This document shows positions 1 to 64,000 of a stretch of DNA of 64,000 nucleotides, one piece after another. Within the stretch, counting starts at the first letter, position 1. Each line of letters starts with the position of its first letter. The translations under genes and the position numbers were made by a program. This DNA is from Pelagihabitans pacificus (lineage in GTDB: Bacteria; Bacteroidota; Bacteroidia; Flavobacteriales; Flavobacteriaceae). The stretch covers positions 1,116,001 to 1,180,000 of the forward strand of contig NZ_VIKU02000001.1 of NCBI RefSeq assembly GCF_009371985.2, read 5' to 3'. The notes under the pieces are model-generated. The model was given only the letters and a program-made list of their open reading frames with translations. It did no database searches and was not told where the DNA came from.

Positions 1-21
1 TCACAAAATAACTAAGAAGAT

Positions 22-64
22 AACGATTTTATCGTTGAGGTGCACAATCCCTCAAGGATTGTGC
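22..64. repeat. two adjacent small hairpins
   Basis: Two perfect inverted repeats lie side by side ahead of the first gene. Arms AACGAT/ATCGTT are at 22-36 and arms GCACAATCC/GGATTGTGC with a five-base loop are at 42-64. No long T-run follows on either strand, so a terminator for a gene outside the window is possible but not proven. The rest of positions 1-138 shows nothing recognisable. Confidence 0.4.
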
Positions 65-138
65 TAAAATTCGTCTTATTTCTCAATATAATTCTATTTT
101 AGCCGTTTCATAACCAAACCAGCAGACCAGCAAACTTT

Positions 139-2736
139 ATGTCCAAGTTCATACAAACCATAGGACTTGCCCTATTACTTTGGAACTTAGGGGCATCTGC
201 CCAAAAAGTATCCAAAACAACACATCCAAACTGGGTAGCTCCCGTTTCACGCCCCGAAAACACAACTCACAAACTTTTGGAAGACCAAGGTGGGTTTCAA
301 TACCTACTTCTTGATTTTCAGGACAATGTAGCCGATAAGGAATTGTATCGCCACTATATCATTAAGATAATCAATTCGGAAGGAGTGCAGGCAGTGTCAG
401 ACATCAGTGCCTCCTACGATCCCTCCTATCAAAAGCTATATTTCCACCAGATAAGTCTGATTCGGGAAGGTGTTGAAATGGATAAGCTTGCCGATAGCGA
501 AATCAATGTGTTTCAAAGGGAGACCAATATGGAAAGGTCGCTATATGATGGTTCCCTGACCGCGGTAATAAATCTCTCCGATGTTCGTGAGGGCGATATT
601 CTGGAATATTCCTATAGTATTCGAGGTTTCAATCCTATCAATAAAAATCATTACTCGACTACCTTTTATCAAGAGTATACTGCACCAGTAAATCAGATTT
701 ATAGCCGTGTAGTACTCGATAAGTCGCGAAAGTTGAATTTCAAACTTTTTAATAATGCAAAACCACCTGAAATCATCGAATCCCGACGATACAGGGAATA
801 CATTTGGGATAATGAGGGACACGACTATTTTTCATATGATAACAACGTACCAAGCTGGATAAATAAGCAAAAAAGAGTATCGGTCTCTACTCTCGACAAC
901 TGGAAAGAAGTAGTGGACTGGGCAAAAGAGTTGTACAAATACCCTAGGAACAACTTTGATATTATGCAAGACCTCGATATCGAGGATATCCCCAAGAACG
1001 AACAAATAACGACACTCATCCGGTTTGTTCAAGATGAAGTACGCTATCTTGGCCTCGAATCGGGGATGGGAGCCTATAAACCCAATAGTCCAACAAAAGT
1101 TTACAAACAACGCTATGGCGACTGCAAGGACAAATCGCTGCTGTTGGTTTCGCTGTTGACCGATCTCGATGTGAGCGCTTATCCATTATTGGTAAATACG
1201 CAATTAAAAAAGGAGATAAAAGAATTATTACCAAGTCATAATCTGTTCGATCATTGTATTGTATACTTTAACTTTGAAAACCAAGACTATTTTGTTGATC
1301 CAACGGTATCCAACCAAGGGGGAAACCTTGAAAACATAAGTTTTCCAACTTACGATTTTGGTCTTGTGATAAAACCTAATACCAATCAACTTATTCCTAT
1401 TCCCAACCGAGACAAAAGCACTTTATCGATTACAGAGACTATAAATATCGACTCTATTGGAGGCAGCGGATTCATTAAGATAGAATCAGAGTACACCGGT
1501 GCCAAGGCCGACTACATTAGAGGTTACTTTAACTCAAATTCGAAAGAATCAATTAAAAAGGAATATGCCAATTTCTATAGTAGTTTGTATAACGAGATAG
1601 AACCTGCTGGTGATATTAAGATAAATGATGGACTTAGAAATTCTTATAATAGTTTATATATCGAAGAAACCTACCGCATAAATAAATTGTGGTCTACTAC
1701 CGACCAAGGTGTCCTTTATTTCGAAGCCTATCCCTTAGTACTGGAATCGCTCATCAATTATCCCGTCTCTGCGAAAAGAAGTATGCCCTACTATTTGGGG
1801 GAACCCCATTCTTTTAACCAAAAAACCATTATCAATCTTCCCGAACCATGGAACGTAAATGACACGGATAAAATTATTGAAGGGAAAGGTTTTACCTATA
1901 AAAGTTCGGTTCAAGGGCTTGGAAGTAGAATCACAATCGATCACTCCTACGAGCTCGAAATAGAAACAATCGATGGAAGTGAGGTCTCGGACCTGTTGAC
2001 AAAAAATGATGAAATCACTAAGGATTTATCCTTTATGATTAGCTATGATAAAAACTTGGAAGGATTTAAGTATAGTTGGGCCTCTATTCTAGTATTAATA
2101 CTCGCACTTGGTCTTGGGATTTTCTTTTTTCTTAAACTTTATCGGGACTATAATCCAGAGTCACATCAGTACATTGAGGAAAAACCTATTGGTGGCTGGC
2201 TTATTTTACCGGCACTTGGCTTGATACTCACCCCAATAGTGGTTCTTGTACAGATAATTACAGAAGACCCCTTAAACCATAATACATGGCTATCCCTATA
2301 TCGGGCGGACACAGAAAGCCCAATTGCACTAGTGCTCCTTTACGGGGTGGAACAACTATATAATTACTTATTTTTGATGTTTTCCGTGTTATTGATCATA
2401 TTGTTTTTTCAAAAGCGATCAAGCATACCCACTTTAATGATCATCTTTTATGGTACTAGCTTAGTGGTTCCCATAGTAGACCTTTTTTTGACGAAGCTGT
2501 TGGCATCAAACTTGTTAAGTGATTCGGACGGTCAAGCTTTATATGCCGATATTGGAAAGAGGTTTGTCGGCGCGGCGATTTGGATTCCATATTTTTTAAC
2601 GTCCCAAAGAGTAAAGGAAACTTTTATCAAAAAACATAGTGCTTCCAAGCAAGACTCCTCAATCGAGCAAAACCAAATCTCATTAAATCCGACCACGCCA
2701 CCGATTAAAGATGAGCATTCAAAATACAGACCCTGA
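139..2736 (+). CDS. DUF3857/transglutaminase-like protein with C-terminal DUF2569-like membrane domain
   Basis: The 865-residue product starts with a signal peptide ending near ASAQ. A DUF3857-type beta-rich region (about 45-230) follows, then a transglutaminase core. A plausible catalytic triad is visible as Cys329 in YGDCKDKS, His372 in FDHC and Asp387 in FVDPT. After about residue 640 there are five hydrophobic segments, the second beginning PIGGWLILPALG as in DUF2569 proteins. The bulk should sit in the periplasm, anchored in the inner membrane. Bacteroidota DUF3857 proteins often end soon after the transglutaminase domain, so the membrane tail is notable. The substrate is unknown: peptide cleavage or crosslinking is inference from the fold. 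It appears monocistronic. Confidence 0.8.
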   Translation: MSKFIQTIGLALLLWNLGASAQKVSKTTHPNWVAPVSRPENTTHKLLEDQGGFQYLLLDFQDNVADKELYRHYIIKIINSEGVQAVSDISASYDPSYQKLYFHQISLIREGVEMDKLADSEINVFQRETNMERSLYDGSLTAVINLSDVREGDILEYSYSIRGFNPINKNHYSTTFYQEYTAPVNQIYSRVVLDKSRKLNFKLFNNAKPPEIIESRRYREYIWDNEGHDYFSYDNNVPSWINKQKRVSVSTLDNWKEVVDWAKELYKYPRNNFDIMQDLDIEDIPKNEQITTLIRFVQDEVRYLGLESGMGAYKPNSPTKVYKQRYGDCKDKSLLLVSLLTDLDVSAYPLLVNTQLKKEIKELLPSHNLFDHCIVYFNFENQDYFVDPTVSNQGGNLENISFPTYDFGLVIKPNTNQLIPIPNRDKSTLSITETINIDSIGGSGFIKIESEYTGAKADYIRGYFNSNSKESIKKEYANFYSSLYNEIEPAGDIKINDGLRNSYNSLYIEETYRINKLWSTTDQGVLYFEAYPLVLESLINYPVSAKRSMPYYLGEPHSFNQKTIINLPEPWNVNDTDKIIEGKGFTYKSSVQGLGSRITIDHSYELEIETIDGSEVSDLLTKNDEITKDLSFMISYDKNLEGFKYSWASILVLILALGLGIFFFLKLYRDYNPESHQYIEEKPIGGWLILPALGLILTPIVVLVQIITEDPLNHNTWLSLYRADTESPIALVLLYGVEQLYNYLFLMFSVLLIILFFQKRSSIPTLMIIFYGTSLVVPIVDLFLTKLLASNLLSDSDGQALYADIGKRFVGAAIWIPYFLTSQRVKETFIKKHSASKQDSSIEQNQISLNPTTPPIKDEHSKYRP

Positions 2737-2787
2737 AACCAATAAATTCATGTTAGCAATATGTCAAGAGAAGAAAAGTTGTAAAAT

Positions 2788-4086
2788 TCAGGTGTCAAAG
2801 ACCAACACAAAATAACTCTTTTTTCCCCGTTGTAATAGCACGAACTTATTGTTGATCAAGTCGTTCGAAGTAATTAAATGGTCTTCCTTGACCTTTGCCT
2901 TATTGACCGAAATCGAATTCTGTTTCAACTCCCTGCGAGCCTCCCCGTTCGAGCTTAAAAAACCTGTTTTGGCGGCTAACGCCCCGATCATATCGAGACC
3001 GTTTTCCAATTCGGACTTTGCTATTTCGGCCTGAGGCACCCCTTCAAAAACTTCTAAGAAGGTTTTTTCGTCCAACTTTTTCAAATCCTCGGAGGTCGAT
3101 TTCCCAAAAAGAATTTCGCTCGCCCGCACAGCGTTCTCCAAATCCTCTTTTGAATGTACCATCTCGGTAATCTCTTCCGCCAACTTCTTCTGAAGCAATC
3201 GTAGATGTGGGGCCCCTCGATGTTCCCCAACCAGTTGTTCGATTTCCCCCTTCGAAAGAAAGGTGAATATCTTGATGTATTTCTCCGCATCTTCGTCCGA
3301 GGTGTTCAACCAATACTGGTAAAATCGATAGGGAGAGGTTCGGTGTGCATCCAACCACACGTTGCCGCCTTCGGTCTTCCCAAACTTGGTCCCGTCGGTC
3401 TTGGTGATCAACGGACAGGTCAAGGCAAAACCCTTTCCACCGGCTATCCTTCGAATCAGTTCGGTACCTGTGGTAATATTCCCCCATTGGTCGCTACCGC
3501 CCATTTGCAGAGAACAATGGTGGTTTTGGTAGAGGTACAGAAAATCATAGCCTTGTACCAATTGATACGTGAATTCAGTGAACGACATACCCTCTTTGGA
3601 ATCCGAAGAAAGGCGTTTTTTCACCGAGTCCTTCGCCATCATATAATTGACCGTAATATGCTTGCCAACATCGCGGATGAAATCCAAAAATGAAAAATCT
3701 TTCATCCAATCGTAGTTGTTCACTAAGACCGCCGCGTTTTCGGCATCGCTTTCGAAGTCTAAAAATCGGGCCAATTGTGCCTTTAAGGCTTCCTGATTAT
3801 AGCGCAGGGTAGTTTCATCCAACAGGTTGCGCTCCGCGGATTTACCCGAGGGGTCCCCGATCATTCCAGTGGCCCCACCGACCAAGGCGTAGGGCTTGTG
3901 CCCGGCCAGCTGAAAGTGTCGTAGCATCATCACGCTGACCAAATGGCCGATATGGAGGGAGTCGGCCGTTGGATCGATTCCCACATAGGCAGCTTGCATT
4001 CCGCTCAGTAAATGCTCCTCGGTACCGGGCATCATATCGTGCAACATACCCCGCCATTTTAATTCTTCGACAAAATTAAAAGCCAT
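2788..4086 (-). CDS. tyrS: tyrosyl-tRNA synthetase
   Basis: Class I aminoacyl-tRNA synthetase that charges tRNA-Tyr in the cytoplasm. The 432-residue product has HIGH at residues 45-48, the KMSKS-equivalent TKFGKT, and a C-terminal S4-like RNA-binding region. Tyrosine-pocket signatures such as YDFLYLY and [10 protein letters not shown] are visible. The reading frame is open further upstream to 4152, but a -7 promoter element (TATATTTG on the minus strand, 4111-4118) falls inside that extension. The ATG at 4086, 25 bases downstream of the element, is therefore the better start and gives the usual family length. It is divergent from the epimerase gene. Confidence 0.97.
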
Positions 4087-4110
4087 GCTTCCTGATTTGT
4101 GTTTATCCTG

Positions 4111-4118
4111 CAAATATA
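4111..4118 (-). promoter_or_regulatory. tyrS promoter, -7 element
   Basis: TATATTTG on the minus strand matches the Bacteroidota TAnnTTTG -7 consensus, 25 bases ahead of the tyrS ATG. I did not find a TTG at the usual 17-23 base spacing. Confidence 0.6.
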
Positions 4119-4188
4119 AAGAACTCCCCTTGGGTTTTGTCTTTTGCCCCAAGCAAAATAATCCGGCCCAAATCGCTAACTTTAGCCC

Positions 4189-5196
4189 ATGGTTTTGGTC
4201 ACTGGCGGTACAGGTTTGGTGGGGTCACATTTGCTGGTGCACTTGTTGGGGAATGGTATTTCGGTAAGGGCCATTCATCGTAAGGGAAGCGATCTTCAGC
4301 GCGTACGGAAAGTGTTTTCCTATTATGTCGGGAATCCCACTGAACTATTTCAGAAAATAGATTGGGTCGAAGCCGACGTCAATGATATTCCCGCCTTGGA
4401 AAACGCATTTGAAGGTATCGACCGGGTGTATCATTCGGCCGCATTCATCTCTTTTGATCCCAATGACTATGATGCCCTACTAAAGATCAATGCGGGGGGA
4501 ACGGCAAACATCGTTAACCTTTGCCTCGCGAAGCGCGTACAAAAACTATGTTACGTGAGCAGTATAGCCACTATGGGAGGTAGTGCGGATAGTGCCAAAA
4601 TCAACGAAGAAAATGAGTTTTTGGAATTACATGCCAATGTATATGCCCGTTCCAAATACCAAGCGGAATTGGAAGTGTGGCGCGGATCACAGGAAGGGCT
4701 TCCCGTTGTTATCATAAATCCCGGTATCATTATCGGTCCCGGTTTTTGGGAAGGTGGAAGCGGAACGCTCTTTGCAATTGCAAAGAAAGGGTATTCCTAT
4801 TACCTCCCTGGAGGAACAGGTTTTGTTGGCGTTAACGATGTGGTTCGAATGTTATATCGATTGATGCATTCCAATGTCACTAACGAACGGTATCTGGCCG
4901 TATCCGAGAACCGGAGTTATCGGGAAATAATGACATTGTTGCAGACCAACCTCGGTTTGGAAGCACCTACAAAACAGCTTCAATTTTGGCAACTAGGGCT
5001 TTTTCGACTACTTGACTGGCTCTGGCACAGTATATCTGGCCGCGGCAGACGACTTACCAAAAACAGCATCCATTCATTAAGACATCAGGAGTCTTATGAC
5101 AACTCAAAAATCCAAAGAGATTTCGATTTTAGTTTTGAGCCCTTGAATGCGGCGATTGGTTTCTCCTGTTCAAAGTTTATGGAAGAGAATCGGTAG
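4189..5196 (+). CDS. NAD-dependent epimerase/dehydratase (extended SDR)
   Basis: 335-residue extended short-chain dehydrogenase. The N-terminus has the nucleotide-binding motif TGGTGLVGS within the first 12 residues. The YxxxK catalytic pair appears as YARSK, with the active-site Ser in CYVSSIA just before it. This family acts on nucleotide sugars, dihydroflavonol-like or sterol-like substrates, and the sequence does not fix which. The start at 4189 is supported because the glycine motif begins only four residues later. The upstream TAACTTTAGCCC directly before the ATG resembles a -7 element, so the mRNA leader may be very short. Its 3' end overlaps the convergent DUF4296 gene by 20 bases. 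Confidence 0.85.
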
Positions 5197-5635
5197 TTTT
5201 CGTGATTTCCTTTTTCATTTTGCTGGGCGAAGATGATTTTTTCCGTTCACGTTCCAACAACTTAAGACTATCATTGATTTTTTTTTGTCGCACTACTTCC
5301 TCTTGTTGTTTTTCTATTCGTTCCTTTACCTTGGTATGAATATCTTCATACTCGACCGGTAAGGACGCGTAGTAGCGATCACTCTGTACAAACTGTGCAC
5401 TATCGACCCCGTATTTCTTAAAAATATAGGGCATCGGTTCGATACCGTTTTCCCTTAGTACCGATACATTCGTCGTCTTTGCCGCGTTGATCAAGCTCAA
5501 ATCAGTGAGCATTTCCACCATTTTCTCTTTGGGAATTAGTCTTTCTGGTGGCTCCAGTACCTGCTCCCCACAGGAAAACAGTATCACTGCCCCCAACAGC
5601 AAAAAAAAACTTGGATGGTTCTTAATCTCTTTCAA
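5177..5635 (-). CDS. DUF4296 domain-containing lipoprotein
   Basis: 152-residue product with a lipoprotein signal peptide; the lipobox is VILFSC, giving a lipidated Cys at about 22. The mature part opens with the pattern PERLIPKEKMVEMLTDL, typical of DUF4296 in Bacteroidota. The C-terminal third is charged and lysine-rich. Function unknown. The gene overlaps the end of dihydroorotase by 14 bases and is the last member of the glycosyltransferase-pyrC-DUF4296 operon. Confidence 0.85.
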   Translation of the reverse strand: MKEIKNHPSFFLLLGAVILFSCGEQVLEPPERLIPKEKMVEMLTDLSLINAAKTTNVSVLRENGIEPMPYIFKKYGVDSAQFVQSDRYYASLPVEYEDIHTKVKERIEKQQEEVVRQKKINDSLKLLERERKKSSSPSKMKKEITKTTDSLP

Positions 5636-6959
5636 AAGTTAATCTCTTAGCCTTTCGCAGCTCGGAAAAACGACCTTTCTCGTAGGCCAGATGTCCGTTT
5701 ACAAAAGTATGGGTAATTTGTGATTTAAAAGTCGTCCCCTCAAAAGGCGACCATCCACATTTATATACGCTATTCGAAGGCGTTACCTTCCAAGGATTAT
5801 TGATATCGACCACTACCATATCAGCATAGTAGCCTTCCCTCAAATACCCCCGTCCTTGTATCTCGAAAAGAATCGCGGGGTTGTGGCACATCTTTTCCAC
5901 CATTTTTTCCAAGGAAATCGCCCCCTCATGAACCTTTTCCAACATGGCAGGTAGGGCATGCTGTACCAAAGGTCCTCCTGACGGGGCCTTTGTATAGACA
6001 TTGTCTTTCTCCTCAAGTAAGTGTGGCGCATGGTCGGTGGCAATGACATCCAAACGATCATCCAAAAGGGCTTTCCATAGCTGCTCCCTGTCCGCGGCCG
6101 TTTTCACGGCAGGATTCCATTTGATCAAGGTTCCTTTGGTGTCGTAATCCGCCTCGGAGAACCACAAATGGTGAATACATACCTCTGCCGTTATTTTCTT
6201 TTGTGACAGTGGGATGTCATTTCGGAACAATTCGGTCTCCTTTCCCGTAGATAAATGGAACACATGCAAACGCGCCCCCGTTTTTTTTGCCAGCGCAATG
6301 GCCTTTGAGGAAGAAAGATAACACGCTTCTTCGCTTCTGATAACGGGATGAAACTTGACCGGAATGTCATCCCCGTAACGGGAGATATAGTTCGCCAAAT
6401 TTTTTCTAATGGTACTTTCGTCCTCACAGTGTGCCGAGATGACCATTTCCGTATTGAGAAAAATCTGCTCTATGACCGCCTCGTCATCGACCAACATATT
6501 GCCCGTTGAGGAACCCAGGAACAGCTTCACCCCGGAACAGGCATTTTTATCCAAACGCTTTATTTCTTCCAAATTGTCATTGGTACCGCCAAACAGAAAG
6601 GAATAATTGGCGAAGGCACTCTGGGCGGCTATTTGAAACTTTTCCTCCAGTTTCTCGATGGTAGTGGTCTGTGGGTTGGTGTTGGGCTGTTCCATAAAGG
6701 TGGTAATACCCCCGGCAACCGCCGCCCTGCTTTCCGTTGCAATCGTCCCCTTATGGGTGAGGCCGGGTTCCCGAAAGTGTACCTGATCATCGATTACGCC
6801 GGGCAGCAAATAGTGTCCATGAAGATCAAACACCTTTGCTTGCGGGTCGCTGATATCACGGTCAATTTTGAGAATGATGTCGTCCTTTACCAATACATCA
6901 CTTTCATGGATGCGATTTTCATTGACCAACATCACGTTTTTAAGCAACTGCTTCCCCAT
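5622..6959 (-). CDS. pyrC: dihydroorotase
   Basis: 445-residue class I amidohydrolase that should interconvert carbamoyl-aspartate and dihydroorotate in pyrimidine synthesis. Visible are the N-terminal metal motif region DDQVHFREPG, ISAHCEDE, LHVFHLST and VIATDHAPH. The first His of the usual HxH metal pair is Gln here (QVH), while the second His and the later ligands are present. I recall the same DDQVH sequence from other Bacteroidota dihydroorotases, so it is probably a lineage feature. The start is one base from the end of the upstream glycosyltransferase gene and its stop overlaps the DUF4296 start, which indicates one operon. Confidence 0.92.
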   Translation of the reverse strand: MGKQLLKNVMLVNENRIHESDVLVKDDIILKIDRDISDPQAKVFDLHGHYLLPGVIDDQVHFREPGLTHKGTIATESRAAVAGGITTFMEQPNTNPQTTTIEKLEEKFQIAAQSAFANYSFLFGGTNDNLEEIKRLDKNACSGVKLFLGSSTGNMLVDDEAVIEQIFLNTEMVISAHCEDESTIRKNLANYISRYGDDIPVKFHPVIRSEEACYLSSSKAIALAKKTGARLHVFHLSTGKETELFRNDIPLSQKKITAEVCIHHLWFSEADYDTKGTLIKWNPAVKTAADREQLWKALLDDRLDVIATDHAPHLLEEKDNVYTKAPSGGPLVQHALPAMLEKVHEGAISLEKMVEKMCHNPAILFEIQGRGYLREGYYADMVVVDINNPWKVTPSNSVYKCGWSPFEGTTFKSQITHTFVNGHLAYEKGRFSELRKAKRLTFERD

Positions 6960-6960
6960 A

Positions 6961-7689
6961 TTAAAATCGTTTTTTCTGGAACATACTACGCAATTTCATT
7001 ACAAAGACCCCCCAAACGGCCTCCTTGATAATTGATCCGCTCATTTTGGATTTCCCCTTCACCCGATCGCGGAAGACTATCGACACCTCTTCGATTTTAT
7101 ATCCTTGAAGATAGGTTCTGAACTTCATCTCTATCTGGAAGGCATAGCCGATAAAACGAACCGAATCAAGGTCGATAGTTTCCAAAACATGACGCTTATA
7201 GCACACGAAACCGGCGGTAGGGTCATGTACCCGCATGCCCGTAATCATTTTTACATAAAATGAGGCACCATACGATAACAAAACGCGGTATAGTGGCCAA
7301 TTGACCACGTTGACCCCTTTTTTGTAGCGAGAGCCTATCGACATGTCGGCCCCATTGGCACATGCTTGGTAAAGTCGCTCCAGGTCTTGCGGATTATGGG
7401 AAAAGTCCGCATCCATTTCAAAGATGTAATCGTACTTACGGGCAATGGCCCATTTGAATCCGTGAATATAGGCCGTGCCCAAACCTGATTTTTCCTTTCG
7501 TACTTCCAAAAAAAGCTTGTCTCCAAATTCGTGCTGCATTTCGGTGACCCGTGCAGCCGTGCCATCTGGTGAATTGTCATCGACAACCAGTACATGAAAA
7601 CCCTTTTTCAGGGAGAAGACGGCCTTGACAATCGCCTCAATGTTCTCGATTTCATTGTAAGTTGGGATAATTACTAGACTGTCGGACAT
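6961..7689 (-). CDS. polyprenol monophosphomannose synthase-like GT2 glycosyltransferase
   Basis: 242-residue GT2 enzyme of the DPM1 type. It shows the nucleotide-sugar motif VVDDNSPDGT near residue 36 and the DxD-like FEMDADFSHNP near residue 90. There is no C-terminal membrane segment, as in short soluble DPM1 forms. The family transfers a sugar, often mannose, from a nucleotide donor to a polyprenyl phosphate at the inner face of the membrane. The product could feed lipid-linked-sugar glycosyltransferases such as the GT39-like enzyme encoded divergently at 7881. It is the first gene of the operon with pyrC. Confidence 0.88.
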   Translation of the reverse strand: MSDSLVIIPTYNEIENIEAIVKAVFSLKKGFHVLVVDDNSPDGTAARVTEMQHEFGDKLFLEVRKEKSGLGTAYIHGFKWAIARKYDYIFEMDADFSHNPQDLERLYQACANGADMSIGSRYKKGVNVVNWPLYRVLLSYGASFYVKMITGMRVHDPTAGFVCYKRHVLETIDLDSVRFIGYAFQIEMKFRTYLQGYKIEEVSIVFRDRVKGKSKMSGSIIKEAVWGVFVMKLRSMFQKKRF

Positions 7690-7850
7690 TAATTTTTAAA
7701 CTATTGAACGTATCCGAGTTTCTGGTTTGTGGGTAAAAAGAAAGATGCGAACAAATTCATTTTGGCAAAAATAGTATTTTCAATCAGGGTGTTAAAATAG
7801 GTGAACGGTATTTATGCTTTTTTTAGAGGATAGGGATAGGCAAGAATTTG

Positions 7851-7858
7851 TAATTTTG
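7851..7858 (+). promoter_or_regulatory. -7 promoter element ahead of GT39-like gene
   Basis: TAATTTTG matches TAnnTTTG, 22 bases before the ATG at 7881. No good -33 partner was found. Confidence 0.45.
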
Positions 7859-7880
7859 ATTTCTGAATCAGCCACGATAC

Positions 7881-9548
7881 ATGCCATCAAAATTTCCCAA
7901 AATCTTTTTATATCTCTTAGGGGCTATTTTGGCCATCAATCTATTGCAGGCACACTTTACGGAACTTATTTTCGACGAAGCCTATTATTGGCACTATGCA
8001 CAGGATATGGCCTTTGGTTATTTTGATCATCCGCCCATGGTCGCTTGGATGATTCGGGCCGGTTGTCTTTTTTTTGAAGGGGAACTCGGGGTACGTTTTA
8101 TTAGCTGCCTATTCTCCGTTGCAACACTGGCAACACTTTGGTTGACCATCGACCACCCCAAAAAAAACGATTTCATACCCCATTTCTTCATCCTGGCGTT
8201 CTCTATGACACTTTTGAATGCCTACGGATTCTTCACCCTTCCCGATACACCACTCTTGTTTTTTACCGCACTTTTTTTGTTGGTATATAAAAGATTTACC
8301 GAGAAACCCTCGGCTTTAGCGGGCATTTTTTTAGGCCTCGTAATGGCAGCGCTCATGTACAGTAAGTACCACGCAGTACTGGTCATTGTGTTTGTGCTGC
8401 TTTCCAATTTAAAACTCCTGACCAATAAATACGCCTGGCTGGCCGTGGCGGTTTCGTTACTCGCTTACCTACCCCATTTTTTATGGTTATACCAAAACAA
8501 CTTCATCTCGATCAAATACCACTTATTCGAGCGACCGAACGATGCCTATCGATTCGACAAATATACCCTTGGTTTTTTGGTCAATCTAGTAGCTCTTTTT
8601 GGGCTCACTTTCCCATGGGTGTACCGTGCGCTATTTAAAACCCGGCCTAAGGATACTTTCACACGGGCCTTGGTTTTCCTTACCTATGGGGTGTTGCTGT
8701 TCTTTTTCGTTTCGAGCTTTAACCGACGTGTACAGACGCAATGGATTATCGTGGTTTCGATTCCTCTCGTTATTCTGGTGTTCTACCATTTAATCAAGGA
8801 TGTCAAGACGCGAAAATGGATTTTCCGAATGGGACTGATCAACATTGCGGTATTGCTGTATCTGCGCTTAGGCTTGGTAATCCCCGCTCTATTTCCCGTA
8901 CATTACGAAAGCCATGGTAACAAGCTATGGACAGGCGAACTGAAATCAAAGATAGGAGATATCCCTGTAGTCTTCGAAAATACGTACCGGCTGGCACCGA
9001 TGTATGCCTTTTATAGGGATGTCCCAACCTATTCGTTGAACAATATCAATTACCGGCAAAACCAATACTCCATAGATGAAAGTGAACGTACCGTGCAGCA
9101 TCGGAACGTCTATTATGTATCTCCATTCATGACCAACGAAGAAGTGGCCTTTACCAATTTAAAAGGGGATATTTACTATGGAAAGTATATCGAAAACTTT
9201 GAGTCGTTCCGAAAGCTACGCGCCTATGTAAAACCCAAAACCTTTACCCTTTCGAGCGAAGAGGAACATTTGCTACAGGTTTACAACCCGTATGATACCG
9301 ATATCGATTTATCGAAATTGAAGTTTGCAGTGGGATATTTGAACGATTACAAGCGCATCAAGGATATAATTCCGATGAGCGTTCGACCGATCGATGGGAA
9401 AATTGTGGTCTTGAAATCAAATGATACGACGAATTTTACGTTTAAACTTCCGAAACCAAAAATGAAAGACCCTGGATACTTTAGAATAGGGATCTCTGAG
9501 AACGGTCTGCGATATGGACTCAACGGAAACAGTATCAAATTAGAATAA
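7881..9548 (+). CDS. GT39/ArnT-like membrane glycosyltransferase
   Basis: 555-residue polytopic membrane protein. The first periplasmic loop carries FDEAYYWHYAQ and FDHPPMVAW, matching the acidic catalytic loop of ArnT/PMT-type (GT-C) enzymes. Roughly ten hydrophobic segments fill residues 5-350, followed by a soluble C-terminal domain of about 200 residues. Such enzymes transfer a sugar from a polyprenyl-phosphate donor to a lipid or protein acceptor outside the membrane, and here the acceptor is unknown. The divergent DPM1-like gene could supply the donor. It is followed without a gap by the DUF4271 gene. Confidence 0.85.
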   Translation: MPSKFPKIFLYLLGAILAINLLQAHFTELIFDEAYYWHYAQDMAFGYFDHPPMVAWMIRAGCLFFEGELGVRFISCLFSVATLATLWLTIDHPKKNDFIPHFFILAFSMTLLNAYGFFTLPDTPLLFFTALFLLVYKRFTEKPSALAGIFLGLVMAALMYSKYHAVLVIVFVLLSNLKLLTNKYAWLAVAVSLLAYLPHFLWLYQNNFISIKYHLFERPNDAYRFDKYTLGFLVNLVALFGLTFPWVYRALFKTRPKDTFTRALVFLTYGVLLFFFVSSFNRRVQTQWIIVVSIPLVILVFYHLIKDVKTRKWIFRMGLINIAVLLYLRLGLVIPALFPVHYESHGNKLWTGELKSKIGDIPVVFENTYRLAPMYAFYRDVPTYSLNNINYRQNQYSIDESERTVQHRNVYYVSPFMTNEEVAFTNLKGDIYYGKYIENFESFRKLRAYVKPKTFTLSSEEEHLLQVYNPYDTDIDLSKLKFAVGYLNDYKRIKDIIPMSVRPIDGKIVVLKSNDTTNFTFKLPKPKMKDPGYFRIGISENGLRYGLNGNSIKLE

Positions 9549-10205
9549 ATGGAACCCATTCTTAGAACGGCAACTAACACTGATTGGATCACCATCCTGA
9601 TTTTTTCGAGCCTTCTTTTCGTTGTAATGGCCAAAAGCATGTTCTATAGCAGATTTCTGAACTTCATTATTCTGCCCTTCAACAACAAGTACGTTTTTAT
9701 GTATAACAAAAAAGATCGCTTGATAAATTGGTTTCACGTTTTCTTTACTATTTTCCAGACCATCAATTTTGCGCTTTTTATTTATCTGGCTCAAAATATC
9801 CTCTTGGATGTTGGTCATGATTCATACCCTGGCATGTTCTTGATTATTTTGGCGTTCCTACTACTTTTTTTACTCCTAAAAGTCGCATTGCAATTGGGCA
9901 ACGGCTATATTTTTGGCTCCAGAAAAGTCATTTCCGAGATTATTTTCAAAAAGCTATCGTACCTCAACTATAGCGGTGTAATCATGTTCCTTGCGAATGT
10001 GACCCTTTCTTTTGTTTTACGGGACGCAATCTTTGTAGTTTATTTAGCGATATTCCTAATTCTGTTGGTGAATGCCATTGGTTTGGTCACTACACTAAGG
10101 AATCATCAAAAATTCATTGCGACTCATTTTTTCTATTTTATTTTGTACCTTTGCGCACTTGAAATTTCACCCTTGGTGATAATAGGAAGTTACCTAAACC
10201 GCTGA
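9549..10205 (+). CDS. DUF4271 domain-containing membrane protein
   Basis: 218-residue protein with about six or seven hydrophobic segments across its length. I recognise DUF4271, a Bacteroidota-specific family usually found just before uroporphyrinogen-III synthase, as here. Its function is not established. The ATG begins directly after the TAA of the glycosyltransferase gene, and hemD starts five bases after its stop. The three are therefore probably co-transcribed. Confidence 0.85.
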   Translation: MEPILRTATNTDWITILIFSSLLFVVMAKSMFYSRFLNFIILPFNNKYVFMYNKKDRLINWFHVFFTIFQTINFALFIYLAQNILLDVGHDSYPGMFLIILAFLLLFLLLKVALQLGNGYIFGSRKVISEIIFKKLSYLNYSGVIMFLANVTLSFVLRDAIFVVYLAIFLILLVNAIGLVTTLRNHQKFIATHFFYFILYLCALEISPLVIIGSYLNR

Positions 10206-10210
10206 TAGAT

Positions 10211-10957
10211 ATGAAAGTAAAGACGATTTTGGTTTCCCAGCCAGAACCGAAAATGGAGAACTCCCCCTACGCAAGACTTATTGACAAAGAAAAAGTAAAA
10301 GTGGATTTCAGGCCCTTCATTCATGTTGAGGGGGTTGACGCGAAAGAAGTACGTCAGCAAAAAATAGACCTCAACAATTATACCGCCATAATCCTAACCA
10401 GTAGAAATGCGGTCAACCATTATTTTCGTTTGGCCGAAGAAATGAGGTATAAGGTGCCGGACACGATGAAATACTTTTGCCAATCAGAGGCGGTGGCCTA
10501 CTATTTGCAAAAATATGTGGTGTATCGGAAGCGGAAAATTTATGTTGGGAAGATGAACTTTACCGACATGGTACCCATGTTCAAAAAGTACAAGGATGAA
10601 AAGTTCTTGTTACCCTCCTCGGATTCCTTGAAACCCATCGTACCGGAAACCTTGGACAAAATGGGTGTTGATTGGACCAGGGGCATCTTTTACAAAACGG
10701 TCATCAGTGATCTATCAGATCTTAGGGATGTCTATTATGATATTTTGGTATTCTTTAGTCCCTCGGGAATCGAGTCGTTATTGAAGAATTTTCCCGACTT
10801 TGAACAGAACGATACCAGAATCGCCGTTTTTGGCAATTCGACTGTTACCGCCGCCACCGAGGCCGGACTACGAATCGATATCCAGGCTCCTACACCCGAA
10901 ACCCCCTCAATGACCATGGCACTTCAAAAATATATAACTACTGTCAACAAGAAATAA
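10211..10957 (+). CDS. hemD: uroporphyrinogen-III synthase
   Basis: 248-residue HemD-family protein expected to cyclise hydroxymethylbilane to uroporphyrinogen III in haem and sirohaem synthesis. Family features are the N-terminal ILVSQPEP, the central IILTSRNAVNHYF and the later LVFFSPSGIESLL, which correspond to the two-domain hinge architecture. Sequence conservation in this family is low, so the call rests on these patterns together with the adjacent DUF4271 gene. A strong terminator lies 107 bases after the stop. Confidence 0.88.
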   Translation: MKVKTILVSQPEPKMENSPYARLIDKEKVKVDFRPFIHVEGVDAKEVRQQKIDLNNYTAIILTSRNAVNHYFRLAEEMRYKVPDTMKYFCQSEAVAYYLQKYVVYRKRKIYVGKMNFTDMVPMFKKYKDEKFLLPSSDSLKPIVPETLDKMGVDWTRGIFYKTVISDLSDLRDVYYDILVFFSPSGIESLLKNFPDFEQNDTRIAVFGNSTVTAATEAGLRIDIQAPTPETPSMTMALQKYITTVNKK

Positions 10958-11064
10958 ACAACCTCGGAACATTTAAATCTCGATTGGTGAATAAAACCAG
11001 CTTGTTCTTTCCAACAGCAAGCTTTATCGGAATGTACAAGGAAAACAGTTAGTTAAAGATACCG

Positions 11065-11088
11065 ACCCTGTGAAGTACTTCACAGGGT
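11065..11088 (+). terminator. terminator after hemD
   Basis: A perfect 24-base palindrome, arms ACCCTGTGAAGT and ACTTCACAGGGT, is followed by TTTATTTTT on the plus strand. It ends the hemD transcript. Confidence 0.85.
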
Positions 11089-11147
11089 TTTATTTTTACA
11101 AAGCGGGAGTTAAGAAACCAACATTTCTATTTGGTGGTGTTTTCAGG

Positions 11148-12764
11148 TCAAAAAGCATACCGCTGCGGGCCGCCTCTTCGAATCTCTTCGCTAGCATAGG
11201 CTTCGAACTTCTTGAAATTTTCACGAAAGGCATTGGTCAGTTTAAAGGCCGTGGTGTAGTATGCCTTGTCATCGTTCCATGTGGTCCGGGGACTCAGCAC
11301 ATCGGTCGGGACACCAGGACAGGTTCTGGGCTGGGCCACTCCAAAAACGGAGTGTATATGGTAATCGTCGTAGGAGTACAGTCCCAAATCACCGTTCAGC
11401 ACCGCGTTGATCATAGCACGGGTGTATTGAAGTTTCATTCGGGTACCTACCCCGTACGGACCACCGGTCCAACCGGTGTTTACAAGCCAAACGCTCACCC
11501 CGCTGTCTTGCATCTTTCTACTCAACATCTCCGCATATTTTGCAGGATGCAAGGGCATAAAAGGTGCCCCAAAACAGGCCGAAAAAGAAGGAATGGGCTC
11601 TACTACTCCCGCTTCGGTACCGGCAACTTTAGCCGTATAGCCCGAAATAAAATGATAGGCGGCTTGGCTTGGTGTCAGTTTTGAAATCGGAGGCAGTACC
11701 CCAAAGGCGTCGGCAGTCAAAAAAAAGATGTTTTTTGGATTTTTTCCGATGGAGGGACGCTGTACGTTTTCAATATGGTAAAGAGGGTAGCTCACCCGGG
11801 TATTTTGGGTGATGGTCGTGTCGGCGAAATCGACCACCCCGTTTCCATCCATAATCACATTTTCCAATATGGCTCCCTTTTTAATGGCCCCATAAATCTC
11901 AGGTTCTTTTTCTTTGGATAGGTTGATAACCTTTGCATAACAGCCCCCTTCAAAATTAAAGACAGCATTCTCATTGTTCCATCCATGTTCGTCGTCCCCG
12001 ATAAGCTTTCTGGAGGCATCGGTCGACAAAGTGGTCTTTCCCGTGCCCGAAAGTCCAAAAAACAAAGCAGTAGTACCATCCTTGCCCACATTGGCCGAAC
12101 AGTGCATCGGCAATGTATTCTTTTCAACGGGAAGAATGAAATTCAGCGCGGAAAAGATGCCTTTTTTAATTTCACCGGTATATCCCGTTCCACCCACTAA
12201 AGCAATTTTTCTTGTGAAATTCAATATGGCAAAGTTGTGTTGTCGGGTACCGTCTTCCTTGGCATCTGCCATAAAGCCGGGCGCATTGATGACCGTCCAT
12301 TCGGGATCGAAGTCTTTTAGCTCTTCCTGGGTTGGGCGAATGAACATGTTATAGACGAATAGGTTCGACCACGGATATTCATTGACCACCCGGATGTCCA
12401 TCCGATAATTATGGTCGGCACAGGCGTAACAATCCCTTACATAAAGCTCTTTATCATTTAAATAAGCAATTACTTTGTCGTATAACGCATCGAACTTTTC
12501 GGGTGTAAAAGGAATATTGATATCGCTCCACCAGACCTTATCCTCGGTAATGGCATCCCTTACAATAAACCGATCTTTGGGAGATCGCCCGGTAAACTCC
12601 CCGGTATTCACGGCCAAGGCTCCCGAGGAAGCCTCCCGGCCCATCTTCCTCTCCAAGGTAATTTGGTGTAAATCATCGGGAGAGAGTTGATAGTTGATAT
12701 TGGCATGGGTAATTCCATACGATTCCAGAGAGATGGAAGTTGGTCGGTTTTTCGAATTGTTCAT
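11148..12764 (-). CDS. pckA: phosphoenolpyruvate carboxykinase (ATP)
   Basis: 538-residue ATP-dependent PEP carboxykinase, converting oxaloacetate and ATP to PEP and CO2 in gluconeogenesis. It has the phosphate-binding P-loop GLSGTGKTTLS and the following metal-binding stretch IGDDEHGW. FTGRSPKDRFIV near the N-terminus and the C-terminal NTGWTGGPYG are also characteristic. The length is typical. The ATG at 12764 follows a -7 element (TAATTTTG, minus strand) by 21 bases. It has no co-directional neighbour close enough to share a transcript clearly. Confidence 0.98.
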   Translation of the reverse strand: MNNSKNRPTSISLESYGITHANINYQLSPDDLHQITLERKMGREASSGALAVNTGEFTGRSPKDRFIVRDAITEDKVWWSDINIPFTPEKFDALYDKVIAYLNDKELYVRDCYACADHNYRMDIRVVNEYPWSNLFVYNMFIRPTQEELKDFDPEWTVINAPGFMADAKEDGTRQHNFAILNFTRKIALVGGTGYTGEIKKGIFSALNFILPVEKNTLPMHCSANVGKDGTTALFFGLSGTGKTTLSTDASRKLIGDDEHGWNNENAVFNFEGGCYAKVINLSKEKEPEIYGAIKKGAILENVIMDGNGVVDFADTTITQNTRVSYPLYHIENVQRPSIGKNPKNIFFLTADAFGVLPPISKLTPSQAAYHFISGYTAKVAGTEAGVVEPIPSFSACFGAPFMPLHPAKYAEMLSRKMQDSGVSVWLVNTGWTGGPYGVGTRMKLQYTRAMINAVLNGDLGLYSYDDYHIHSVFGVAQPRTCPGVPTDVLSPRTTWNDDKAYYTTAFKLTNAFRENFKKFEAYASEEIRRGGPQRYAF

Positions 12765-12785
12765 TCAGTAGCGGATTTGATGGGG

Positions 12786-12793
12786 CAAAATTA
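12786..12793 (-). promoter_or_regulatory. pckA promoter, -7 element
   Basis: TAATTTTG on the minus strand matches TAnnTTTG and lies 21 bases upstream of the pckA start. Confidence 0.5.
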
Positions 12794-12832
12794 TCATAAA
12801 TATATTTTTGGCCTATAAATTTTGAGAATATA

Positions 12833-13219
12833 TTAGTCGAAATAGCGTAAACAACCAAAGCCTAACAAGCCCCAACCTACCATCAGAAAGACACCTCCTA
12901 CCGGGGTTATAAAACCGATTGTCCTAAAATCAAAGCTGGTGAGCTCATTGGTCGCCAAAAAATAAATCGAGAAAGAAAAAAGTAGGATGCCGGTCAGCAG
13001 CGCATAAAAAATCCATCGTTTGCGTGTATCGGGCAACTGTCCGAGCTTGCCCAAAATCAATAACACGAGGGCATGATACATTTGGTAGCGCACACCTGTC
13101 TGAAAGGTATCGATTGCCGCCGTATCAACGAGCTTTTCCAATCCGTGTGCCGCAAAGGCCCCCAATGCCACAGCTAACGCACCTAGTATACAACCTGTCA
13201 CAAAAATTGTTCTGTTCAT
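12833..13219 (-). CDS. DUF423 family small membrane protein
   Basis: 128-residue protein with four hydrophobic segments and the family motif GAFAAHGLE near residue 20. DUF423 (YgdD-like) proteins are inner-membrane proteins of unknown role. The frame is open upstream to 13333, but the conserved N-terminus begins at the ATG at 13219. The longer version would run through the promoter at 13281-13309 and into the divergent gene. Confidence 0.88.
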   Translation of the reverse strand: MNRTIFVTGCILGALAVALGAFAAHGLEKLVDTAAIDTFQTGVRYQMYHALVLLILGKLGQLPDTRKRWIFYALLTGILLFSFSIYFLATNELTSFDFRTIGFITPVGGVFLMVGWGLLGFGCLRYFD

Positions 13220-13280
13220 AACTTTACAATCACTTTTCATTAAAAATATCACAATTTGATACCTTCGTATTTCGTTACAA

Positions 13281-13309
13281 CAAAGGTAATCATAACAGCG
13301 CATGCACAA
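13281..13309 (-). promoter_or_regulatory. DUF423 promoter (-33 and -7)
   Basis: On the minus strand TTG (13307-13309) is separated by 18 bases from TACCTTTG (13281-13288), matching the flavobacterial TTG-N17-23-TAnnTTTG pattern. It overlaps the start of the divergent saccharopine dehydrogenase-like gene. Confidence 0.55.
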
Positions 13310-14672
13310 TATACTGGTACTCGGAGCGGGCAAATCAACCTCCTATTTATTGGATTATATTCTGGAAAAGGCACCTACGGAAAAGTTGCATTTGACCATT
13401 GGCGATTTGCATCCCGAGTCAATTTCCGACAAGGTAAAAAACCATCCTTCCTGTACTGCTATTACCCTGGATATTTTCAAGGATGAACAACGTACGAAGG
13501 CAATTCAGGCCTCCGACATCGTGGTATCGATGCTTCCGGCCCGTTTTCATGGTAAGGTCGCGATCGATTGCATTGCGTTTGGAAAACACCTGGTAACTGC
13601 CTCCTATGTTAGCAAGGAGATAAAGAGTTTGGATGAACAGGCCAAAAAGAAAGGCCTGGTCTTTATGAACGAGATTGGCCTTGACCCTGGTATCGACCAT
13701 ATGAGTGCCATGCAGGTCATCGACCGCATTCGCGCCAAAGGAGGAAAGATGTTATTATTCGAGTCGTTTACAGGCGGACTGGTGGCTCCTGAGAGCGATG
13801 ACAACCTGTGGAACTACAAGTTTACCTGGAATCCTCGAAACGTGGTAGTGGCAGGACAGGGCGGCACCGCCAAATTCCTTCAGGAGGGAAGTTACAAATA
13901 CATCCCCTATCACAAACTGTTTCGACGCACCGAATTTTTCGATATCGAAGGCTATGGGCGCTTTGAAGGATATGCCAATCGGGATTCGTTGGACTATCGA
14001 GAGGCTTATGGCCTTCAAGACGTGCTTACCCTTTACCGAGGCACCATGCGGCGCGTAGGTTTCTCCAAAGCATGGAACATGTTCGTACAATTGGGCATGA
14101 CCGACGACAGCTATCATATCGAAAACTCGGAGGGCATGTCATATCGCGAATTCGTAAACCTGTTCCTGCCCTATTCCCCTACCGACTCGGTGGAACTTAA
14201 ACTACGCCACTACCTGAAAATCGATCAGGACGATATCATGTGGGACAAATTAGTGGAGCTCGACCTTTTTAGCCATGAAAAGAGCATTCGCCTGAAAAAT
14301 GCAACCCCGGCCCAAGTGTTACAGACCATTTTGGAGGATAGTTGGACGCTCGCGCAAGATGATAAGGACATGATTGTAATGTATCACAAATTCGGGTACG
14401 AGCTTCATAGTAAAAAACGGCAAATTGACGCCAATATGGTGGTTATCGGGGAAACCCACACGCACACTGCCATGGCGAAAACGGTCGGACTTCCGGTAGC
14501 CATCGCCACCTTGTTGATCCTGAATAAAAAAATAACCACGCCTGGGGTACAGATTCCGATTACCCGGGAAGTCTACGAACCTATTCTTGCGGAGCTCCAA
14601 AAGTATGGGGTCGTTTTCAAGGAATTCGAAGTGCCCTATTTGGGGTACAACCCGGACTCTGTTGCAAGCTAG
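13302..14672 (+). CDS. saccharopine dehydrogenase family protein
   Basis: 456-residue NAD(P)-binding protein. It opens with the Rossmann motif VLGAGKSTSYLL and continues with the IVVSMLPARFH and NEIGLDPGIDHMSA signatures of saccharopine reductase/dehydrogenases. The likely reaction is saccharopine formation or cleavage in lysine metabolism, but other substrates occur in the family. It is followed 180 bases later by an Lrp/AsnC regulator, a neighbour that fits amino-acid-responsive control. The start fits the Rossmann motif, which begins at residue 5. Confidence 0.87.
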   Translation: MHNILVLGAGKSTSYLLDYILEKAPTEKLHLTIGDLHPESISDKVKNHPSCTAITLDIFKDEQRTKAIQASDIVVSMLPARFHGKVAIDCIAFGKHLVTASYVSKEIKSLDEQAKKKGLVFMNEIGLDPGIDHMSAMQVIDRIRAKGGKMLLFESFTGGLVAPESDDNLWNYKFTWNPRNVVVAGQGGTAKFLQEGSYKYIPYHKLFRRTEFFDIEGYGRFEGYANRDSLDYREAYGLQDVLTLYRGTMRRVGFSKAWNMFVQLGMTDDSYHIENSEGMSYREFVNLFLPYSPTDSVELKLRHYLKIDQDDIMWDKLVELDLFSHEKSIRLKNATPAQVLQTILEDSWTLAQDDKDMIVMYHKFGYELHSKKRQIDANMVVIGETHTHTAMAKTVGLPVAIATLLILNKKITTPGVQIPITREVYEPILAELQKYGVVFKEFEVPYLGYNPDSVAS

Positions 14673-14852
14673 TCAATTCCTTCCTTTGTCAGACCTAACA
14701 ATAGTGGATAGCCCTATAGTCTACCCTCCAATTTCTTTAACTTAGGCCTAAATAGGTGGATGTCTTCCCGATTGGCCGGAGTGGTCAGTAACTTAAGTGA
14801 TAAATTTTTATACTATATTTGATATTTCAACTATCAATCTATAACCAGAATC

Positions 14853-15323
14853 ATGAAATTCAATAACGAAAAGCTAAAGATTGATGGCATCGATAAGAAA
14901 ATTCTAAGGTTTTTGATGGCCGATGCCCGAAAACCCGTGTTGGAAATCGCACGGAGCATCGGTATCTCTGGAGCCGCCATTCACCAAAGACTCCGCAAAT
15001 TGGAAGCCTCTGGATTATTGGCGGGTTCCAAGTTTGTGATCAATGCCAAGGTAATGGGCTACACCACCATGGCCTATGTCGGTATTTATTTGGACAAAGC
15101 GATGAGCAACCCCGTAGCCGTGAAACAATTGGAAAAGGTTCCCGAAGTATTGGAATGCCACTACACCACTGGGGATTGGTCTATTCTGGTCAAAGTGCTC
15201 TGTCGTGACAACGAACACTTAATGCAGGTACTAAACAACGAAATTCAACAGATAGAGGGGGTCTCCCGAACCGAGACCTTTATATCATTGGCACAGCAAA
15301 TCGATCGACAGATTACGATTTAA
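14853..15323 (+). CDS. Lrp/AsnC family transcriptional regulator
   Basis: 156-residue regulator. The N-terminal winged HTH (IDKKILRFLMADARKPVLEI, then ISGAAIHQRLRKLEASGLL) is followed by the RAM/AsnC ligand domain from about residue 75. The family forms octamers or dimers and responds to amino acids. Its position just after the saccharopine dehydrogenase-like gene suggests that gene as a target. It overlaps the convergent GNAT gene by 11 bases. Confidence 0.93.
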   Translation: MKFNNEKLKIDGIDKKILRFLMADARKPVLEIARSIGISGAAIHQRLRKLEASGLLAGSKFVINAKVMGYTTMAYVGIYLDKAMSNPVAVKQLEKVPEVLECHYTTGDWSILVKVLCRDNEHLMQVLNNEIQQIEGVSRTETFISLAQQIDRQITI

Positions 15324-15750
15324 CCATTGCAAACCCATAAAGGACCACCCTTTCCCGACTCTCGGTTCCCCCAGCGGCCAGGTATGCTTTTTGAGCGGCC
15401 CTATTCGACTTTTCGGTAGCGACCCAAGCTTCTACACATCCCAATCTTTGACCTTCCTTCACCAGAAATTGCACTAATCGTCGACCAATTCCCCTGTTGC
15501 GATACCCCTCCAAGACACTCACCTCGTTCACAAAAAGCTGTGGATCTTTGTCCGGATGCACGTAATGAAACCCGGAGGCCATCCCCACCAGCTGAATTCC
15601 GTCATAGGCAAGAACCAAATGATGTCTAGGATCGGATAGGAATTCAACCGTTCTCTCTTTTTTGATGGGATAATCGAACAATCGCTCCCCGACTTTTTCC
15701 AGCGCGGTCAAATCTTCCGTTGTCGCTACTTTTATTTCAAGATGCTCCAA
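15313..15750 (-). CDS. GNAT family N-acetyltransferase
   Basis: About 145 residues with a GNAT fold. The acetyl-CoA loop appears as VSVLEGYRNRGIGRRLVQ, followed by VEAWVATEKSNRAAQKAY. The substrate is unknown. There is no ATG at a sensible place. The frame stays open to 15909, but that extension runs straight through the terminator at 15792-15816, so translation must start after it. A TTG at 15750 (or another at 15759) gives the usual N-terminus, LEHLEIKVATTEDL. Confidence 0.82.
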   Translation of the reverse strand: MEHLEIKVATTEDLTALEKVGERLFDYPIKKERTVEFLSDPRHHLVLAYDGIQLVGMASGFHYVHPDKDPQLFVNEVSVLEGYRNRGIGRRLVQFLVKEGQRLGCVEAWVATEKSNRAAQKAYLAAGGTESRERVVLYGFAMVKS

Positions 15751-15780
15751 AATTCGCAAACAATTATAGTTAAAGGTATG

Positions 15781-15816
15781 AAATAAAAAAACCTGCCGTG
15801 AACCAATCACGGCAGG
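15781..15816 (-). terminator. terminator after the zinc peptidase gene
   Basis: A perfect 10-base stem, CCTGCCGTGA/TCACGGCAGG with a five-base loop, is followed on the minus strand by TTTTTTATTT. It terminates the upstream peptidase gene and lies between that gene and the GNAT gene. Confidence 0.88.
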
Positions 15817-15850
15817 CTTCGTATCGTCTCCGGTTCCCGGTTTTGGTCCT

Positions 15851-16546
15851 CTAGTCCCTTCCTCCCAATACCTGCATCCCCCAATAAACCAACGTGGCAA
15901 GGGAACCAATAGCGGCCACCAAATAGGTGCGGGCCGCCCATTTGAGCGCGTCCTCAGAACCTTTGTACTCTTGTTGGGTCACGATGTTTTTTGACTTTAA
16001 CCATGCCAATGCACGGTTACTGGCATCGTATTCCACTGGTAGCGTTATAAAACTAAATAAGGTGGCCAAGCACATCATGACCAAGCCTGCGATGGCTACC
16101 CAATAGCCAAATCCGACTCCTGCAGCGGCTCCCAACATGAGTCCGCCAAAAACTACCCACATGCTCATTCCAGAGGTCACCTGAACTACTGGTACCAATT
16201 TGGAACGCATGGTCAACCATTCATAGGCCTGGGCGTGCTGCACAGCGTGCCCGCATTCATGTGCCGCAACAGCCGCTGCGGCCGCATTGCGCTGGTTGTA
16301 AACTCCTTCGCTCAAGTTGACCGTTTTGTTCACCGGATTGTAGTGGTCGGTCAGCATACCACCTGTAGAAACAACTTTTACATCCCGGATGCCATGGTCG
16401 GCAAGCATTTTTTCAGCGATTTCGGCACCGCTCATTCCGTTTTGCAAATGCACTTGGCTGTAGTGCTTGAACTTGCTCTTTAATCGGCTACTTACCAGCC
16501 AACTGACCAAGGCAATAGCTCCGATTAATATATAATATCCCATCAT
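15851..16546 (-). CDS. YugP-type zinc metallopeptidase, membrane
   Basis: 231-residue protein with an N-terminal membrane segment and two more hydrophobic segments in the centre. The zinc motif is HECGHAVQH at about residue 97, and a conserved YNPVNKTVNLSEGVY precedes it. This matches the Zn_peptidase_2 (YugP) family of membrane metallopeptidases, whose substrates are mostly unknown. Two consecutive ATG codons open the gene, and either could serve. A strong terminator follows. Confidence 0.9.
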   Translation of the reverse strand: MMGYYILIGAIALVSWLVSSRLKSKFKHYSQVHLQNGMSGAEIAEKMLADHGIRDVKVVSTGGMLTDHYNPVNKTVNLSEGVYNQRNAAAAAVAAHECGHAVQHAQAYEWLTMRSKLVPVVQVTSGMSMWVVFGGLMLGAAAGVGFGYWVAIAGLVMMCLATLFSFITLPVEYDASNRALAWLKSKNIVTQQEYKGSEDALKWAARTYLVAAIGSLATLVYWGMQVLGGRD

Positions 16547-16661
16547 AACGATTCTCTTTTTAAAAATTTATTAAAGATACTAAAGATTCCTTTTTTGAAG
16601 GAATCCCATTAATTAACGATTCCCATTTTCACGGGAATAACATGTCTTTATATAGCAAAAA

Positions 16662-16703
16662 CCCCGCCATTCTTCCTGAATTAGTCAAAAGGAAGTGACG
16701 GGG
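16662..16703 (-). terminator. terminator after ald
   Basis: An imperfect hairpin with CCCCG/CGGGG ends and CTTCCT/AGGAAG inner arms is followed on the minus strand by TTTTT. It lies just past the alanine dehydrogenase stop. Confidence 0.75.
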
Positions 16704-16730
16704 CTGGATTGAACTGACAGAATGTACGTT

Positions 16731-17831
16731 TTATGCCATCACGGGTTCCCACCCAAAGGCTTCCATTATTTCTTCGTAAACCACTTTACCCTTCACGATG
16801 TTAAGGCCTTTTTGCAAAGACGCATCGGTTTCGGTCGCTTTTTCCCAACCTAAATCGGCCAGTTTCAATACGTAGGGCAAGGTAACATTGGTCAATGCCA
16901 TCGTAGAGGTATATGGGACCGCCCCGGGCATATTTGCTACGGAATAGTGCACTACGTCATCGATGATATACACCGGATCTTCATGGGTAGTGGGCCGTGT
17001 CGTTTCGACGCAGCCTCCCTGGTCCACCGCAACATCGACAATGACCGTTCCCGCCCTCATTTCCTTAAGCATATCCCGCGTAATGAGGTTGGGTGCCTTT
17101 GCTCCCTTCAGCAATACCCCACCGATAATCAAATCATGATCCTTGATGTGTTTGCGAATATTGAACTCATTCGAAAACTCGGTAACGACATGTGGGGGCA
17201 TCACATCGTTTACATAACGCAATCGCTTCATATTGATATCGAGGATGGTCACGTGAGCACCGAGTCCGGCTGCCATTTTTGCAGCTTGAATTCCCACGAC
17301 ACCTGCTCCAAGCACCAGTACTTTTCCCGGCGCCACTCCGGGAACCCCTCCCAAAAGTACCCCTCGGCCCTTGACCGGTTTCTCCAAATACTTGGCTCCT
17401 TGCTGAATCGCCATTCGACCCGCCACCTCGGACATAGGGGTAAGCAACGGCAGGGTACCCTCATCGTCTTCCACGGTTTCATAGGCGATGCAAATGGCGC
17501 TGCTGTCGATCATCGCCTTTGTCAACGGCTCACTTGATGCAAAATGAAAATAAGTGAACACCACTTGGTTTGGCTGTACAAGTTGGTATTCCTCTTGGAT
17601 AGGTTCCTTTACCTTTACGATCATGTCGCTCATGGCATATACCTGACCGATCGTATCCAAGATGATGGCACCAGCCTTTTTATAGTCGGCATCAAAAAAA
17701 CCACTGCCTTCCCCCGCAGTAGATTGTATGTATACGGTATGACCGTTTTTTACCAGTTCGTACACACCGGCCGGGGTCATCCCCACCCGGCTTTCATTGT
17801 TTTTTATTTCTTTTGGAACTCCTACAGTCAT
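16731..17831 (-). CDS. ald: alanine dehydrogenase
   Basis: 366-residue enzyme catalysing reversible NAD-dependent deamination of alanine to pyruvate. The N-terminus VGVPKEIKNNESRVGMTP is the classic AlaDH/PNT signature. The NAD-binding glycine motif VLGAGVVGIQAAKMA lies near residue 170. The length matches stand-alone alanine dehydrogenase rather than transhydrogenase subunit A. It is flanked by a terminator downstream and appears to be monocistronic. Confidence 0.96.
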   Translation of the reverse strand: MTVGVPKEIKNNESRVGMTPAGVYELVKNGHTVYIQSTAGEGSGFFDADYKKAGAIILDTIGQVYAMSDMIVKVKEPIQEEYQLVQPNQVVFTYFHFASSEPLTKAMIDSSAICIAYETVEDDEGTLPLLTPMSEVAGRMAIQQGAKYLEKPVKGRGVLLGGVPGVAPGKVLVLGAGVVGIQAAKMAAGLGAHVTILDINMKRLRYVNDVMPPHVVTEFSNEFNIRKHIKDHDLIIGGVLLKGAKAPNLITRDMLKEMRAGTVIVDVAVDQGGCVETTRPTTHEDPVYIIDDVVHYSVANMPGAVPYTSTMALTNVTLPYVLKLADLGWEKATETDASLQKGLNIVKGKVVYEEIMEAFGWEPVMA

Positions 17832-17943
17832 CTGTTGATTATTTATAGATTACAACACAAAATTGTGACAATTGCAACAATAATAAAAATATAATCGACA
17901 AAAATAGGGGGTTATAGGGATAAAAAGATAGTATTTGCCAGAT

Positions 17944-17966
17944 TACCCCCTAAAAATTAGGGGGTA
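17944..17966 (-). terminator. probable terminator after the SemiSWEET gene
   Basis: A perfect 10-base inverted repeat (TACCCCCTAA/TTAGGGGGTA with an AAA loop) lies 12 bases past the gene's stop. The T-run is weak, so it may instead be a stabilising hairpin. Confidence 0.55.
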
Positions 17967-17978
17967 TAGTTTCTAAAT

Positions 17979-18233
17979 TTATTTATACTTAATTTTAAGC
18001 ATGATGATTATAAGGGAGAGTACTGCCGTAACCGAATTGGCAATCGTCATGCTTAAACTTCCGATTTGGATGCCATAGAAGAGCCACAATATGATTCCGG
18101 TAAGAAAGACCAAATACATCGTTAAGGAAATATCTTTGGTAGACCTGAGTTTCCAAGCTTTGTACACTTGGGGCACAAAGGCCGAAGTGGTGAGCGCAGC
18201 GGCGATGAGGCCTATGATTTCAAGATTGTCCAT
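17979..18233 (-). CDS. SemiSWEET sugar transporter (PQ-loop, MtN3 family)
   Basis: 84-residue protein with three transmembrane helices and the PQ motif in TSAFVPQVYKAWK. This is the size and layout of bacterial SemiSWEETs, which dimerise to move sugars across the inner membrane. The frame is open to 18257, but the ATG at 18233 (MDNLEIIGLIAA) begins the conserved helix and is preferred. The substrate cannot be read from the sequence. Confidence 0.9.
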   Translation of the reverse strand: MDNLEIIGLIAAALTTSAFVPQVYKAWKLRSTKDISLTMYLVFLTGIILWLFYGIQIGSLSMTIANSVTAVLSLIIIMLKIKYK

Positions 18234-18307
18234 CGTGCTTTTTGTTACTCTCGGCACTCCTCATGTCTAGGAATGACAAATTGGAGATACTATATTACGA
18301 AGTCGGG

Positions 18308-21154
18308 TCACCCTACGATATTCACAATCCTCCCCGGGACCACGATTACCTTTTTGGGTGTACGCCCCTGTAGTTGTTCTTGGGTTTTTTCGTGTGCCAT
18401 GACCGCCGTTTCGATGGCTTCCTTATCCATATCGGCCGGCAACTCCAAAGTAAAACGTTTTTTACCGTTAAAGGAGATCGGATACTCCTTGGTACTTTCC
18501 ACCAAATATTCCGGATTAAAAGTGGGCCAAGAGGCGGTCGCAATCGATTCGGAATGCCCCAGCTTTTCCCAGAGTTCCTCGGAGATATGCGGTGCGTAGG
18601 GAGCGACCAAAACGGCCAGGGGTTCCAATATAGTGCGACTCTTGCATTTTTGTGCGGTAAGTTCGTTTACACAGATCATAAAAGTAGCGACCGAGGTATT
18701 AAAACTGAAGTTCTCAATGTCTTCCTCCACTTTTTTGATGGTTTTGTGAAGTGTTTTCAGACTTTCGGCTGAGAGGTCTTCCACCGACCCCTTTGAAGGA
18801 GAGGCACCTTCTACGTAAAATTCCCCGTTTGGACCGGAATGATAAAGTCTCCATAATTTTTTTAGGAAGCCATGTACCCCAGTGATTCCTGCGGTGTTCC
18901 AGGGTTTGGACTGCTCCAAAGGGCCCAGAAACATTTCATACAGCCGTAGGCTATCCGCTCCGTACTGTTCGCAGATTTCATCGGGATTAACGACGTTGTA
19001 CTTGGACTTGGACATCTTTTCGATTTCGCGGCCTACCACGTATTTTCCATCTTCCAAAACAAACTCTGCATCCTTATACTCGGGCTGCCATTTTTTGAAA
19101 GCGTCGACATCGAGTTCATCCGATGCATTCACGAAAGAAACGTCGGCATGAATAGGCGTCACCCTTTTATCCGTAATCAAGCCTTTGGAAATAACTTTAC
19201 CGGAACCTTCTTCCCTATAAACAAATGCACTCGTCCCCGTAATCATCCCTTGGTTGATCAATTTTTTGGCATATTCATCCTTGGGTACCCACCCTCTGTC
19301 ATACATAAACTTTTGCCAAAAGCGCGAATACAGTAAGTGCCCCGTGGCATGTTCGCTACCTCCGATATAAAGATCTACGTCTTGCCAATAGTCGATGGCC
19401 TCCCGGGAGAAGATTTCCGTTTCGTTATGTGGATCCATATACCGATTAAAGTATTGGGAACTTCCCGCCCAGCCGGGCATGGTATTCAACTCTAACGGAA
19501 AAACGGTTTTGTGATCGATCAAATCATTGCTGACAACTGCCGATCTTTCAATGTCCCATGCCCAGTGGGTCGCATTGCCCAGAGGAGGTTCCCCGGTTTC
19601 GGTAGGAAGGTATTTTTCGACTTCCGGAAGCTCGATCGGTAAATATTTCTCATTTATCATCCGGGGCATGCCATCCGCATCGTAATATACGGGGAACGGT
19701 TCGCCCCAATACCGTTGCCTACTGAACACGGCATCACGCAAACGGTAATTGACCTTTCCTTTGCCTTGGCCTATTTTTTCCAATTCGGCTATGACCCTTT
19801 GTACCGCTTTTTTATAGGGTAGCCCGTTCAGGAAGCCCGAATTGGTGATTACGGTCTTTTCCTTATCGGCAAAGGCCTCCTCTGAAATATCGACCCCATC
19901 AAAGATATTCGGTATGGGAATATTGAAATGCCTTGCAAAATCATAATCACGCTGGTCCCCACAGGGAACCGACATTACCGCCCCAGTGCCATAGCCTGCC
20001 AATACATAGTCACCTATCCAAATAGGGATGGGTTCTTTGGTAAACGGATGCTCTGCATAGGCACCGGTGAAAACGCCGGTAATGGTCTTTACGTCCGCCA
20101 TACGATCGCGCTCGGAGCGTTTTGCAGTAGTTTCGATGTATGCTTCGACCGCTGCTTTTCGTTCCGAGGTGGTAATCAACGGAACCAATTCATGTTCGGG
20201 AGCCAGCGTCATAAAACTTGCCCCAAAAATAGTGTCCGGACGGGTGGTAAAAACAGCGAATGCCTGTTCCGAATCCAGTACTTTAAATGTAACACTCGCT
20301 CCCTCGCTTCTACCGATCCAATTGGTCTGGGAATCTTTGAGAGGTTGTGGCCAATCGATTTTCTCGAGTCCGTCCAATAATCGTTGCGCATAGGCAGAAA
20401 TACGCATGCTCCATTGGGTCATTTTCTTTCGAATGACCGGATGCCCCCCACGTTCCGAAACACCGTTAACAATTTCATCGTTCGCCAATACGGTACCGAG
20501 CGCCGGACACCAATTGACCTCACTTTCCGCCAAATAGGTCAACCGATATTTTAAAAGAATTTCTTGTTGCCGCCCTGCTGAAAACCGTTTCCATTCCTCC
20601 GCTGAAAAAACTTCCGTATCCTCATCACAAACCGCATTGACCTTACTATTTCCCTCCTTTTCAAAAAGGGCGATCAAACCGGTAATATCCTCTGCCTTAT
20701 CCGAACCCTTATTGTACCATGAGTTGAAAAGCTGAATAAAGATCCATTGGGTCCATTTGTAATATTTGGGGTCGGAAGTGCGCACCTCACGGCTCCAGTC
20801 GAACGAAAATCCGATTTTATCCAATTGCTCCCGGTACCGTTTGATATTGGCCTCGGTCGTAATCGCTGGATGCTGTCCCGTTTGAATGGCATACTGCTCC
20901 GCCGGAAGCCCAAAGGAATCATACCCTTGCGGGTGCAATACATTGAAACCCCGATGACGCTTGTAGCGCGCATAGATATCACTGGCGATATAGCCCAACG
21001 GATGCCCTACATGCAAGCCCGCTCCCGAGGGGTATGGGAACATATCCAATACATAGAATTTTTCCTTATCCGAGCTGTTCTCCGCCTTAAACGTTTGGTT
21101 CTTGGCCCAATATAGCTGCCATTTGGCCTCTATTCTATTGAAATCGTATTGCAT
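18308..21154 (-). CDS. leuS: leucyl-tRNA synthetase
   Basis: 948-residue class I synthetase. HIGH-type motif [16 protein letters not shown] is at about residues 41-56, the editing domain motif [13 protein letters not shown] near residue 306 and [14 protein letters not shown] near 710. It attaches leucine to tRNA-Leu and edits mischarged products. The length is normal for Bacteroidota, which carry extra insertions. It is divergent from ftsX, with 78 bases between the starts. Confidence 0.98.
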
Positions 21155-21232
21155 TTCAGGAGTTTCTTTTCTGTATCGCGCAAAAATAAGTTTATTAGAT
21201 TTACTTTCCTATTTTTACACTTTATACCTCCT

Positions 21233-22111
21233 ATGGGCAAATCGTTTGAAAGCTATCAAAAAAGAAAGTTGATATCTTCCTATTTCTCAGTGGTACTGAG
21301 TATTGGGTTGGTACTTTTTTTGCTGGGTGTTTTGGGGCTTTTGGTACTCAACACCAAGAAAATGGCCGACCACTTCAAGGAACAGATTACGATTTCGGTT
21401 TTCTTAAAGGAAAGTGCCAAGGAAGTAGAAGTGAACCAACTTCAGAAAAGTTTGGCGCTGGCCGACTATGTAAAATCGGCCACCTATATCTCCAAAGAAG
21501 AGGCCGCCCAGCAGCACAGTGAGGAAATCGGGGAAAATTTTATGGAATTTCTCGGTTATAATCCACTAAAGAATTCCATAGACGTTAAACTTAAGGCCGA
21601 TTTCGTTTCTCCCGTACAAATCGAGGAAATCGCTGCGGACCTTTCGACGAAAGGCTATGTAGACGAAGTAAGCTATGACAAACCCTTGGTAGGCTTGTTG
21701 AACGACAATGTAAAAAAAATCAGTTTTTGGATCCTCGTGGCAAGCGGTGTCTTTACCTTTATCGCCGTTTTATTGATCAACAGTTCCATTCGCCTCAGCA
21801 TCTATGCAAAACGGTTTATCATCAAGACCATGCAAATGGTGGGAGCGACCAAGACCTTTATTCGCAGACCCTTTATTTGGACGAACATTCAACTAGGGAT
21901 GCTTGGTGCCGTATTGGCGATGTTGGCCTTGGCAGGACTCCTTTATTATTTGGACACCACCTTCCCGGAACTGAATCTTTTTGGGGATGCGATGGTACTG
22001 GGGGTTCTGTTCGGTGGGGTGTTCGTTTTAGGCATTTTGATTTCATGGATCAGTACTTTTTTCGCCACCCAACGCTTTTTGAATCTCCGAACCGACGAGC
22101 TCTATTATTAG
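21233..22111 (+). CDS. ftsX: cell division protein FtsX
   Basis: 292-residue permease-like protein with one N-terminal membrane segment, a large periplasmic loop (about 45-160) and three C-terminal segments, the FtsX topology. FtsX works with the ATPase FtsE to control cell-wall hydrolases at the septum, and ftsE is not in this window. The frame is open to 21149, but the conserved MGKSFESYQKRKLISSYFS begins at the ATG at 21233. It is followed by DUF3098, uppP and truB, a conserved Bacteroidota order. Confidence 0.93.
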   Translation: MGKSFESYQKRKLISSYFSVVLSIGLVLFLLGVLGLLVLNTKKMADHFKEQITISVFLKESAKEVEVNQLQKSLALADYVKSATYISKEEAAQQHSEEIGENFMEFLGYNPLKNSIDVKLKADFVSPVQIEEIAADLSTKGYVDEVSYDKPLVGLLNDNVKKISFWILVASGVFTFIAVLLINSSIRLSIYAKRFIIKTMQMVGATKTFIRRPFIWTNIQLGMLGAVLAMLALAGLLYYLDTTFPELNLFGDAMVLGVLFGGVFVLGILISWISTFFATQRFLNLRTDELYY

Positions 22112-22234
22112 AAATAGCCTTATTTGGCTACCGATAATAGGAAGCAAGGTTTCAATCGACGGATTTTGGACACTCAAAACGCAATATCCTGACAGCGTAC
22201 TACGAATGGAGCCTACTAACCAATAACTTTTTCC

Positions 22235-22242
22235 TAAATTTG
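22235..22242 (+). promoter_or_regulatory. -7-like element directly before the DUF3098 gene
   Basis: TAAATTTG ends only four bases before the ATG at 22247. If used, the transcript would be leaderless or nearly so. Confidence 0.35.
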
Positions 22243-22246
22243 CGCC

Positions 22247-22510
22247 ATGGCAAAAAATAAACACAACCAACCCGAGCAGCGTGCACAGCAGGAATTCATT
22301 TTCCAGAAGAAGAACTATCTGTTTATGTTTATAGGCATTGCCTGCATCGCTTTGGGCTTCATTTTGATGAGCGGTGGTGGTACCGACGACCCCAATGTTT
22401 TCAACGAGGAGATCTACAACTTCCGCAGAATACGTCTGGCCCCTACTTTAGTGCTTATCGGCCTGGGTATCGAGGTGTATGCTATTTTGTTGAATCCGCA
22501 TAAGAAGTAA
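22247..22510 (+). CDS. DUF3098 domain-containing membrane protein
   Basis: 87-residue protein with two membrane segments separated by a short polar loop containing GGTDDPNVFNEEIYNFRRI. This pattern is typical of DUF3098, a Bacteroidota family regularly placed between ftsX and uppP. Function unknown; the context suggests the cell envelope. The uppP start lies six bases after the stop. Confidence 0.88.
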   Translation: MAKNKHNQPEQRAQQEFIFQKKNYLFMFIGIACIALGFILMSGGGTDDPNVFNEEIYNFRRIRLAPTLVLIGLGIEVYAILLNPHKK

Positions 22511-22516
22511 CCAGTT

Positions 22517-23302
22517 TTGGATATTCTGCAAGCCATTGTATTGGCGATCATAGAAGGGATTACCGAATACCTGCCTGTATCCTCAACCGGGCATATGATC
22601 ATCGCCTCCTCGTTTTATGGGATCGCCCAGGAAGACTTTACCAAACTTTTCACGATTGTAATACAGTTAGGTACCATCATGTCGGTAGTCGTTCTCTATT
22701 TTAAGCGGTTTTTTCAAAGCATCGATTTTTATTTCAAACTACTCGTTGCCTTTATTCCAGCGGTAGTTTTAGGCCTTTTATTGAGCGATGTCATCGATTC
22801 GTTGTTGGAAAACCCGATTACCGTGGCGGTTTCCTTGGTACTTGGAGGTTTTGTGCTTTTAAAGGTCGACGACTGGTTCGGTGATGCCGAAGAAACTGAT
22901 ATTTCCTATGGAACCGCTTTTAAAATTGGGCTTTTTCAATGTTTGGCGATGATTCCGGGAGTATCGCGTAGCGGTGCCAGTATCGTAGGGGGAATGACAC
23001 AAAAATTATCACGGACGGCAGCAGCGGAATTTTCGTTTTTTCTTGCCGTGCCTACCATGCTGGGAGCGACCTTGAAGAAAAGCTACGACTATTACAATGC
23101 CGGATTTACCCTGACTTCTGAACAGGTGAACCAGCTCATCATTGGGAATGTAGTAGGTTTCCTGGTCGCCATGCTCGCCATAAAAACCTTTATAGGATAC
23201 CTAAGCAAGCATGGTTTTAAGGTCTTTGGTTACTACCGCATCGTTGTCGGCATCGCCCTCTTGCTCATTCACTATTTTATACGTCCCCTAACCGTGATCT
23301 GA
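22517..23302 (+). CDS. uppP: undecaprenyl-diphosphate phosphatase
   Basis: 261-residue polytopic BacA/UppP protein that recycles undecaprenyl diphosphate to the monophosphate carrier for peptidoglycan and surface polysaccharides. It has both conserved motifs, [15 protein letters not shown] near the N-terminus and PGVSRSGAS near residue 155. The start codon is TTG at 22517; no ATG lies near enough upstream of the conserved N-terminus. Its stop shares a base with the truB ATG, so the two are translationally coupled. Confidence 0.95.
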
Positions 23303-23997
23303 TGACCAAGGAGGATTTTCTCGAGGGGCAGTTGTTATTGATCGATAAACCAATGGGATGGTCTTCGTTCCAAGCAGTGAACAAAATCAAATGGGCCATC
23401 CGTCGAAAATTCGATTTAAAGAAAATTAAAATCGGCCATGCCGGTACCTTGGATCCCTTGGCTACCGGGTTGCTGTTGATCTGTACGGGAAAATTCACCA
23501 AGAAAATCAATGAATTGCAGGGCCAAGTAAAGGAATACACGGGGACGATTACCTTAGGGGCTACCACTCCGTCTTATGATCTGGAAACCGAGATCGATAA
23601 AAGTTACCCTATCGAACATATTACGAAAGGGCTTATTGCTGAGACAACTACTCTATTCCTCGGTGAAATCGAACAGCAACCGCCAGTATTTTCGGCCCTG
23701 AAGAAAGAGGGTAAACGCTTGTACGAATATGCGCGGGAAGGCAAGGAAGTTACCGTTAAATCAAGAAAAGTTACGATACACGAATTTGAAATCTCCGGTA
23801 TTTCGATGCCCGAAGTACAATTTCGTGTAGTTTGCGGCAAAGGCACGTATATTCGGTCTTTAGCACATGATTTTGGAGCCGCTTTGGGAAGTGGCGGACA
23901 TTTGTCGAAACTTAGAAGAACCAAAATAGGCGATTATAACGTAAATAATGCCCTTGCTCCCTCCGTTTTTGCGGAAAACTTGCTCGGAAAGGCATGA
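23302..23997 (+). CDS. truB: tRNA pseudouridine(55) synthase
   Basis: 231-residue TruB, which makes pseudouridine 55 in the T-loop of tRNAs. The catalytic motif GHAGTLDPLATGLL holds the nucleophilic Asp near residue 53. KGTYIRSLAHDFG is the conserved late motif. It overlaps uppP by one base and closes the ftsX-DUF3098-uppP-truB cluster. The length is at the short end because no C-terminal PUA-like extension is present. Confidence 0.96.
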   Translation: MTKEDFLEGQLLLIDKPMGWSSFQAVNKIKWAIRRKFDLKKIKIGHAGTLDPLATGLLLICTGKFTKKINELQGQVKEYTGTITLGATTPSYDLETEIDKSYPIEHITKGLIAETTTLFLGEIEQQPPVFSALKKEGKRLYEYAREGKEVTVKSRKVTIHEFEISGISMPEVQFRVVCGKGTYIRSLAHDFGAALGSGGHLSKLRRTKIGDYNVNNALAPSVFAENLLGKA

Positions 23998-24075
23998 TAA
24001 TTGCAAGAAACATGTAGGAATCTTTCCGTTCAACGATTATTTAAAATATTTTTAGGAAATTGTGGTTATAGCACT

Positions 24076-24810
24076 ATGAGTCTCAATCGTAAACAACTAT
24101 CGTTTTTGATTACGCTTTTTTCACTGTCGATCATCGTATTGATTCTATTCAATATCAGTATGGGGCAAGGAGAGAGGGAGGACGAGTATGTGGTGGAGAT
24201 GATTTTAGCGGAGGAGGATATCGAGGAGCTCTTGGAGGAAAAAGAGAAACTGTTGGAAGAAATAGCCAACGCCGATCCCATCAAAAGTCACATGGCCTTT
24301 AACGAAACTGCCAAACCCAGCTTCGGGAATCCGGAACCGTTGAAGACCTTGGAGGAATTGATGGCGGAAAAAGAAGCCTCTTCGGACGAGGGCGATCCCA
24401 CAGACCTAATGGCGGATTCCGAATACGCGGAGCGGGTAAAGGAATTAGCAAAAAAACGCGAGGAGAAAAAACAGCTTCTAGGTGAAAAAGAAGCGCAGAA
24501 GGAAGAATTTACCAATAATTTGGCCAAACGCCGTACTTCGGTCTCCTACTCTTTGGTGGATCGTAACAACTACAGACTGCCCCCACCCATCTATACCTGT
24601 ATTGAAGGTGGGAAAGTGGTGGTTAACATTCAAGTGGATGCGTTGGGCAATGTCGTCGATGCCAATTTCAATGAAAAGAGTTCAGGCACTTCGAACGGAT
24701 GTCTGGTCGACAACGCCATTGCATATGCACTAAAAGCGAAGTTCAGTTCTTCTTCAAGAGCTTCCCAAAAAGGTACCATTACCTATTTATTTCAACAAAA
24801 GACCCGTTAA
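24076..24810 (+). CDS. TonB-like energy transducer with acidic/charged linker
   Basis: 244-residue protein with one N-terminal membrane helix (about 8-28), a long Glu/Lys-rich region with coiled-coil character (about 38-165), and a C-terminal TonB-like domain (GGKVVVNIQVDALGNVVDAN onward). TonB proteins couple the proton gradient to outer-membrane receptors. The usual Pro-rich spanner is replaced by a highly charged stretch, and no exbB or exbD is adjacent. The frame is open to 24001, but the ATG at 24076 places the membrane helix at the N-terminus. It overlaps the convergent thioredoxin-like gene by 24 bases. Confidence 0.7.
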   Translation: MSLNRKQLSFLITLFSLSIIVLILFNISMGQGEREDEYVVEMILAEEDIEELLEEKEKLLEEIANADPIKSHMAFNETAKPSFGNPEPLKTLEELMAEKEASSDEGDPTDLMADSEYAERVKELAKKREEKKQLLGEKEAQKEEFTNNLAKRRTSVSYSLVDRNNYRLPPPIYTCIEGGKVVVNIQVDALGNVVDANFNEKSSGTSNGCLVDNAIAYALKAKFSSSSRASQKGTITYLFQQKTR

Positions 24811-25419
24811 GTCTTCGACCACGCTCTTCCCTTTATCCTTGTTGTACCATAGCTGAAGCTCTTGCTTGAATTCGGGAGTCAGTACACCGTGGGTTGCCTT
24901 GTAATCCTCGACCAATTTCGTGGCGGCCTCAGACCGTGGGCCCCATGTATCCAAGACCTCCCCGCTTAAATCATCGATGACAATCAGTTTGGGAATAGAC
25001 ATCGCCCCGTGGGTGAGAAAACGTTGCATCAACTCCAAATTTTCATCCCGGAGTACAATACGAAACGATATGTTCGGATTCAATTCCGCTATTTTATGCA
25101 TCACTGGCATTGAGGGTGAAGCATCACCGCACCAACTCTCGGTAAGCACCAACCACGTAACCTTCTTGTTGAACTTCGCAATCGTGTCTACGGTTCCCGA
25201 ATCGAACTTGAGGGTCTTATCCCACCGTTTCATCCTTCGATCGTTCAACCGGGTGTAGTTGACCAAGGCTTCCGTTTGTTCCGAACCGGTGGTGCGGCCC
25301 TCCTTGGCAAGACTTTCTACCAGTGCTCTGTACTCGGAATAGGAAAGGGCGCTGGATAAACTTAGCCGGATCAGTTCCTTGTTGGTCGTTTGCATACTAT
25401 CTATTTGGAGGGTGTTCAT
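24787..25419 (-). CDS. thioredoxin family protein lacking the second Cys
   Basis: 210-residue thioredoxin-fold protein. Its active-site region reads ESWCGDASPSMPVM, so only the first Cys of the CxxC motif is present and disulphide exchange by the usual mechanism is unlikely. The cis-proline region (SIPKLIVID) is intact. No signal peptide is visible, suggesting a cytoplasmic location. Similar WCGDA proteins are common in flavobacteria, with unknown function. A second ATG at residue 9 is an alternative start. Confidence 0.8.
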   Translation of the reverse strand: MNTLQIDSMQTTNKELIRLSLSSALSYSEYRALVESLAKEGRTTGSEQTEALVNYTRLNDRRMKRWDKTLKFDSGTVDTIAKFNKKVTWLVLTESWCGDASPSMPVMHKIAELNPNISFRIVLRDENLELMQRFLTHGAMSIPKLIVIDDLSGEVLDTWGPRSEAATKLVEDYKATHGVLTPEFKQELQLWYNKDKGKSVVEDLTGLLLK

Positions 25420-25496
25420 AAGGCGACATTTTTAAGGCAATGCAGCATATTAAATTGACTGCTCTGGCTGGGTTGGTAGGGATTTTGGTCGCTTCC

Positions 25497-26381
25497 TTAC
25501 AAAACCCTTTTCTTGATCATACCCCCTCGGGTATCGTTGAGTTTGTTCATGACCACAAACGCTTTGGGATCTATCTTGGAGATTTCTATATTCAGTTTTC
25601 TGATTTCAAGCCTTGTAATCACTGTAAAAAGCACATCGTATTCGTTGTGCACTCCGTTTTTGCCGTAACCTCCTTTCGCCGGATAAATGGTGACCCCTCT
25701 CCCCAATTTATTGATAATCATTAATCGAAGGTCATCACTATTATCGGAAATAATGGTGACCCCGGTATATTCCTCGATTCCCTCGATTACAAAATCAAGT
25801 GTTTTGGAGGCCGCCAAGTAGGTCAGCATAGAATACAAGGCCGTCTCGACGGACAAAAGGTACGCAGCTGCCAAAAAAACCAACACATTGATCATGATAA
25901 TCACATCGCCGATCGTGGTGCCCATTTTTCTACTCAAGAATATTGCCAGCACCTCGGTACCGTCCAACACCGCCCCTCCACGAATGGATAGTCCGATTCC
26001 CGCTCCCAAAAAAAAGCCCCCGAACACGGCCACCAACAGTTTGTCCTGCGTGACTTCCGGAAAATTTATCGTAGCCAGCACTAGGGCCAAAAGGATAATC
26101 GCAATGGTCGCCTTAATGGCAAAGGTTTTCCCGATAACGCGAAAAGCAAGCACTATAAAAGGAATGTTCACTAGAAGAATCAGTAAGGGAAGGGATAAAC
26201 CGGTGACCTCGGCCACCAATAACGAAATACCTGTCGCGCCACCATCTATGAAACGGTTCGGGAACAAAAAGCTTTCCAGGCCGAATGCTGCCCCAAAAAC
26301 TCCGGTCACGATAAAGAACGTATCCTTCACCATCAATCGCCAATCGGTTCCCTTTATAAAATCAATGGTTGATACGATCAT
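25497..26381 (-). CDS. YitT family membrane protein
   Basis: 294-residue protein with five or six membrane segments in the first two thirds and a soluble C-terminal DUF2179-type domain (about 205-290, including GRGVTIYPAKGGYG). The YitT family is of uncertain function and probably transports something. It starts nine bases after the TolC gene stop on the same strand, so it may be the last gene of the export operon. It could equally have its own promoter inside the TolC gene. Confidence 0.9.
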   Translation of the reverse strand: MIVSTIDFIKGTDWRLMVKDTFFIVTGVFGAAFGLESFLFPNRFIDGGATGISLLVAEVTGLSLPLLILLVNIPFIVLAFRVIGKTFAIKATIAIILLALVLATINFPEVTQDKLLVAVFGGFFLGAGIGLSIRGGAVLDGTEVLAIFLSRKMGTTIGDVIIMINVLVFLAAAYLLSVETALYSMLTYLAASKTLDFVIEGIEEYTGVTIISDNSDDLRLMIINKLGRGVTIYPAKGGYGKNGVHNEYDVLFTVITRLEIRKLNIEISKIDPKAFVVMNKLNDTRGGMIKKRVL

Positions 26382-26390
26382 ATGTTTTTC

Positions 26391-27794
26391 CTAAAGGTTT
26401 TCCGGATTAATGGCAAGGCTATTGAACAATTTTGCCTTGGTATCGTAATATTTCTTCTGTACCGAATTCTGCTTAAGCTTTGCTTCAATCAATTTAATCT
26501 CACGGGAGTTGATCAGGAACAACGAACTTTCCCCAAAACTGAATTTTCGTTCCTCGGCGGCCAATAGCGTGCCGTAATTATCCACGATATCGAAAATAAG
26601 TCGGTTCTGGGATTGGAAGGATTCCAGCTCATTATAGATGGCAAAGACCTTATTTCGTATGGTTACCTCGGTGAGGTCCAGATCAAACTGGGCATCACGT
26701 AACTTTAACTTTGCCAATTTCAAGTCGCCCCGCTCCTTTCGCAAAAACAAGGGAAACTCAAAATTGATACCCCCCTTGTACTGTTCGGTTTGAAATGAAT
26801 TAATGAGCTCTGGAGTCTCGGTCAGAAAATTGTATTCCAAATCAATTTTGGGTAACAGTTTGTTGGCTTTCAGTCGTTTTTCGACCAGCAGGCCATCTAC
26901 CTTAAAGCCCAGAGAGCGTAGTTTTGGGTGGTTTTCAATGGTAAAGCTATCCAACGGTTTCCCTAAAATTTCTAGGGTGGTGTCGATATCACCTTCCAAA
27001 TCGGTATCGGGCCTTACATTGGGCTGTAATTCCACCGGGATATTGTCGCCCAACCACAAAAAGTTGGACAGTTCCAGACTTTTGTTGACCAATTTTACAT
27101 TCGCCTGCTCGAGGCTCAAGGCCCGATCCTGGACAGCTATTTTCGCTTCGACCGTGTCTATAGCGGCAATATCGCCCGCCAGGGCACTGGTTCTGATACC
27201 CTCGAATCGGATACGGGCATTGGTCAGGAAATTATCGAATACTTGCGCATCCAAATAGGCCTGTAGCCAATCGAAATAGGCCAAAGAAGCCTCGTATAGG
27301 ATTTGGTTGACCAAGAGGTCACGATCCGCTTTGGTCTGCTCCCTAAAAATCTTTGCTTGTTTCAGGGTCGCCATACGGTCGTTGATCCAAAGCCCTTGCG
27401 CCACCGACACCGACACCCCGGCACTGTAGAGACCGTTGTCTGGAAAATCCTCATCCGGATTGATATTGTTTCCCTCACTTTGTTCAAAATTCCCCTTGAG
27501 TTCTATACCATACCAGGTAGGAATTTTAAAAGTTGCATTTAACCGATCCCAGTACTCGGTATCCTTGAAGACCTTTCGCTCATAATCGGCTTCCAATTTG
27601 GGGTCGAAACCACCTCGTGCCTTCATCAGGTTGGCCTGACCGATATCGATGGTCAAGGCGGCCTGTTTAGCAACGGGATGAAATTTTTTCACATACCCCA
27701 TGTACTCCTTAAAATCGAGTACGAGCGTATCCGCTTCCTGGGCGAATAAGGGGAAGGTAAGGCTACAGCATATATAAAAGAGGAACTGCCTCAT
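26391..27794 (-). CDS. TolC-family outer membrane efflux protein
   Basis: 467-residue protein with a signal peptide ending at PLFAQ and the long amphipathic helices of OEP/TolC channels. The channel would span the outer membrane and periplasm and dock onto the HlyD-like adaptor encoded just upstream. The start overlaps the end of the adaptor gene by four bases (ATGA). Together with the ABC protein and TetR it forms a complete export operon. Confidence 0.9.
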   Translation of the reverse strand: MRQFLFYICCSLTFPLFAQEADTLVLDFKEYMGYVKKFHPVAKQAALTIDIGQANLMKARGGFDPKLEADYERKVFKDTEYWDRLNATFKIPTWYGIELKGNFEQSEGNNINPDEDFPDNGLYSAGVSVSVAQGLWINDRMATLKQAKIFREQTKADRDLLVNQILYEASLAYFDWLQAYLDAQVFDNFLTNARIRFEGIRTSALAGDIAAIDTVEAKIAVQDRALSLEQANVKLVNKSLELSNFLWLGDNIPVELQPNVRPDTDLEGDIDTTLEILGKPLDSFTIENHPKLRSLGFKVDGLLVEKRLKANKLLPKIDLEYNFLTETPELINSFQTEQYKGGINFEFPLFLRKERGDLKLAKLKLRDAQFDLDLTEVTIRNKVFAIYNELESFQSQNRLIFDIVDNYGTLLAAEERKFSFGESSLFLINSREIKLIEAKLKQNSVQKKYYDTKAKLFNSLAINPENL

Positions 27795-29146
27795 TTTTTA
27801 TCGGTCTTAGCCATTTTGGAATCCTCCGGCTGGTAGTAATTGGGTGGGAATCCATTCAGTTGTCGCCATAATTCGTACCAAATCGGTACATCTTCCAGAA
27901 GGGCGATGGTATTGGCACCGGAGCCGACACGAATATCCTTGGGCCAGGGATGGTCGTCGGGGTCGGGAGCCAATAGTACCCGGTATTTTCCATTATCGCT
28001 GATAAATGTCTCTATGGCGACCACTTCACCGCCATAGGTCCCGTACGAGACATTAGGCCAACCACTAAAGATGATGGCGGGCCAACCATCGAATTGAATT
28101 CGTACTTTCTCGCCCAAGTGGATCAATGGCAAATCAAGGGGTTCTACGAAGGTTTCCACCGCCATATCGTACTTGGCCGGCATAATGCCCACCAAGGCAT
28201 CCCCTTCCTTAAAGGTCTCGCCGATCCCTCCCTGAAGTGCCTTGTTGATATAACCACTTTGTGGAGCCCTGATGTAATATAGACTGTTGCGCATTTCATA
28301 GTTGGTGAACTCATTCTCCAGTTTGGTCACCTGGGCCTCCGAATCGAACTGGTTCGATTGGGCCGTGTACATATCGCTCTGGGCTTTGGATATTTTATCG
28401 GTGTATTCGGCCTGTATCCGATTGATCTCTACTTCGGCGTTGATGACCTCATTTTTGGCCGTTAGTAATTTGTTCTGCTGCGAAATCAGTTTTGCCTGGG
28501 TCTCTTGGAGCTTCAATCTTTTCTCTTCGACATCGGTCACTGCCTTTAAACCCTCTTTTTCTAGTTGTTCGGTTCGATCATACTGACGTTGGGCGATTTT
28601 AATGTTGGTCTTGGCAGCTTCCAGGTCGATGCTGTCACTTTGAACCTTCAATTTGGACTGCAAGAGTTTGTTTCGGGCTTGTTCCAGCTTTAACTTCCGT
28701 TCGCTGATCAGTGCGCCGATTTGATTTTGCAAGGCCTTCACCTTCCCTTCATAGGAGGCAACAGCCGAAGATTTAGCCCTTATTTGCTGCCCTGTACGCT
28801 CGACCAGATTGGGGTCGAAATACTCGTTTTTCACCTCGGAGATGAACAGGATAGTATCTCCCCTCTCTACAAAATCACCCTCTCGAACGTACCACTTTTC
28901 GATTCTGCCCGGAATGGGCGATTGTATGGTCTGTGGTCGCTGATCCGGCGTCAGTGTCGTCAGAAAGCCCGTTCCTGTGACGTTCTGTGTCCATGGCAAG
29001 AAAAGTACGACAAGGGCGACCAACGAAAAAATGAGCAAGAATCTGTTAAAGTGTTTGTAATGCCTTTTATGAAAGACCTTTTCGGGCGATCTATATCCCG
29101 AAAGATCTACATTCTTGTTCACGCTGTTTTTAGAAATATTGAGCAT
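27791..29146 (-). CDS. HlyD-family membrane fusion protein
   Basis: 451-residue periplasmic adaptor. One membrane helix (about 33-52) is followed by a biotinyl-lipoyl-like half motif (SPIPGRIEKWYVREGDFVERGD), long coiled-coil hairpins (about 110-270) and the returning beta domain (IRAPQSGYINKALQGG). It would link the inner-membrane ABC protein to the TolC channel. The gene lies six bases from the ABC gene and overlaps the TolC gene. Confidence 0.92.
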   Translation of the reverse strand: MLNISKNSVNKNVDLSGYRSPEKVFHKRHYKHFNRFLLIFSLVALVVLFLPWTQNVTGTGFLTTLTPDQRPQTIQSPIPGRIEKWYVREGDFVERGDTILFISEVKNEYFDPNLVERTGQQIRAKSSAVASYEGKVKALQNQIGALISERKLKLEQARNKLLQSKLKVQSDSIDLEAAKTNIKIAQRQYDRTEQLEKEGLKAVTDVEEKRLKLQETQAKLISQQNKLLTAKNEVINAEVEINRIQAEYTDKISKAQSDMYTAQSNQFDSEAQVTKLENEFTNYEMRNSLYYIRAPQSGYINKALQGGIGETFKEGDALVGIMPAKYDMAVETFVEPLDLPLIHLGEKVRIQFDGWPAIIFSGWPNVSYGTYGGEVVAIETFISDNGKYRVLLAPDPDDHPWPKDIRVGSGANTIALLEDVPIWYELWRQLNGFPPNYYQPEDSKMAKTDKK

Positions 29147-29152
29147 GGTCCG

Positions 29153-30820
29153 TTATTTTTCACTGATTATTTTTCCCGCTTCCAAGGTCAGGATTCGACC
29201 GCATTGGGTAAGCCACTTCGGGTCTTGACTGACGACAATGAGTGCCCAAGGGCGCTCCGGGGATACCAAAAACTTCATGATTTTTAGGGATTCGACCTCA
29301 TCGAATTGATCCAAAGGGTTGCGCAGCAACAAAAGCCTAGGTCGTTTAACGATACTTCTAGCCAATACGATCTTTTTACCTGTGGTATAGGAAATTTGCT
29401 TGCCTTCGGGATAAATGAAGGTCTGCAGTCCTTTCGGTTGGCGTTTCACGAAGTCGGAGAGCCCACAATTTTCGATGGCCCAGTAGATGTCTTCCTCACC
29501 GATAGAGGTATCACCGAAGGTAATGTTCTCCCAAAGAGTGCCTTCAAAGGGCGATTCGCCGCTCAATGACTGTCCTACATGTGAGCGATAATAATTAAGG
29601 TTCAGATTCTCGAGTCTGCGTCCGTTGACAAAAATGCTACCTTCATCGGCGGTGATGATTCCCGCAATCAAATTCAGCAGTGTCGATTTTCCGGAACCAT
29701 TGGCGCCATTGATCAAAATAGAACAATTAGGGGTAATCGAAAGCGATACCCCGTCCAGTATCCGTTGAGTGGTATCCGGGATATGGTACACCACCTTTTC
29801 TAGCTCCACGGTAAAAGCTTCTGTTTCCTTAAAGGGTTGCTCTCCCTTCTGCGGTTCCAACTCTTTATCGACCACCTGACCCAACTTCTCCAGGGAGGTA
29901 AGGACATCATAGAAGGATTCCAGTCCTAAAATGAGTTTTTCCACGGAATTGATTACTAAAAGAATGATAATTTCAGCTGCCACAAACTGTCCGATGTTCA
30001 TTTCCTGGCTCAACACCAATAGCCCACCAATCAATAAAAGCCCCGCCGTGACCAAAACCTTAAACCCGACCATTTGGATGAATTGAAGCACTAGAATCCT
30101 AAAATGGCTTTCCCTGGATTCCAAATAGCTGTTCACCAAACGATCGCTCTTTCGAAGGGCCAAATCTGTGTTGCCGGAGAGCTTAAAACTGATAATGGAT
30201 CGGGCTACCTCCTGAATCCAATGGGCAATTTTGTATTTGCTCTTCGACTCCGCCAGACTTGTATCGAGCCCCCGTTGGATGGTAAATTTGAAGACCACAT
30301 AGATGAGCAGTATCAAGAGAATACCATAGATAATAAAAAACGGGTGGTAAAAAGATAGCAATAGCAACCCAAAGATAATCTGTAAGAGCGCTGCGGGAAA
30401 ATCGACCAATAATTTAGAAAGTCCTTTCTGAACGTTCAGGGTATCGAAAAAGCGATTCGCCAATTCGGGTGGATAAAAATTGCGCAGCTGGCTCATCTTA
30501 ATCTTGGGAAAACGGTAGGCAAACTCGAAAGCAGATCGAGTGAATATTTTTTGCTGTATGTTTTCAATGATCCTAATCTGCATTAACTGTAATATGCCTA
30601 CAAAAGCCACCCCCAAAGTCACCAAAATCACAAGAACGATCCATGAGGTAGTCACCTGTGCCCCTTGTATAAGATTGATGATTGCCTGTATACCCAAAGG
30701 CAACGATAGGTTCACAAGACCTGCAAAGATTGCGTAATAGAATACTTGGAACACGTCTCTCTTATCCAGTTTGAGCAAGCCCAAAAGGCGTTGCCAAGCT
30801 GTCAAAATATTTTTAGCCAT
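29153..30820 (-). CDS. ABC transporter, fused membrane and degenerate nucleotide-binding domain
   Basis: 555 residues: six membrane helices (about 25-300), then a nucleotide-binding domain. There is no N-terminal C39 peptidase domain. Walker A is intact (GANGSGKST, 372-380). The rest of the ATPase site is not canonical: the LSGGQ signature position reads ISYTTGKK, Walker B ends LLLLRNP (residues 500-501 are Arg and Asn where Asp and Glu are expected), and the switch His is Gln532 in VVSQD. I checked the Walker B codons (CGC AAC) directly. With HlyD and TolC partners it resembles a type I secretion or efflux pump, but hydrolysis looks impaired. The gene overlaps tetR by eight bases. Confidence 0.88.
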   Translation of the reverse strand: MAKNILTAWQRLLGLLKLDKRDVFQVFYYAIFAGLVNLSLPLGIQAIINLIQGAQVTTSWIVLVILVTLGVAFVGILQLMQIRIIENIQQKIFTRSAFEFAYRFPKIKMSQLRNFYPPELANRFFDTLNVQKGLSKLLVDFPAALLQIIFGLLLLSFYHPFFIIYGILLILLIYVVFKFTIQRGLDTSLAESKSKYKIAHWIQEVARSIISFKLSGNTDLALRKSDRLVNSYLESRESHFRILVLQFIQMVGFKVLVTAGLLLIGGLLVLSQEMNIGQFVAAEIIILLVINSVEKLILGLESFYDVLTSLEKLGQVVDKELEPQKGEQPFKETEAFTVELEKVVYHIPDTTQRILDGVSLSITPNCSILINGANGSGKSTLLNLIAGIITADEGSIFVNGRRLENLNLNYYRSHVGQSLSGESPFEGTLWENITFGDTSIGEEDIYWAIENCGLSDFVKRQPKGLQTFIYPEGKQISYTTGKKIVLARSIVKRPRLLLLRNPLDQFDEVESLKIMKFLVSPERPWALIVVSQDPKWLTQCGRILTLEAGKIISEK

Positions 30821-31499
30821 TGAGGTCCTTGTTTAGGGAATTGAATACCAAATCGATGAAATAGTCAGTGGGCGCCACATTTCCATGGCAATTGGTTAAG
30901 GAAGTAAAATGATCTTTTAAAAAATGTTGGTGCAACGACCCTTCCAGAATGGTGCTTGCCAAGCTCGAGGGGTAGCGATAGGAAGGATTCACCGCTTGGA
31001 TCATTTGGCTGATCCTGGAAACCAATCGCTTGTAGATCACGAAATAACCATCTTTATTATCGGCATCGACTTCTTTCGTCAAATAGGATTTTGAATATTC
31101 GTTGATAACGATTTTATTTAGAAGCACCTCGTTGATATGGGAGAATGCGGAATCTTCCTCTGTGGCACGTGTCACGATTTCAATCGCCTTTTTTAACTTT
31201 TCGACCGGATCTGCCATGCTATTTGTGGAAAAAACCAACTGGTACTCCAACCATCCCCAATACCAAGAGGTAAGATAAAGCAATAATTTATGTTTATTTT
31301 CAAAATACCGGTAGATGGAGCTTTCATTGGAGCCAATTCGCATGCCCAATTTCCTGAAGGTAAAGCTTTCAAAACCCATCTCGCTGATCATTAAAATACT
31401 TTCCTGTATGATGCGTTTTCCCAAATCGGAGGATTGGGGATCTTTGAGAAAGATTTTTTCGTTAATACTAATTTTTACCGATTGCAATAAACGATCCAT
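30813..31499 (-). CDS. TetR-family transcriptional regulator
   Basis: 228-residue repressor. The N-terminal HTH covers about residues 25-70 (ESILMISEMGFESFTFRKLG, then SSIYRYFENKHKLL). The C-terminal ligand domain has no clear relatives I can name. It is the first gene of the export operon, overlapping the ABC gene by eight bases, so it probably represses its own operon. A 13-base palindrome sits just upstream of its -7 element. Confidence 0.92.
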   Translation of the reverse strand: MDRLLQSVKISINEKIFLKDPQSSDLGKRIIQESILMISEMGFESFTFRKLGMRIGSNESSIYRYFENKHKLLLYLTSWYWGWLEYQLVFSTNSMADPVEKLKKAIEIVTRATEEDSAFSHINEVLLNKIVINEYSKSYLTKEVDADNKDGYFVIYKRLVSRISQMIQAVNPSYRYPSSLASTILEGSLHQHFLKDHFTSLTNCHGNVAPTDYFIDLVFNSLNKDLNG

Positions 31500-31523
31500 A
31501 TCGTTGCCATTTTTTTACCTGGA

Positions 31524-31531
31524 CAAATATA
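31524..31531 (-). promoter_or_regulatory. tetR operon promoter, -7 element
   Basis: TATATTTG on the minus strand matches TAnnTTTG and lies 24 bases upstream of the tetR start. No clear -33 TTG was seen. Confidence 0.5.
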
Positions 31532-31544
31532 ATAGTATTACTAT
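31532..31544. promoter_or_regulatory. putative TetR operator
   Basis: A perfect 13-base palindrome, ATAGTA-T-TACTAT, directly abuts the -7 element of the tetR operon. A repressor bound here would block the promoter, which fits autoregulation. Assignment to this TetR is inference from position. Confidence 0.45.
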
Positions 31545-31606
31545 CATATATTAATAGTTTAACTAATATTTAACGAAAGTGACACTTTCTATTCGGCATT
31601 CCTTAG

Positions 31607-31614
31607 TATATTTG
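31607..31614 (+). promoter_or_regulatory. -7 promoter element of the small secreted pair
   Basis: TATATTTG matches TAnnTTTG, 28 bases before the ATG at 31643. It is divergent from the tetR promoter in the same intergenic region. Confidence 0.5.
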
Positions 31615-31642
31615 TAAGAATAGGTTACAAAAATTACGATAT

Positions 31643-32014
31643 ATGAAATATAACTACCTTATTTTTGTTTTACTGTTAAGTGTTAGTCCCTTAATGGCAC
31701 AGCAACAGTTGCTTATCGTAGATGAATATCAGCAGACCGAAACAATACCAAGCCCGACGAATCAGTTGATAAAGATGTCTGGCAAACAGGTTATCCCGGT
31801 AGTGGGGGGGCTCGATCAATGGGATGGCATGAATAACTATATCTACGTATTTGGAAGTAAATTGATTATTGAAAGTGCGGATTTGGGATCTGACGGTATC
31901 ACTAGATTGGTCCTCCGGAGGGAAGACGGACTCGATTTTTTTAATCTCTTCCCAACCTTACGGGCCCGGTTGGTACCTATACACATGGAACGCGGTGCAA
32001 AAATAGTACCCTAA
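31643..32014 (+). CDS. small secreted protein, paralogue of the next gene
   Basis: 123-residue protein with a signal peptide ending at SPLMAQQ. I do not recognise the family. Its C-terminal half, including RLVLRREDGLDFFNLFPTL, aligns with VVLKRKNGKPFFRFFPTV in the following gene, so the two are tandem paralogues. It should be periplasmic or secreted. It is transcribed divergently from the TetR export operon, which may only be positional. Confidence 0.7.
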   Translation: MKYNYLIFVLLLSVSPLMAQQQLLIVDEYQQTETIPSPTNQLIKMSGKQVIPVVGGLDQWDGMNNYIYVFGSKLIIESADLGSDGITRLVLRREDGLDFFNLFPTLRARLVPIHMERGAKIVP

Positions 32015-32059
32015 TAATGATGAATTAACAACGAAGTATAATCATAAATTTTATCGAAC

Positions 32060-32443
32060 ATGAAAAAGTCATTTTTTGTTGCAGTATTTTTGGCGGTTTC
32101 ATTTTTAGTGAACGCCCAAGAAAAGGAAACTATGATACAACCAGGTACTACATTTACGTTAGCCGCCGTTGATGGCGATAATTACCGCCATATAAAGTTT
32201 CCACGAAAAAACATTATTATAAAACGAGGGGCAATTGCAAATTTCAACGAATTAATCGGTGAGCAGTTGGTCGTATCCGAAGTAAAAAGTGGAGCGGAAA
32301 ATACGTATGTCGTTTTGAAACGTAAGAATGGAAAGCCCTTTTTTAGGTTCTTTCCCACAGTCGATGCCAATTTGGAAAAAGCGTTGGAGCGCGGTGAGTT
32401 GAGAGCAGCGGAACCAACTAAGAACCAACTGGCACAAAAGTAA
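32060..32443 (+). CDS. small secreted protein, paralogue of the preceding gene
   Basis: 127-residue protein with a signal peptide ending at FLVNAQE. Family not recognised. It shares the VLKRKNGKPFFRFFPT block with the gene 45 bases upstream and has an otherwise beta-rich, basic sequence. The two genes are probably one transcript, closed by the long inverted repeat at 32465-32523. Either could be cargo or an accessory of the divergent exporter, but nothing in the sequence proves that. Confidence 0.7.
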   Translation: MKKSFFVAVFLAVSFLVNAQEKETMIQPGTTFTLAAVDGDNYRHIKFPRKNIIIKRGAIANFNELIGEQLVVSEVKSGAENTYVVLKRKNGKPFFRFFPTVDANLEKALERGELRAAEPTKNQLAQK

Positions 32444-32464
32444 AGTGTTTATTTGTTCTCTGTT

Positions 32465-32523
32465 ACACCGGTCATATTAAAATCGATTTTCGCTAGCCGA
32501 TTTGAAGAAGCTATGACCGGTGT
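32465..32523 (+). terminator. long stem-loop after the paralogue pair
   Basis: A perfect 12-base inverted repeat, ACACCGGTCATA (465-476 of the 32 kb block) and TATGACCGGTGT (512-523), encloses a second small stem AAATCG/CGATTT. It lies 22 bases after the stop at 32443. The T-run is short, so either a terminator or an mRNA-end stabiliser is possible. Confidence 0.5.
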
Positions 32524-32594
32524 TTAACTTTAACCATGTTGTGGATGTCGAATCGGGGTAGTACGGCCCGTTCGGCTTTTGGATGAAGGTTTAG

Positions 32595-32915
32595 TGTATT
32601 CCCTCGTTACATACTCCTTGGAAGCCTTTCGATCGACGAACTATTTTAAGCACTAGCCATCATAAACTACTTGGCACGGAACTGCTCCTAGAGAAAACAA
32701 GGTATCACGAAGAGGCGCTCTCAGGAGTATTGGTGCGTTCCGAGCAAACACTTATCATAGGCAAGACGAAGCCAACGTTGTTCCAAACAATCAATCAAAA
32801 ACTTTTGGAGGAGTACCCTGAAAACATTCCTGAGTTTTATGCGGTGCCCCTGAGATTTATAGACGACGTTCAGACGCGTTACATTCGCAAAAACACGGCC
32901 AACGTCCGAGCCTAA
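32595..32915 (+). pseudogene. possible gene remnant or atypical small gene
   Basis: The frame is open for about 106 codons between a TAG at 32592 and the stop ending at 32915, without an ATG. The only start-like codons are TTG or CTG type (for example TTG at 32730). The translation contains ordinary-looking stretches such as LLEEYPENIPEFYAVPLR, but I recognise no family. It could be the 3' remnant of a decayed gene, a small gene with a rare start, or chance. The rest of the 486-base gap (32444-32928) holds only the stem-loop. Confidence 0.25.
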
Positions 32916-32928
32916 AAAGTAAGGGCAC

Positions 32929-33855
32929 TTAACCGATATCTTGGAACCAGTTAAAATGCTCTTGAATTATTTTTTCCTTCTCTCCCTTGATATATTCCAA
33001 GAAAGCAGTCGCGACCGGCGAGTGCTTTTTAGAGGAAAGCCATATCAAATTCCAGGTAGTACTAATGGGCAACCCTTGCATCCTGATGATTTGTAGGTCC
33101 TTATTCTTCAGGTCATTTTTTATGCCTATCAGCGGCATAATCGAATACCCCAACCCGGCAATAACAGCCTGTTTCACCGCCTCGTTCGAAGTAAGCTCAA
33201 TTTTTTTCCTTACCGGGAAACCGTGGCCACTTATAAACCGTTCCATGGCATTTCGGGTAGCCGACCCTTGCTCCCTATAGATCAAAGGTAAGGTTTCGAA
33301 CATTTTTCTCCTGCTGAGCCTACTGTCAATTTTGCGCTTGGTGCCGCCTACAAAAAACAGTTTGTTCTCCATCAGTGCGACCCGTTCGATTTTTAAGTGG
33401 GTAGGTAACACGGAAACCAAAGCAAAATCCACTTCGTTTTTTTCCAGGCTCTTGACAACCTTGGCCTTGTTGGTCACATCCATGTTCAAATCGATTCCCT
33501 TATTATTGTGCATAAAACTGGATAGAAAATAAGGCATTACATACTTTCCTGTAGAGACTACCGAGATTTTTAATCGCCCCGAAAGCATGCCCTCATACGC
33601 CAAGGTCTTATAATTAATAGCTGCCACCTCATCTATGATTTTCTGGGCGGCTACCGCAATTTCCTTACCAAAATCAGTAACAAAAAGCTGTCTTCCGACC
33701 ACTTCGGTCAGTGGGATGGAGAACTGATCTTGAAAATTTTTCAGCTGAATCGATACCGCAGGTTGGGTCAAAAATAGCTCTTCCGCGGCCTTGGTAATAC
33801 TCTGTTTTTCGGACACTTTCAGGAACACCTGTAGCTGATGCAACGTGTAATTCAT
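32929..33855 (-). CDS. LysR-family transcriptional regulator
   Basis: 308-residue regulator with a typical N-terminal HTH (LQVFLKVSEKQSITKAAEEL, then TQPAVSIQLKNFQ) and a two-lobed effector domain. It is divergent from the 33953-35864 cluster, which ends in an SbtA-family permease. LysR proteins of the CbbR/CmpR group control CO2 fixation and bicarbonate uptake genes in other phyla. By position and type this one could sense inorganic carbon status, which is inference. Confidence 0.93.
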   Translation of the reverse strand: MNYTLHQLQVFLKVSEKQSITKAAEELFLTQPAVSIQLKNFQDQFSIPLTEVVGRQLFVTDFGKEIAVAAQKIIDEVAAINYKTLAYEGMLSGRLKISVVSTGKYVMPYFLSSFMHNNKGIDLNMDVTNKAKVVKSLEKNEVDFALVSVLPTHLKIERVALMENKLFFVGGTKRKIDSRLSRRKMFETLPLIYREQGSATRNAMERFISGHGFPVRKKIELTSNEAVKQAVIAGLGYSIMPLIGIKNDLKNKDLQIIRMQGLPISTTWNLIWLSSKKHSPVATAFLEYIKGEKEKIIQEHFNWFQDIG

Positions 33856-33875
33856 AAATTTTATATATGTTTCTT

Positions 33876-33900
33876 ATAATAAATATAAATAAAATATTAT
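33876..33900. promoter_or_regulatory. candidate LysR binding region
   Basis: An AT-rich interrupted inverted repeat, ATAATA-N13-TATTAT, lies between the divergent LysR gene and its probable target cluster. The low-complexity composition makes chance likely. Confidence 0.25.
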
Positions 33901-33952
33901 GAAATTAAATACCAAACTTTGCATCGACATAAACTTATAAAATTCAATTTCC

Positions 33953-34261
33953 ATGAAAAATTCCACAGTAGCGCAGGCAGTGAACACCCAACAAAAAATT
34001 CAATTGGTAGACGGCACCTTCACCATTTCGGAGGCCAACGATGTCGTAACGGCCTTAATTAATGAAAAAATCAACTTTCACAAATTACAACGCCTATCAC
34101 TCTGCGAAGGTCTTGCTACCGCCGATACCTTATATCCGGATGGCCGAATAGCGGAGTTGGAACAGGAGAAAAAAATCGCGAAGGCCTTTTTCAAAGAGGT
34201 AAGAAATACGGGGGCGACCATAAAAATAAACGGTACGTTAGAAATTTCCGTGGAAAAATAG
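33953..34261 (+). CDS. conserved small protein of the LysR-SbtA locus, copy 1
   Basis: 102-residue soluble protein with no signal peptide. No named family recognised. It is clearly paralogous to the gene at 34583: both have LVxGTF near the N-terminus, then a helix ending KIxFHxLQxL, a charged helix rich in Lys/Glu, and a final IxINGxxxI strand. The alpha-beta pattern suggests a compact regulatory or binding fold. Its place between the LysR regulator and a bicarbonate-type permease suggests a role in that uptake system. Confidence 0.75.
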   Translation: MKNSTVAQAVNTQQKIQLVDGTFTISEANDVVTALINEKINFHKLQRLSLCEGLATADTLYPDGRIAELEQEKKIAKAFFKEVRNTGATIKINGTLEISVEK

Positions 34262-34326
34262 ACCTACTGGTTCCAATACATGATTATCGTTTAAAATATT
34301 TGTAACCCACTATTTGACATCAAAAT

Positions 34327-34491
34327 ATGCATCAGAAAAAAACACATTTTTTGTTGATTATCGCTGCCTTGCTCTTTGTAGCGTGTATAATCACCTCACA
34401 CGTACACGACAACCTATTCATGGATCAACTATTAATTTCTACCGGCATTCTCTCGTGTACCTTTATGGTTAAAACCCTTGGTAAAGGATAA
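34327..34491 (+). CDS. small two-helix membrane protein
   Basis: 54 residues starting at an ATG. Two hydrophobic stretches are separated by a short polar loop: FLLIIAALLFVACIITS, then LLISTGILSCTFMV. It lies between the two paralogous 100-residue genes on the same strand. No family recognised. The small size lowers certainty, but composition and position look like a real gene. Confidence 0.55.
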   Translation: MHQKKTHFLLIIAALLFVACIITSHVHDNLFMDQLLISTGILSCTFMVKTLGKG

Positions 34492-34582
34492 AAATGTATC
34501 CCCGTACCCTAGTGATGGATTTGATACGGTTTTACGTTGCTACCGACTCGTTCAAACACATTATCAATGACTCGATTTTCGA

Positions 34583-34885
34583 ATGGAAACCAAACATCAA
34601 TTTACCCTTGTAGAAGGTACATTTAGTCCGGCGGATGCGGCGGATGTACTCTTTTCATTGATTGGCGACAAAATAAAGTTTCATCAGCTGCAAATGTTGG
34701 GCGTTCAGAATCTTGCTGGCAAAGACCTCGTTTTGTCACAAAAACGTATCCAATCGCTTACCGAATCTAAAAATCTTTCAAAACAGCTGATTATTAAAGC
34801 TAGGGATGAGGGGGTTCATTTACAGATAAATGGGGAAATTTCGATAGCTCTGGTAAAAACTTCCCAAAACCAACTTCCTTCGTAA
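34583..34885 (+). CDS. conserved small protein of the LysR-SbtA locus, copy 2
   Basis: 100-residue soluble protein, paralogue of the gene at 33953 (shared LVEGTF, KIKFHQLQML, then a C-terminal INGEISIAL). It ends 13 bases before the permease start, so it is almost certainly co-transcribed with it. In cyanobacteria SbtA is followed by the PII-like partner SbtB. This protein is similar in size, but I see no PII T-loop signature, so equivalence is speculative. Confidence 0.78.
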   Translation: METKHQFTLVEGTFSPADAADVLFSLIGDKIKFHQLQMLGVQNLAGKDLVLSQKRIQSLTESKNLSKQLIIKARDEGVHLQINGEISIALVKTSQNQLPS

Positions 34886-34898
34886 CCTACCGCCATAT

Positions 34899-35864
34899 AT
34901 GGATTTTAAATTATTGTTGGACAATCTGACCAATCCTGCCCTGCTGTTTTTCTTTTTAGGCGTCTTTGCCGTACAGGTCAAAAGCGATTTGGAAATCCCT
35001 GCTAATTCCTCCAAGTTTATTTCCCTGTATTTGATGTTCTCCATTGGTTTCAAAGGGGGCTTGGAACTCTCCCATAGTCATCTGGATATGGAGATTTTTT
35101 GGAGTCTGCTCTTTGGTATCTTTTTGGCCTTATTCGTACCCTTATATACGTATTTCATTTTACGCCGTAAGTTTAGCGTTGCCAATTCGGGGGCCATTGC
35201 CGCCGCCTATGGGTCGGTAAGCGCCGTGACCTTCGTAACTGCCGTTTCTTTCTTGGAAATTGAACAAATCGATTTTGGCGGACACATGGTCGCCGTTATG
35301 GCGTTGATGGAAGCTCCTTCCATAATCATTGGGGTACTGCTCATGTCCTATTTTCAAAAAGAACAGAAAGAAAAGCAAATTTCAATTCGAAGTGTACTAC
35401 ACCATTCGTTGACAAACGGTAGTGTGCTGCTAATTTTAGGTAGCCTTCTAATCGGTTTTCTTGCCAGCGACCAACAGGCAAGGGGAATTGAACCCTTTAC
35501 CACTGATATCTTCAAAGGATTTTTAGCGGTATTTCTTTTGGATATGGGCATCTCTAGCGGAAAGAAACTGGCAGACTTTCTCAAAAAAGGCTGGTTCGCC
35601 TTTCTTTTTGCTGTCATAGTCCCGATCATCAACGGTTCTACTGTCGCATTTATTAGTTCCCTTTTTACCGAGAGCGAAGGCAATCGCTTTTTGTTTGCCA
35701 TTTTAGCGGCCAGCGCTTCCTACATTGCAGTGCCCGCCGCAATGCGATTGGCCGCCCCGAAAGCGAATCCGAGTTTATACCTTCCCATGGCCCTAGCCAT
35801 TACCTTTCCCTTCAACATCACCTTGGGCATGCCGCTGTACCTGTACGTCATCCAAGCTTTTTAA
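34899..35864 (+). CDS. SbtA-family sodium-dependent bicarbonate permease
   Basis: 321-residue polytopic protein with about ten membrane segments. The opening LLLDNLTNPALLFFFLGVFAVQVKSDLEIP and the following LYLMFSIGFKGG are the SbtA (PF05982) hallmarks, and AYGSVSAVTFVTA in the centre agrees. Family members import bicarbonate with sodium. In a non-photosynthetic flavobacterium the use would be anaplerotic carboxylation or pH control. The upstream 100-residue paralogues and the divergent LysR make a self-contained locus. Confidence 0.87.
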   Translation: MDFKLLLDNLTNPALLFFFLGVFAVQVKSDLEIPANSSKFISLYLMFSIGFKGGLELSHSHLDMEIFWSLLFGIFLALFVPLYTYFILRRKFSVANSGAIAAAYGSVSAVTFVTAVSFLEIEQIDFGGHMVAVMALMEAPSIIIGVLLMSYFQKEQKEKQISIRSVLHHSLTNGSVLLILGSLLIGFLASDQQARGIEPFTTDIFKGFLAVFLLDMGISSGKKLADFLKKGWFAFLFAVIVPIINGSTVAFISSLFTESEGNRFLFAILAASASYIAVPAAMRLAAPKANPSLYLPMALAITFPFNITLGMPLYLYVIQAF

Positions 35865-35893
35865 ATTATTGATTTATCTTTAGGCCCTAAACA

Positions 35894-36466
35894 ATGCTGA
35901 TGGAGAAACATCGATGTGGCTGGTGCCAGGGCGATTCATTGTATGAGGCCTATCATGACCGGGAATGGGGTGTTCCCGTAATGGACGATGCCACTATTTT
36001 CGAATTTCTAATTTTGGAAACCTTTCAAGCAGGACTGAGTTGGATCACCGTGCTGCGCAAAAGGGAAAATTTTAGAAAGGCTTTCGACCATTTTGATTAC
36101 GGAAAAATAGCAACATACGATCAAGCGAAAATCGATGCCCTATTACAGGATGCCGGCATTATCAGAAATAAACTAAAGATACACGCCACTATTACCAATG
36201 CCCAATCATTTATGAGGATACAGGAAGAGTTTGGCAGTTTTAGCAAATACATTTGGGGATTTGTCGATGGAAAACCCATAAAAAACAAGATTAGAAATTA
36301 TAAAAATGCACCTGCAACCAGCCCTATTTCAGATGCCCTCAGCAAGGATTTAAAAAAACGGGGCTTCAAATTTGTAGGCAGCACCGTGGTATATGCCCAT
36401 ATGCAAGCTACCGGCATGGTAAACGACCATGAAGTAAATTGTTTTCGATACCATGAAGTATCTTAG
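35894..36466 (+). CDS. tag: DNA-3-methyladenine glycosylase I
   Basis: 190-residue Tag enzyme that excises 3-methyladenine from DNA. It has the zinc-associated N-terminal CGWCQGD, then YHDREWGVP, and the core FQAGLSWITVLRKRENFR. The late motif STVVYAHMQATGMVNDH is also typical. Two ATGs lie close together (35894, 35900), and the second gives the usual N-terminus. It follows the permease gene by 29 bases, but a functional link is unlikely. Confidence 0.95.
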   Translation: MLMEKHRCGWCQGDSLYEAYHDREWGVPVMDDATIFEFLILETFQAGLSWITVLRKRENFRKAFDHFDYGKIATYDQAKIDALLQDAGIIRNKLKIHATITNAQSFMRIQEEFGSFSKYIWGFVDGKPIKNKIRNYKNAPATSPISDALSKDLKKRGFKFVGSTVVYAHMQATGMVNDHEVNCFRYHEVS

Positions 36467-36522
36467 CTATTTTAGGAATTTGACCGAAAACTGAAGAAGG
36501 AAACAAAAAAAGAAGCGACAAA

Positions 36523-37104
36523 ATGAAATTAGCGATACGTTTATTCATACCCTTATTTTTAATTAGTTTTTCAGGCATCGCCCAAAATAAGTATGAGCGG
36601 GAACATCGCATCCGAAAAGCACAATTTCCCGAAAAGGCCTTGAGTTATATTTCCGAAAAATTGGTAGGGGCCAAGAAAATACGGTTTTACAAGGAAATTG
36701 ACAGCACTAAGGTCAGCTATGAGGTCAAGTTTAAAAAAGACCGGCTCCGATACAGTGTGGAGTTCAGTGAGGAAGGCGTTTTGGAAGATGTGGAAATCCT
36801 AATAAAGGAGGTAGATATTCCCAACGACACCTTTGCCAGAATCCAACAATATCTCCAAAAAGAATTTACCAAGTACCATATTCGGCGAATGCAGCAGCAA
36901 TATCCGCTCGGTGGGGATTCACCGGAAACGACTATAAACAATGCTTTTCAAAACTTGATGCTTCCCAGTATCAAATATGAGTTCATAGTAGCTGGAAAAC
37001 AGGATAAGGAATACCACCAATATGAGGTCTTGTTCGACAACAAAGGCAATTTTGAAAAACTACGAAAATCATTACCCGCCAACTACGATCATGTATTGTA
37101 TTAG
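36523..37104 (+). CDS. exported hypothetical protein, PepSY-like
   Basis: 193-residue protein with a signal peptide ending at FSGIAQ. The mature part has repeated YEVKF/YEVLFDNKGNFEKL-type beta strands and charged helices, resembling the PepSY-like pattern common in flavobacterial exported proteins, but I cannot name a family. The stop lies 14 bases inside the following DUF2490 gene, which indicates coupling of the two. Confidence 0.65.
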   Translation: MKLAIRLFIPLFLISFSGIAQNKYEREHRIRKAQFPEKALSYISEKLVGAKKIRFYKEIDSTKVSYEVKFKKDRLRYSVEFSEEGVLEDVEILIKEVDIPNDTFARIQQYLQKEFTKYHIRRMQQQYPLGGDSPETTINNAFQNLMLPSIKYEFIVAGKQDKEYHQYEVLFDNKGNFEKLRKSLPANYDHVLY

Positions 37105-37777
37105 AGGGCTTTTTCTATGGGGTTCCCTTTTAGTGGTCTCATCCCTAATGGCACAAAACAACTACACCGGTTATATAGAGCCCGATATTTCGGTAAACTA
37201 TGAGGCAGCCACCAATTACGATCATAACTTTAAAATCTCGACACGTACCTATTTTTATGATGAGGGTGCTTATGGCCTCCGCTCCCGCCAAATTGATTTG
37301 GTTCATTTTTCTAAGCTGAAGATACGTGTCAACCAAAGCTTGGCAATAGGTCTTCAATACCGGTTCCGGGAACTCTTTGAGAACGACCGGGAAAACGAAT
37401 TAAGGCTTACCCAACAATACAATGGTACCTCAAAACCATCGGTGATACGTTTCGGGCACCGAGTTCGCTCTGAGCAGCGAATTCAGTCTTCAATTACCAT
37501 TCACCGCTTTCGATACCGTTTTGCATTGGATTTTCCATTACGGGGGGAACAATTAGACATTGGGGAACCTTATTTGATTGGCTCTACCGAAACCCTTTTA
37601 AGCGTGGCTAAAAGTAATCGCCCCCAGTACGACCATCGGTTTACCGTAAGTTTGGGAGCATTACTATCAAAAGAGACCAGGATACAGGCTGGAATGGAAT
37701 ATCGTTTCGAAGATTACATCGGTGGCTCTACACAAGAAGTGTTCTTTATCCTAAGTTCTTTGATCTTATCGTTTTAA
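37091..37777 (+). CDS. DUF2490 domain-containing outer membrane protein
   Basis: 228-residue protein with a signal peptide ending at SSLMAQ. It is followed by alternating beta strands ending in a short aromatic/hydrophobic tail, consistent with a small outer-membrane barrel of the DUF2490 family. The frame is open to 37022, but the ATG at 37091 puts the signal peptide at the N-terminus. It overlaps the preceding gene by 14 bases and the convergent aat gene by 12 bases. Confidence 0.75.
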   Translation: MYCIRGLFLWGSLLVVSSLMAQNNYTGYIEPDISVNYEAATNYDHNFKISTRTYFYDEGAYGLRSRQIDLVHFSKLKIRVNQSLAIGLQYRFRELFENDRENELRLTQQYNGTSKPSVIRFGHRVRSEQRIQSSITIHRFRYRFALDFPLRGEQLDIGEPYLIGSTETLLSVAKSNRPQYDHRFTVSLGALLSKETRIQAGMEYRFEDYIGGSTQEVFFILSSLILSF

Positions 37778-38401
37778 ATAACTGAGAAATGTAGTCCTGG
37801 GCATCTCCTCTGCCCCCAAACTGGCCAAATGTTCCGTATACAATTGGCAATCGATCAACTCGTACTCTCTTTGTTCGAGCTCCTGCGCCAATTTGATAAA
37901 AGCAAATTTCGAGGCATTGTCCACTAGGCTGAACATACTTTCCCCACAGAACACGTGTCCCAAATCGATTCCATACAGGCCACCCACCAGTCGGTCACCT
38001 TCCCATACCTCAAACGAACAGGCAAGCCCTTTTTCATGGAGGGCGATATAGGCCTTTTTCATGTCATTGGTTATCCAAGTTCCTTGTTGACCCGCACGCT
38101 TCACGGTCGCACAATGACTAAGTACCTGCTCAAAACAAGTGTTTTTCGTGAGTCGAAATTGTCCGCTACGCATTACTTTTCGCATGCTTTTGGATATCTT
38201 GATCTTAGACGGGAATAATACCATTCTCGGATCCGGACTCCACCACAAAATCAATGAATCCTCATTGAACCAGGGGAATATCCCATTTTGGTAGGCCAAT
38301 ATCAAACGCTCGGGAGAAAGGTCTCCCCCAACAGCCAATAGCCCTTCGGCATTGGCATGCTCCACAGGTGGAAATTCCAGTCGCTCGTTCAGAAAGAACA
38401 T
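37766..38401 (-). CDS. aat: leucyl/phenylalanyl-tRNA-protein transferase
   Basis: 211-residue enzyme that adds Leu or Phe to N-terminal Arg/Lys of proteins, marking them for ClpS/ClpAP degradation (N-end rule). Conserved blocks are GLLAVGGDLSPERLILAY, GIFPWF, WWSPDPRMVL and GGLYGIDLGHVFCGESMFS. An in-frame TTG at 38428 would extend it, but the ATG at 38401 gives the standard MFFLNERLEFPP start. Confidence 0.95.
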   Translation of the reverse strand: MFFLNERLEFPPVEHANAEGLLAVGGDLSPERLILAYQNGIFPWFNEDSLILWWSPDPRMVLFPSKIKISKSMRKVMRSGQFRLTKNTCFEQVLSHCATVKRAGQQGTWITNDMKKAYIALHEKGLACSFEVWEGDRLVGGLYGIDLGHVFCGESMFSLVDNASKFAFIKLAQELEQREYELIDCQLYTEHLASLGAEEMPRTTFLSYLKR

Positions 38402-38467
38402 CGGATTATGCGCCCTATCTTTTTTCAAACCGTTTCTTTATTCTTAAAGATAAACAAATGTAAAAAA

Positions 38468-38498
38468 GGCCCCAAGGGTTTCAAAAACCTTTGGAGCC
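38468..38498 (-). terminator. terminator after the DUF3127 gene
   Basis: A near-perfect hairpin with GGCTCCAAAGGTTT and its complement is followed on the minus strand by TTTTTTAC. It separates DUF3127 from aat. Confidence 0.78.
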
Positions 38499-38534
38499 TA
38501 AATTTCCCATATCTATGGGAGTGTTATCATTTCT

Positions 38535-38912
38535 TTAAAACGGGAGGTCGTCGTGATCTTCCTCGTTCAGGTTATCAACGGGTTCAAAAGCCTCAGCCGC
38601 GGGTACGGGTGGCATTCCTTCCGTCGATTCCGCGGGTTGTAGGCTCTCGATTCGCCATCCCTGTATCGAATTAAAGTATTTTACCTCACCTTGTGGATTT
38701 GTCCACTCCCGGCCCCTGAGGTTGATACTTATTTTCACCGGTTGCCCTACCGTGAAATTATTTAACAATTCGGTTTTGTCCTGAACAAACTCTACCATAA
38801 TATGCTGGGGATATTGTTCCTCGGTGGTCACTACCACTTCTCTTTTTCTAAAACCGTTATTCCCAAAGGTTTGGGTCTCCCCAATCAACTTTATTTTCCC
38901 TTCTACTTCCAT
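38535..38912 (-). CDS. DUF3127 domain-containing protein
   Basis: 125-residue protein. Residues 1-90 match the DUF3127 family (MEVEGKIKLIGETQTFGNN, then REVVVTTEEQYPQH), with a strand pattern like an OB fold. The C-terminus is acidic and ends NEEDHDDLPF, reminiscent of the tail of single-stranded DNA-binding proteins. That tail suggests interaction with SSB-binding partners, but function is unproven. Confidence 0.88.
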   Translation of the reverse strand: MEVEGKIKLIGETQTFGNNGFRKREVVVTTEEQYPQHIMVEFVQDKTELLNNFTVGQPVKISINLRGREWTNPQGEVKYFNSIQGWRIESLQPAESTEGMPPVPAAEAFEPVDNLNEEDHDDLPF

Positions 38913-39211
38913 GACTATGAATTATATGACTAAAATTTTAACTAGCTAAAAATAGCCTTATTCCCATAATTCACCTAAAAAAACCAACACAAGTTATCAA
39001 AGGTTATCCCGCTTTGAAATTTCGGCTAAAATGCAGCCAACACCAGATCGATACCCATAGTTTTAAGAAGAACCACTAAAAGATGGGTCATACACGTTCG
39101 CAACCAAGTCGGAAACCAGCGAAGATCTTCGAACCCAAAAAGTTGTATCCGTTTCAGATACCCGATCGAAACTTAATGGGATCCGCGTTTGTTAATCTGG
39201 TTATTCAAAAA
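38913..39211. other. intergenic region without recognisable genes
   Basis: About 300 bases between two minus-strand genes. I found no convincing coding frame, repeat or RNA, and a promoter for the DUF3127 gene is presumably here. Confidence 0.5.
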
Positions 39212-39239
39212 GAAAACGGCATTCTGCCTGGCCGTTTTC
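39212..39239 (-). terminator. terminator after the flavin reductase-like gene
   Basis: Perfect 9-base arms GAAAACGGC/GCCGTTTTC lie directly past the stop codon, followed on the minus strand by TTTTTG. Confidence 0.75.
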
Positions 39240-39240
39240 C

Positions 39241-40134
39241 TTATTCTTTTTCCTGGGCCAACAATATCTTCCAAGCCGATAACACCTCGTTCCTATCCAG
39301 ATAGTCCTTTGCTTTTTGTTCCAATACTTCCCGCCCGCCTGCCCTTAGGATACCGCGTATCTCTATGTTTTCTGCCACAAAATTTTCTACTTCCTGTGGT
39401 GTTGGCAGTTGCGCTACGTTGCCAAGGAGACCCAGATCGTTACCGGTGAGGACCTTACTATGCCGTATGTGTTCGGGTATTCGGTCTACCCCGATCCCGA
39501 TAGTCGAAAGAGGTTTGGGTACTTCAAAAAGTCCTTCCTTTGCCCTACTGTACCAATTACCTCCCATCCGGGCCACTTGATCAATCTTATGCTGGTCGAT
39601 GCTTCCGTTTTCATCCAGTATCGAGGAATCGATATGTATTTTCAACACTTCCGAGAAAACCAGATTTCCCGCCCCGCCCTGATTCCCGAGGGCTTCGACT
39701 TTAGTCACTTTACATTCAAATTGCACCGGTGATTCGGCCACTCGAAAGGGATTTACCGTTTCAGAGGGTAGCATGGTGAGTCCTGCTTTTTTAAACTCAT
39801 TCTCCCCTTCAGGATATTCGGTACTTGCCAATGACATCTGCTGAACCATGTCGTAGTTGACGATGTTGATGACCACCTCTTTGGTCTCCAACACATTCTC
39901 CAAGGTGTGTTTGCCCGTGTTGTCCCGGACCCTTCTTGCAGGGGAAAAGATAAGGATTGGTGGATTGGCACTGAAGACGTTGAAGAAACTAAATGGCGCT
40001 AGGTTCGGCCTCCCCTCGCCATCGATCGTGCTGGCAAATGCAATGGGGCGCGGCCCTATCGCTCCTAGTAAATAACCGTGTAATTTAGCGGTTGGCAACT
40101 CGTTTGGGGTAATGGAAATCATAGAAACTTTCAT
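39241..40134 (-). CDS. flavin reductase-like FMN-binding protein
   Basis: 297-residue protein of the flavin reductase-like domain family. It shows GAIGPRPIAFASTIDGEGRPNLAPFSFFN, the FMN-binding pattern, followed by VINIVNYDMVQQMSLAS. An extra C-terminal region of about 90 residues (after 205) is not part of the domain and ends in a charged tail. It probably uses NAD(P)H and FMN; the substrate is unknown. ATG at 40134 is preferred over an in-frame GTG at 40149, and another ATG lies at 40125. Confidence 0.85.
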   Translation of the reverse strand: MKVSMISITPNELPTAKLHGYLLGAIGPRPIAFASTIDGEGRPNLAPFSFFNVFSANPPILIFSPARRVRDNTGKHTLENVLETKEVVINIVNYDMVQQMSLASTEYPEGENEFKKAGLTMLPSETVNPFRVAESPVQFECKVTKVEALGNQGGAGNLVFSEVLKIHIDSSILDENGSIDQHKIDQVARMGGNWYSRAKEGLFEVPKPLSTIGIGVDRIPEHIRHSKVLTGNDLGLLGNVAQLPTPQEVENFVAENIEIRGILRAGGREVLEQKAKDYLDRNEVLSAWKILLAQEKE

Positions 40135-40214
40135 ATGATAAAGGTACACAATTCACTGCCGGATTTTTCTTTTTTGGCGATGGTATAGTTTGAACATTCA
40201 GGCATTTTTCCTGC

Positions 40215-40349
40215 GTGCCGCTGACAAAGGCTATTGCCTTACCAGGGTCGGGCTGTTTGCTTTTACACCTCGCCCACGGGGCCGAAGGGTAACCGCTACC
40301 ATCCCTCACGGGGCTTCACGATAGCCCGCAGATGCCGTTGGGCAAACCC
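40215..40349. other. GC-rich structured intergenic island
   Basis: This stretch is clearly richer in G and C than its surroundings. It contains a direct repeat CACGGGGC (in GCCCACGGGGCC and CCTCACGGGGCT), a possible small hairpin GGGTA/TACC, a distant pair GTTTGC/GCAAAC, and the block GATGCCGTTGGGCAAAC. No frame looks coding and no known riboswitch signature is present. It may be a remnant of a mobile or cassette-like repeat, which I cannot confirm. Confidence 0.35.
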
Positions 40350-40384
40350 TTTGTACCATGTTAGGCCATTTTACGCTATCTTTG
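40350..40384 (+). promoter_or_regulatory. promoter of the histidine kinase gene
   Basis: TTTG (40350-40353), then 23 bases, then TATCTTTG (40377-40384), matching TTTG-N17-23-TAnnTTTG. Transcription would begin near 40390, at the hairpin described next. Confidence 0.6.
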
Positions 40385-40389
40385 AAATA

Positions 40390-40421
40390 TGGCACGGTTC
40401 CGTAATTTCAAAACCGTGCCA
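40390..40421 (+). promoter_or_regulatory. 5'-leader hairpin of the kinase mRNA
   Basis: Perfect 10-base arms TGGCACGGTT and AACCGTGCCA with a 12-base loop start at the predicted transcript end and stop 14 bases before the ATG at 40436. It may protect the mRNA 5' end, modulate translation or bind a protein. Confidence 0.45.
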
Positions 40422-40435
40422 AAGACAACCTTTGG

Positions 40436-41584
40436 ATGAACTTTAGTCCTAAAAAGAAAGCTTCCAACATCGTTTTATTGATAGCATCATTTGTTATCGT
40501 GAGCCTAATTTTGTGGAACACCAATAGTTTCTTTAAAAAGTTCAAGGAAGAGGAGCGGCATAAAATGGAGATATGGGCAACGGCCCATTCCGAACTGTTA
40601 CAGGCCCCCTTGGATGCCGACCCCGGTGAACTTCCCATCAAAATATTCCAGAACAATACCTCGACCCCCATGATCTTGGTCGATAAGGATGGCGCTACCA
40701 AAACGCACAACATGCCCGAGGAAAAGGCCAATGACAAAGAATACATCGATCGTGCCATCGAAAAGTTCAAAAAAGAAAACCAGCCTATCGTCATCGATTA
40801 TTTAGGAGAGGAACTGGCGACCCTTTATTACGGAAATTCACAGGTACTCAATAAGTTGAAATACTATCCCTTGGCGCTCTTACTGATCATCTTTTTGTTC
40901 GGTACGGTCATCTTTTTTTTCTTCAAGACCAACAAGGCTTCCGAGCAGAACAAGCTCTGGGCCGGGATGGCCAAGGAGACGGCCCATCAAATCGGTACGC
41001 CCCTTTCTTCCTTATTAGGTTGGAACGAACTGCTGAAGGCCGAGAATATCAACCCGGAAATCACCAAGGAAATCGAAAAGGACATCGCGCGTCTGGAAAC
41101 CATTACCGAGCGCTTTTCAAAAATAGGCTCGCTTCCCACACTCGAAAAACACGACATTGTTGCCGAGACTAAGAATGCCTTTGATTATTTGAAACATAGG
41201 AGCTCCAAGCTTATAAGTTTCTCGTTCAACACGCAAATTGAACGGGCCACGGTACTTTTAAATCCGTCACTATATCAGTGGACCATAGAAAATTTGGTTA
41301 AAAATGGTATCGATGCGATGCGGGGAAAAGGAAATATTTCCATTGAAATCGCAAAAGACAATAATTACGTACATATACAGGTATCGGATAGTGGCCATGG
41401 CATTCCCAGAAGCGATTATCAAACGATTTTCAATCCTGGGGTCACTACCAAAAAACGTGGCTGGGGGTTGGGACTGTCGCTAGTAAAGCGAATTGTTGAA
41501 GAGTACCACAAAGGAAAAGTAAAAGTGTTGTCATCGGGCAAAAGTGGAACCATCATGCAAGTATCGCTTCAGGTTGTGGCGTAA
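40436..41584 (+). CDS. sensor histidine kinase, orphan
   Basis: 382-residue membrane kinase with two membrane helices (about 11-30 and 142-162) flanking a periplasmic domain of roughly 110 residues. The phospho-acceptor is His184 in AKETAHQIGTPLSSLLGW, a variant H-box. It is followed by an ATPase domain with N-box (ENLVKNGIDAM), DSGHGIPR and GWGLGLSL. No response regulator is adjacent, so its partner is unknown. It is followed by a small zinc-ribbon membrane protein gene. Confidence 0.93.
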   Translation: MNFSPKKKASNIVLLIASFVIVSLILWNTNSFFKKFKEEERHKMEIWATAHSELLQAPLDADPGELPIKIFQNNTSTPMILVDKDGATKTHNMPEEKANDKEYIDRAIEKFKKENQPIVIDYLGEELATLYYGNSQVLNKLKYYPLALLLIIFLFGTVIFFFFKTNKASEQNKLWAGMAKETAHQIGTPLSSLLGWNELLKAENINPEITKEIEKDIARLETITERFSKIGSLPTLEKHDIVAETKNAFDYLKHRSSKLISFSFNTQIERATVLLNPSLYQWTIENLVKNGIDAMRGKGNISIEIAKDNNYVHIQVSDSGHGIPRSDYQTIFNPGVTTKKRGWGLGLSLVKRIVEEYHKGKVKVLSSGKSGTIMQVSLQVVA

Positions 41585-41613
41585 AGCATTGTTTAGTAAG
41601 AACCCATTGTAAT

Positions 41614-41970
41614 ATGGCAAAAGAGAAATTAGAAGTTATTAGAGAGGCGGAACTTAAGAACAACTGTCCGGAGTGTTTCAACCAGGAACTGGCACTTACT
41701 TTCTACCAAAAACACAAATACGGTAAACTGTTTCACAGAACCACCGGTGAGGTAACCCATCAAATCACCTGTAACAAATGTGGATCCCATATTTACCCGG
41801 CCAAGTGGACCGATGATATCGAACGAATTTTTGAATACTACCAAAAAATGGTGACCCCCGAAAAGGCGTCGATCAAATTCACCAACTTGTTTTACGGGCT
41901 TGTACTATTTCTAGTCGTGCTTGTCGGAGCTGGGACTTATCTGTTTCTGGAAGGAATCATTCAATTTTAG
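41614..41970 (+). CDS. small zinc-ribbon membrane protein
   Basis: 118-residue protein. Two Cys pairs, NCPECF near residue 18 and TCNKCG near residue 54, form a probable zinc ribbon, followed by one C-terminal membrane helix (about 92-115). The ribbon would face the cytoplasm. Family unknown. It lies 29 bases after the kinase gene and may be co-transcribed; it overlaps the convergent HIT gene by 14 bases. Confidence 0.75.
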   Translation: MAKEKLEVIREAELKNNCPECFNQELALTFYQKHKYGKLFHRTTGEVTHQITCNKCGSHIYPAKWTDDIERIFEYYQKMVTPEKASIKFTNLFYGLVLFLVVLVGAGTYLFLEGIIQF

Positions 41971-42349
41971 CACGGATTTTTGCTGCCACCGTCTCGAATT
42001 CCTCCTTTGTAAGCGACACCTTATGTTGGTAGGTGGCATCCCTCATGTCGTTCAAAGGAATCAAATGCACATGTACATGGGGCACTTCCAACCCGATAAC
42101 CGAGATTCCTACACGTTTGCAAGGCAGTGCCGCCTCGATGGCCATTCCTATTTTACGAACAAAGGCCATAAGACCCAGGTAAGTAGTTTCGTCCAGGTCC
42201 ATGATCTTATCCACCTCCTGTTTTGGAATGCAGAGCGTATGGCCTACGGCATTCGGATTGATATCCAAAAACGCAAAAAAGTCCTCGTCCTCGGCAATCT
42301 TGTAGCAGGGAATATCCCCTTGGATGATTTTTGTAAAAAGGGTCGGCAT
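41957..42349 (-). CDS. HIT family protein
   Basis: 130-residue histidine-triad nucleotide hydrolase or transferase. The triad is HVHVHLIP near residue 100, and the N-terminal TKIIQGDIPCYKIAEDEDFFAFLDI is typical of HinT-like enzymes that cleave nucleoside phosphoramidates. The ATG at 42349 is used in preference to an in-frame TTG at 42367. It follows greA on the same strand, with a terminator between them. Confidence 0.94.
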   Translation of the reverse strand: MPTLFTKIIQGDIPCYKIAEDEDFFAFLDINPNAVGHTLCIPKQEVDKIMDLDETTYLGLMAFVRKIGMAIEAALPCKRVGISVIGLEVPHVHVHLIPLNDMRDATYQHKVSLTKEEFETVAAKIRAKIE

Positions 42350-42375
42350 TGCACACGGTATGAACAAAAATAAAA

Positions 42376-42396
42376 AATCCCGCCGTTGGCAGGATT
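42376..42396 (-). terminator. terminator after greA
   Basis: Hairpin with arms AATCC-GCC and GGC-GGATT, followed on the minus strand by TTTTTTATTTTT, 20 bases past the greA stop. Confidence 0.8.
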
Positions 42397-42418
42397 AAAT
42401 ATAAAAAATTAATCGGCC

Positions 42419-42895
42419 TTACGCCCGGCTAATTTCTAAAATCTCGAACTTGAGCGTGCCATTGGGAACGGTAATCTCCGCTATTTCACCCACGGTTTTT
42501 CCCAAGAGACCTTTACCAATTGGGGAATTTACCGAGATTTTTCCGGATTTGAGGTCGGCCTCACTTTCGGCCACCAGCGTGTAGGTCATCTCCATTTTGT
42601 TGTTCATATTTTTAAGCTTTACCGTAGAAAGCACCAACACTTTGGAAGTGTCCAACTGCGATTCATCGATCAGTCTGGCATTGGCAAGGGTTTCTTCCAT
42701 CTTAGATATTTTCAATTCTAAAAGACCTTGGGCTTCCTTGGCCGCATCGTACTCTGCATTCTCAGAAAGATCGCCTTTATCCCGGGCATCGGCGATGGCC
42801 TGTGATGCTTTGGGCCGCTCCACATCCCGCAGCTGATTTAGCTCTTCCCTCAACTTTTTAAGCCCTTCCGCTGTATAATAAGATACGTTACTCAT
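42419..42895 (-). CDS. greA: transcription elongation factor GreA
   Basis: 158-residue GreA, which stimulates RNA polymerase to cleave backtracked transcripts. The N-terminal coiled coil carries ARDKGDLSENAEYDAAKE, with the acidic tip. The C-terminal domain has SPIGKGLLGKTVGEIAEI. The frame is open to 42943, but the ATG at 42895 gives the standard MSNVSYYTAEGLKKL start. A -7 element (TATCTTTG, minus strand, 42971-42978) lies upstream. Confidence 0.97.
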   Translation of the reverse strand: MSNVSYYTAEGLKKLREELNQLRDVERPKASQAIADARDKGDLSENAEYDAAKEAQGLLELKISKMEETLANARLIDESQLDTSKVLVLSTVKLKNMNNKMEMTYTLVAESEADLKSGKISVNSPIGKGLLGKTVGEIAEITVPNGTLKFEILEISRA

Positions 42896-42970
42896 ACTAT
42901 CTTCGTTTAATAAATAACAAAATCCCCTACTTCTACGATGCAATGCATGGTTTTTAGTGAGGATTTAACG

Positions 42971-42978
42971 CAAAGATA
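42971..42978 (-). promoter_or_regulatory. greA promoter, -7 element
   Basis: TATCTTTG on the minus strand matches TAnnTTTG, 75 bases upstream of the greA ATG. Confidence 0.45.
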
Positions 42979-43028
42979 CATAATTTTTGCTCAATTTTGT
43001 TCGAATACACTTAAATAGACCAGGGAGT

Positions 43029-43466
43029 ATGAAACGCATTTGGGGCCTATTATTCATGATATTTCTGTTTTCCTGTGATAATGATAGAGGTACTCGAAAT
43101 CCGTATCTGCAGGAAATCGGTTTTCGATTCGATTTAAATCTGAGCCTGCCGCTCTATAGCCCCTTGACCAATACAGGCAACGCGGTCTACGTAGGTGCCA
43201 ATGGGGTAGGTACCCGTGGTGTTTTTGTAATCAATGCCGGCTTTGATCAATTTCGGGCTTTCGAGGCGAGTTGTCCCAACCACCCGCCCAACGATTGTTC
43301 TACCATGGAGTTGAACGGACAAACAGCGGTTTGCCCCTGTGAAGACTATGAATACAGTCTGTTTACAGGCCAGCAGTTATCTCGGCCCGATGACGGCAAC
43401 CGCTACTACGATATGTTGGAATACCGGGCCGTCTTTAACGGCGGGGTGGTGAGTGTTTCCAACTAA
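43029..43466 (+). CDS. Rieske-like lipoprotein with incomplete cluster ligands
   Basis: 145-residue lipoprotein: signal peptide with lipobox FLFSC and lipidated Cys near residue 16. The mature part resembles a Rieske fold, with CPNH (Cys-x-x-His) and later CPCEDYEYSLFTGQ where CPCHGS would be expected. The second cluster His is replaced by Glu, so a standard [2Fe-2S] Rieske centre is doubtful. ATG at 43029 is chosen because the signal peptide begins there. No functional neighbour is evident. Confidence 0.65.
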   Translation: MKRIWGLLFMIFLFSCDNDRGTRNPYLQEIGFRFDLNLSLPLYSPLTNTGNAVYVGANGVGTRGVFVINAGFDQFRAFEASCPNHPPNDCSTMELNGQTAVCPCEDYEYSLFTGQQLSRPDDGNRYYDMLEYRAVFNGGVVSVSN

Positions 43467-43555
43467 GAAGCTAATAGATATAGGTCTTGACCAAGCAGTC
43501 CCGGTGAAGATACCCGAGGTATTCCCAAAGATTTTTTAAAACCCAATCGAACAAC

Positions 43556-44539
43556 CTATAAAGTGCCCAAAATGCTGTCCATCACCCAACTCGTGTGTAA
43601 ACCAGAGGCACCTAAGGAGGGGTGAACGTTTTCCCCCTTTAAATGCCCCACCATGTTTTTTACATGAAATTCTTGTATGTGTCGGGGATGCGCTATTTCC
43701 AATTCCTTTATGCCCTGTTGATTTTGAAGTGTCAGTGGCTTGTCATGGAAGATGGCAAAACGAAGGGTCCCTTGACTACCGATGATCTCGACCTCATCGC
43801 GATGTTCATGACCCCCGAAATTCCAGCTTCCCTCCCCAGTAATTTCGCCCTGGTGTACCCAACAGCCGGTCACCGCATCCTTGGCAGTGTACAATCCCTG
43901 TTGGTTTAGGGCAATACCCTTTGCCGTTTCGATCTCTCCCAACAGGTATACAAATAGATCGAGGCCATGACTGGCCAAATCATCAAAATAGCCGCCCGGG
44001 GCTATTCGAACATCGGTACGCCAGTTGTACGTACCACCCTTGTCAAGCTCCGAAGGCGGTTTGACCAATTGCCATCGAACGTGGCGTGGAGTACCTATCT
44101 GCCCTTCCCGTAGCCATTCGCGAACCTGTTCAAATCGGGGTAACGATCGGCGATAGTAGGCGACAAATAGGGGCAGCTTTTTTTCATCGAAGGCACGATA
44201 TATTTCCAAACTGTCCGCATAACTGGGTGCCATTGGTTTTTCTACACAGCAGGGCTTTCCTGCCTCGGCCACTTTCAGGGCATACAGCCTATGGGTATCG
44301 GGGGGTGTAGCGATATAGACGGCATCGACCCGGTCGTCATAAATCAAATCCTCGGCATTCGTATAATATATGGGAACCCCATGTCGTTTGGCATAATCGG
44401 CGGCCTTTTTACCATCACGGCGCATCACGGCGACCAATTCAAAACCGCTGGCCTGTTGGTAGGCCGGTCCGCTCTTTATCTCGGTGACGTCACCACAACC
44501 GATGATTCCCCATCGAATGGTGTTTGACTTTTTATCCAT
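43556..44539 (-). CDS. Gfo/Idh/MocA family oxidoreductase
   Basis: 327-residue NAD(P)-dependent oxidoreductase. The Rossmann motif IRWGIIGCGDVTEIKSGPAY is at the N-terminus, the family EKPMA motif (VEKPMAPSYADS) near residue 95, and a conserved His-containing region (DDLASHGLDLF) near 190. It probably acts on a sugar or sugar-derived polyol. The start is the ATG at 44539 rather than an in-frame TTG at 44548. It follows the TonB receptor gene with a gap of about 130 bases. Confidence 0.93.
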   Translation of the reverse strand: MDKKSNTIRWGIIGCGDVTEIKSGPAYQQASGFELVAVMRRDGKKAADYAKRHGVPIYYTNAEDLIYDDRVDAVYIATPPDTHRLYALKVAEAGKPCCVEKPMAPSYADSLEIYRAFDEKKLPLFVAYYRRSLPRFEQVREWLREGQIGTPRHVRWQLVKPPSELDKGGTYNWRTDVRIAPGGYFDDLASHGLDLFVYLLGEIETAKGIALNQQGLYTAKDAVTGCWVHQGEITGEGSWNFGGHEHRDEVEIIGSQGTLRFAIFHDKPLTLQNQQGIKELEIAHPRHIQEFHVKNMVGHLKGENVHPSLGASGLHTSWVMDSILGTL

Positions 44540-44672
44540 ACGGTACAAAAGTATTGATTAAAATCAAAGACCTTGTTTGCTCAACAATAAGATGGTACCT
44601 ACCTATTCGTAGACGCAGAAACTTTCTCGCCCTTTCTTTGTAAAGGCAGGAATCGAGAAGGTAATTGTTCCC

Positions 44673-46910
44673 CTAAAATCGAATAGTCGCCCCCAACAAG
44701 AAATTCCTTCCTGCTTGAGGATAGTATCCTGCCCCTTCAACGGTCGTGATGGTTCCGGGATCACTGAAGTCGTCATCAAAGGTATAAAAATACCCGTTCG
44801 AGATAATGTCCTCGTTCGCCACGTTGTTGATCATCCCCGAGAAGGTAATACTGTCAATAAAGGCATCGATGTTCCAAACGTACTGCACATTGAAGTCGAG
44901 CTGGGAGTAGGCCTCCAGAACCGAAGCATCGGAGTCGATATTGCCCATATACTGCTTGCCCACATATTTGGACAGAAAAGAGATATCCAAAGTCTCCCAA
45001 GGGGAATAGGTAAACCAATTGCCGATGACCAGCCAAGGGGAGTAGGCGATATTTGTGTTGCCCAAATTCTGCAGTACCCCATCGCGTTGAAAGACGAAAT
45101 CAATGTTGCGATTATCGCTCACTGCCACATTAGGGCGCCATTGGAATTGGTTACTGAATTCAATGTTCGCATCTACCTCGAGCCCCAGACGGTAACTGTC
45201 ACCAACGTTGGCCCTCAGAGGCGCCCCTACATCGTTCAGTTCCCCGGTCAACACCAATTGATCTTTGTATCGCATATAATAAAGATTGGTATTTACTTGA
45301 AAGCTGGGGGCAACATACCGCCAACCGAGTTCAATATCTTGGAGGCGTTCCGGTTTGGGGCTACCATTCTCGTAATCATTTCGATTGGGTTCCCGATTTG
45401 CCACGGCGTAACTTAAATAAAAGTTGTTGTTACGATTTAGGTCGTACGTAAGCCCCGCCTTCGGATTAAAGAAGTTAAAGGTATCATCGACAAGACCTGT
45501 CTCGTTTCCGTTGGCCTGATAGCCGACCGTTCGGTACTGCAAGTCACCAAAGAGATTCCATTTACTATCCAGCCTGTAATTAGCCTTGGCATATAGGTTC
45601 AAATCGGTCTTTTTCGAGCTGTCATCGTAGTAGCGCTCCCGTAAGTCGTTGCCATTGTTAAACCTGGTCCAGATTACCTCCCCAAAATGGTCGCCTTCGT
45701 ATTGATTCCATCCTCCCCCCAAAATAAGGTTCAATTTCTCTTGGCTGTAGATGGCGGAAAACACGGTACCGTAGAAATCATTATCCAACCAACGTCTTCT
45801 GATGTAATCGGTAGCGGTAATTTCCGTACCGTTCAAGGTAAAGTTTTCACGACCGATAAAGCTTAACTGCGAATCCCCTGAAAAGAGGACGTTGGTGTAG
45901 TACCAATCGTCTACATATTCTTCGAAAAAGCCTCTTCCGTGGGTGTAGTGAAGGGCCAGATTGAGGTTCCAAGCATCCGATAGTTGTTCGTTCCACAACA
46001 ATTGGGCGTGGTCTTGTTTGTAATTATCGACTTGATTTTCATAGAAACCTTCTGAATTTCCTATCGCATCGAATCGGGCCCCGGCAATGTTAAAGGTTCT
46101 ATTGGTTTCGATATTGCCATCTTCACCGATTGCCGTGATGGTCGCCGCATCAAATCCGTACCATGACTGATAGGTGATTTCATGACCACCGAACAATAAG
46201 GCCTTGATCAAAGTATTATCGTCCTTATAGGCCCCTTGTAGAAAATAGGCGTCCAGTTCGGAAGATGCCCGATCGATGTATCCATCGGAGGTAATTCTTG
46301 ACAAACGGCCCGCTATTTCCACATGGTCATTAAGAAGGCCTGTGCTGAACTTTAGGTTATTTCGTAGCGTATTGAAGCTTCCGATCGAAGAGGAGATTTG
46401 TCCGTATGCCTCTTCAGAGACCGCATCGGTCAATAGATTGAGGCTAGCTCCGAACGCCCCGGCCCCATTGGTAGAAGTTCCAACGCCCCTTTGTAACTGC
46501 AGACTTTCGGTGGAGGAAGCAAAATCGGGCATGTTTACCCAAAAAGTACCATGCGATTCGGCGTCATTATAAGGTATGCCGTTGATCGTAACATTTACAC
46601 GGGTTGCATCGCTTCCCCGAACCCGTATACCGGTATAGCCCACCCCGGCCCCGGCATCGGAGGTGGTGACGACCGAGGGTAAGAAATTCATCAGGATCGG
46701 AATGTCCTGCCCCAGGTTTCGCGGAGCGAATTCATCTTTTTTAAAATTGGAAAAGGTCACCGGTGTCTCGTTCGTCACCCGAACCGCCGAGACGAAGACT
46801 TCGTCAAGTACTACTTGTTTTCCTTCAAGCGAATCGGTAGGTTGCTGGTCTTGGGCCAAGAGACCGGTGCCAAACCCTATAAGGGCAAACAGTATAACAA
46901 TAGGTTTCAT
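44673..46910 (-). CDS. TonB-dependent receptor, probable thiamine receptor
   Basis: 745-residue outer-membrane receptor with a signal peptide ending at GLLAQ. A plug domain (DEVFVSAVRVTNETPVTFS, then RGSDATRVNVTINGIPYNDAES) precedes a 22-strand-type barrel ending in ATIRF, a terminal Phe as expected for BamA recognition. There is no CarboxypepD-like N-terminal extension and no SusD partner. A TPP riboswitch lies 98 bases upstream, so the substrate is most likely thiamine, its phosphates or precursors. A hairpin overlaps the start codon. Confidence 0.93.
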   Translation of the reverse strand: MKPIVILFALIGFGTGLLAQDQQPTDSLEGKQVVLDEVFVSAVRVTNETPVTFSNFKKDEFAPRNLGQDIPILMNFLPSVVTTSDAGAGVGYTGIRVRGSDATRVNVTINGIPYNDAESHGTFWVNMPDFASSTESLQLQRGVGTSTNGAGAFGASLNLLTDAVSEEAYGQISSSIGSFNTLRNNLKFSTGLLNDHVEIAGRLSRITSDGYIDRASSELDAYFLQGAYKDDNTLIKALLFGGHEITYQSWYGFDAATITAIGEDGNIETNRTFNIAGARFDAIGNSEGFYENQVDNYKQDHAQLLWNEQLSDAWNLNLALHYTHGRGFFEEYVDDWYYTNVLFSGDSQLSFIGRENFTLNGTEITATDYIRRRWLDNDFYGTVFSAIYSQEKLNLILGGGWNQYEGDHFGEVIWTRFNNGNDLRERYYDDSSKKTDLNLYAKANYRLDSKWNLFGDLQYRTVGYQANGNETGLVDDTFNFFNPKAGLTYDLNRNNNFYLSYAVANREPNRNDYENGSPKPERLQDIELGWRYVAPSFQVNTNLYYMRYKDQLVLTGELNDVGAPLRANVGDSYRLGLEVDANIEFSNQFQWRPNVAVSDNRNIDFVFQRDGVLQNLGNTNIAYSPWLVIGNWFTYSPWETLDISFLSKYVGKQYMGNIDSDASVLEAYSQLDFNVQYVWNIDAFIDSITFSGMINNVANEDIISNGYFYTFDDDFSDPGTITTVEGAGYYPQAGRNFLLGATIRF

Positions 46911-46930
46911 TCGTAAAAAATTTTACGAAT
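46909..46930 (-). promoter_or_regulatory. start-codon hairpin of the TonB receptor mRNA
   Basis: Arms ATTCGTAAAA and TTTTACGAAT, separated by two bases, cover the first bases of the ATG. Folding would hide the start codon. Between the TPP aptamer and the gene this is a plausible part of the expression platform. Confidence 0.4.
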
Positions 46931-47008
46931 AAAAGGGGCTATTATTCCAAGTAAAACATGATTTTCGGCCCACCCAAGGACCTTTGAAATTCCAAAACAG
47001 CGTTGTAC

Positions 47009-47117
47009 GCATCCCTTAGCGGCATTACCCGCCCAGGTTCATTGGGTATGATCTCAGCCCGCCCTGAACTTGATTCAGGGCCTTTCCCTTTCAAGTTCGG
47101 GGCCAAAGCACCCCTTT
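47009..47117 (-). ncRNA. TPP riboswitch (THI element)
   Basis: Read on the minus strand, the conserved TPP aptamer blocks occur in order: GGGGTGC, then a variable paired arm, GGGCTGAGATCATACCC, GAACCTG, GGTAATGCC and AAGGGATGC. The variable arm is a perfect hairpin (CCCTGAA/TTCAGGG). It stands ahead of the TonB-dependent receptor gene and should reduce its expression when thiamine pyrophosphate is plentiful. The remaining sequence up to 47246 shows nothing further. Confidence 0.95.
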
Positions 47118-47246
47118 GAGATAGTGCAAAGGTAGCACGGTAATATTAGACTACCATAAAAATCGAAGTAAATATTAACGAATCATTATAAACAATCCAG
47201 GCGTCTGCTACGTATTTATAGTAACCTCTGGTTTTACGACCACTCT

Positions 47247-49712
47247 ATGAAAGACGAATCCAAAAACAGATTTACCTTCAAGATCATCTTCAGCTATCTG
47301 GTATTGGCCGTGCTTTTTCTGGTGGCAGGCTATTTTATCTATTCCGAAATTCGAGTAATCCTGTATAACGACACTGCCGAGGAAACCGACATAAAATTAC
47401 TCAAGACCGGAGCTTTGGTCACAGAACTATATGAGGCCGAAAGCCTTTCAAAATTGGCCCTACAGAACAAGACACAAGCAAATTTCAACGCTTATGCCGC
47501 CAAAATCGATACCCTTTCTATGGATATCGATACCCTAAAACAGCTCTCGGGGGACGAACACCAAAAAAGCATGCTCGATAGTGTGCAACTGCTATTACGT
47601 AAAAAGGTAGACAACAGCAATGAGCTACGTAATCTGAAAGTCCAGAACGAGGCGAACAATTCCATTGACATCGCATTAAAGGAATTCCGCAAGATGGAAT
47701 CGTCTTTCGGCAAGCTTACCGCCTATGACATTCATCCTAATCCAGAGAGTTTATCATCGTATGAACGAAAGGTGTTGGAGGATTGGGTGACCTACCTGAA
47801 CGATAACATTCCCGCCGACAGCTCCGATTTACCCGATTCTGAAAAAATAGACTCGATTATCAATGCTTCTAGAGTATTGTTGGTCGAAGCCAAGATGAAA
47901 GATGCCAAAACACAGCGTTTTCTAGCTCAAAAAGAGGAAGAGATCAATAGGAACGATTTGGAACTCTCCCAACAGCTTCGTACCATCATTTCGGCTTTTG
48001 AACAGGAAGTGCTATTAAATTCGTACAACCAAAGTTTAAAAAGACAGGCAGCTTTTCGCAAAAGTATGCGTTTGGCAGGATTTGCGGCAGTCCTTGGTTT
48101 TTTGGTCGTAGCGCTCTTTACCTTTCTCATCAACAGGGATTTCTGGCGTATACAGACCTATCGTCAAAAACTGGAAAAGGAAAAGAAATTTTCCGAATCG
48201 TTGCTCAGAAGTAGGGAACAACTCATCTCCACGGTGAGCCATGACCTTCGTACCCCACTGAATACCATTACCGGATACACCGAGCTGATGGAAAGTACAC
48301 CCTTGAGCGAAAAACAAAAACAGTACCTGAAAAACGTCAAATCCTCTTCGGAATACGTGAATAATCTGGTCAACGACCTGTTAGATTTTTCTAAACTGGA
48401 GGCCGGCAAGCTTAAGGTTGAAAAAGTACCCTTTATAGCCGCCCATTTGATACAGGAGACCGCCGAAAACCTGCAGGCTCTTTACAGCCACAAAAAACTC
48501 AGTCTATTTCTGGAAATCGATCCTGAACTAAAACAAACTGTGTCGGGAGACCCCTTCCGAATTCGGCAAGTACTCACCAACCTGATCGGGAATGCCTTCA
48601 AATTTACCGAGGAGGGATCCATAAAAATTCGTGCCAAGGCTATTGGAAAAGGCAAAAATAGTAACACCCATATCGAGATCCAGGATACTGGCATTGGAAT
48701 TCCAAAGGAGAAACAGCAGGTGATTTTCAAAGAGTTTGCCCAGGGCGAGGATAACACCGATAAAAAATTCGGCGGCTATGGACTTGGGTTGACCATTTCA
48801 AAGAAGTTGACCGAATTGCTCGGCGGCAGCTTGCAATTGGAAAGTGAGTTCGGCCGTGGGAGCACCTTTATCCTTAAAATCCCCTTGGAGATTACCAAAA
48901 TAGAAGCGGTCGAAAAAACCGAGGCTCCCTATATGGCACCAAAACTGAGGATGCTTATAATCGATGATGATACCGCTCTGCTGCGGATGTTAAAAGAATT
49001 GACCGGGAGTATGGGAATACGCGCACATATTTTCTCAAACTTTTTACAGGTTGAAAAAGAGTCGCATTTGGCTTATGATCTGGTGCTTACCGATATTCAA
49101 ATGCCTCAAATAACCGGGTTTGAGGTATTGCAACGGTTGAGGGCCGGCGAATACAAGCATTATAAGAATCAGCCAATTATCGCGATGACCGGTAGAAGGG
49201 ATTTGGAATCCGAAGCCTATACTTCCCTGGGATTTGCCCAAGTACTTCAAAAACCATTTTCCAAAGGGGAATTGATAGGAATACTGAAACTGTTGGGGTT
49301 GCATACTAAAAACCTAGGAAAGGAATTGACCCCAAAGGAAAAAACAACCACCGCAGAAGTCTATGACCTTGATATTATTCATTCCTTCTTGGGCACCAAC
49401 GAAGATGCCATTCATGATGTTTTGGAGACTTTTTTAATGGATACCTCGACCAATATGAAGTTGTTGAACGAAACCGTTACGGCTAGGGATTATGCCCAAA
49501 TAAACAGCGTTGCACATCGTATGCTCCCCATGTTTCGGCAATTGAAGGTTGCGAGCTGTGTTCCTATTCTGGAACGATTGGAAGTGGCCACTCCGGGCGA
49601 TATGGATGCCGTAAGTTTGGACAATAGTCTAAGAACCCTTAAAGAAAGTGTGGTTATCCTCATTGTTGCCCTCGAGAATCGACTGGCTACAAGTCCAACT
49701 TATAATGACTGA
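47247..49712 (+). CDS. hybrid histidine kinase with receiver and HPt domains
   Basis: 821 residues. Two membrane helices (about 11-30 and 275-296) enclose a long helical periplasmic sensor. The kinase core has His332 in STVSHDLRTPLNT, N-box NLIGNAFKFTEEG, and FGGYGLGLTISK. A receiver follows with phospho-acceptor Asp616 (LVLTDIQMPQITG). A C-terminal HPt-like domain carries His757 in VAHRMLPMF. This is a full phosphorelay chain in one protein. It overlaps by 26 bases the convergent NtrC-type regulator, its obvious partner. Confidence 0.95.
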   Translation: MKDESKNRFTFKIIFSYLVLAVLFLVAGYFIYSEIRVILYNDTAEETDIKLLKTGALVTELYEAESLSKLALQNKTQANFNAYAAKIDTLSMDIDTLKQLSGDEHQKSMLDSVQLLLRKKVDNSNELRNLKVQNEANNSIDIALKEFRKMESSFGKLTAYDIHPNPESLSSYERKVLEDWVTYLNDNIPADSSDLPDSEKIDSIINASRVLLVEAKMKDAKTQRFLAQKEEEINRNDLELSQQLRTIISAFEQEVLLNSYNQSLKRQAAFRKSMRLAGFAAVLGFLVVALFTFLINRDFWRIQTYRQKLEKEKKFSESLLRSREQLISTVSHDLRTPLNTITGYTELMESTPLSEKQKQYLKNVKSSSEYVNNLVNDLLDFSKLEAGKLKVEKVPFIAAHLIQETAENLQALYSHKKLSLFLEIDPELKQTVSGDPFRIRQVLTNLIGNAFKFTEEGSIKIRAKAIGKGKNSNTHIEIQDTGIGIPKEKQQVIFKEFAQGEDNTDKKFGGYGLGLTISKKLTELLGGSLQLESEFGRGSTFILKIPLEITKIEAVEKTEAPYMAPKLRMLIIDDDTALLRMLKELTGSMGIRAHIFSNFLQVEKESHLAYDLVLTDIQMPQITGFEVLQRLRAGEYKHYKNQPIIAMTGRRDLESEAYTSLGFAQVLQKPFSKGELIGILKLLGLHTKNLGKELTPKEKTTTAEVYDLDIIHSFLGTNEDAIHDVLETFLMDTSTNMKLLNETVTARDYAQINSVAHRMLPMFRQLKVASCVPILERLEVATPGDMDAVSLDNSLRTLKESVVILIVALENRLATSPTYND

Positions 49713-51054
49713 TTTTGTTGTAAAGGGTCTTTCTGGTTACCTGGAGAAGTTTGGCCGCCTCCGACTTGTTGAAATTTGTGCGTTTTAGGGCTTGGATAAT
49801 TCGGTCTTTTTCGAATTCCGCCTTTGAAAACCGGTCTCTAACCTTATTTTTGGGGGACGGTTGCCTCACTTCTTGAGGAAGGGCCTCGATTTGCACCTCA
49901 TCGCCAGCGGTCAATAGTACCGACCGTTTGATAATATTTTGGAGTTCCCTTAGATTTCCCGGCCAGTGATAGCGTTTAAAGGCGTTCCAAACTTCCTTTG
50001 AAAAACCGGTTACATTCTTGTCTAGGTTATGGTTGGCCTTCTCTAAAAAATGTTCTGCAAACAGCATCAAATCTTCAAAACGATCTTGTAAGGAAGGTAG
50101 TTCAATGGAAAACTCGTTCAATCGATGGTAAAGATCCTCACGAAAACTTCCTTTCCCGACCAATTCGGTAAGATCTTCATTGGTTGCGGTAATGATGCGT
50201 ACGTCGACCAAGATTTCTTGCGTACTTCCCACTCTCTTTATTTTTCGCTCCTGTAGTGCCCGGAGTAACTGTATTTGGTTGTCGTAGGACAAGTTGCCCA
50301 CCTCATCCAAAAAGAGTGTACCTCCGTTGGCCGCTTCAAAATTCCCCTTCTTATCCTCTACAGCTCCCGTAAAACTTCCTTTAACATGTCCGAAAAACTC
50401 ACTAGTCGCCAATTCTTTTGGGATGGCTCCACAATCGACCGCAACGAAGGGAAAATCCTTGCGCTTGCTCTGATCATGTATCGCCTTTGCCGTTACTTCC
50501 TTTCCGGTACCGCTTTCACCGGTAATCAAGACCGACATGTCGGTAGGAGCGACCAGTTTAATGTATTCGGCTAACTTTCTGGAGGCTTCGCTAGTACCTG
50601 TGATAGTATGTTGGCTTGCAATAGGATTGCTTTTCGCGCTATTGGTGTTGCTTGTTTTGGCAACCCCTCCATGGTTCGGCAAACTTTCCGATGGCCGGGC
50701 CTTCAATGCATTTTCAATGACCATCACGATTTCATCGGGCGTGAAGGGTTTGGAGATATAATCGTAGGCTCCTTTTTTCATAGCGTTGACTGCGGAACCT
50801 ACCTCGGCGTAGCCGGTCATCAAAATGACCTGGGTCTTTGAATTCACCTCTTTGATATCGGTAAGCATTTGTATGCCGTCATAGTCGGGAAGACGTAAAT
50901 CGGTCAGTACCACGTCGAAGTTGGTCTCGGAAAATTTGACCTTGGCATCGGGCGCGGTAAAACTCGTTTCTACTTGATAATTGTGTTTGGTCAAGAACTT
51001 CTGCAACATTTGACAGAATGCGGCATCGTCCTCAATAATCAAGATGTTCGGCAT
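49687..51054 (-). CDS. NtrC-type sigma-54-dependent response regulator
   Basis: 455 residues: receiver with Asp52 (VVLTDLRLPD), a linker, AAA+ domain with Walker A GESGTGKE (179-186), and a C-terminal Fis-type HTH (FNKSEAAKLLQVTRKTLYNK). The sigma-54-contacting loop reads GSFTGA (226-231) rather than GAFTGA. It would activate sigma-54 promoters when phosphorylated, presumably by the convergent hybrid kinase through its HPt domain. Candidate targets are the two small exported proteins just upstream, which carry sigma-54-like promoters. Confidence 0.95.
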   Translation of the reverse strand: MPNILIIEDDAAFCQMLQKFLTKHNYQVETSFTAPDAKVKFSETNFDVVLTDLRLPDYDGIQMLTDIKEVNSKTQVILMTGYAEVGSAVNAMKKGAYDYISKPFTPDEIVMVIENALKARPSESLPNHGGVAKTSNTNSAKSNPIASQHTITGTSEASRKLAEYIKLVAPTDMSVLITGESGTGKEVTAKAIHDQSKRKDFPFVAVDCGAIPKELATSEFFGHVKGSFTGAVEDKKGNFEAANGGTLFLDEVGNLSYDNQIQLLRALQERKIKRVGSTQEILVDVRIITATNEDLTELVGKGSFREDLYHRLNEFSIELPSLQDRFEDLMLFAEHFLEKANHNLDKNVTGFSKEVWNAFKRYHWPGNLRELQNIIKRSVLLTAGDEVQIEALPQEVRQPSPKNKVRDRFSKAEFEKDRIIQALKRTNFNKSEAAKLLQVTRKTLYNKISHYKLDL

Positions 51055-51140
51055 ATTGAGCTACTTGTTGTTTAGTATCTACGTAAAAATACCACTTGAT
51101 AGTCGAGAGCACCCCAAAATTATCTTAAAAGAAGTAGTAA

Positions 51141-51314
51141 ATGACTGCTAAAACTATGCTAAATAGAATGTTTGTCGAATTTGATGATCAGCGCCGTTTC
51201 CGGCTAGGATTTGGTAGTCAAAGGAAAGGCGACGGAGAAAAAAAGTATGCGAAAGACTTCGACGCTCCGGTCGGGGTAAATTCGACCAGCCGAATAGGAG
51301 CATTACAAAAGTAA
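51141..51314 (+). CDS. doubtful 57-residue reading frame
   Basis: An ATG-to-TAA frame of 57 codons, basic and without hydrophobic segment or recognised motif. It lies in the gap between two minus-strand genes (51055-51414). Nothing else is visible in this gap except the terminator at 51343. It is probably not a gene, but it is the only candidate here. Confidence 0.15.
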   Translation: MTAKTMLNRMFVEFDDQRRFRLGFGSQRKGDGEKKYAKDFDAPVGVNSTSRIGALQK

Positions 51315-51342
51315 TACCCGTATTCGGGGTTTCATTAAAAAT

Positions 51343-51374
51343 AGAAAGGGGCCGCATTTTATACGACCCCTTTC
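51343..51374 (-). terminator. terminator after small exported protein 1
   Basis: Hairpin with GAAAGGGG/CCCCTTTC arms, 40 bases past the stop at 51415, followed on the minus strand by TATTTTTAATG. Confidence 0.72.
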
Positions 51375-51414
51375 CGACCAAACCAACTTGATACAAAACA
51401 AATAACTCAAGTTA

Positions 51415-51714
51415 TTACATTTCAATCCAGTTTCCGTTCTCATCGGCGTACAAGGTACCGGAAGTACCATCTTCCAAAGACACCTCTAATTTGAACTGCT
51501 TTGCCTCGTTGACATATGCTTTATCGATAGTCGCCGTAGGATAGTTTTTGGCAACAGCGGCGGTAACGGCCTCAGGCAACTCACTAGCGGCGATTTCAGT
51601 AAAATCATCCTGGGCTACGGCTTCAGTAGCAGTAGCTTCTACAACGTCTGCATCCTGGGCGAAAGCTGTTAAACTTCCTAGAGATAATGCTAATACAAAA
51701 AATACTTTTTTCAT
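51415..51714 (-). CDS. small exported protein, paralogue 1 (candidate sigma-54 target)
   Basis: 99 residues with a signal peptide ending at LTAFAQ. The acidic/alanine-rich N-terminal stretch is followed by a helix and strands ending YADENGNWIEM, a PepSY-like layout. It is paralogous to the gene at 52109: same signal peptide, AYVNEAKQFKLEV versus AYVNEAAQYKLEV, and the same last residues. It should be periplasmic or secreted. Upstream lie a sigma-54-like promoter and a repeat array shared with the paralogue. Function unknown. Confidence 0.85.
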   Translation of the reverse strand: MKKVFFVLALSLGSLTAFAQDADVVEATATEAVAQDDFTEIAASELPEAVTAAVAKNYPTATIDKAYVNEAKQFKLEVSLEDGTSGTLYADENGNWIEM

Positions 51715-51746
51715 GATTCTCAATTTTATTTATTCCCTTTATCTAA

Positions 51747-51763
51747 AGAAAATATAGTACCAA
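51747..51763 (-). promoter_or_regulatory. sigma-54-like promoter of paralogue 1
   Basis: TTGGTACTATATTTTCT on the minus strand. GG at -24 and C at -12 have exact sigma-54 spacing, though the usual GC is TC. It lies 32 bases from the ATG and shares 13 of 17 positions with the element ahead of paralogue 2. Confidence 0.45.
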
Positions 51764-51826
51764 ACCCGCTACAAAATGTAATAAATTGATTATCAAAGAG
51801 ATGTGTATTTATAAGTTTTTCCTGAC

Positions 51827-51873
51827 TGTGTAAATGTGTGTACCGCTGTGTGAAATCGTATAAAACATACACG
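51827..51873. promoter_or_regulatory. TGTGTAA repeat array, candidate activator site (paralogue 1)
   Basis: TGTGTAA (51827), TGTGTAC (51837) and TGTGTGA (51847) recur at exact 10-base steps, followed by CATACACG (51866). The array starts 64 bases upstream of the sigma-54-like element. A related array precedes paralogue 2. The rest of 51715-52032 holds nothing else recognisable. Confidence 0.5.
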
Positions 51874-52032
51874 AAAATCATTTTTCGATATGAAGTATGG
51901 TAGGAATCAAGTGCTTGCCTTATAGTTCCAAAATCAATCAAGTTCAAAAGGCCGCTTCATCATATCGAGACTTTCCGTTTCCCTACCCAAATTCAAGGAA
52001 AACGAATTTGGTAGGTATGGGTTTCGCAAAAA

Positions 52033-52064
52033 AAAAGTCCCGACAGGAGACTGTCGGGACTTTT
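52033..52064 (-). terminator. terminator after small exported protein 2
   Basis: Perfect 14-base arms AAAAGTCCCGACAG and CTGTCGGGACTTTT with a GAGA loop, 44 bases past the stop and flanked by further A/T runs. It could work on both strands. Confidence 0.9.
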
Positions 52065-52108
52065 AACTTAAACTAACTAAATATACGCAATAAGAAAGTG
52101 GGGCTTGT

Positions 52109-52417
52109 TTACATTTCAATCCAATTGCCCTCGGCATCGGCATACAATTCAACAGCTTCGCCGTCTTCCTTAGTAACTTCCAACTTATATTGGGCAGCCT
52201 CATTAACGTACGCTTTGGAAATGGTGGCTCCAGGATGGGCAGCTTCCAAAGCAGCGGAGATAGCCTCTGGCAGTTCTTCCAAAGCCACTTCAGCAAATCC
52301 ATCTTGTGTTTCCACTGCTTCTGTTGCTACAGCTACAGCTTCGGTGGCCTCTTCTTCTTGTGCGAATGCGGTCATAGTTCCTAGGGAAAGAGCCGCTACT
52401 AAAAATACTTTTTTCAT
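52109..52417 (-). CDS. small exported protein, paralogue 2 (candidate sigma-54 target)
   Basis: 102 residues with a signal peptide ending at MTAFAQ. A Glu/Ala/Val-rich stretch is followed by a helix (LEELPEAISAALEA) and beta strands ending YADAEGNWIEM. It is the tandem paralogue of the gene at 51415, separated from it by about 390 bases with its own promoter and terminator. This suggests two independently transcribed copies under common control rather than an operon. Function unknown. Confidence 0.85.
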   Translation of the reverse strand: MKKVFLVAALSLGTMTAFAQEEEATEAVAVATEAVETQDGFAEVALEELPEAISAALEAAHPGATISKAYVNEAAQYKLEVTKEDGEAVELYADAEGNWIEM

Positions 52418-52466
52418 TTTGTTCGTGTTTAAAATTTATTGTTATTGTTTTGATTCACTTACTTAT

Positions 52467-52483
52467 AGGAAGAATAGTGCCAA
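52467..52483 (-). promoter_or_regulatory. sigma-54-like promoter of paralogue 2
   Basis: TTGGCACTATTCTTCCT on the minus strand matches the -24 part TTGGCAC exactly and has TTCCT where TTGCT is expected, with correct spacing. It lies 49 bases from the ATG. Confidence 0.55.
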
Positions 52484-52558
52484 TTGGTGTATGGGACAAT
52501 AAAATATATAATAAACTGATAATCAATATATTGAATAGCGGATGATTTTTCCAATTGT

Positions 52559-52607
52559 TGTGTAATGATGTGTAATCCTTTTGAAAGTGTGTAATTTTTA
52601 TACAACG
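52559..52607. promoter_or_regulatory. TGTGTAA repeat array, candidate activator site (paralogue 2)
   Basis: Three perfect copies of TGTGTAA start at 52559, 52569 and 52588, followed by TATACAACG. The array starts 76 bases upstream of the sigma-54-like element and ends next to the DUF4301 stop codon. The arrangement parallels the one ahead of paralogue 1. Confidence 0.55.
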
Positions 52608-52612
52608 TAGGA

Positions 52613-54148
52613 TTACGGCTGGTGCGAAGGTCGCAACAAATCATTCACCGTTTTTACAGGATTAAAGGTAGTAATGGGCACCTCGACAAATAGCGTGTTC
52701 CAATAGGCCATTGCCCCGTTCCAAAGTCCAGGCAATTCCAAAGCCTTGAGTTCCCTACCTTCTTGGGTCTTTCCTGTGATAAATCCCAAACTAGCATCTA
52801 CAAACTTTAATAAATCATACTTTTCACCCTTATGGTTCTTGACACCACAAACCAGGTCAACGGGGTTGAAGTGGGTGGAACTCTTTAGAATGGAAGCCTG
52901 TTTTTCATCATCCCTATCGACCTGCGCCGATTCTACGATTTGTAACGAGATATTCCCGTGGGTATCCGTTACCCAAAATGGTCCTCCACCCGGTTCACCT
53001 TCGTTTTTCACCATACCACATACCCGTATTGGCCGGTTCATCTTATCTTGAAGCACCTTGATCTGTTCAGAAAGACTAAAATGGTCGAAACTATCCGAAA
53101 AACGAACATTGAGTTCCTTTTCCAAAAATTGTTTGATTTCGATCAGTTGGGAGGCATCCGCAATACCGTTCTCCATGAGCTTGGCGTATTCGAAAATCTT
53201 CCCTTGCACCTTTAACAACGCACCGGCCAATACCTTTTTGCTATTAACAATTACGTCAAGGGATCTCGCGGGCACCACATTGTCTATATTTTTTATAAAA
53301 ATAATGTCGGCTTCTTGCTCATCAAGGTTTTCGATCAAGGCACCGTGCCCACCGGGCCTGAATAGTATCGAGCCGTCTGTGTCCCGGAAAGCGTTGTTCC
53401 CCATATCGACCGCAATGGTATCGGTAGCCGGCTTTTGAAAAGAAAAGGTCACTTCGAAATCGACTCCGGTCTGATGGCGTAACCGGGCACGAGCTATCTC
53501 GAATTCCTTTTTGAAAAGGAACTCATGTTGGGGAGAAATCGTGAAGTGCAGTCGGGCTTTACCGTCTGTTTCCGAATAGCGGGTTGCTTCCTTCATATGT
53601 TCTTCAAAGGCGGTCACGACATAGTCGTCATATACATGAAATGGAAGTAACCCTTTGGGATAAAAACCATAATTCAACCGGTCCTCCGAAAGCATCTCCT
53701 TAACAAAAAGGTATTTTTCTTCGTCCTTGGACAGAGCGATGTCCTTGATTCTTTCCTGAATGAGGGAATAGAAGGGAAGGGATTCCCATTGTTCAAAAAG
53801 AGCCTTGATATCTTTGCTGCCGGTTCTGTGGACATAGTCTTTAAAGCCCTCCCTGGAGGGGTCATAGGTTTCCAAAAAGTTAAAAAGTGCTTTGAACATC
53901 CGGGACGCCGCACCTGAGGCGGGCACAAACTTGAGCAAAGAAAGATGTTTCCTCGACTGTTCAAATATATCGATTAACGCCTCTACCTCGGCGGGTGAAA
54001 AACGAGCAATGCCATCGCCAACCACTGCTGCCTTTTCCAGACGCACAAAAGGAATGCCTTCTTTGAACGTTTCTATCTGATCAAGTACTTTTTCTTTAGA
54101 AATTCCCTTTTGGGCAAGTTGTTGCAAATCACTTTCGGAAAATTTCAT
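52613..54148 (-). CDS. DUF4301 family protein
   Basis: 511-residue cytoplasmic protein of DUF4301. Features include FVPASGAASRMFKALF near residue 75, VTFSFQKPATDTIA and FRPGGHGALIENLDEQEAD, which together resemble a nucleotidyltransferase-like or sugar-phosphate-binding architecture. The reaction is unknown. It is the last gene of the minus-strand operon, four bases after the NadR-like kinase gene. Confidence 0.88.
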   Translation of the reverse strand: MKFSESDLQQLAQKGISKEKVLDQIETFKEGIPFVRLEKAAVVGDGIARFSPAEVEALIDIFEQSRKHLSLLKFVPASGAASRMFKALFNFLETYDPSREGFKDYVHRTGSKDIKALFEQWESLPFYSLIQERIKDIALSKDEEKYLFVKEMLSEDRLNYGFYPKGLLPFHVYDDYVVTAFEEHMKEATRYSETDGKARLHFTISPQHEFLFKKEFEIARARLRHQTGVDFEVTFSFQKPATDTIAVDMGNNAFRDTDGSILFRPGGHGALIENLDEQEADIIFIKNIDNVVPARSLDVIVNSKKVLAGALLKVQGKIFEYAKLMENGIADASQLIEIKQFLEKELNVRFSDSFDHFSLSEQIKVLQDKMNRPIRVCGMVKNEGEPGGGPFWVTDTHGNISLQIVESAQVDRDDEKQASILKSSTHFNPVDLVCGVKNHKGEKYDLLKFVDASLGFITGKTQEGRELKALELPGLWNGAMAYWNTLFVEVPITTFNPVKTVNDLLRPSHQP

Positions 54149-54152
54149 ACGT

Positions 54153-54725
54153 TTAGGCAGCTTTGTTGTTTATGAGTCGATCGATGTGGGCAATGGCAGT
54201 TGACAATCGCGTTTTTTTATCACCCTTTAAAATAATAAAATTTCGTTGATATTTCTCCAAGGCATTCTTGAAATAGGCGAACATTCGTTCCCTTTGGTTC
54301 GGTTTGTCCCTTAAGTCATCCCCTACCCAGGGTACGTCGATATAGGTAAGGAGATAAAGGTCATAGCTGTTTTCAAGGGCATATTTCTCCAATAACGGAT
54401 CACAGTACCCTAGGTAATATGCCTCCGAATATACCTTGGTCTCCAAAAGGTCGGTATCGCAAATCAACACATCCGTGGCCTTTTTGGCAAGTTGGTTTTC
54501 CAAACGTATCTGTCCGGCCGCGATTGGTAATAAATCTTTCGGTTCACAAGTCTTGCGCTCGTTGTTCCACTTGTCCTGAAGATACTCCCGTGCATATTCC
54601 GGTACCCAAACGGTGTTATAATGGCGCGCCAATTGTTCCGACAAGGTGGTTTTGCCGGTAGATTCGGGACCAAACAGTACTACTTTAACGATAGTTGAGG
54701 GCTCTTGTCTAAACTTTTCTTCCAT
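54153..54725 (-). CDS. NadR-like ATP-binding kinase
   Basis: 190-residue P-loop protein: Walker A FGPESTGKTTLSEQL near residue 18, then WVPEYAREYL and ICDTDLLETKVYSE, the signature of the ribosylnicotinamide kinase domain of NadR. It lacks the NadR nucleotidyltransferase domain. The expected reaction is phosphorylation of nicotinamide riboside, trapping what PnuC imports. A related vitamin substrate such as thiamine cannot be excluded given the YkoF-like neighbour. The ATG at 54725 lies inside the end of the PnuC gene (46-base overlap). The longer frame to 54875 would run in parallel with PnuC and is rejected. Confidence 0.88.
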   Translation of the reverse strand: MEEKFRQEPSTIVKVVLFGPESTGKTTLSEQLARHYNTVWVPEYAREYLQDKWNNERKTCEPKDLLPIAAGQIRLENQLAKKATDVLICDTDLLETKVYSEAYYLGYCDPLLEKYALENSYDLYLLTYIDVPWVGDDLRDKPNQRERMFAYFKNALEKYQRNFIILKGDKKTRLSTAIAHIDRLINNKAA

Positions 54726-55318
54726 AGGAGATAACCTTGAACGGCCAATACGGTAAATATAACATATTGGAGCGAAAGCATGCCCCAACCGCGGTATGCG
54801 TATAGTGGAATAGTGATAATGTTTGCTAGAATCCAGAGGGTCCAATTCTCCAATTTCTTTAATGCCATATACCACATGGCGGTGAAAAAAATACCCGAGG
54901 TTAGGATGTCGATATAATTGGACGCCTCGATTTCATAATCGAAGATCCGATATACCGAATAATTCACGATCATTGTCAAAACGAACAGTCCAATGCCGAT
55001 TCCTTTTTCCCTGGGGGTGGTCCTGGATATTTGTACTATTTTCTTATTATTCTTTTTTCTTGACCAATTCCACCAACCGTAGATGCTCATCGCCGACCAA
55101 TAGAAATTCATCATCATATCGCCCAACAATCCATCTTTTAGAAAAAGATATACCGTAATGATAGTGGCGATCAAACCGGTCGGATATACCAGAATATTTT
55201 CCTTCCGGGCATACCAAACACTAACGATACCGGCTATAAAAACAATTGCTTCCAGGCCGATAACGTAGGTCTCCTTATTCCTGTAACTATCCAGAAAAAA
55301 ATCAAAAATGGGGCTCAT
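54680..55318 (-). CDS. pnuC: PnuC-family vitamin transporter
   Basis: 212-residue membrane protein with about seven segments. It shows the PnuC pattern of GLIATIITVYLFLKDGLLGD, then the aromatic YGWWNW, and later a WxxxN-like LENWTLWILANI. PnuC imports nicotinamide riboside by facilitated diffusion, driven by intracellular phosphorylation. The PnuT branch carries thiamine. Coupling to a NadR-like kinase favours nicotinamide riboside, while the YkoF-like gene that overlaps its start by 17 bases favours thiamine. ATG at 55318 is chosen over GTG at 55324. Confidence 0.87.
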   Translation of the reverse strand: MSPIFDFFLDSYRNKETYVIGLEAIVFIAGIVSVWYARKENILVYPTGLIATIITVYLFLKDGLLGDMMMNFYWSAMSIYGWWNWSRKKNNKKIVQISRTTPREKGIGIGLFVLTMIVNYSVYRIFDYEIEASNYIDILTSGIFFTAMWYMALKKLENWTLWILANIITIPLYAYRGWGMLSLQYVIFTVLAVQGYLLWKKSLDKSPQLSLK

Positions 55319-55562
55319 AGGCACTTCGGTCCGATTTTACGATTTTTAGATACAGCAATCCTTTGTCCATCAATTCAAACGCCGTTTTTATTTCGGTATT
55401 CAACACTTTCATCACTTCATCATATTCCCCATATACTTGGGTACTCAAAGGATTTTCCAAAAAGGTGAGTCCTGAGGTCCGTAATTTCTTGATGAAGGCG
55501 ATGATATGATCTTCATAATCGTCTTGTAAGGGTGAAAAGGTAAGCTCTACGGAGATTTTCAT
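55302..55562 (-). CDS. YkoF-like thiamine-binding protein
   Basis: 86-residue single ferredoxin-like domain beginning MKISVELTFSPLQDDYEDHI, with TSGLTFLENPLSTQVYGEYDEVM in the centre. This matches the MTH1187/YkoF family, whose characterised members bind thiamine or its pyrimidine moiety. ATG at 55562 gives the domain without the spurious N-terminal extension to 55604. It is translationally coupled to PnuC. Confidence 0.8.
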   Translation of the reverse strand: MKISVELTFSPLQDDYEDHIIAFIKKLRTSGLTFLENPLSTQVYGEYDEVMKVLNTEIKTAFELMDKGLLYLKIVKSDRSAYEPHF

Positions 55563-55620
55563 TTTTTTAGTTCCAAGTGTAGGAATCAAGTGCAAGATTC
55601 CCAATTATTTTGTAATAGAG

Positions 55621-56256
55621 TTAAGAATTCCTGACGGCATAAGCACAGGTAAAACCTTCAAACTCTAAAAAGTCGATTTCGTAGGTGGACCTTTTTCCGT
55701 GATAAAGGACCTCCCCCGTGGTCCTGGCATCCGATAGCGAGAAATCGTGAATGTCGATATGGTGCAAAAAACTGAGTCCCGGTTCGGCATAAATCTTATA
55801 GAGCGATTCCTTGGCGCCCCATACGACCGTTAGCTTTCGGATCAAGGCCTCGGTATTGGCGATGGTGTTGTATTCCTCGATCGGGGTAAACTTATGGGCA
55901 ATGCGCAATATTTTCTCACGCTGCATTTCAATATCGATTCCAACTTCCTGCGCTTCACTGACCACGATTCCGGTGAAATGGTTCGAATGGGTAATCGAAA
56001 TGTGGGTGCCATCCTTAAGATGGGGTTTGCCAAAATCGTCGTAGTACAGGTCGTGGTCTCTATAGCCTGCTTCGGCCATCAAATGCCGAATGCTCAAAAA
56101 CCCCCGCCGATGCAATTCGGATTTCATCCGCATCATACGATTTTGACAATGATCCGTAAGTACGATACCGTTCCCAAGCTCATTTTCAGACTCTTGGATT
56201 TTCCAAATATGGACAATAATCGACGAACTGACATGTATTGTCTTGTAAAGGGGCAT
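55621..56256 (-). CDS. 4'-phosphopantetheinyl transferase superfamily protein
   Basis: 211-residue Sfp-type enzyme that attaches phosphopantetheine from CoA to acyl or peptidyl carrier proteins. The magnesium/CoA motifs are present: GIDIEMQREKI near residue 110 and WGAKESLYKIY near 150, preceded by ISITHSNHFTG. It heads a minus-strand run with YkoF-like, PnuC, NadR-like and DUF4301 genes, after a 58-base gap. It may or may not share their transcript. Confidence 0.93.
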   Translation of the reverse strand: MPLYKTIHVSSSIIVHIWKIQESENELGNGIVLTDHCQNRMMRMKSELHRRGFLSIRHLMAEAGYRDHDLYYDDFGKPHLKDGTHISITHSNHFTGIVVSEAQEVGIDIEMQREKILRIAHKFTPIEEYNTIANTEALIRKLTVVWGAKESLYKIYAEPGLSFLHHIDIHDFSLSDARTTGEVLYHGKRSTYEIDFLEFEGFTCAYAVRNS

Positions 56257-56276
56257 GGAAATACTACTATTATTTG

Positions 56277-56284
56277 TAACTTTG
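56277..56284 (+). promoter_or_regulatory. ahcY promoter, -7 element
   Basis: TAACTTTG matches TAnnTTTG, 60 bases ahead of the ahcY ATG. No clear -33 partner at the usual spacing. Confidence 0.45.
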
Positions 56285-56344
56285 CATCTGCAAAAAAAGC
56301 CGGGCTGTAAGGCCCATTAACGAAAGTAAAAAATAAAAAATAAT

Positions 56345-57661
56345 ATGAGCACGAAAACCGTTCCTTATGTACCCTATAAAGTAAAAGATATCTCTTTGGC
56401 AGATTGGGGAAGAAAAGAGATCAACCTGGCCGAGGCTGAAATGCCCGGATTGATGGCCTTGCGTGAAGAATACGGAAAAGAGCAGCCATTAAAAGGTGCG
56501 CGGATTGCAGGATGCCTTCACATGACCATCCAGACTGCCGTGTTGATCGAGACCTTGGTCGCCCTGGGTGCTGAGGTGACCTGGAGTTCCTGTAATATAT
56601 TTTCGACCCAGGACCATGCCGCCGCTGCGATCGCCGCAGCAGGAATCCCAGTGTATGCCTGGAAGGGAATGAACGAGGAAGAATTCGATTGGTGTATAGA
56701 GCAAACCATCTTCTTTGGTGAAGATCGTAAACCTCTCAACATGATCTTGGACGATGGGGGTGACCTGACCAATATGGTACTCGACAAATTTCCAGAGCTT
56801 ACAGCGGGCATCAGAGGACTCTCCGAAGAAACTACTACAGGAGTACACCGGTTGTACGAGCGTTTCAAAAACGGAACCTTGCCCATGCCCGCCATCAACG
56901 TAAACGATTCGGTCACCAAATCGAAATTCGATAACAAATACGGTTGTCGTGAAAGTGCCGTGGATGCCATTCGCCGCGCAACGGATACGATGTTGGCCGG
57001 TAAGCGTGTGGTCGTTGCAGGTTACGGGGACGTCGGGAAAGGTACCGCTGCTTCCTTTGCAGGCGCAGGAGCTATTGTGACCGTTACCGAAATCGACCCG
57101 ATCTGTGCATTACAGGCCTGTATGGAAGGTTTTGAGGTGAAGAAGTTGGAAACCGTCATCGGAAACGCCGATATTGTTATCACCACTACCGGGAATAAAG
57201 ACATTATCCGCGCAGAACATTTTAAAGCCCTTAAAGACAAGGCGATCGTATGTAATATCGGACACTTCGATAACGAAATCGATATGGCCTGGTTGAACAA
57301 CAACTACGGCGATACCAAAGACGAGATCAAACCTCAGGTTGACAAGTACACCATTGATGGGAAAGATGTGATCATCTTGGCCGAAGGTCGATTGGTAAAC
57401 CTAGGTTGTGCTACGGGACACCCTAGTTTTGTGATGAGCAACTCGTTCACCAACCAGACCTTGGCACAGATCGAACTGTGGAACCACAACGATAAGTACG
57501 AGAACAAGGTATACATGTTACCCAAGCATTTGGATGAAAAAGTAGCCAAGCTACACCTATCACGTCTAGGGGCCGAGCTTACCGAACTGAAGAAAGATCA
57601 GGCGGACTATATCGGGGTAACTGTCGACGGGCCGTATAAACCGGAATACTATAGGTACTAG
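56345..57661 (+). CDS. ahcY: adenosylhomocysteinase
   Basis: 438-residue NAD-dependent S-adenosylhomocysteine hydrolase, clearing the product of SAM methylations to adenosine and homocysteine. Signatures are [15 protein letters not shown], the NAD-binding [17 protein letters not shown] and the C-terminal [10 protein letters not shown]. Length is typical of the bacterial form. A strong terminator follows 28 bases after the stop. Confidence 0.98.
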
Positions 57662-57688
57662 ACTGTAGCCTTTAGAAAACCATTTTCA

Positions 57689-57722
57689 AAAAGACCCCTG
57701 CCATTGTTGGCAGGGGTCTTTG
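57689..57722 (+). terminator. terminator after ahcY
   Basis: Perfect 14-base arms AAAGACCCCTGCCA and TGGCAGGGGTCTTT with a TTGT loop, followed by GTTTTTT. The region from here to 58168 contains no convincing gene, only short overlapping frames without motifs. Confidence 0.92.
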
Positions 57723-58168
57723 TTTTTTACCTTGTCGGCAATGGCAAGGGAGATTAATATTCGACAGAAACTTTTGGTCATTCCTTAAGTTTGTACAAAG
57801 CCGCTACTCTTCTCTGGCGGACATCTTCAACCTTTCACTTAGTCCTTTAAAATCCTTCTTTGCCCATTTATTGGGCCCTTATTTGGTTTCGCTTCGCATT
57901 CTTTCCCACCCACAACACGATTGTTTCCTGGAACGAGGTCGTCCGCTATCTATTTGCTCCAAGTCCCATACTTGGCTACATACATCGGTACCTTGTGGAA
58001 GAGAGCCACTCACAATAAGGAATATACCCTGTCAACACAACCCGTTGCCATTTCTGCAAATTTCACGGGGTATCTTCCCCAATCTATCTTCCTTTAAATC
58101 CGGTCCAGGCAACTATTTGGGGAAATCGTATGTCTATAAAAGTAATTGGTAACCTAGTCCCGACAACA

Positions 58169-58567
58169 ATGGATGAGTTGAAAAGAAAGAAAACCAGCGT
58201 GTACAGAGGCCTCTGTTTAGCCGGCAGTTTTCTGCTACTGTTAATGGCAGTATTTCACGGAAGCGGTTTTTGGTATGTAAGCGATACGATCATGAAATCG
58301 AACGCGGATGGTTTTCTCAAAGAAATCGTTCCGGTTTTATTTGCGCATCCATCAGTGCACCTTGCCGGACTGGCCGCTTTTGGAATATTGGCGCTGTTTT
58401 TACAAACAGATGCCAAAAGAGTGTTGCTTTTACTGTCCGCACTTGTTGTTCTCGATGCGCTATTGGCTTTTTATTTGGGGGGTACCCTACCTGGCATGTC
58501 ACTGCTGCTTGGGGCACTTTGTTTCATTGTTGCCAATTACTTCTCACAACAAGCAACCATTGATTAA
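58169..58567 (+). CDS. small integral membrane protein, unknown function
   Basis: 132 residues with four hydrophobic segments (about 12-30, 55-75, 80-100 and 105-125) and a basic N-terminus MDELKRKKT. No family recognised with certainty. An ATG at 58130 in the same frame is an alternative start. It is followed 29 bases later by a lipoprotein gene on the same strand, so the two may be co-transcribed. Confidence 0.6.
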   Translation: MDELKRKKTSVYRGLCLAGSFLLLLMAVFHGSGFWYVSDTIMKSNADGFLKEIVPVLFAHPSVHLAGLAAFGILALFLQTDAKRVLLLLSALVVLDALLAFYLGGTLPGMSLLLGALCFIVANYFSQQATID

Positions 58568-58596
58568 TTTCTGGGTCTATTGATAAAGCCGTTCCC

Positions 58597-59076
58597 ATGA
58601 AAAAAAGACCACTAGCCTTACTAGGCTTATCGTTCATGCTATTTCTAGGAGGTTGTTCAAACAGTACTTCCGAGGTCGACAACCCATTGTTTCCCCAAGA
58701 ATTGGTCATTTCTAGTTTTAGCGTGCAGGCTCCTTCCGGTTGGGAGTGGGAGCAAGACCAGGGCATCGATACCTTTATTGGCCGAATCTTTAATAACGAG
58801 GACACCATTTATTTTGATATGGGGTACCTCAGCTTTGGAGGATTGGAATTAGTGGAGAAAAGCGCGCGAAACATCTCATTTCAACCTACCGCTATTAACG
58901 GGGTTCCTGCCATTATCGAAAAGGAATATACCCCGGAAGGCGAATCCAACGGTGAGATACGGCTCTCGGTATACCTTGATGCCGGGGATCGCCAACGGTT
59001 AAACCGACTCTACATCTTTGACCCAAAAGATGAGCAAACGGTATTGGCTATTTTTAGGTCGCATAAGTTTGAATAG
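58597..59076 (+). CDS. lipoprotein, unknown function
   Basis: 159 residues with a lipoprotein signal (lipobox FLGGC, Cys near residue 20). The mature domain, with SFSVQAPSGWEWEQDQGIDT and YLDAGDRQRLNRLYIFD, reads like a small beta-rich domain of the type found in stress-related flavobacterial lipoproteins. I cannot name a family. Nothing else is recognisable from here to 59376 except an AT-rich leader for the next gene. Confidence 0.7.
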   Translation: MKKRPLALLGLSFMLFLGGCSNSTSEVDNPLFPQELVISSFSVQAPSGWEWEQDQGIDTFIGRIFNNEDTIYFDMGYLSFGGLELVEKSARNISFQPTAINGVPAIIEKEYTPEGESNGEIRLSVYLDAGDRQRLNRLYIFDPKDEQTVLAIFRSHKFE

Positions 59077-59376
59077 CGTTTATCACGTTGTAAATCTAGT
59101 TCAATTAGAGGGCCAACCTTCTGCTTTTTTCAGGTATTTTGTCGCAAGGAAAGGTCTAGTGTCATTGCCATTCGGTTTTATGTACTCCTTAAAACATATC
59201 CTAGAACGAGCTTAATACTCTAAAGTTGTGATAATCTACCTCAAGCAATAACTTCTTTCAAAACCAGATGATATAACAAGATTTGCCTTAGTCGGTTTCT
59301 CCCAAATTCAACAACCAAGTGTTCGCATCATTCCCCTATTTTCTTTAACTTAAAGCCAGTATCTAAAAAACGCATT

Positions 59377-60063
59377 ATGGAACTCACCTATCTCGGTCAC
59401 GCTAGCCTTTCACTGGAACTGAATGGTTCCCATATTCTCGTCGACCCCTTTATCAGCGGCAATCCCTTGGCTAAAAACATCGAAATCGGTGATCTTGAAG
59501 CGGACTATATCTTGATTACCCATGGGCACCAAGACCATGTCTTGGACGTAGAGGCCATCGCCCAACGCACCGGTGCTACTTTAATATCCAATTATGAAAT
59601 TGTTTCCTACTACGGGGAAAAGGGACTGAAAGGCCATCCGATGAACCACGGGGGCAAATATTCGTTCCCCTTCGGAACGGTCAAATATGTCAACGCCATC
59701 CACTCCAGCGTGTTGCCCGATGGCACTTATGGCGGCAATCCAGGCGGGTTTGTGCTATGGTCGGACCAGCTTTGCCTGTATATCGCGGGAGATACCGCCC
59801 TGACCGAAGATATGAAACTCATTCCCAAGACCTGTCCCAAACTAGACCTGGCAATTTTGCCGATCGGAGATAATTTTACCATGGGGTATGAGGACGACCT
59901 GATTGCCAGCGACTACATTCAGTGTAGCAAGATTATGGGATATCATTACGACACTTTTCCTCCCATTGAAATTGATAAAATCAAGGCGAAGGATGTATTT
60001 AGCAACGAGAACAAAGAGCTGTTGCTCCCTGCCATCGGGGAAACCATCACTATTATCGTCTGA
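59377..60063 (+). CDS. UPF0173 metal-dependent hydrolase (metallo-beta-lactamase fold)
   Basis: 228-residue MBL-fold protein. The metal motif is THGHQDHVLD near residue 50, with later ligands in NAIHSSVLPDG, the GDTALTED block and a final metal His in the C-terminal part. It opens MELTYLGHASLSLEL as other UPF0173 members do. Physiological substrate unknown. It stands alone between the lipoprotein gene and a convergent response regulator. Confidence 0.92.
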   Translation: MELTYLGHASLSLELNGSHILVDPFISGNPLAKNIEIGDLEADYILITHGHQDHVLDVEAIAQRTGATLISNYEIVSYYGEKGLKGHPMNHGGKYSFPFGTVKYVNAIHSSVLPDGTYGGNPGGFVLWSDQLCLYIAGDTALTEDMKLIPKTCPKLDLAILPIGDNFTMGYEDDLIASDYIQCSKIMGYHYDTFPPIEIDKIKAKDVFSNENKELLLPAIGETITIIV

Positions 60064-60144
60064 TCAATACCGCTATTTAGGGTAAGTAATACGTATCGGT
60101 TACACCAAAGCGCTGGCATGTGCCTAAGTAGCAATGTTCTTTGG

Positions 60145-60543
60145 CTAGCTAGCAATGGCCGTCACTACTTTTTCGTTTAGCTCGATCTCCCTGGATTTCC
60201 TGATTTTTGATACGATGCCTTCCAGTCCGGAGGCAGTCAAGGGTTTCGACAGGAAATCAGAGGCCCCCGCCTCGAAGGCCATTGGTTCGAACGTGGGTCT
60301 GGTGGAGTTCATAACCACAGGTACCTGTTTTGTTAGCTGCGCCTTGAGTTCAAACCCATCCATTTCGGGCATTTCTACATCCAAAAGTACCATATCGACC
60401 TCCATACTGTTGACCGCCATGAGTCCCAAAAGGGGATTGGCATAGGCTCCCAACAGGGTCAAATGTTCATTTTGTGCAATCAGCCGTGCAGCCATCAGGA
60501 GTTGTACCGGCGAGTCGTCGATAACGATTACACGTAGTTTCAT
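60145..60543 (-). CDS. single-domain response regulator
   Basis: 132-residue CheY-like receiver without an output domain. The acidic pocket is IDDS near residue 9, phospho-acceptor Asp near residue 56 (VLLDVEMPEMDG), then MNSTR and the Lys of LSKPLT near 100. The pattern resembles the receiver of CheB. No kinase is adjacent; it could relay phosphate from either kinase in the window. Confidence 0.9.
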   Translation of the reverse strand: MKLRVIVIDDSPVQLLMAARLIAQNEHLTLLGAYANPLLGLMAVNSMEVDMVLLDVEMPEMDGFELKAQLTKQVPVVMNSTRPTFEPMAFEAGASDFLSKPLTASGLEGIVSKIRKSREIELNEKVVTAIAS

Positions 60544-60752
60544 AGCAAGTATGTTTTAGGTGGTTATGTAGTATTAAAACTGTGTTTTAAAGGGATATCT
60601 TACTAAAAACAGATGAAGTGTATAAAGCGATCGATGTAGTACCAATAGGCTGGATTTTTGCATTTTTAAAGTGATTCGTTCCCCAAAACCTTAGGTGATA
60701 GGGGTTGGTGGTGAGCTTTGAGGAAAGCATTACTAGAGTTGATATGACCGAT

Positions 60753-60787
60753 AACTATATTTATAGTTTTATTACTATATTTATAGT
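60753..60787. promoter_or_regulatory. two BlaI-type operators
   Basis: Two palindromes with the same core: AACTATA-TT-TATAGTT (60753-60768) and ACTATA-TT-TATAGT (60774-60787). Their centres are exactly 20 bases apart, two helical turns, just ahead of the BlaI-like gene. Dimers binding to one face would block its promoter. Confidence 0.8.
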
Positions 60788-60806
60788 TGTTATTAAGAAA
60801 TAGTTA

Positions 60807-60814
60807 TATATTTG
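60807..60814 (+). promoter_or_regulatory. -7 element next to the repressor start codon
   Basis: TATATTTG matches TAnnTTTG and ends four bases before the ATG at 60819, suggesting a leaderless or near-leaderless transcript. Confidence 0.45.
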
Positions 60815-60818
60815 CCTT

Positions 60819-61202
60819 ATGAACGAACTTACAAAAGCCGAAGAGCAGGTAATGCACTATCTCTGGGAACTCAAAAAAGCCTTCTTAAAGGAGATAGTAG
60901 AAAAATTTCCCGAACCCCGACCCGCCTATACTACCATATCCACCGTAGTTCGGGTTCTGGTAAAAAAGGGGTTCATTAAATTCAATACGTTTGGCAAAAT
61001 ACGGCAGTATTATCCTTCCATCTCAAAAGAGCACTACTTTAAAAGGCATATGAATTCCATGATTGCGAATTTCTTTGAAGGCTCCAAAAGCAAATTTGCC
61101 CATTTCTTTACGGAAGATGAAGATTTGAACCTAACGCAGTTAGAGGAAATGAAACAACTGATCGAACATAAAATTAAAAGGCTTAAAGAGAACAATGAGT
61201 AA
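60819..61202 (+). CDS. BlaI/MecI/CopY family repressor
   Basis: 127-residue winged-HTH repressor. Recognition region AYTTISTVVRVLVKKGFIK (about 30-50) and a helical dimerisation tail are typical. In the BlaI paradigm, an M56 membrane peptidase encoded next to it senses a signal and leads to repressor cleavage. Two palindromic operators precede the gene, so it represses itself and the overlapping peptidase gene (eight-base overlap). Confidence 0.95.
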   Translation: MNELTKAEEQVMHYLWELKKAFLKEIVEKFPEPRPAYTTISTVVRVLVKKGFIKFNTFGKIRQYYPSISKEHYFKRHMNSMIANFFEGSKSKFAHFFTEDEDLNLTQLEEMKQLIEHKIKRLKENNE

Positions 61203-62541
61203 TTTTTTCACGTACGTGCTCGAGGTCAGTATCATTTTTAAGGCTACTACCTTGTTCTACCGGTATTTTCTTAGCAAGCTCACCTTTCACCAGGTCAACC
61301 GCTTCATATTACTGCTGTTGCCCATTTTATCGATGGTTTTACCCATCTGGGATATGGGCTTTTTTTATGGAATAGATAGCAGCGAAATCTTTATTCCAGA
61401 CTTTGAGGCGTCTTTCCTTTATTTGGAACCATCCGTGGAAACTGCCCTAAATCCAAACATCGGGGAAAAAATTAGTCCCGAAGATAATCTCTTTTTACAT
61501 GGGCTCCTGTTCGTTTATGTAATCGGCGTTGCAACCATTCTCGTTCGAACCGTCTCTGGGCATTTGGCTGTCTTTAGTATTAGAAAAAAGGCTTATAAAC
61601 AAAAGATAGGTGGAGTCGACGTCTTTTTGACCACTGTAGCCACACCATTCTCCTATTTCAAATGGATCTTTATCCCAGAGAACCAAAGCGGCAATTTACA
61701 TGCCCTCGTTCTAGAACATGAGTGCGCCCATATAAAACTGAAACATACGTTGGATTTAATATTCGCCGACCTCTACGCCATTGCGTTTTGGTTGAATCCC
61801 GTTATTCCTTTGTATCGCAAAAGTCTAAAGGCATTGCACGAATTTCAGGCAGACGAAGCGGTCCTAAATCAAAAGGTAAAGCCTTCGGACTATTTGCAAC
61901 TGATGCTGGTAACCATTCAAAACAAAAATAACCACCCCTCATTTAGCTATTTCAATAATTCTTTAATCAAAAAACGAATCGACATGATGACAAAATCAAA
62001 ATCAAAAAAAGGGTTTGCGCTATACTACCTAATGCTTTTACCGAGCGCTATTTTCATTTCAATCGCTTTTTCGAATCCAATGCCGACGGTGGAACCGACA
62101 CCCAATGGAGCCATGGCCTCCGTGGAAAAAGTGGCAATCCCCCCTTCCATGGCTCCCATAGAAAATTTTAAAATCGCATACCTCACAAGTTCCTTCGGCC
62201 AAAAAACCAAACAACCAAAAACAGGTACTATCGTCGTTCATCAAGGAATCGATATCAAGGTGCCCAAAGGGACACCCGTACTGGCTACCGAGGATGGCAT
62301 CATCGCCATGGCCAATTTGAAGAACGATTGGGGCAATCTGGTTGTAATCAGTCACTCCGATGGTTACGAAACTTGGTATGCACATTTGGAACGTTTTGAT
62401 GTCGCCGAAAATCAGGTCGTACAGAAAGGGGAGGTAATCGGTTATGTGGGCAGCACCGGACTTTCTTCCGGCCCGCATCTGCACTACGAGGTTCACAAGG
62501 ATAAGAAGCGACTCGACCCGATGAAGTTCATAAAGGAATAA
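61195..62541 (+). CDS. M56 (BlaR1-like) and M23 fusion metallopeptidase
   Basis: 448 residues. The N-terminal half has four membrane helices and an M56 gluzincin motif, HECAH at 175-179, followed by the downstream Glu region HEFQADEAVL. After a further membrane helix (about 280-298) comes a periplasmic M23/LytM domain with ligands His349 and Asp353 (HQGID) and the HLH motif at 428-430 (GPHLHYEV). M56 proteins sense envelope stress and cleave repressors, and M23 domains cleave or bind peptidoglycan peptides. The fusion would couple a wall-directed domain to the intracellular protease that acts on the adjacent BlaI. Confidence 0.93.
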   Translation: MSNFFTYVLEVSIIFKATTLFYRYFLSKLTFHQVNRFILLLLPILSMVLPIWDMGFFYGIDSSEIFIPDFEASFLYLEPSVETALNPNIGEKISPEDNLFLHGLLFVYVIGVATILVRTVSGHLAVFSIRKKAYKQKIGGVDVFLTTVATPFSYFKWIFIPENQSGNLHALVLEHECAHIKLKHTLDLIFADLYAIAFWLNPVIPLYRKSLKALHEFQADEAVLNQKVKPSDYLQLMLVTIQNKNNHPSFSYFNNSLIKKRIDMMTKSKSKKGFALYYLMLLPSAIFISIAFSNPMPTVEPTPNGAMASVEKVAIPPSMAPIENFKIAYLTSSFGQKTKQPKTGTIVVHQGIDIKVPKGTPVLATEDGIIAMANLKNDWGNLVVISHSDGYETWYAHLERFDVAENQVVQKGEVIGYVGSTGLSSGPHLHYEVHKDKKRLDPMKFIKE

Positions 62542-62610
62542 CTTCCAGATGGTCCTCCAATCGAAACCGGCCTTTGGAAGTTAGTGGCCATTTGGGAAAC
62601 TTAAAATTTG

Positions 62611-63528
62611 ATGAAACATCGTAACAACTATCCTTTGTTTTTCTTCGTGCTTATGCTCTCCATGGTAATGGGTAGCCATGCCCAACCAACGGTAAGTTTT
62701 ACCTTTGACGATGGGATGCTGGCAGATTTTCCTGAATATTCCTTTGAAGAGTGGAACAATCTATTATTACAAAAACTGAAGGAAGCGGATATCAAGGCGA
62801 TGCTCTTCATTGCCGGACGTCGAAAGGATACCAAACGAGGAACACAGCTATTAAGTTCATGGAACAATAATGGCCATTTTTTGGCCAATCATACATGGAA
62901 ACATCATAACTACAATAATTCAGCGATAACCTTCGATATCTTTGCCAAAGACATGCTACGGGGCGATTCCCTTCTCCGTACTTATTCGAATTTTAGAAAA
63001 TTCTTTAGGTTCCCATATTTAAAAGAGGGCAATACTCCTCAAAAAATCGATGCTTTTAGGGCATTTCTAAAAGGCAACGACTATAAGAATGGGTATGTCA
63101 CGATTGATGCATCCGATTGGTACATTGATAATCGATTGGTGGATAGACTTAAATCAAACAAAACGACCGACCTCGATGCCTATAGGGACTATTATCTGCA
63201 ACACATCTGGGAGCGTGCCCAATTTTATGAGAACTTGTCCTATGAACTTAACGGTCGACACATTAAACACACGCTATTATTGCATCACAATCTGTTGGCC
63301 GCGTTATTTATTGATGACCTGATTAAAATGTTCCAGGAAAAGGGCTGGAAGATCGTATCGGCGGAAGAGGCATTTACCGACCCCATTTTTGGGTATACAC
63401 CAAGGTACGCGGGTGAAAGCCTTATCTATGCAATGGCAAAGGATTCCGGTGATTTTAAAAACTTATTAAGGTATCCCGCGGAAGATGGTCGTTATGAGAA
63501 AGAAGCTATGGATAGGCTAGGGCTGTAG
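62611..63528 (+). CDS. polysaccharide deacetylase family protein, exported
   Basis: 305 residues with a signal peptide ending at GSHAQ. The NodB-type motif TFDDG is near residue 34, and NHTWKHHNY (about 94) supplies the metal His residues. FRFPYLKEG is the substrate-loop motif. It should remove acetyl or related groups from a polysaccharide in the periplasm or outside. An in-frame TTG at 62608 is ignored in favour of the ATG. It lies 69 bases after the M56-M23 gene. Confidence 0.88.
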   Translation: MKHRNNYPLFFFVLMLSMVMGSHAQPTVSFTFDDGMLADFPEYSFEEWNNLLLQKLKEADIKAMLFIAGRRKDTKRGTQLLSSWNNNGHFLANHTWKHHNYNNSAITFDIFAKDMLRGDSLLRTYSNFRKFFRFPYLKEGNTPQKIDAFRAFLKGNDYKNGYVTIDASDWYIDNRLVDRLKSNKTTDLDAYRDYYLQHIWERAQFYENLSYELNGRHIKHTLLLHHNLLAALFIDDLIKMFQEKGWKIVSAEEAFTDPIFGYTPRYAGESLIYAMAKDSGDFKNLLRYPAEDGRYEKEAMDRLGL

Positions 63529-63674
63529 ACCCATCCCGTAATACTATTCCTTTTCCCTAATGGTCGCCCGCCAAGATACCACGCCATAGTTTGAAAACCC
63601 GACCACCCACTTCAACGGGAAACCGTAACATTTTACCTGGCCGATGACCCACAAAAATTTTCTGTCGCCTTTCA

Positions 63675-64000
63675 CTACAAATCCAACCAACGTTTGAAAT
63701 TGCCGGTCCGTTCCCTGGAAACGATTACCTGCCCCTCTTCTTTGGGCAGCAATTTGAGCAGTAATCGGCTGTTGAAATAGGTATGGATCTCTTCGACCGC
63801 CTTTACCGATACCATAAACTTTCGATTGATACGGAAAAATTGCACCGGATCTAGGATATCCTCCAATTGATCGATGGTATATTCCACAGGGTAGGACTTC
63901 CCATTATGGGCATACAAGAAAATGAGCCCTTCATTTGATTTGAAATACGCGATGTCCTCCACATTGAACGATTTGAACTGGTTGCCTACCTTCACCATAA
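63675..64000 (-). CDS. LytTR-type response regulator, N-terminus cut by the window edge
   Basis: At least 107 residues of a LytTR DNA-binding domain: DIAYFKSNEGLIFLYAHNGK, then FFRINRKFMVSVKAVEEI and a basic C-terminus, all typical. The Met at 63998 is probably internal. Most LytTR proteins in this group carry a receiver domain in front, which would lie beyond base 64000. The region 63529-63674 shows nothing else. Confidence 0.88.
   Translation of the reverse strand, partial: MVKVGNQFKSFNVEDIAYFKSNEGLIFLYAHNGKSYPVEYTIDQLEDILDPVQFFRINRKFMVSVKAVEEIHTYFNSRLLLKLLPKEEGQVIVSRERTGNFKRWLDL

Follow-up and report, generated by a model that had tools for sequence, protein, structure and literature searches.

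We found that two genes for small exported proteins of Pelagihabitans pacificus, which lie beside genes for a hybrid histidine kinase and an NtrC-type response regulator, are each preceded by a sigma-54-like promoter element and, farther upstream, by an array of short repeats. The elements, their geometry, and their co-occurrence with the regulator are conserved among relatives. We consider it quite probable that they form a dedicated envelope-sensing module, in which the hybrid kinase would signal to the NtrC-type regulator, the regulator would bind the array, and sigma-54 would direct transcription of the small periplasmic proteins. An earlier note on this DNA had proposed a dedicated module of phosphorelay, sigma-54, and small secreted proteins; our comparative tests support that proposal, and we infer the sigma-54 dependence and the binding by the activator.

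The locus and its genes

The window is the whole stretch of 64,000 nucleotides that we analysed (G000:C1:1116001-1180000, in a genome of 4.56 Mb), and neighbouring genes and elements are numbered within it. Gene A (51415-51714, minus strand) encodes an exported PepSY-like protein of 99 amino acids with a signal-peptide-like start, MKKVFFVLALSLGSLTAFA. Gene B (52109-52417, minus strand) encodes a paralogue of 102 amino acids that is 65% identical to A; a search of the genome with A gave just these two at E <= 0.01. Downstream of both, on the same strand, is the gene for the NtrC-type regulator (49687-51054), and tail to tail with it is the gene for the membrane hybrid kinase (47247-49712, plus strand). 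The kinase/activator block had been described as divergent; it is in fact convergent, with 3' ends that overlap by 26 bases (49687-49712). A hairpin scan identified a terminator-like hairpin on the minus strand behind gene A (51343-51375) and another behind gene B (52033-52064), which agrees with the proposal that the two genes are separately terminated. There were four such hairpins in the region, against a mean of 1.7 in shuffled sequences.

Protein A matched PF11396 in Pfam with E = 9.3e-4, which is under the gathering score (A and B scored 19.9 and 18.2 bits, and the curated cut-off is 28.3). Half of the homologues (14 of 28) matched this family at E <= 0.01. At the same threshold, PepSY-like similarity was the only Pfam result for A and B, with no match to a ZraP-type zinc chaperone. 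A profile of 28 homologues matched two solved periplasmic proteins, PDB 3db7 (5.6e-6) and 3due (2.7e-5). The predicted model of A (pLDDT 73, and about 88 over residues 41-99) has a strand-helix-three strands topology, and its best matches by Foldseek were also 3due and 3db7 (probability 1.00 and 0.99, E of only 0.029 and 0.067, TM 0.45 and 0.44). By both profile and model, then, A resembles solved members of PF11396. Among the named relatives that we had for comparison, Ulvibacterium marinum is the nearest (87% for protein A), although closer Flavobacteriaceae exist.

The regulator contains a receiver (PF00072, 4.8e-27), a sigma-54 AAA+ domain (PF00158, 4.9e-69), and a Fis-type helix-turn-helix or HTH (PF02954, 2.2e-14, with VTRKTLYNKI near the C-terminus). 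These are the domains of an NtrC-type enhancer-binding protein, so the description of this gene as a sigma-54 activator beside A and B was correct. The kinase has HisKA, HATPase, and receiver domains. Across 51 aligned kinase sequences (44 distinct, mostly from near relatives), His332, Asp616, and His757 are conserved in at least 95%; His757 lies in the HPt-like C-terminus, in the context AHRMLPMFRQL, and is conserved in 98%. The kinase had been called a hybrid kinase with an HPt domain. The first part holds, but Pfam gave no Hpt match at E <= 5, and His757 is the candidate for this role. A phosphorelay is likely.

A sigma-54-like promoter element with a variant -12 box

On the minus strand upstream of gene A is the -24/-12 element TTGGTAC-N5-TTTCT (TTGGTACTATATTTTCT, 51747-51763), and upstream of gene B is TTGGCAC-N5-TTCCT (TTGGCACTATTCTTCCT, 52467-52483). 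We rechecked these coordinates, which the earlier note had reported, and they are correct. Its description of the elements as sigma-54-like is borne out for the TGG of the -24 box and for the spacing, which are canonical, but not for the -12 box, where GC is replaced by TC in A and by CC in B.

In the window, the promoter and array patterns are not strikingly more frequent than expected by chance (10 versus 5.1 expected with at most one mismatch, and 10 versus 5.6 with at most three mismatches). Across the organism's own genome, the promoter patterns gave 10 matches against 8, and 33 against 28; 30 of those 33 promoter-like matches had loci, and 13 were internal to long frames, with no start downstream of them. 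The array pattern gave 13 matches with at most two mismatches, versus 29 for the reversed control. Because these counts are near chance, we examined relatives, and the evidence is comparative.

We assembled 84 loci (the window, L055-L080, L183, L290, L292, and L296-L349), with several genomes present by two routes. Removing duplicates by the last 150 bases left 160 regions upstream of small genes. In 149 of them the gene has a promoter region to itself, and the other 11 belong to genes that immediately follow another small gene. Some of the 149 are poor cases; the gene of L080, for example, gave no Pfam result at E <= 0.5. As controls, we used 418 upstream regions of neighbouring genes from the same loci. 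A nonredundant set contained 46 upstream regions with less than 60% mutual identity and 104 controls. Co-occurrence and genome-wide counts refer to 119 genomes.

A strict form of the promoter motif, TGGYAY-N5-TTNCW, was present in 87 of the 149 small-gene upstream regions (and absent from 62), versus 0 of 418 controls and 0 of the 11 tandem genes. At other spacings from N2 to N9, it was found 11 times with N3 and at most three times with any other. With a weighted sigma-54-like score of at least 12, the comparison was 131 of 149 against 10 of 418. In the nonredundant set, TGGYAY-N5-TTYCW was found in 28 of 46 regions (0 of 104 controls; mean 0.08 and maximum 2 in shuffles), and other spacings of the two boxes in at most 2 of 46. 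The boxes thus have the fixed spacing of sigma-54 promoters. Among all 119 genomes, the promoter pattern occurred 95 times, versus 35 for the reversed control (counted from tables). A pattern one base longer, which serves as a spacing control, occurred 47 times versus 25, and never at a PepSY-gene promoter.

At 136 sites, the TGG, A, and YAY of the -24 box are conserved, although the scoring itself favours GG. In the -12 box, C is kept at 131 sites and G at just 4, so the GC of sigma-54 promoters is missing, and W-n-T-A is conserved after the C. The -12 G is a defining base of sigma-54 promoters. Its loss at 132 of the 136 sites, along with the conserved W-n-T-A, would fit a different role for TGGYAY-N5-TTYCW, as the target of a repressor or of a sigma factor other than sigma-54. 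We nevertheless think this improbable. The spacing of five bases is strict, and to our knowledge it fits no other promoter class. TAnnTTTG elements of the primary type, which the earlier note had named as the competing source of transcript starts, do not occur in the 250 bases that precede either gene A or gene B and are found within 120 bases of only 9 of the 149 small-gene homologues, versus 53 of 58 upstream regions of the neighbouring SAHase gene. Finally, the same -12 variant occurs with a perfect TTGGCACG -24 box before ompH (see below). The presence of RpoN is uninformative because it is nearly universal: the rpoN gene is in this genome and in 118 of the 119 genomes.

Arrays of half-sites upstream of the promoters

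Upstream of both A and B is a 17-bp palindrome of the type TGTGTAA-N3-TTACACA, with tandem half-sites in helical register nearer the promoter. For gene A, the palindrome (CGTGTATGTTTTATACG) is at 51857-51873 and three half-sites in 10-base steps are at 51827-51853; for gene B, the palindrome (TGTATAAAAATTACACA) is at 52588-52604 and two TTACACA half-sites, 10 bases apart, are at 52559-52575 (all on the minus strand). We presume that these are activator sites. The repeats that had been noticed before are all there (TGTGTAA, TGTGTAC, and TGTGTGA at 51827, 51837, and 51847, and TGTGTAA at 52559, 52569, and 52588). The three phased copies are real, but since the array also holds palindromes formed by inverted pairs, it has more than three copies.

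At least two half-sites were found in 104 of 149 small-gene upstream regions and in none of the 418 controls, 26 of which had at least one. In the nonredundant set, the numbers were 29 of 46 versus 0 of 104, with a mean of 1.1 and a maximum of 5 in shuffles. TACACA and TGTGTA are both missing from 16 of the 149 regions; 8 of these 16 carry the variants TATACA or TACCCA, and the rest do not. The palindrome TGTGTA-N5-TACACA was found in 47 of 149 regions and in 0 of 418 controls, and any other spacing from N0 to N11 was found in at most 1 of the 149; the looser GTGTA-N5-TAYAC was found in 74 of 149. Palindrome spacing also shows a lesser peak at N7 (13 of 149, and 9 of 46 nonredundant). Direct pairs of TACACA favour periods of 10 (24 cases), 19-20 (35), and 29-31 (25); by comparison, there were 14 at 21-23, and every other period that we tried had at most 3. 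Aligned on the palindrome, regions with TGGT promoters read CGTGTA-N5-TACACA, followed by TACCCA and TTACACA about 20 and 30 bases on, and regions with TGGC promoters read AAAGTGTGTAA-N3-TTACACACTTT, followed by TTACACA and TATACA.

The arrays also keep their distance from the promoter. According to the part of PMC4987338 that was available, the sites of NtrC-type activators are usually 80-150 bases upstream, and looping is often helped by IHF. In the 65 cases with both elements, the centre of the palindrome is 101-117 bases from the -24 box, which is inside this range. In the nonredundant set (36 cases), most distances between the -24 box and its nearest half-site group at 64, 76-78, and 87-88 bases, and stray values range from 23 to 103. 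The distances of 64 and 76 bases that had been reported for A and B are two of these recurring values. Orthologous upstream regions, whose alignment the earlier note had suggested, carry both the array and the promoter element, even below 60% mutual identity.

Between the array and the -24 box, we tentatively identified, by pattern and enrichment, an IHF-like sequence, WATCARN4TTR (51779-51791 for A and 52509-52521 for B, both on the minus strand). It is present at 41 of the 136 sites (mean 1.4 and maximum 6 in shuffles; 2 of 418 controls), whereas the adjoining 75 bases farther upstream have it at none of the 136. In the nonredundant set, it was found at 7 of 38 sites (shuffle mean 0.39, maximum 4). 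Because it occurs in a minority of sites, we take it as a suggestion only.

The palindrome has no genome-wide excess: with three central bases and at most one mismatch, there were 87 matches in the 119 genomes versus 109 for the reversed control. At least 15 were exact; of the exact palindromes among the matches listed, 12 were at module loci and 3 elsewhere (inside a coding gene in G015, and between genes in G027 and G055). A palindrome with four central bases was rejected as a candidate (70 matches at one mismatch versus 88 for the reversed control in the 119 genomes, with none exact among those listed). Of the 13 array matches in the organism's own genome, 3 are in the arrays of A and B. 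Seven of the other 10 are inside open frames, including the only exact one (C17:305470). The last three (L006, L007, and L015), each with two mismatches, fall in gaps between frames, and their 3-kb loci contain no strict promoter site. We count these matches as probably due to chance. Separately, in G021 and G031 (L074 6905-7560 and L290 6126-6700), an array and a promoter-like site occur without an intact PepSY-like frame; these may be decayed genes or untranslated transcripts.

Co-occurrence with the activator

An orthologue of the activator (E <= 1e-110) is present in 30 of the 119 genomes, and the small protein (E <= 1e-5) in 26, all of which are among those 30. The co-occurrence with this activator, which the earlier note had proposed to test for the array, is complete for the small gene (26 of 26), although the genomes share ancestry, so that this represents far fewer than 26 independent events. 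The collection includes 47 genomes of other families, all of which lack both at these thresholds. The small gene adjoins the activator in 24 of the 26 genomes; for G007 and G008, this judgement spans a contig break. The two genes are on separate contigs in G038 and G058, where the small gene still has the array; its promoter site is good in G058, and in G038 the score is 10 of 15, with no good site. Of the remaining four genomes with the activator, G049 and G071 have a more divergent small gene with a palindrome and a promoter beside the activator. G031 has the activator with an array and a promoter but no open frame, and in G030 the activator adjoins a transposase-like frame (judged by eye), with no small gene beside it.

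These data bear on whether some other regulator, such as an OmpR- or LytTR-type protein, binds the array and the neighbouring NtrC-type gene serves other promoters. OmpR-type sites consist of tandem 10-base half-sites, which the arrays recall, and the genome encodes three other full sigma-54 activators, which could use the sites. A direct tandem pair is also unusual for Fis-type HTH dimers, and this counts against binding of the array by the activator. Yet every genome with the small gene has an orthologue of this activator, the array persists where the two genes are unlinked, and NtrC sites have the same 6-5-6 arrangement as the palindrome.

The HTH sequence of the activator provides another comparison. 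It is TRKTLYN in 66 of 70 loci in which an HTH was found (in G061, our search pattern did not find it). In G016 and G039, it is SIDRKTLYN, and the promoters lack TTACACA: those of G039 have TGTGGAA and TTCCACA instead, and G016 has one TACACA and TTCTACA. With just two cases, this apparent match between HTH and half-site is suggestive only. The HTH of G022 is SRKTLYN, and its promoters also lack TACACA; G030 has a third activator of the SIDRKTLYN kind. Overall, we give binding by another regulator a small chance and prefer the neighbouring activator as the protein that would bind the array.

Two further observations concern the distribution of these genes. G003 has a second NtrC-type gene (L080 4472-7663; 36% identical) near a small gene that is weakly similar to A, and this locus has no array and no good promoter site. 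At the thresholds used, both the activator and the small proteins are missing from G005, a species of the same genus.

Origin of the two paralogues

A and B are neighbours and are 65% identical, so the likeness of their upstream regions might reflect recent duplication and nothing else. Recent duplication is an unlikely source of this likeness because each paralogue has orthologues in other genera, most of which are closer than A is to B. Identity to A is 78-93% for its orthologues in L055-L066, and identity to B is 74-93% for its orthologues in L055-L064 (58% in L065 and 47% in L066). In a tree of 59 proteins, A and B fall into groups that span 22 and 17 loci, although the split is weakly supported (0.71 and 0.41). 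As the motifs also persist in upstream regions with less than 60% identity, we give duplication as the sole explanation almost no chance.

A similar element upstream of ompH

Outside the window, a 19-base sigma-54-like element, TTGGCACGATATTTTCTAT, lies upstream of ompH in the same genome (G000:C1:664948-664966; L016 and L285). The product of this gene matches PF03938 with E = 2.6e-30. The identical 19-mer is present in 23 of the 119 genomes (counted manually). Of 30 loci that we read, 14 have an OmpH-like frame, judged by its sequence, that starts at most 154 bases downstream; 12 of these have the exact 19-mer, and these 12 are all of the exact cases among the loci read. The ompH element is an independent witness for the variant -12 box. 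It is also present in genomes without the activator, such as G005 and G017, so another activator would have to serve ompH.

Flavobacteriaceae might therefore have a sigma-54 programme for envelope homeostasis with a variant -12 box (TTTCTAT, not TTGCT), in which the kinase/NtrC-type module would control PepSY-like feedback proteins and another activator would control ompH/skp, a periplasmic chaperone. We regard this broader idea as speculative and somewhat doubtful.

Comparison with known systems

The enhancers of NtrC in enteric bacteria consist of a 6-5-6 palindrome with further sites, 80-150 bases upstream. The arrays share this layout but differ in sequence, and their extra sites are direct half-sites, not palindromes.

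The closest precedent for the layout is ZraPSR of E. coli and Salmonella, in which the NtrC-type ZraR activates the adjacent zraP from a sigma-54 promoter (PMC4987338 and PMC8249747, as far as available). In the available parts of these papers, ZraR has a single target region by gSELEX, and PMC8249747 cites ChIP results with 25 further targets; titles that the two papers cite describe ZraP as a chaperone and repressor of ZraSR, and ZraPSR as an envelope stress response. In both systems, genes for a kinase and an NtrC-type regulator adjoin the target gene, which encodes a small exported protein and has a sigma-54-type promoter. There are several differences. ZraP is a zinc-binding chaperone, while the effector here is PepSY-like; the kinase here is a hybrid, with a receiver and an HPt-like part; the effector is present in several copies, which usually have arrays of their own; and the -12 G is lost. 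Also, zraSR is autoregulated, but the kinase and activator genes here have no array of at least two half-sites (0 of 418 controls). The earlier note knew of no such module in the literature. Its general layout has a precedent in ZraPSR, but otherwise we found no such module in the open-licence papers, available in part, on sigma-54 or RpoN in Flavobacteriaceae or Bacteroidetes or on PepSY-like proteins with two-component systems. The main text of a sigma-54 survey (PMC12316311), in the part available, does not mention PepSY, OmpH, or Skp.

Like A and B, the PF11396 (DUF2874) proteins BVU2987 (3due) and BT0923 (3db7) are small and exported, and they are linked to A by the profile and fold matches. 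A and B differ in having about 100 amino acids and one short domain, in scoring below the Pfam gathering score, and in being tied to a sigma-54 activator. An inhibitory function was proposed for the BVU2987-type family (PMC2954215, in part), which by analogy would fit a possible feedback role of A and B. In the available part of PMC10434189, the PepSY-like BT_0922 and BT_0923 of Bacteroides thetaiotaomicron rise on iron depletion and are listed with a sensor kinase, a hint by analogy that iron depletion may be one possible signal.

Proposed mechanism and significance

We propose that the hybrid kinase, a membrane protein, would respond to a signal from the periplasm or the membrane and that phosphate would pass from His332 to Asp616, then to the HPt-like His757, and on to the receiver of the adjacent NtrC-type regulator. 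Once phosphorylated, the regulator would attach as dimers to the 17-bp palindrome and to the tandem half-sites, some 65-115 bases before the promoter. The bound regulator would form an AAA+ oligomer and, perhaps with the help of bending of the AT-rich stretch in between, would remodel RNA polymerase-sigma-54 at the -24/-12 element, so that each small gene is switched on as its own transcript. The exported PepSY-like proteins would act in the periplasm, most likely by binding or inhibition, and may exert feedback on the kinase or shield the envelope.

In the literature that we found, some of it available in part, sigma-54 regulation in Bacteroidota is thinly mapped, and scans that rely on the textbook TTGC box at -12 may miss promoters such as these. 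The layout is kept in many related genera, far beyond this genome. Across the family, the module supplies matched sequences of activator, enhancer, and promoter with which sigma-54 recognition in flavobacteria can be tested. It is also a concrete case for functional tests of small periplasmic proteins of an uncharacterised kind. In our view, the greater consequence lies with the variant -12 box and the ompH promoter. If the broader programme is real, sigma-54 would do here the work that sigma-E and Cpx do elsewhere.
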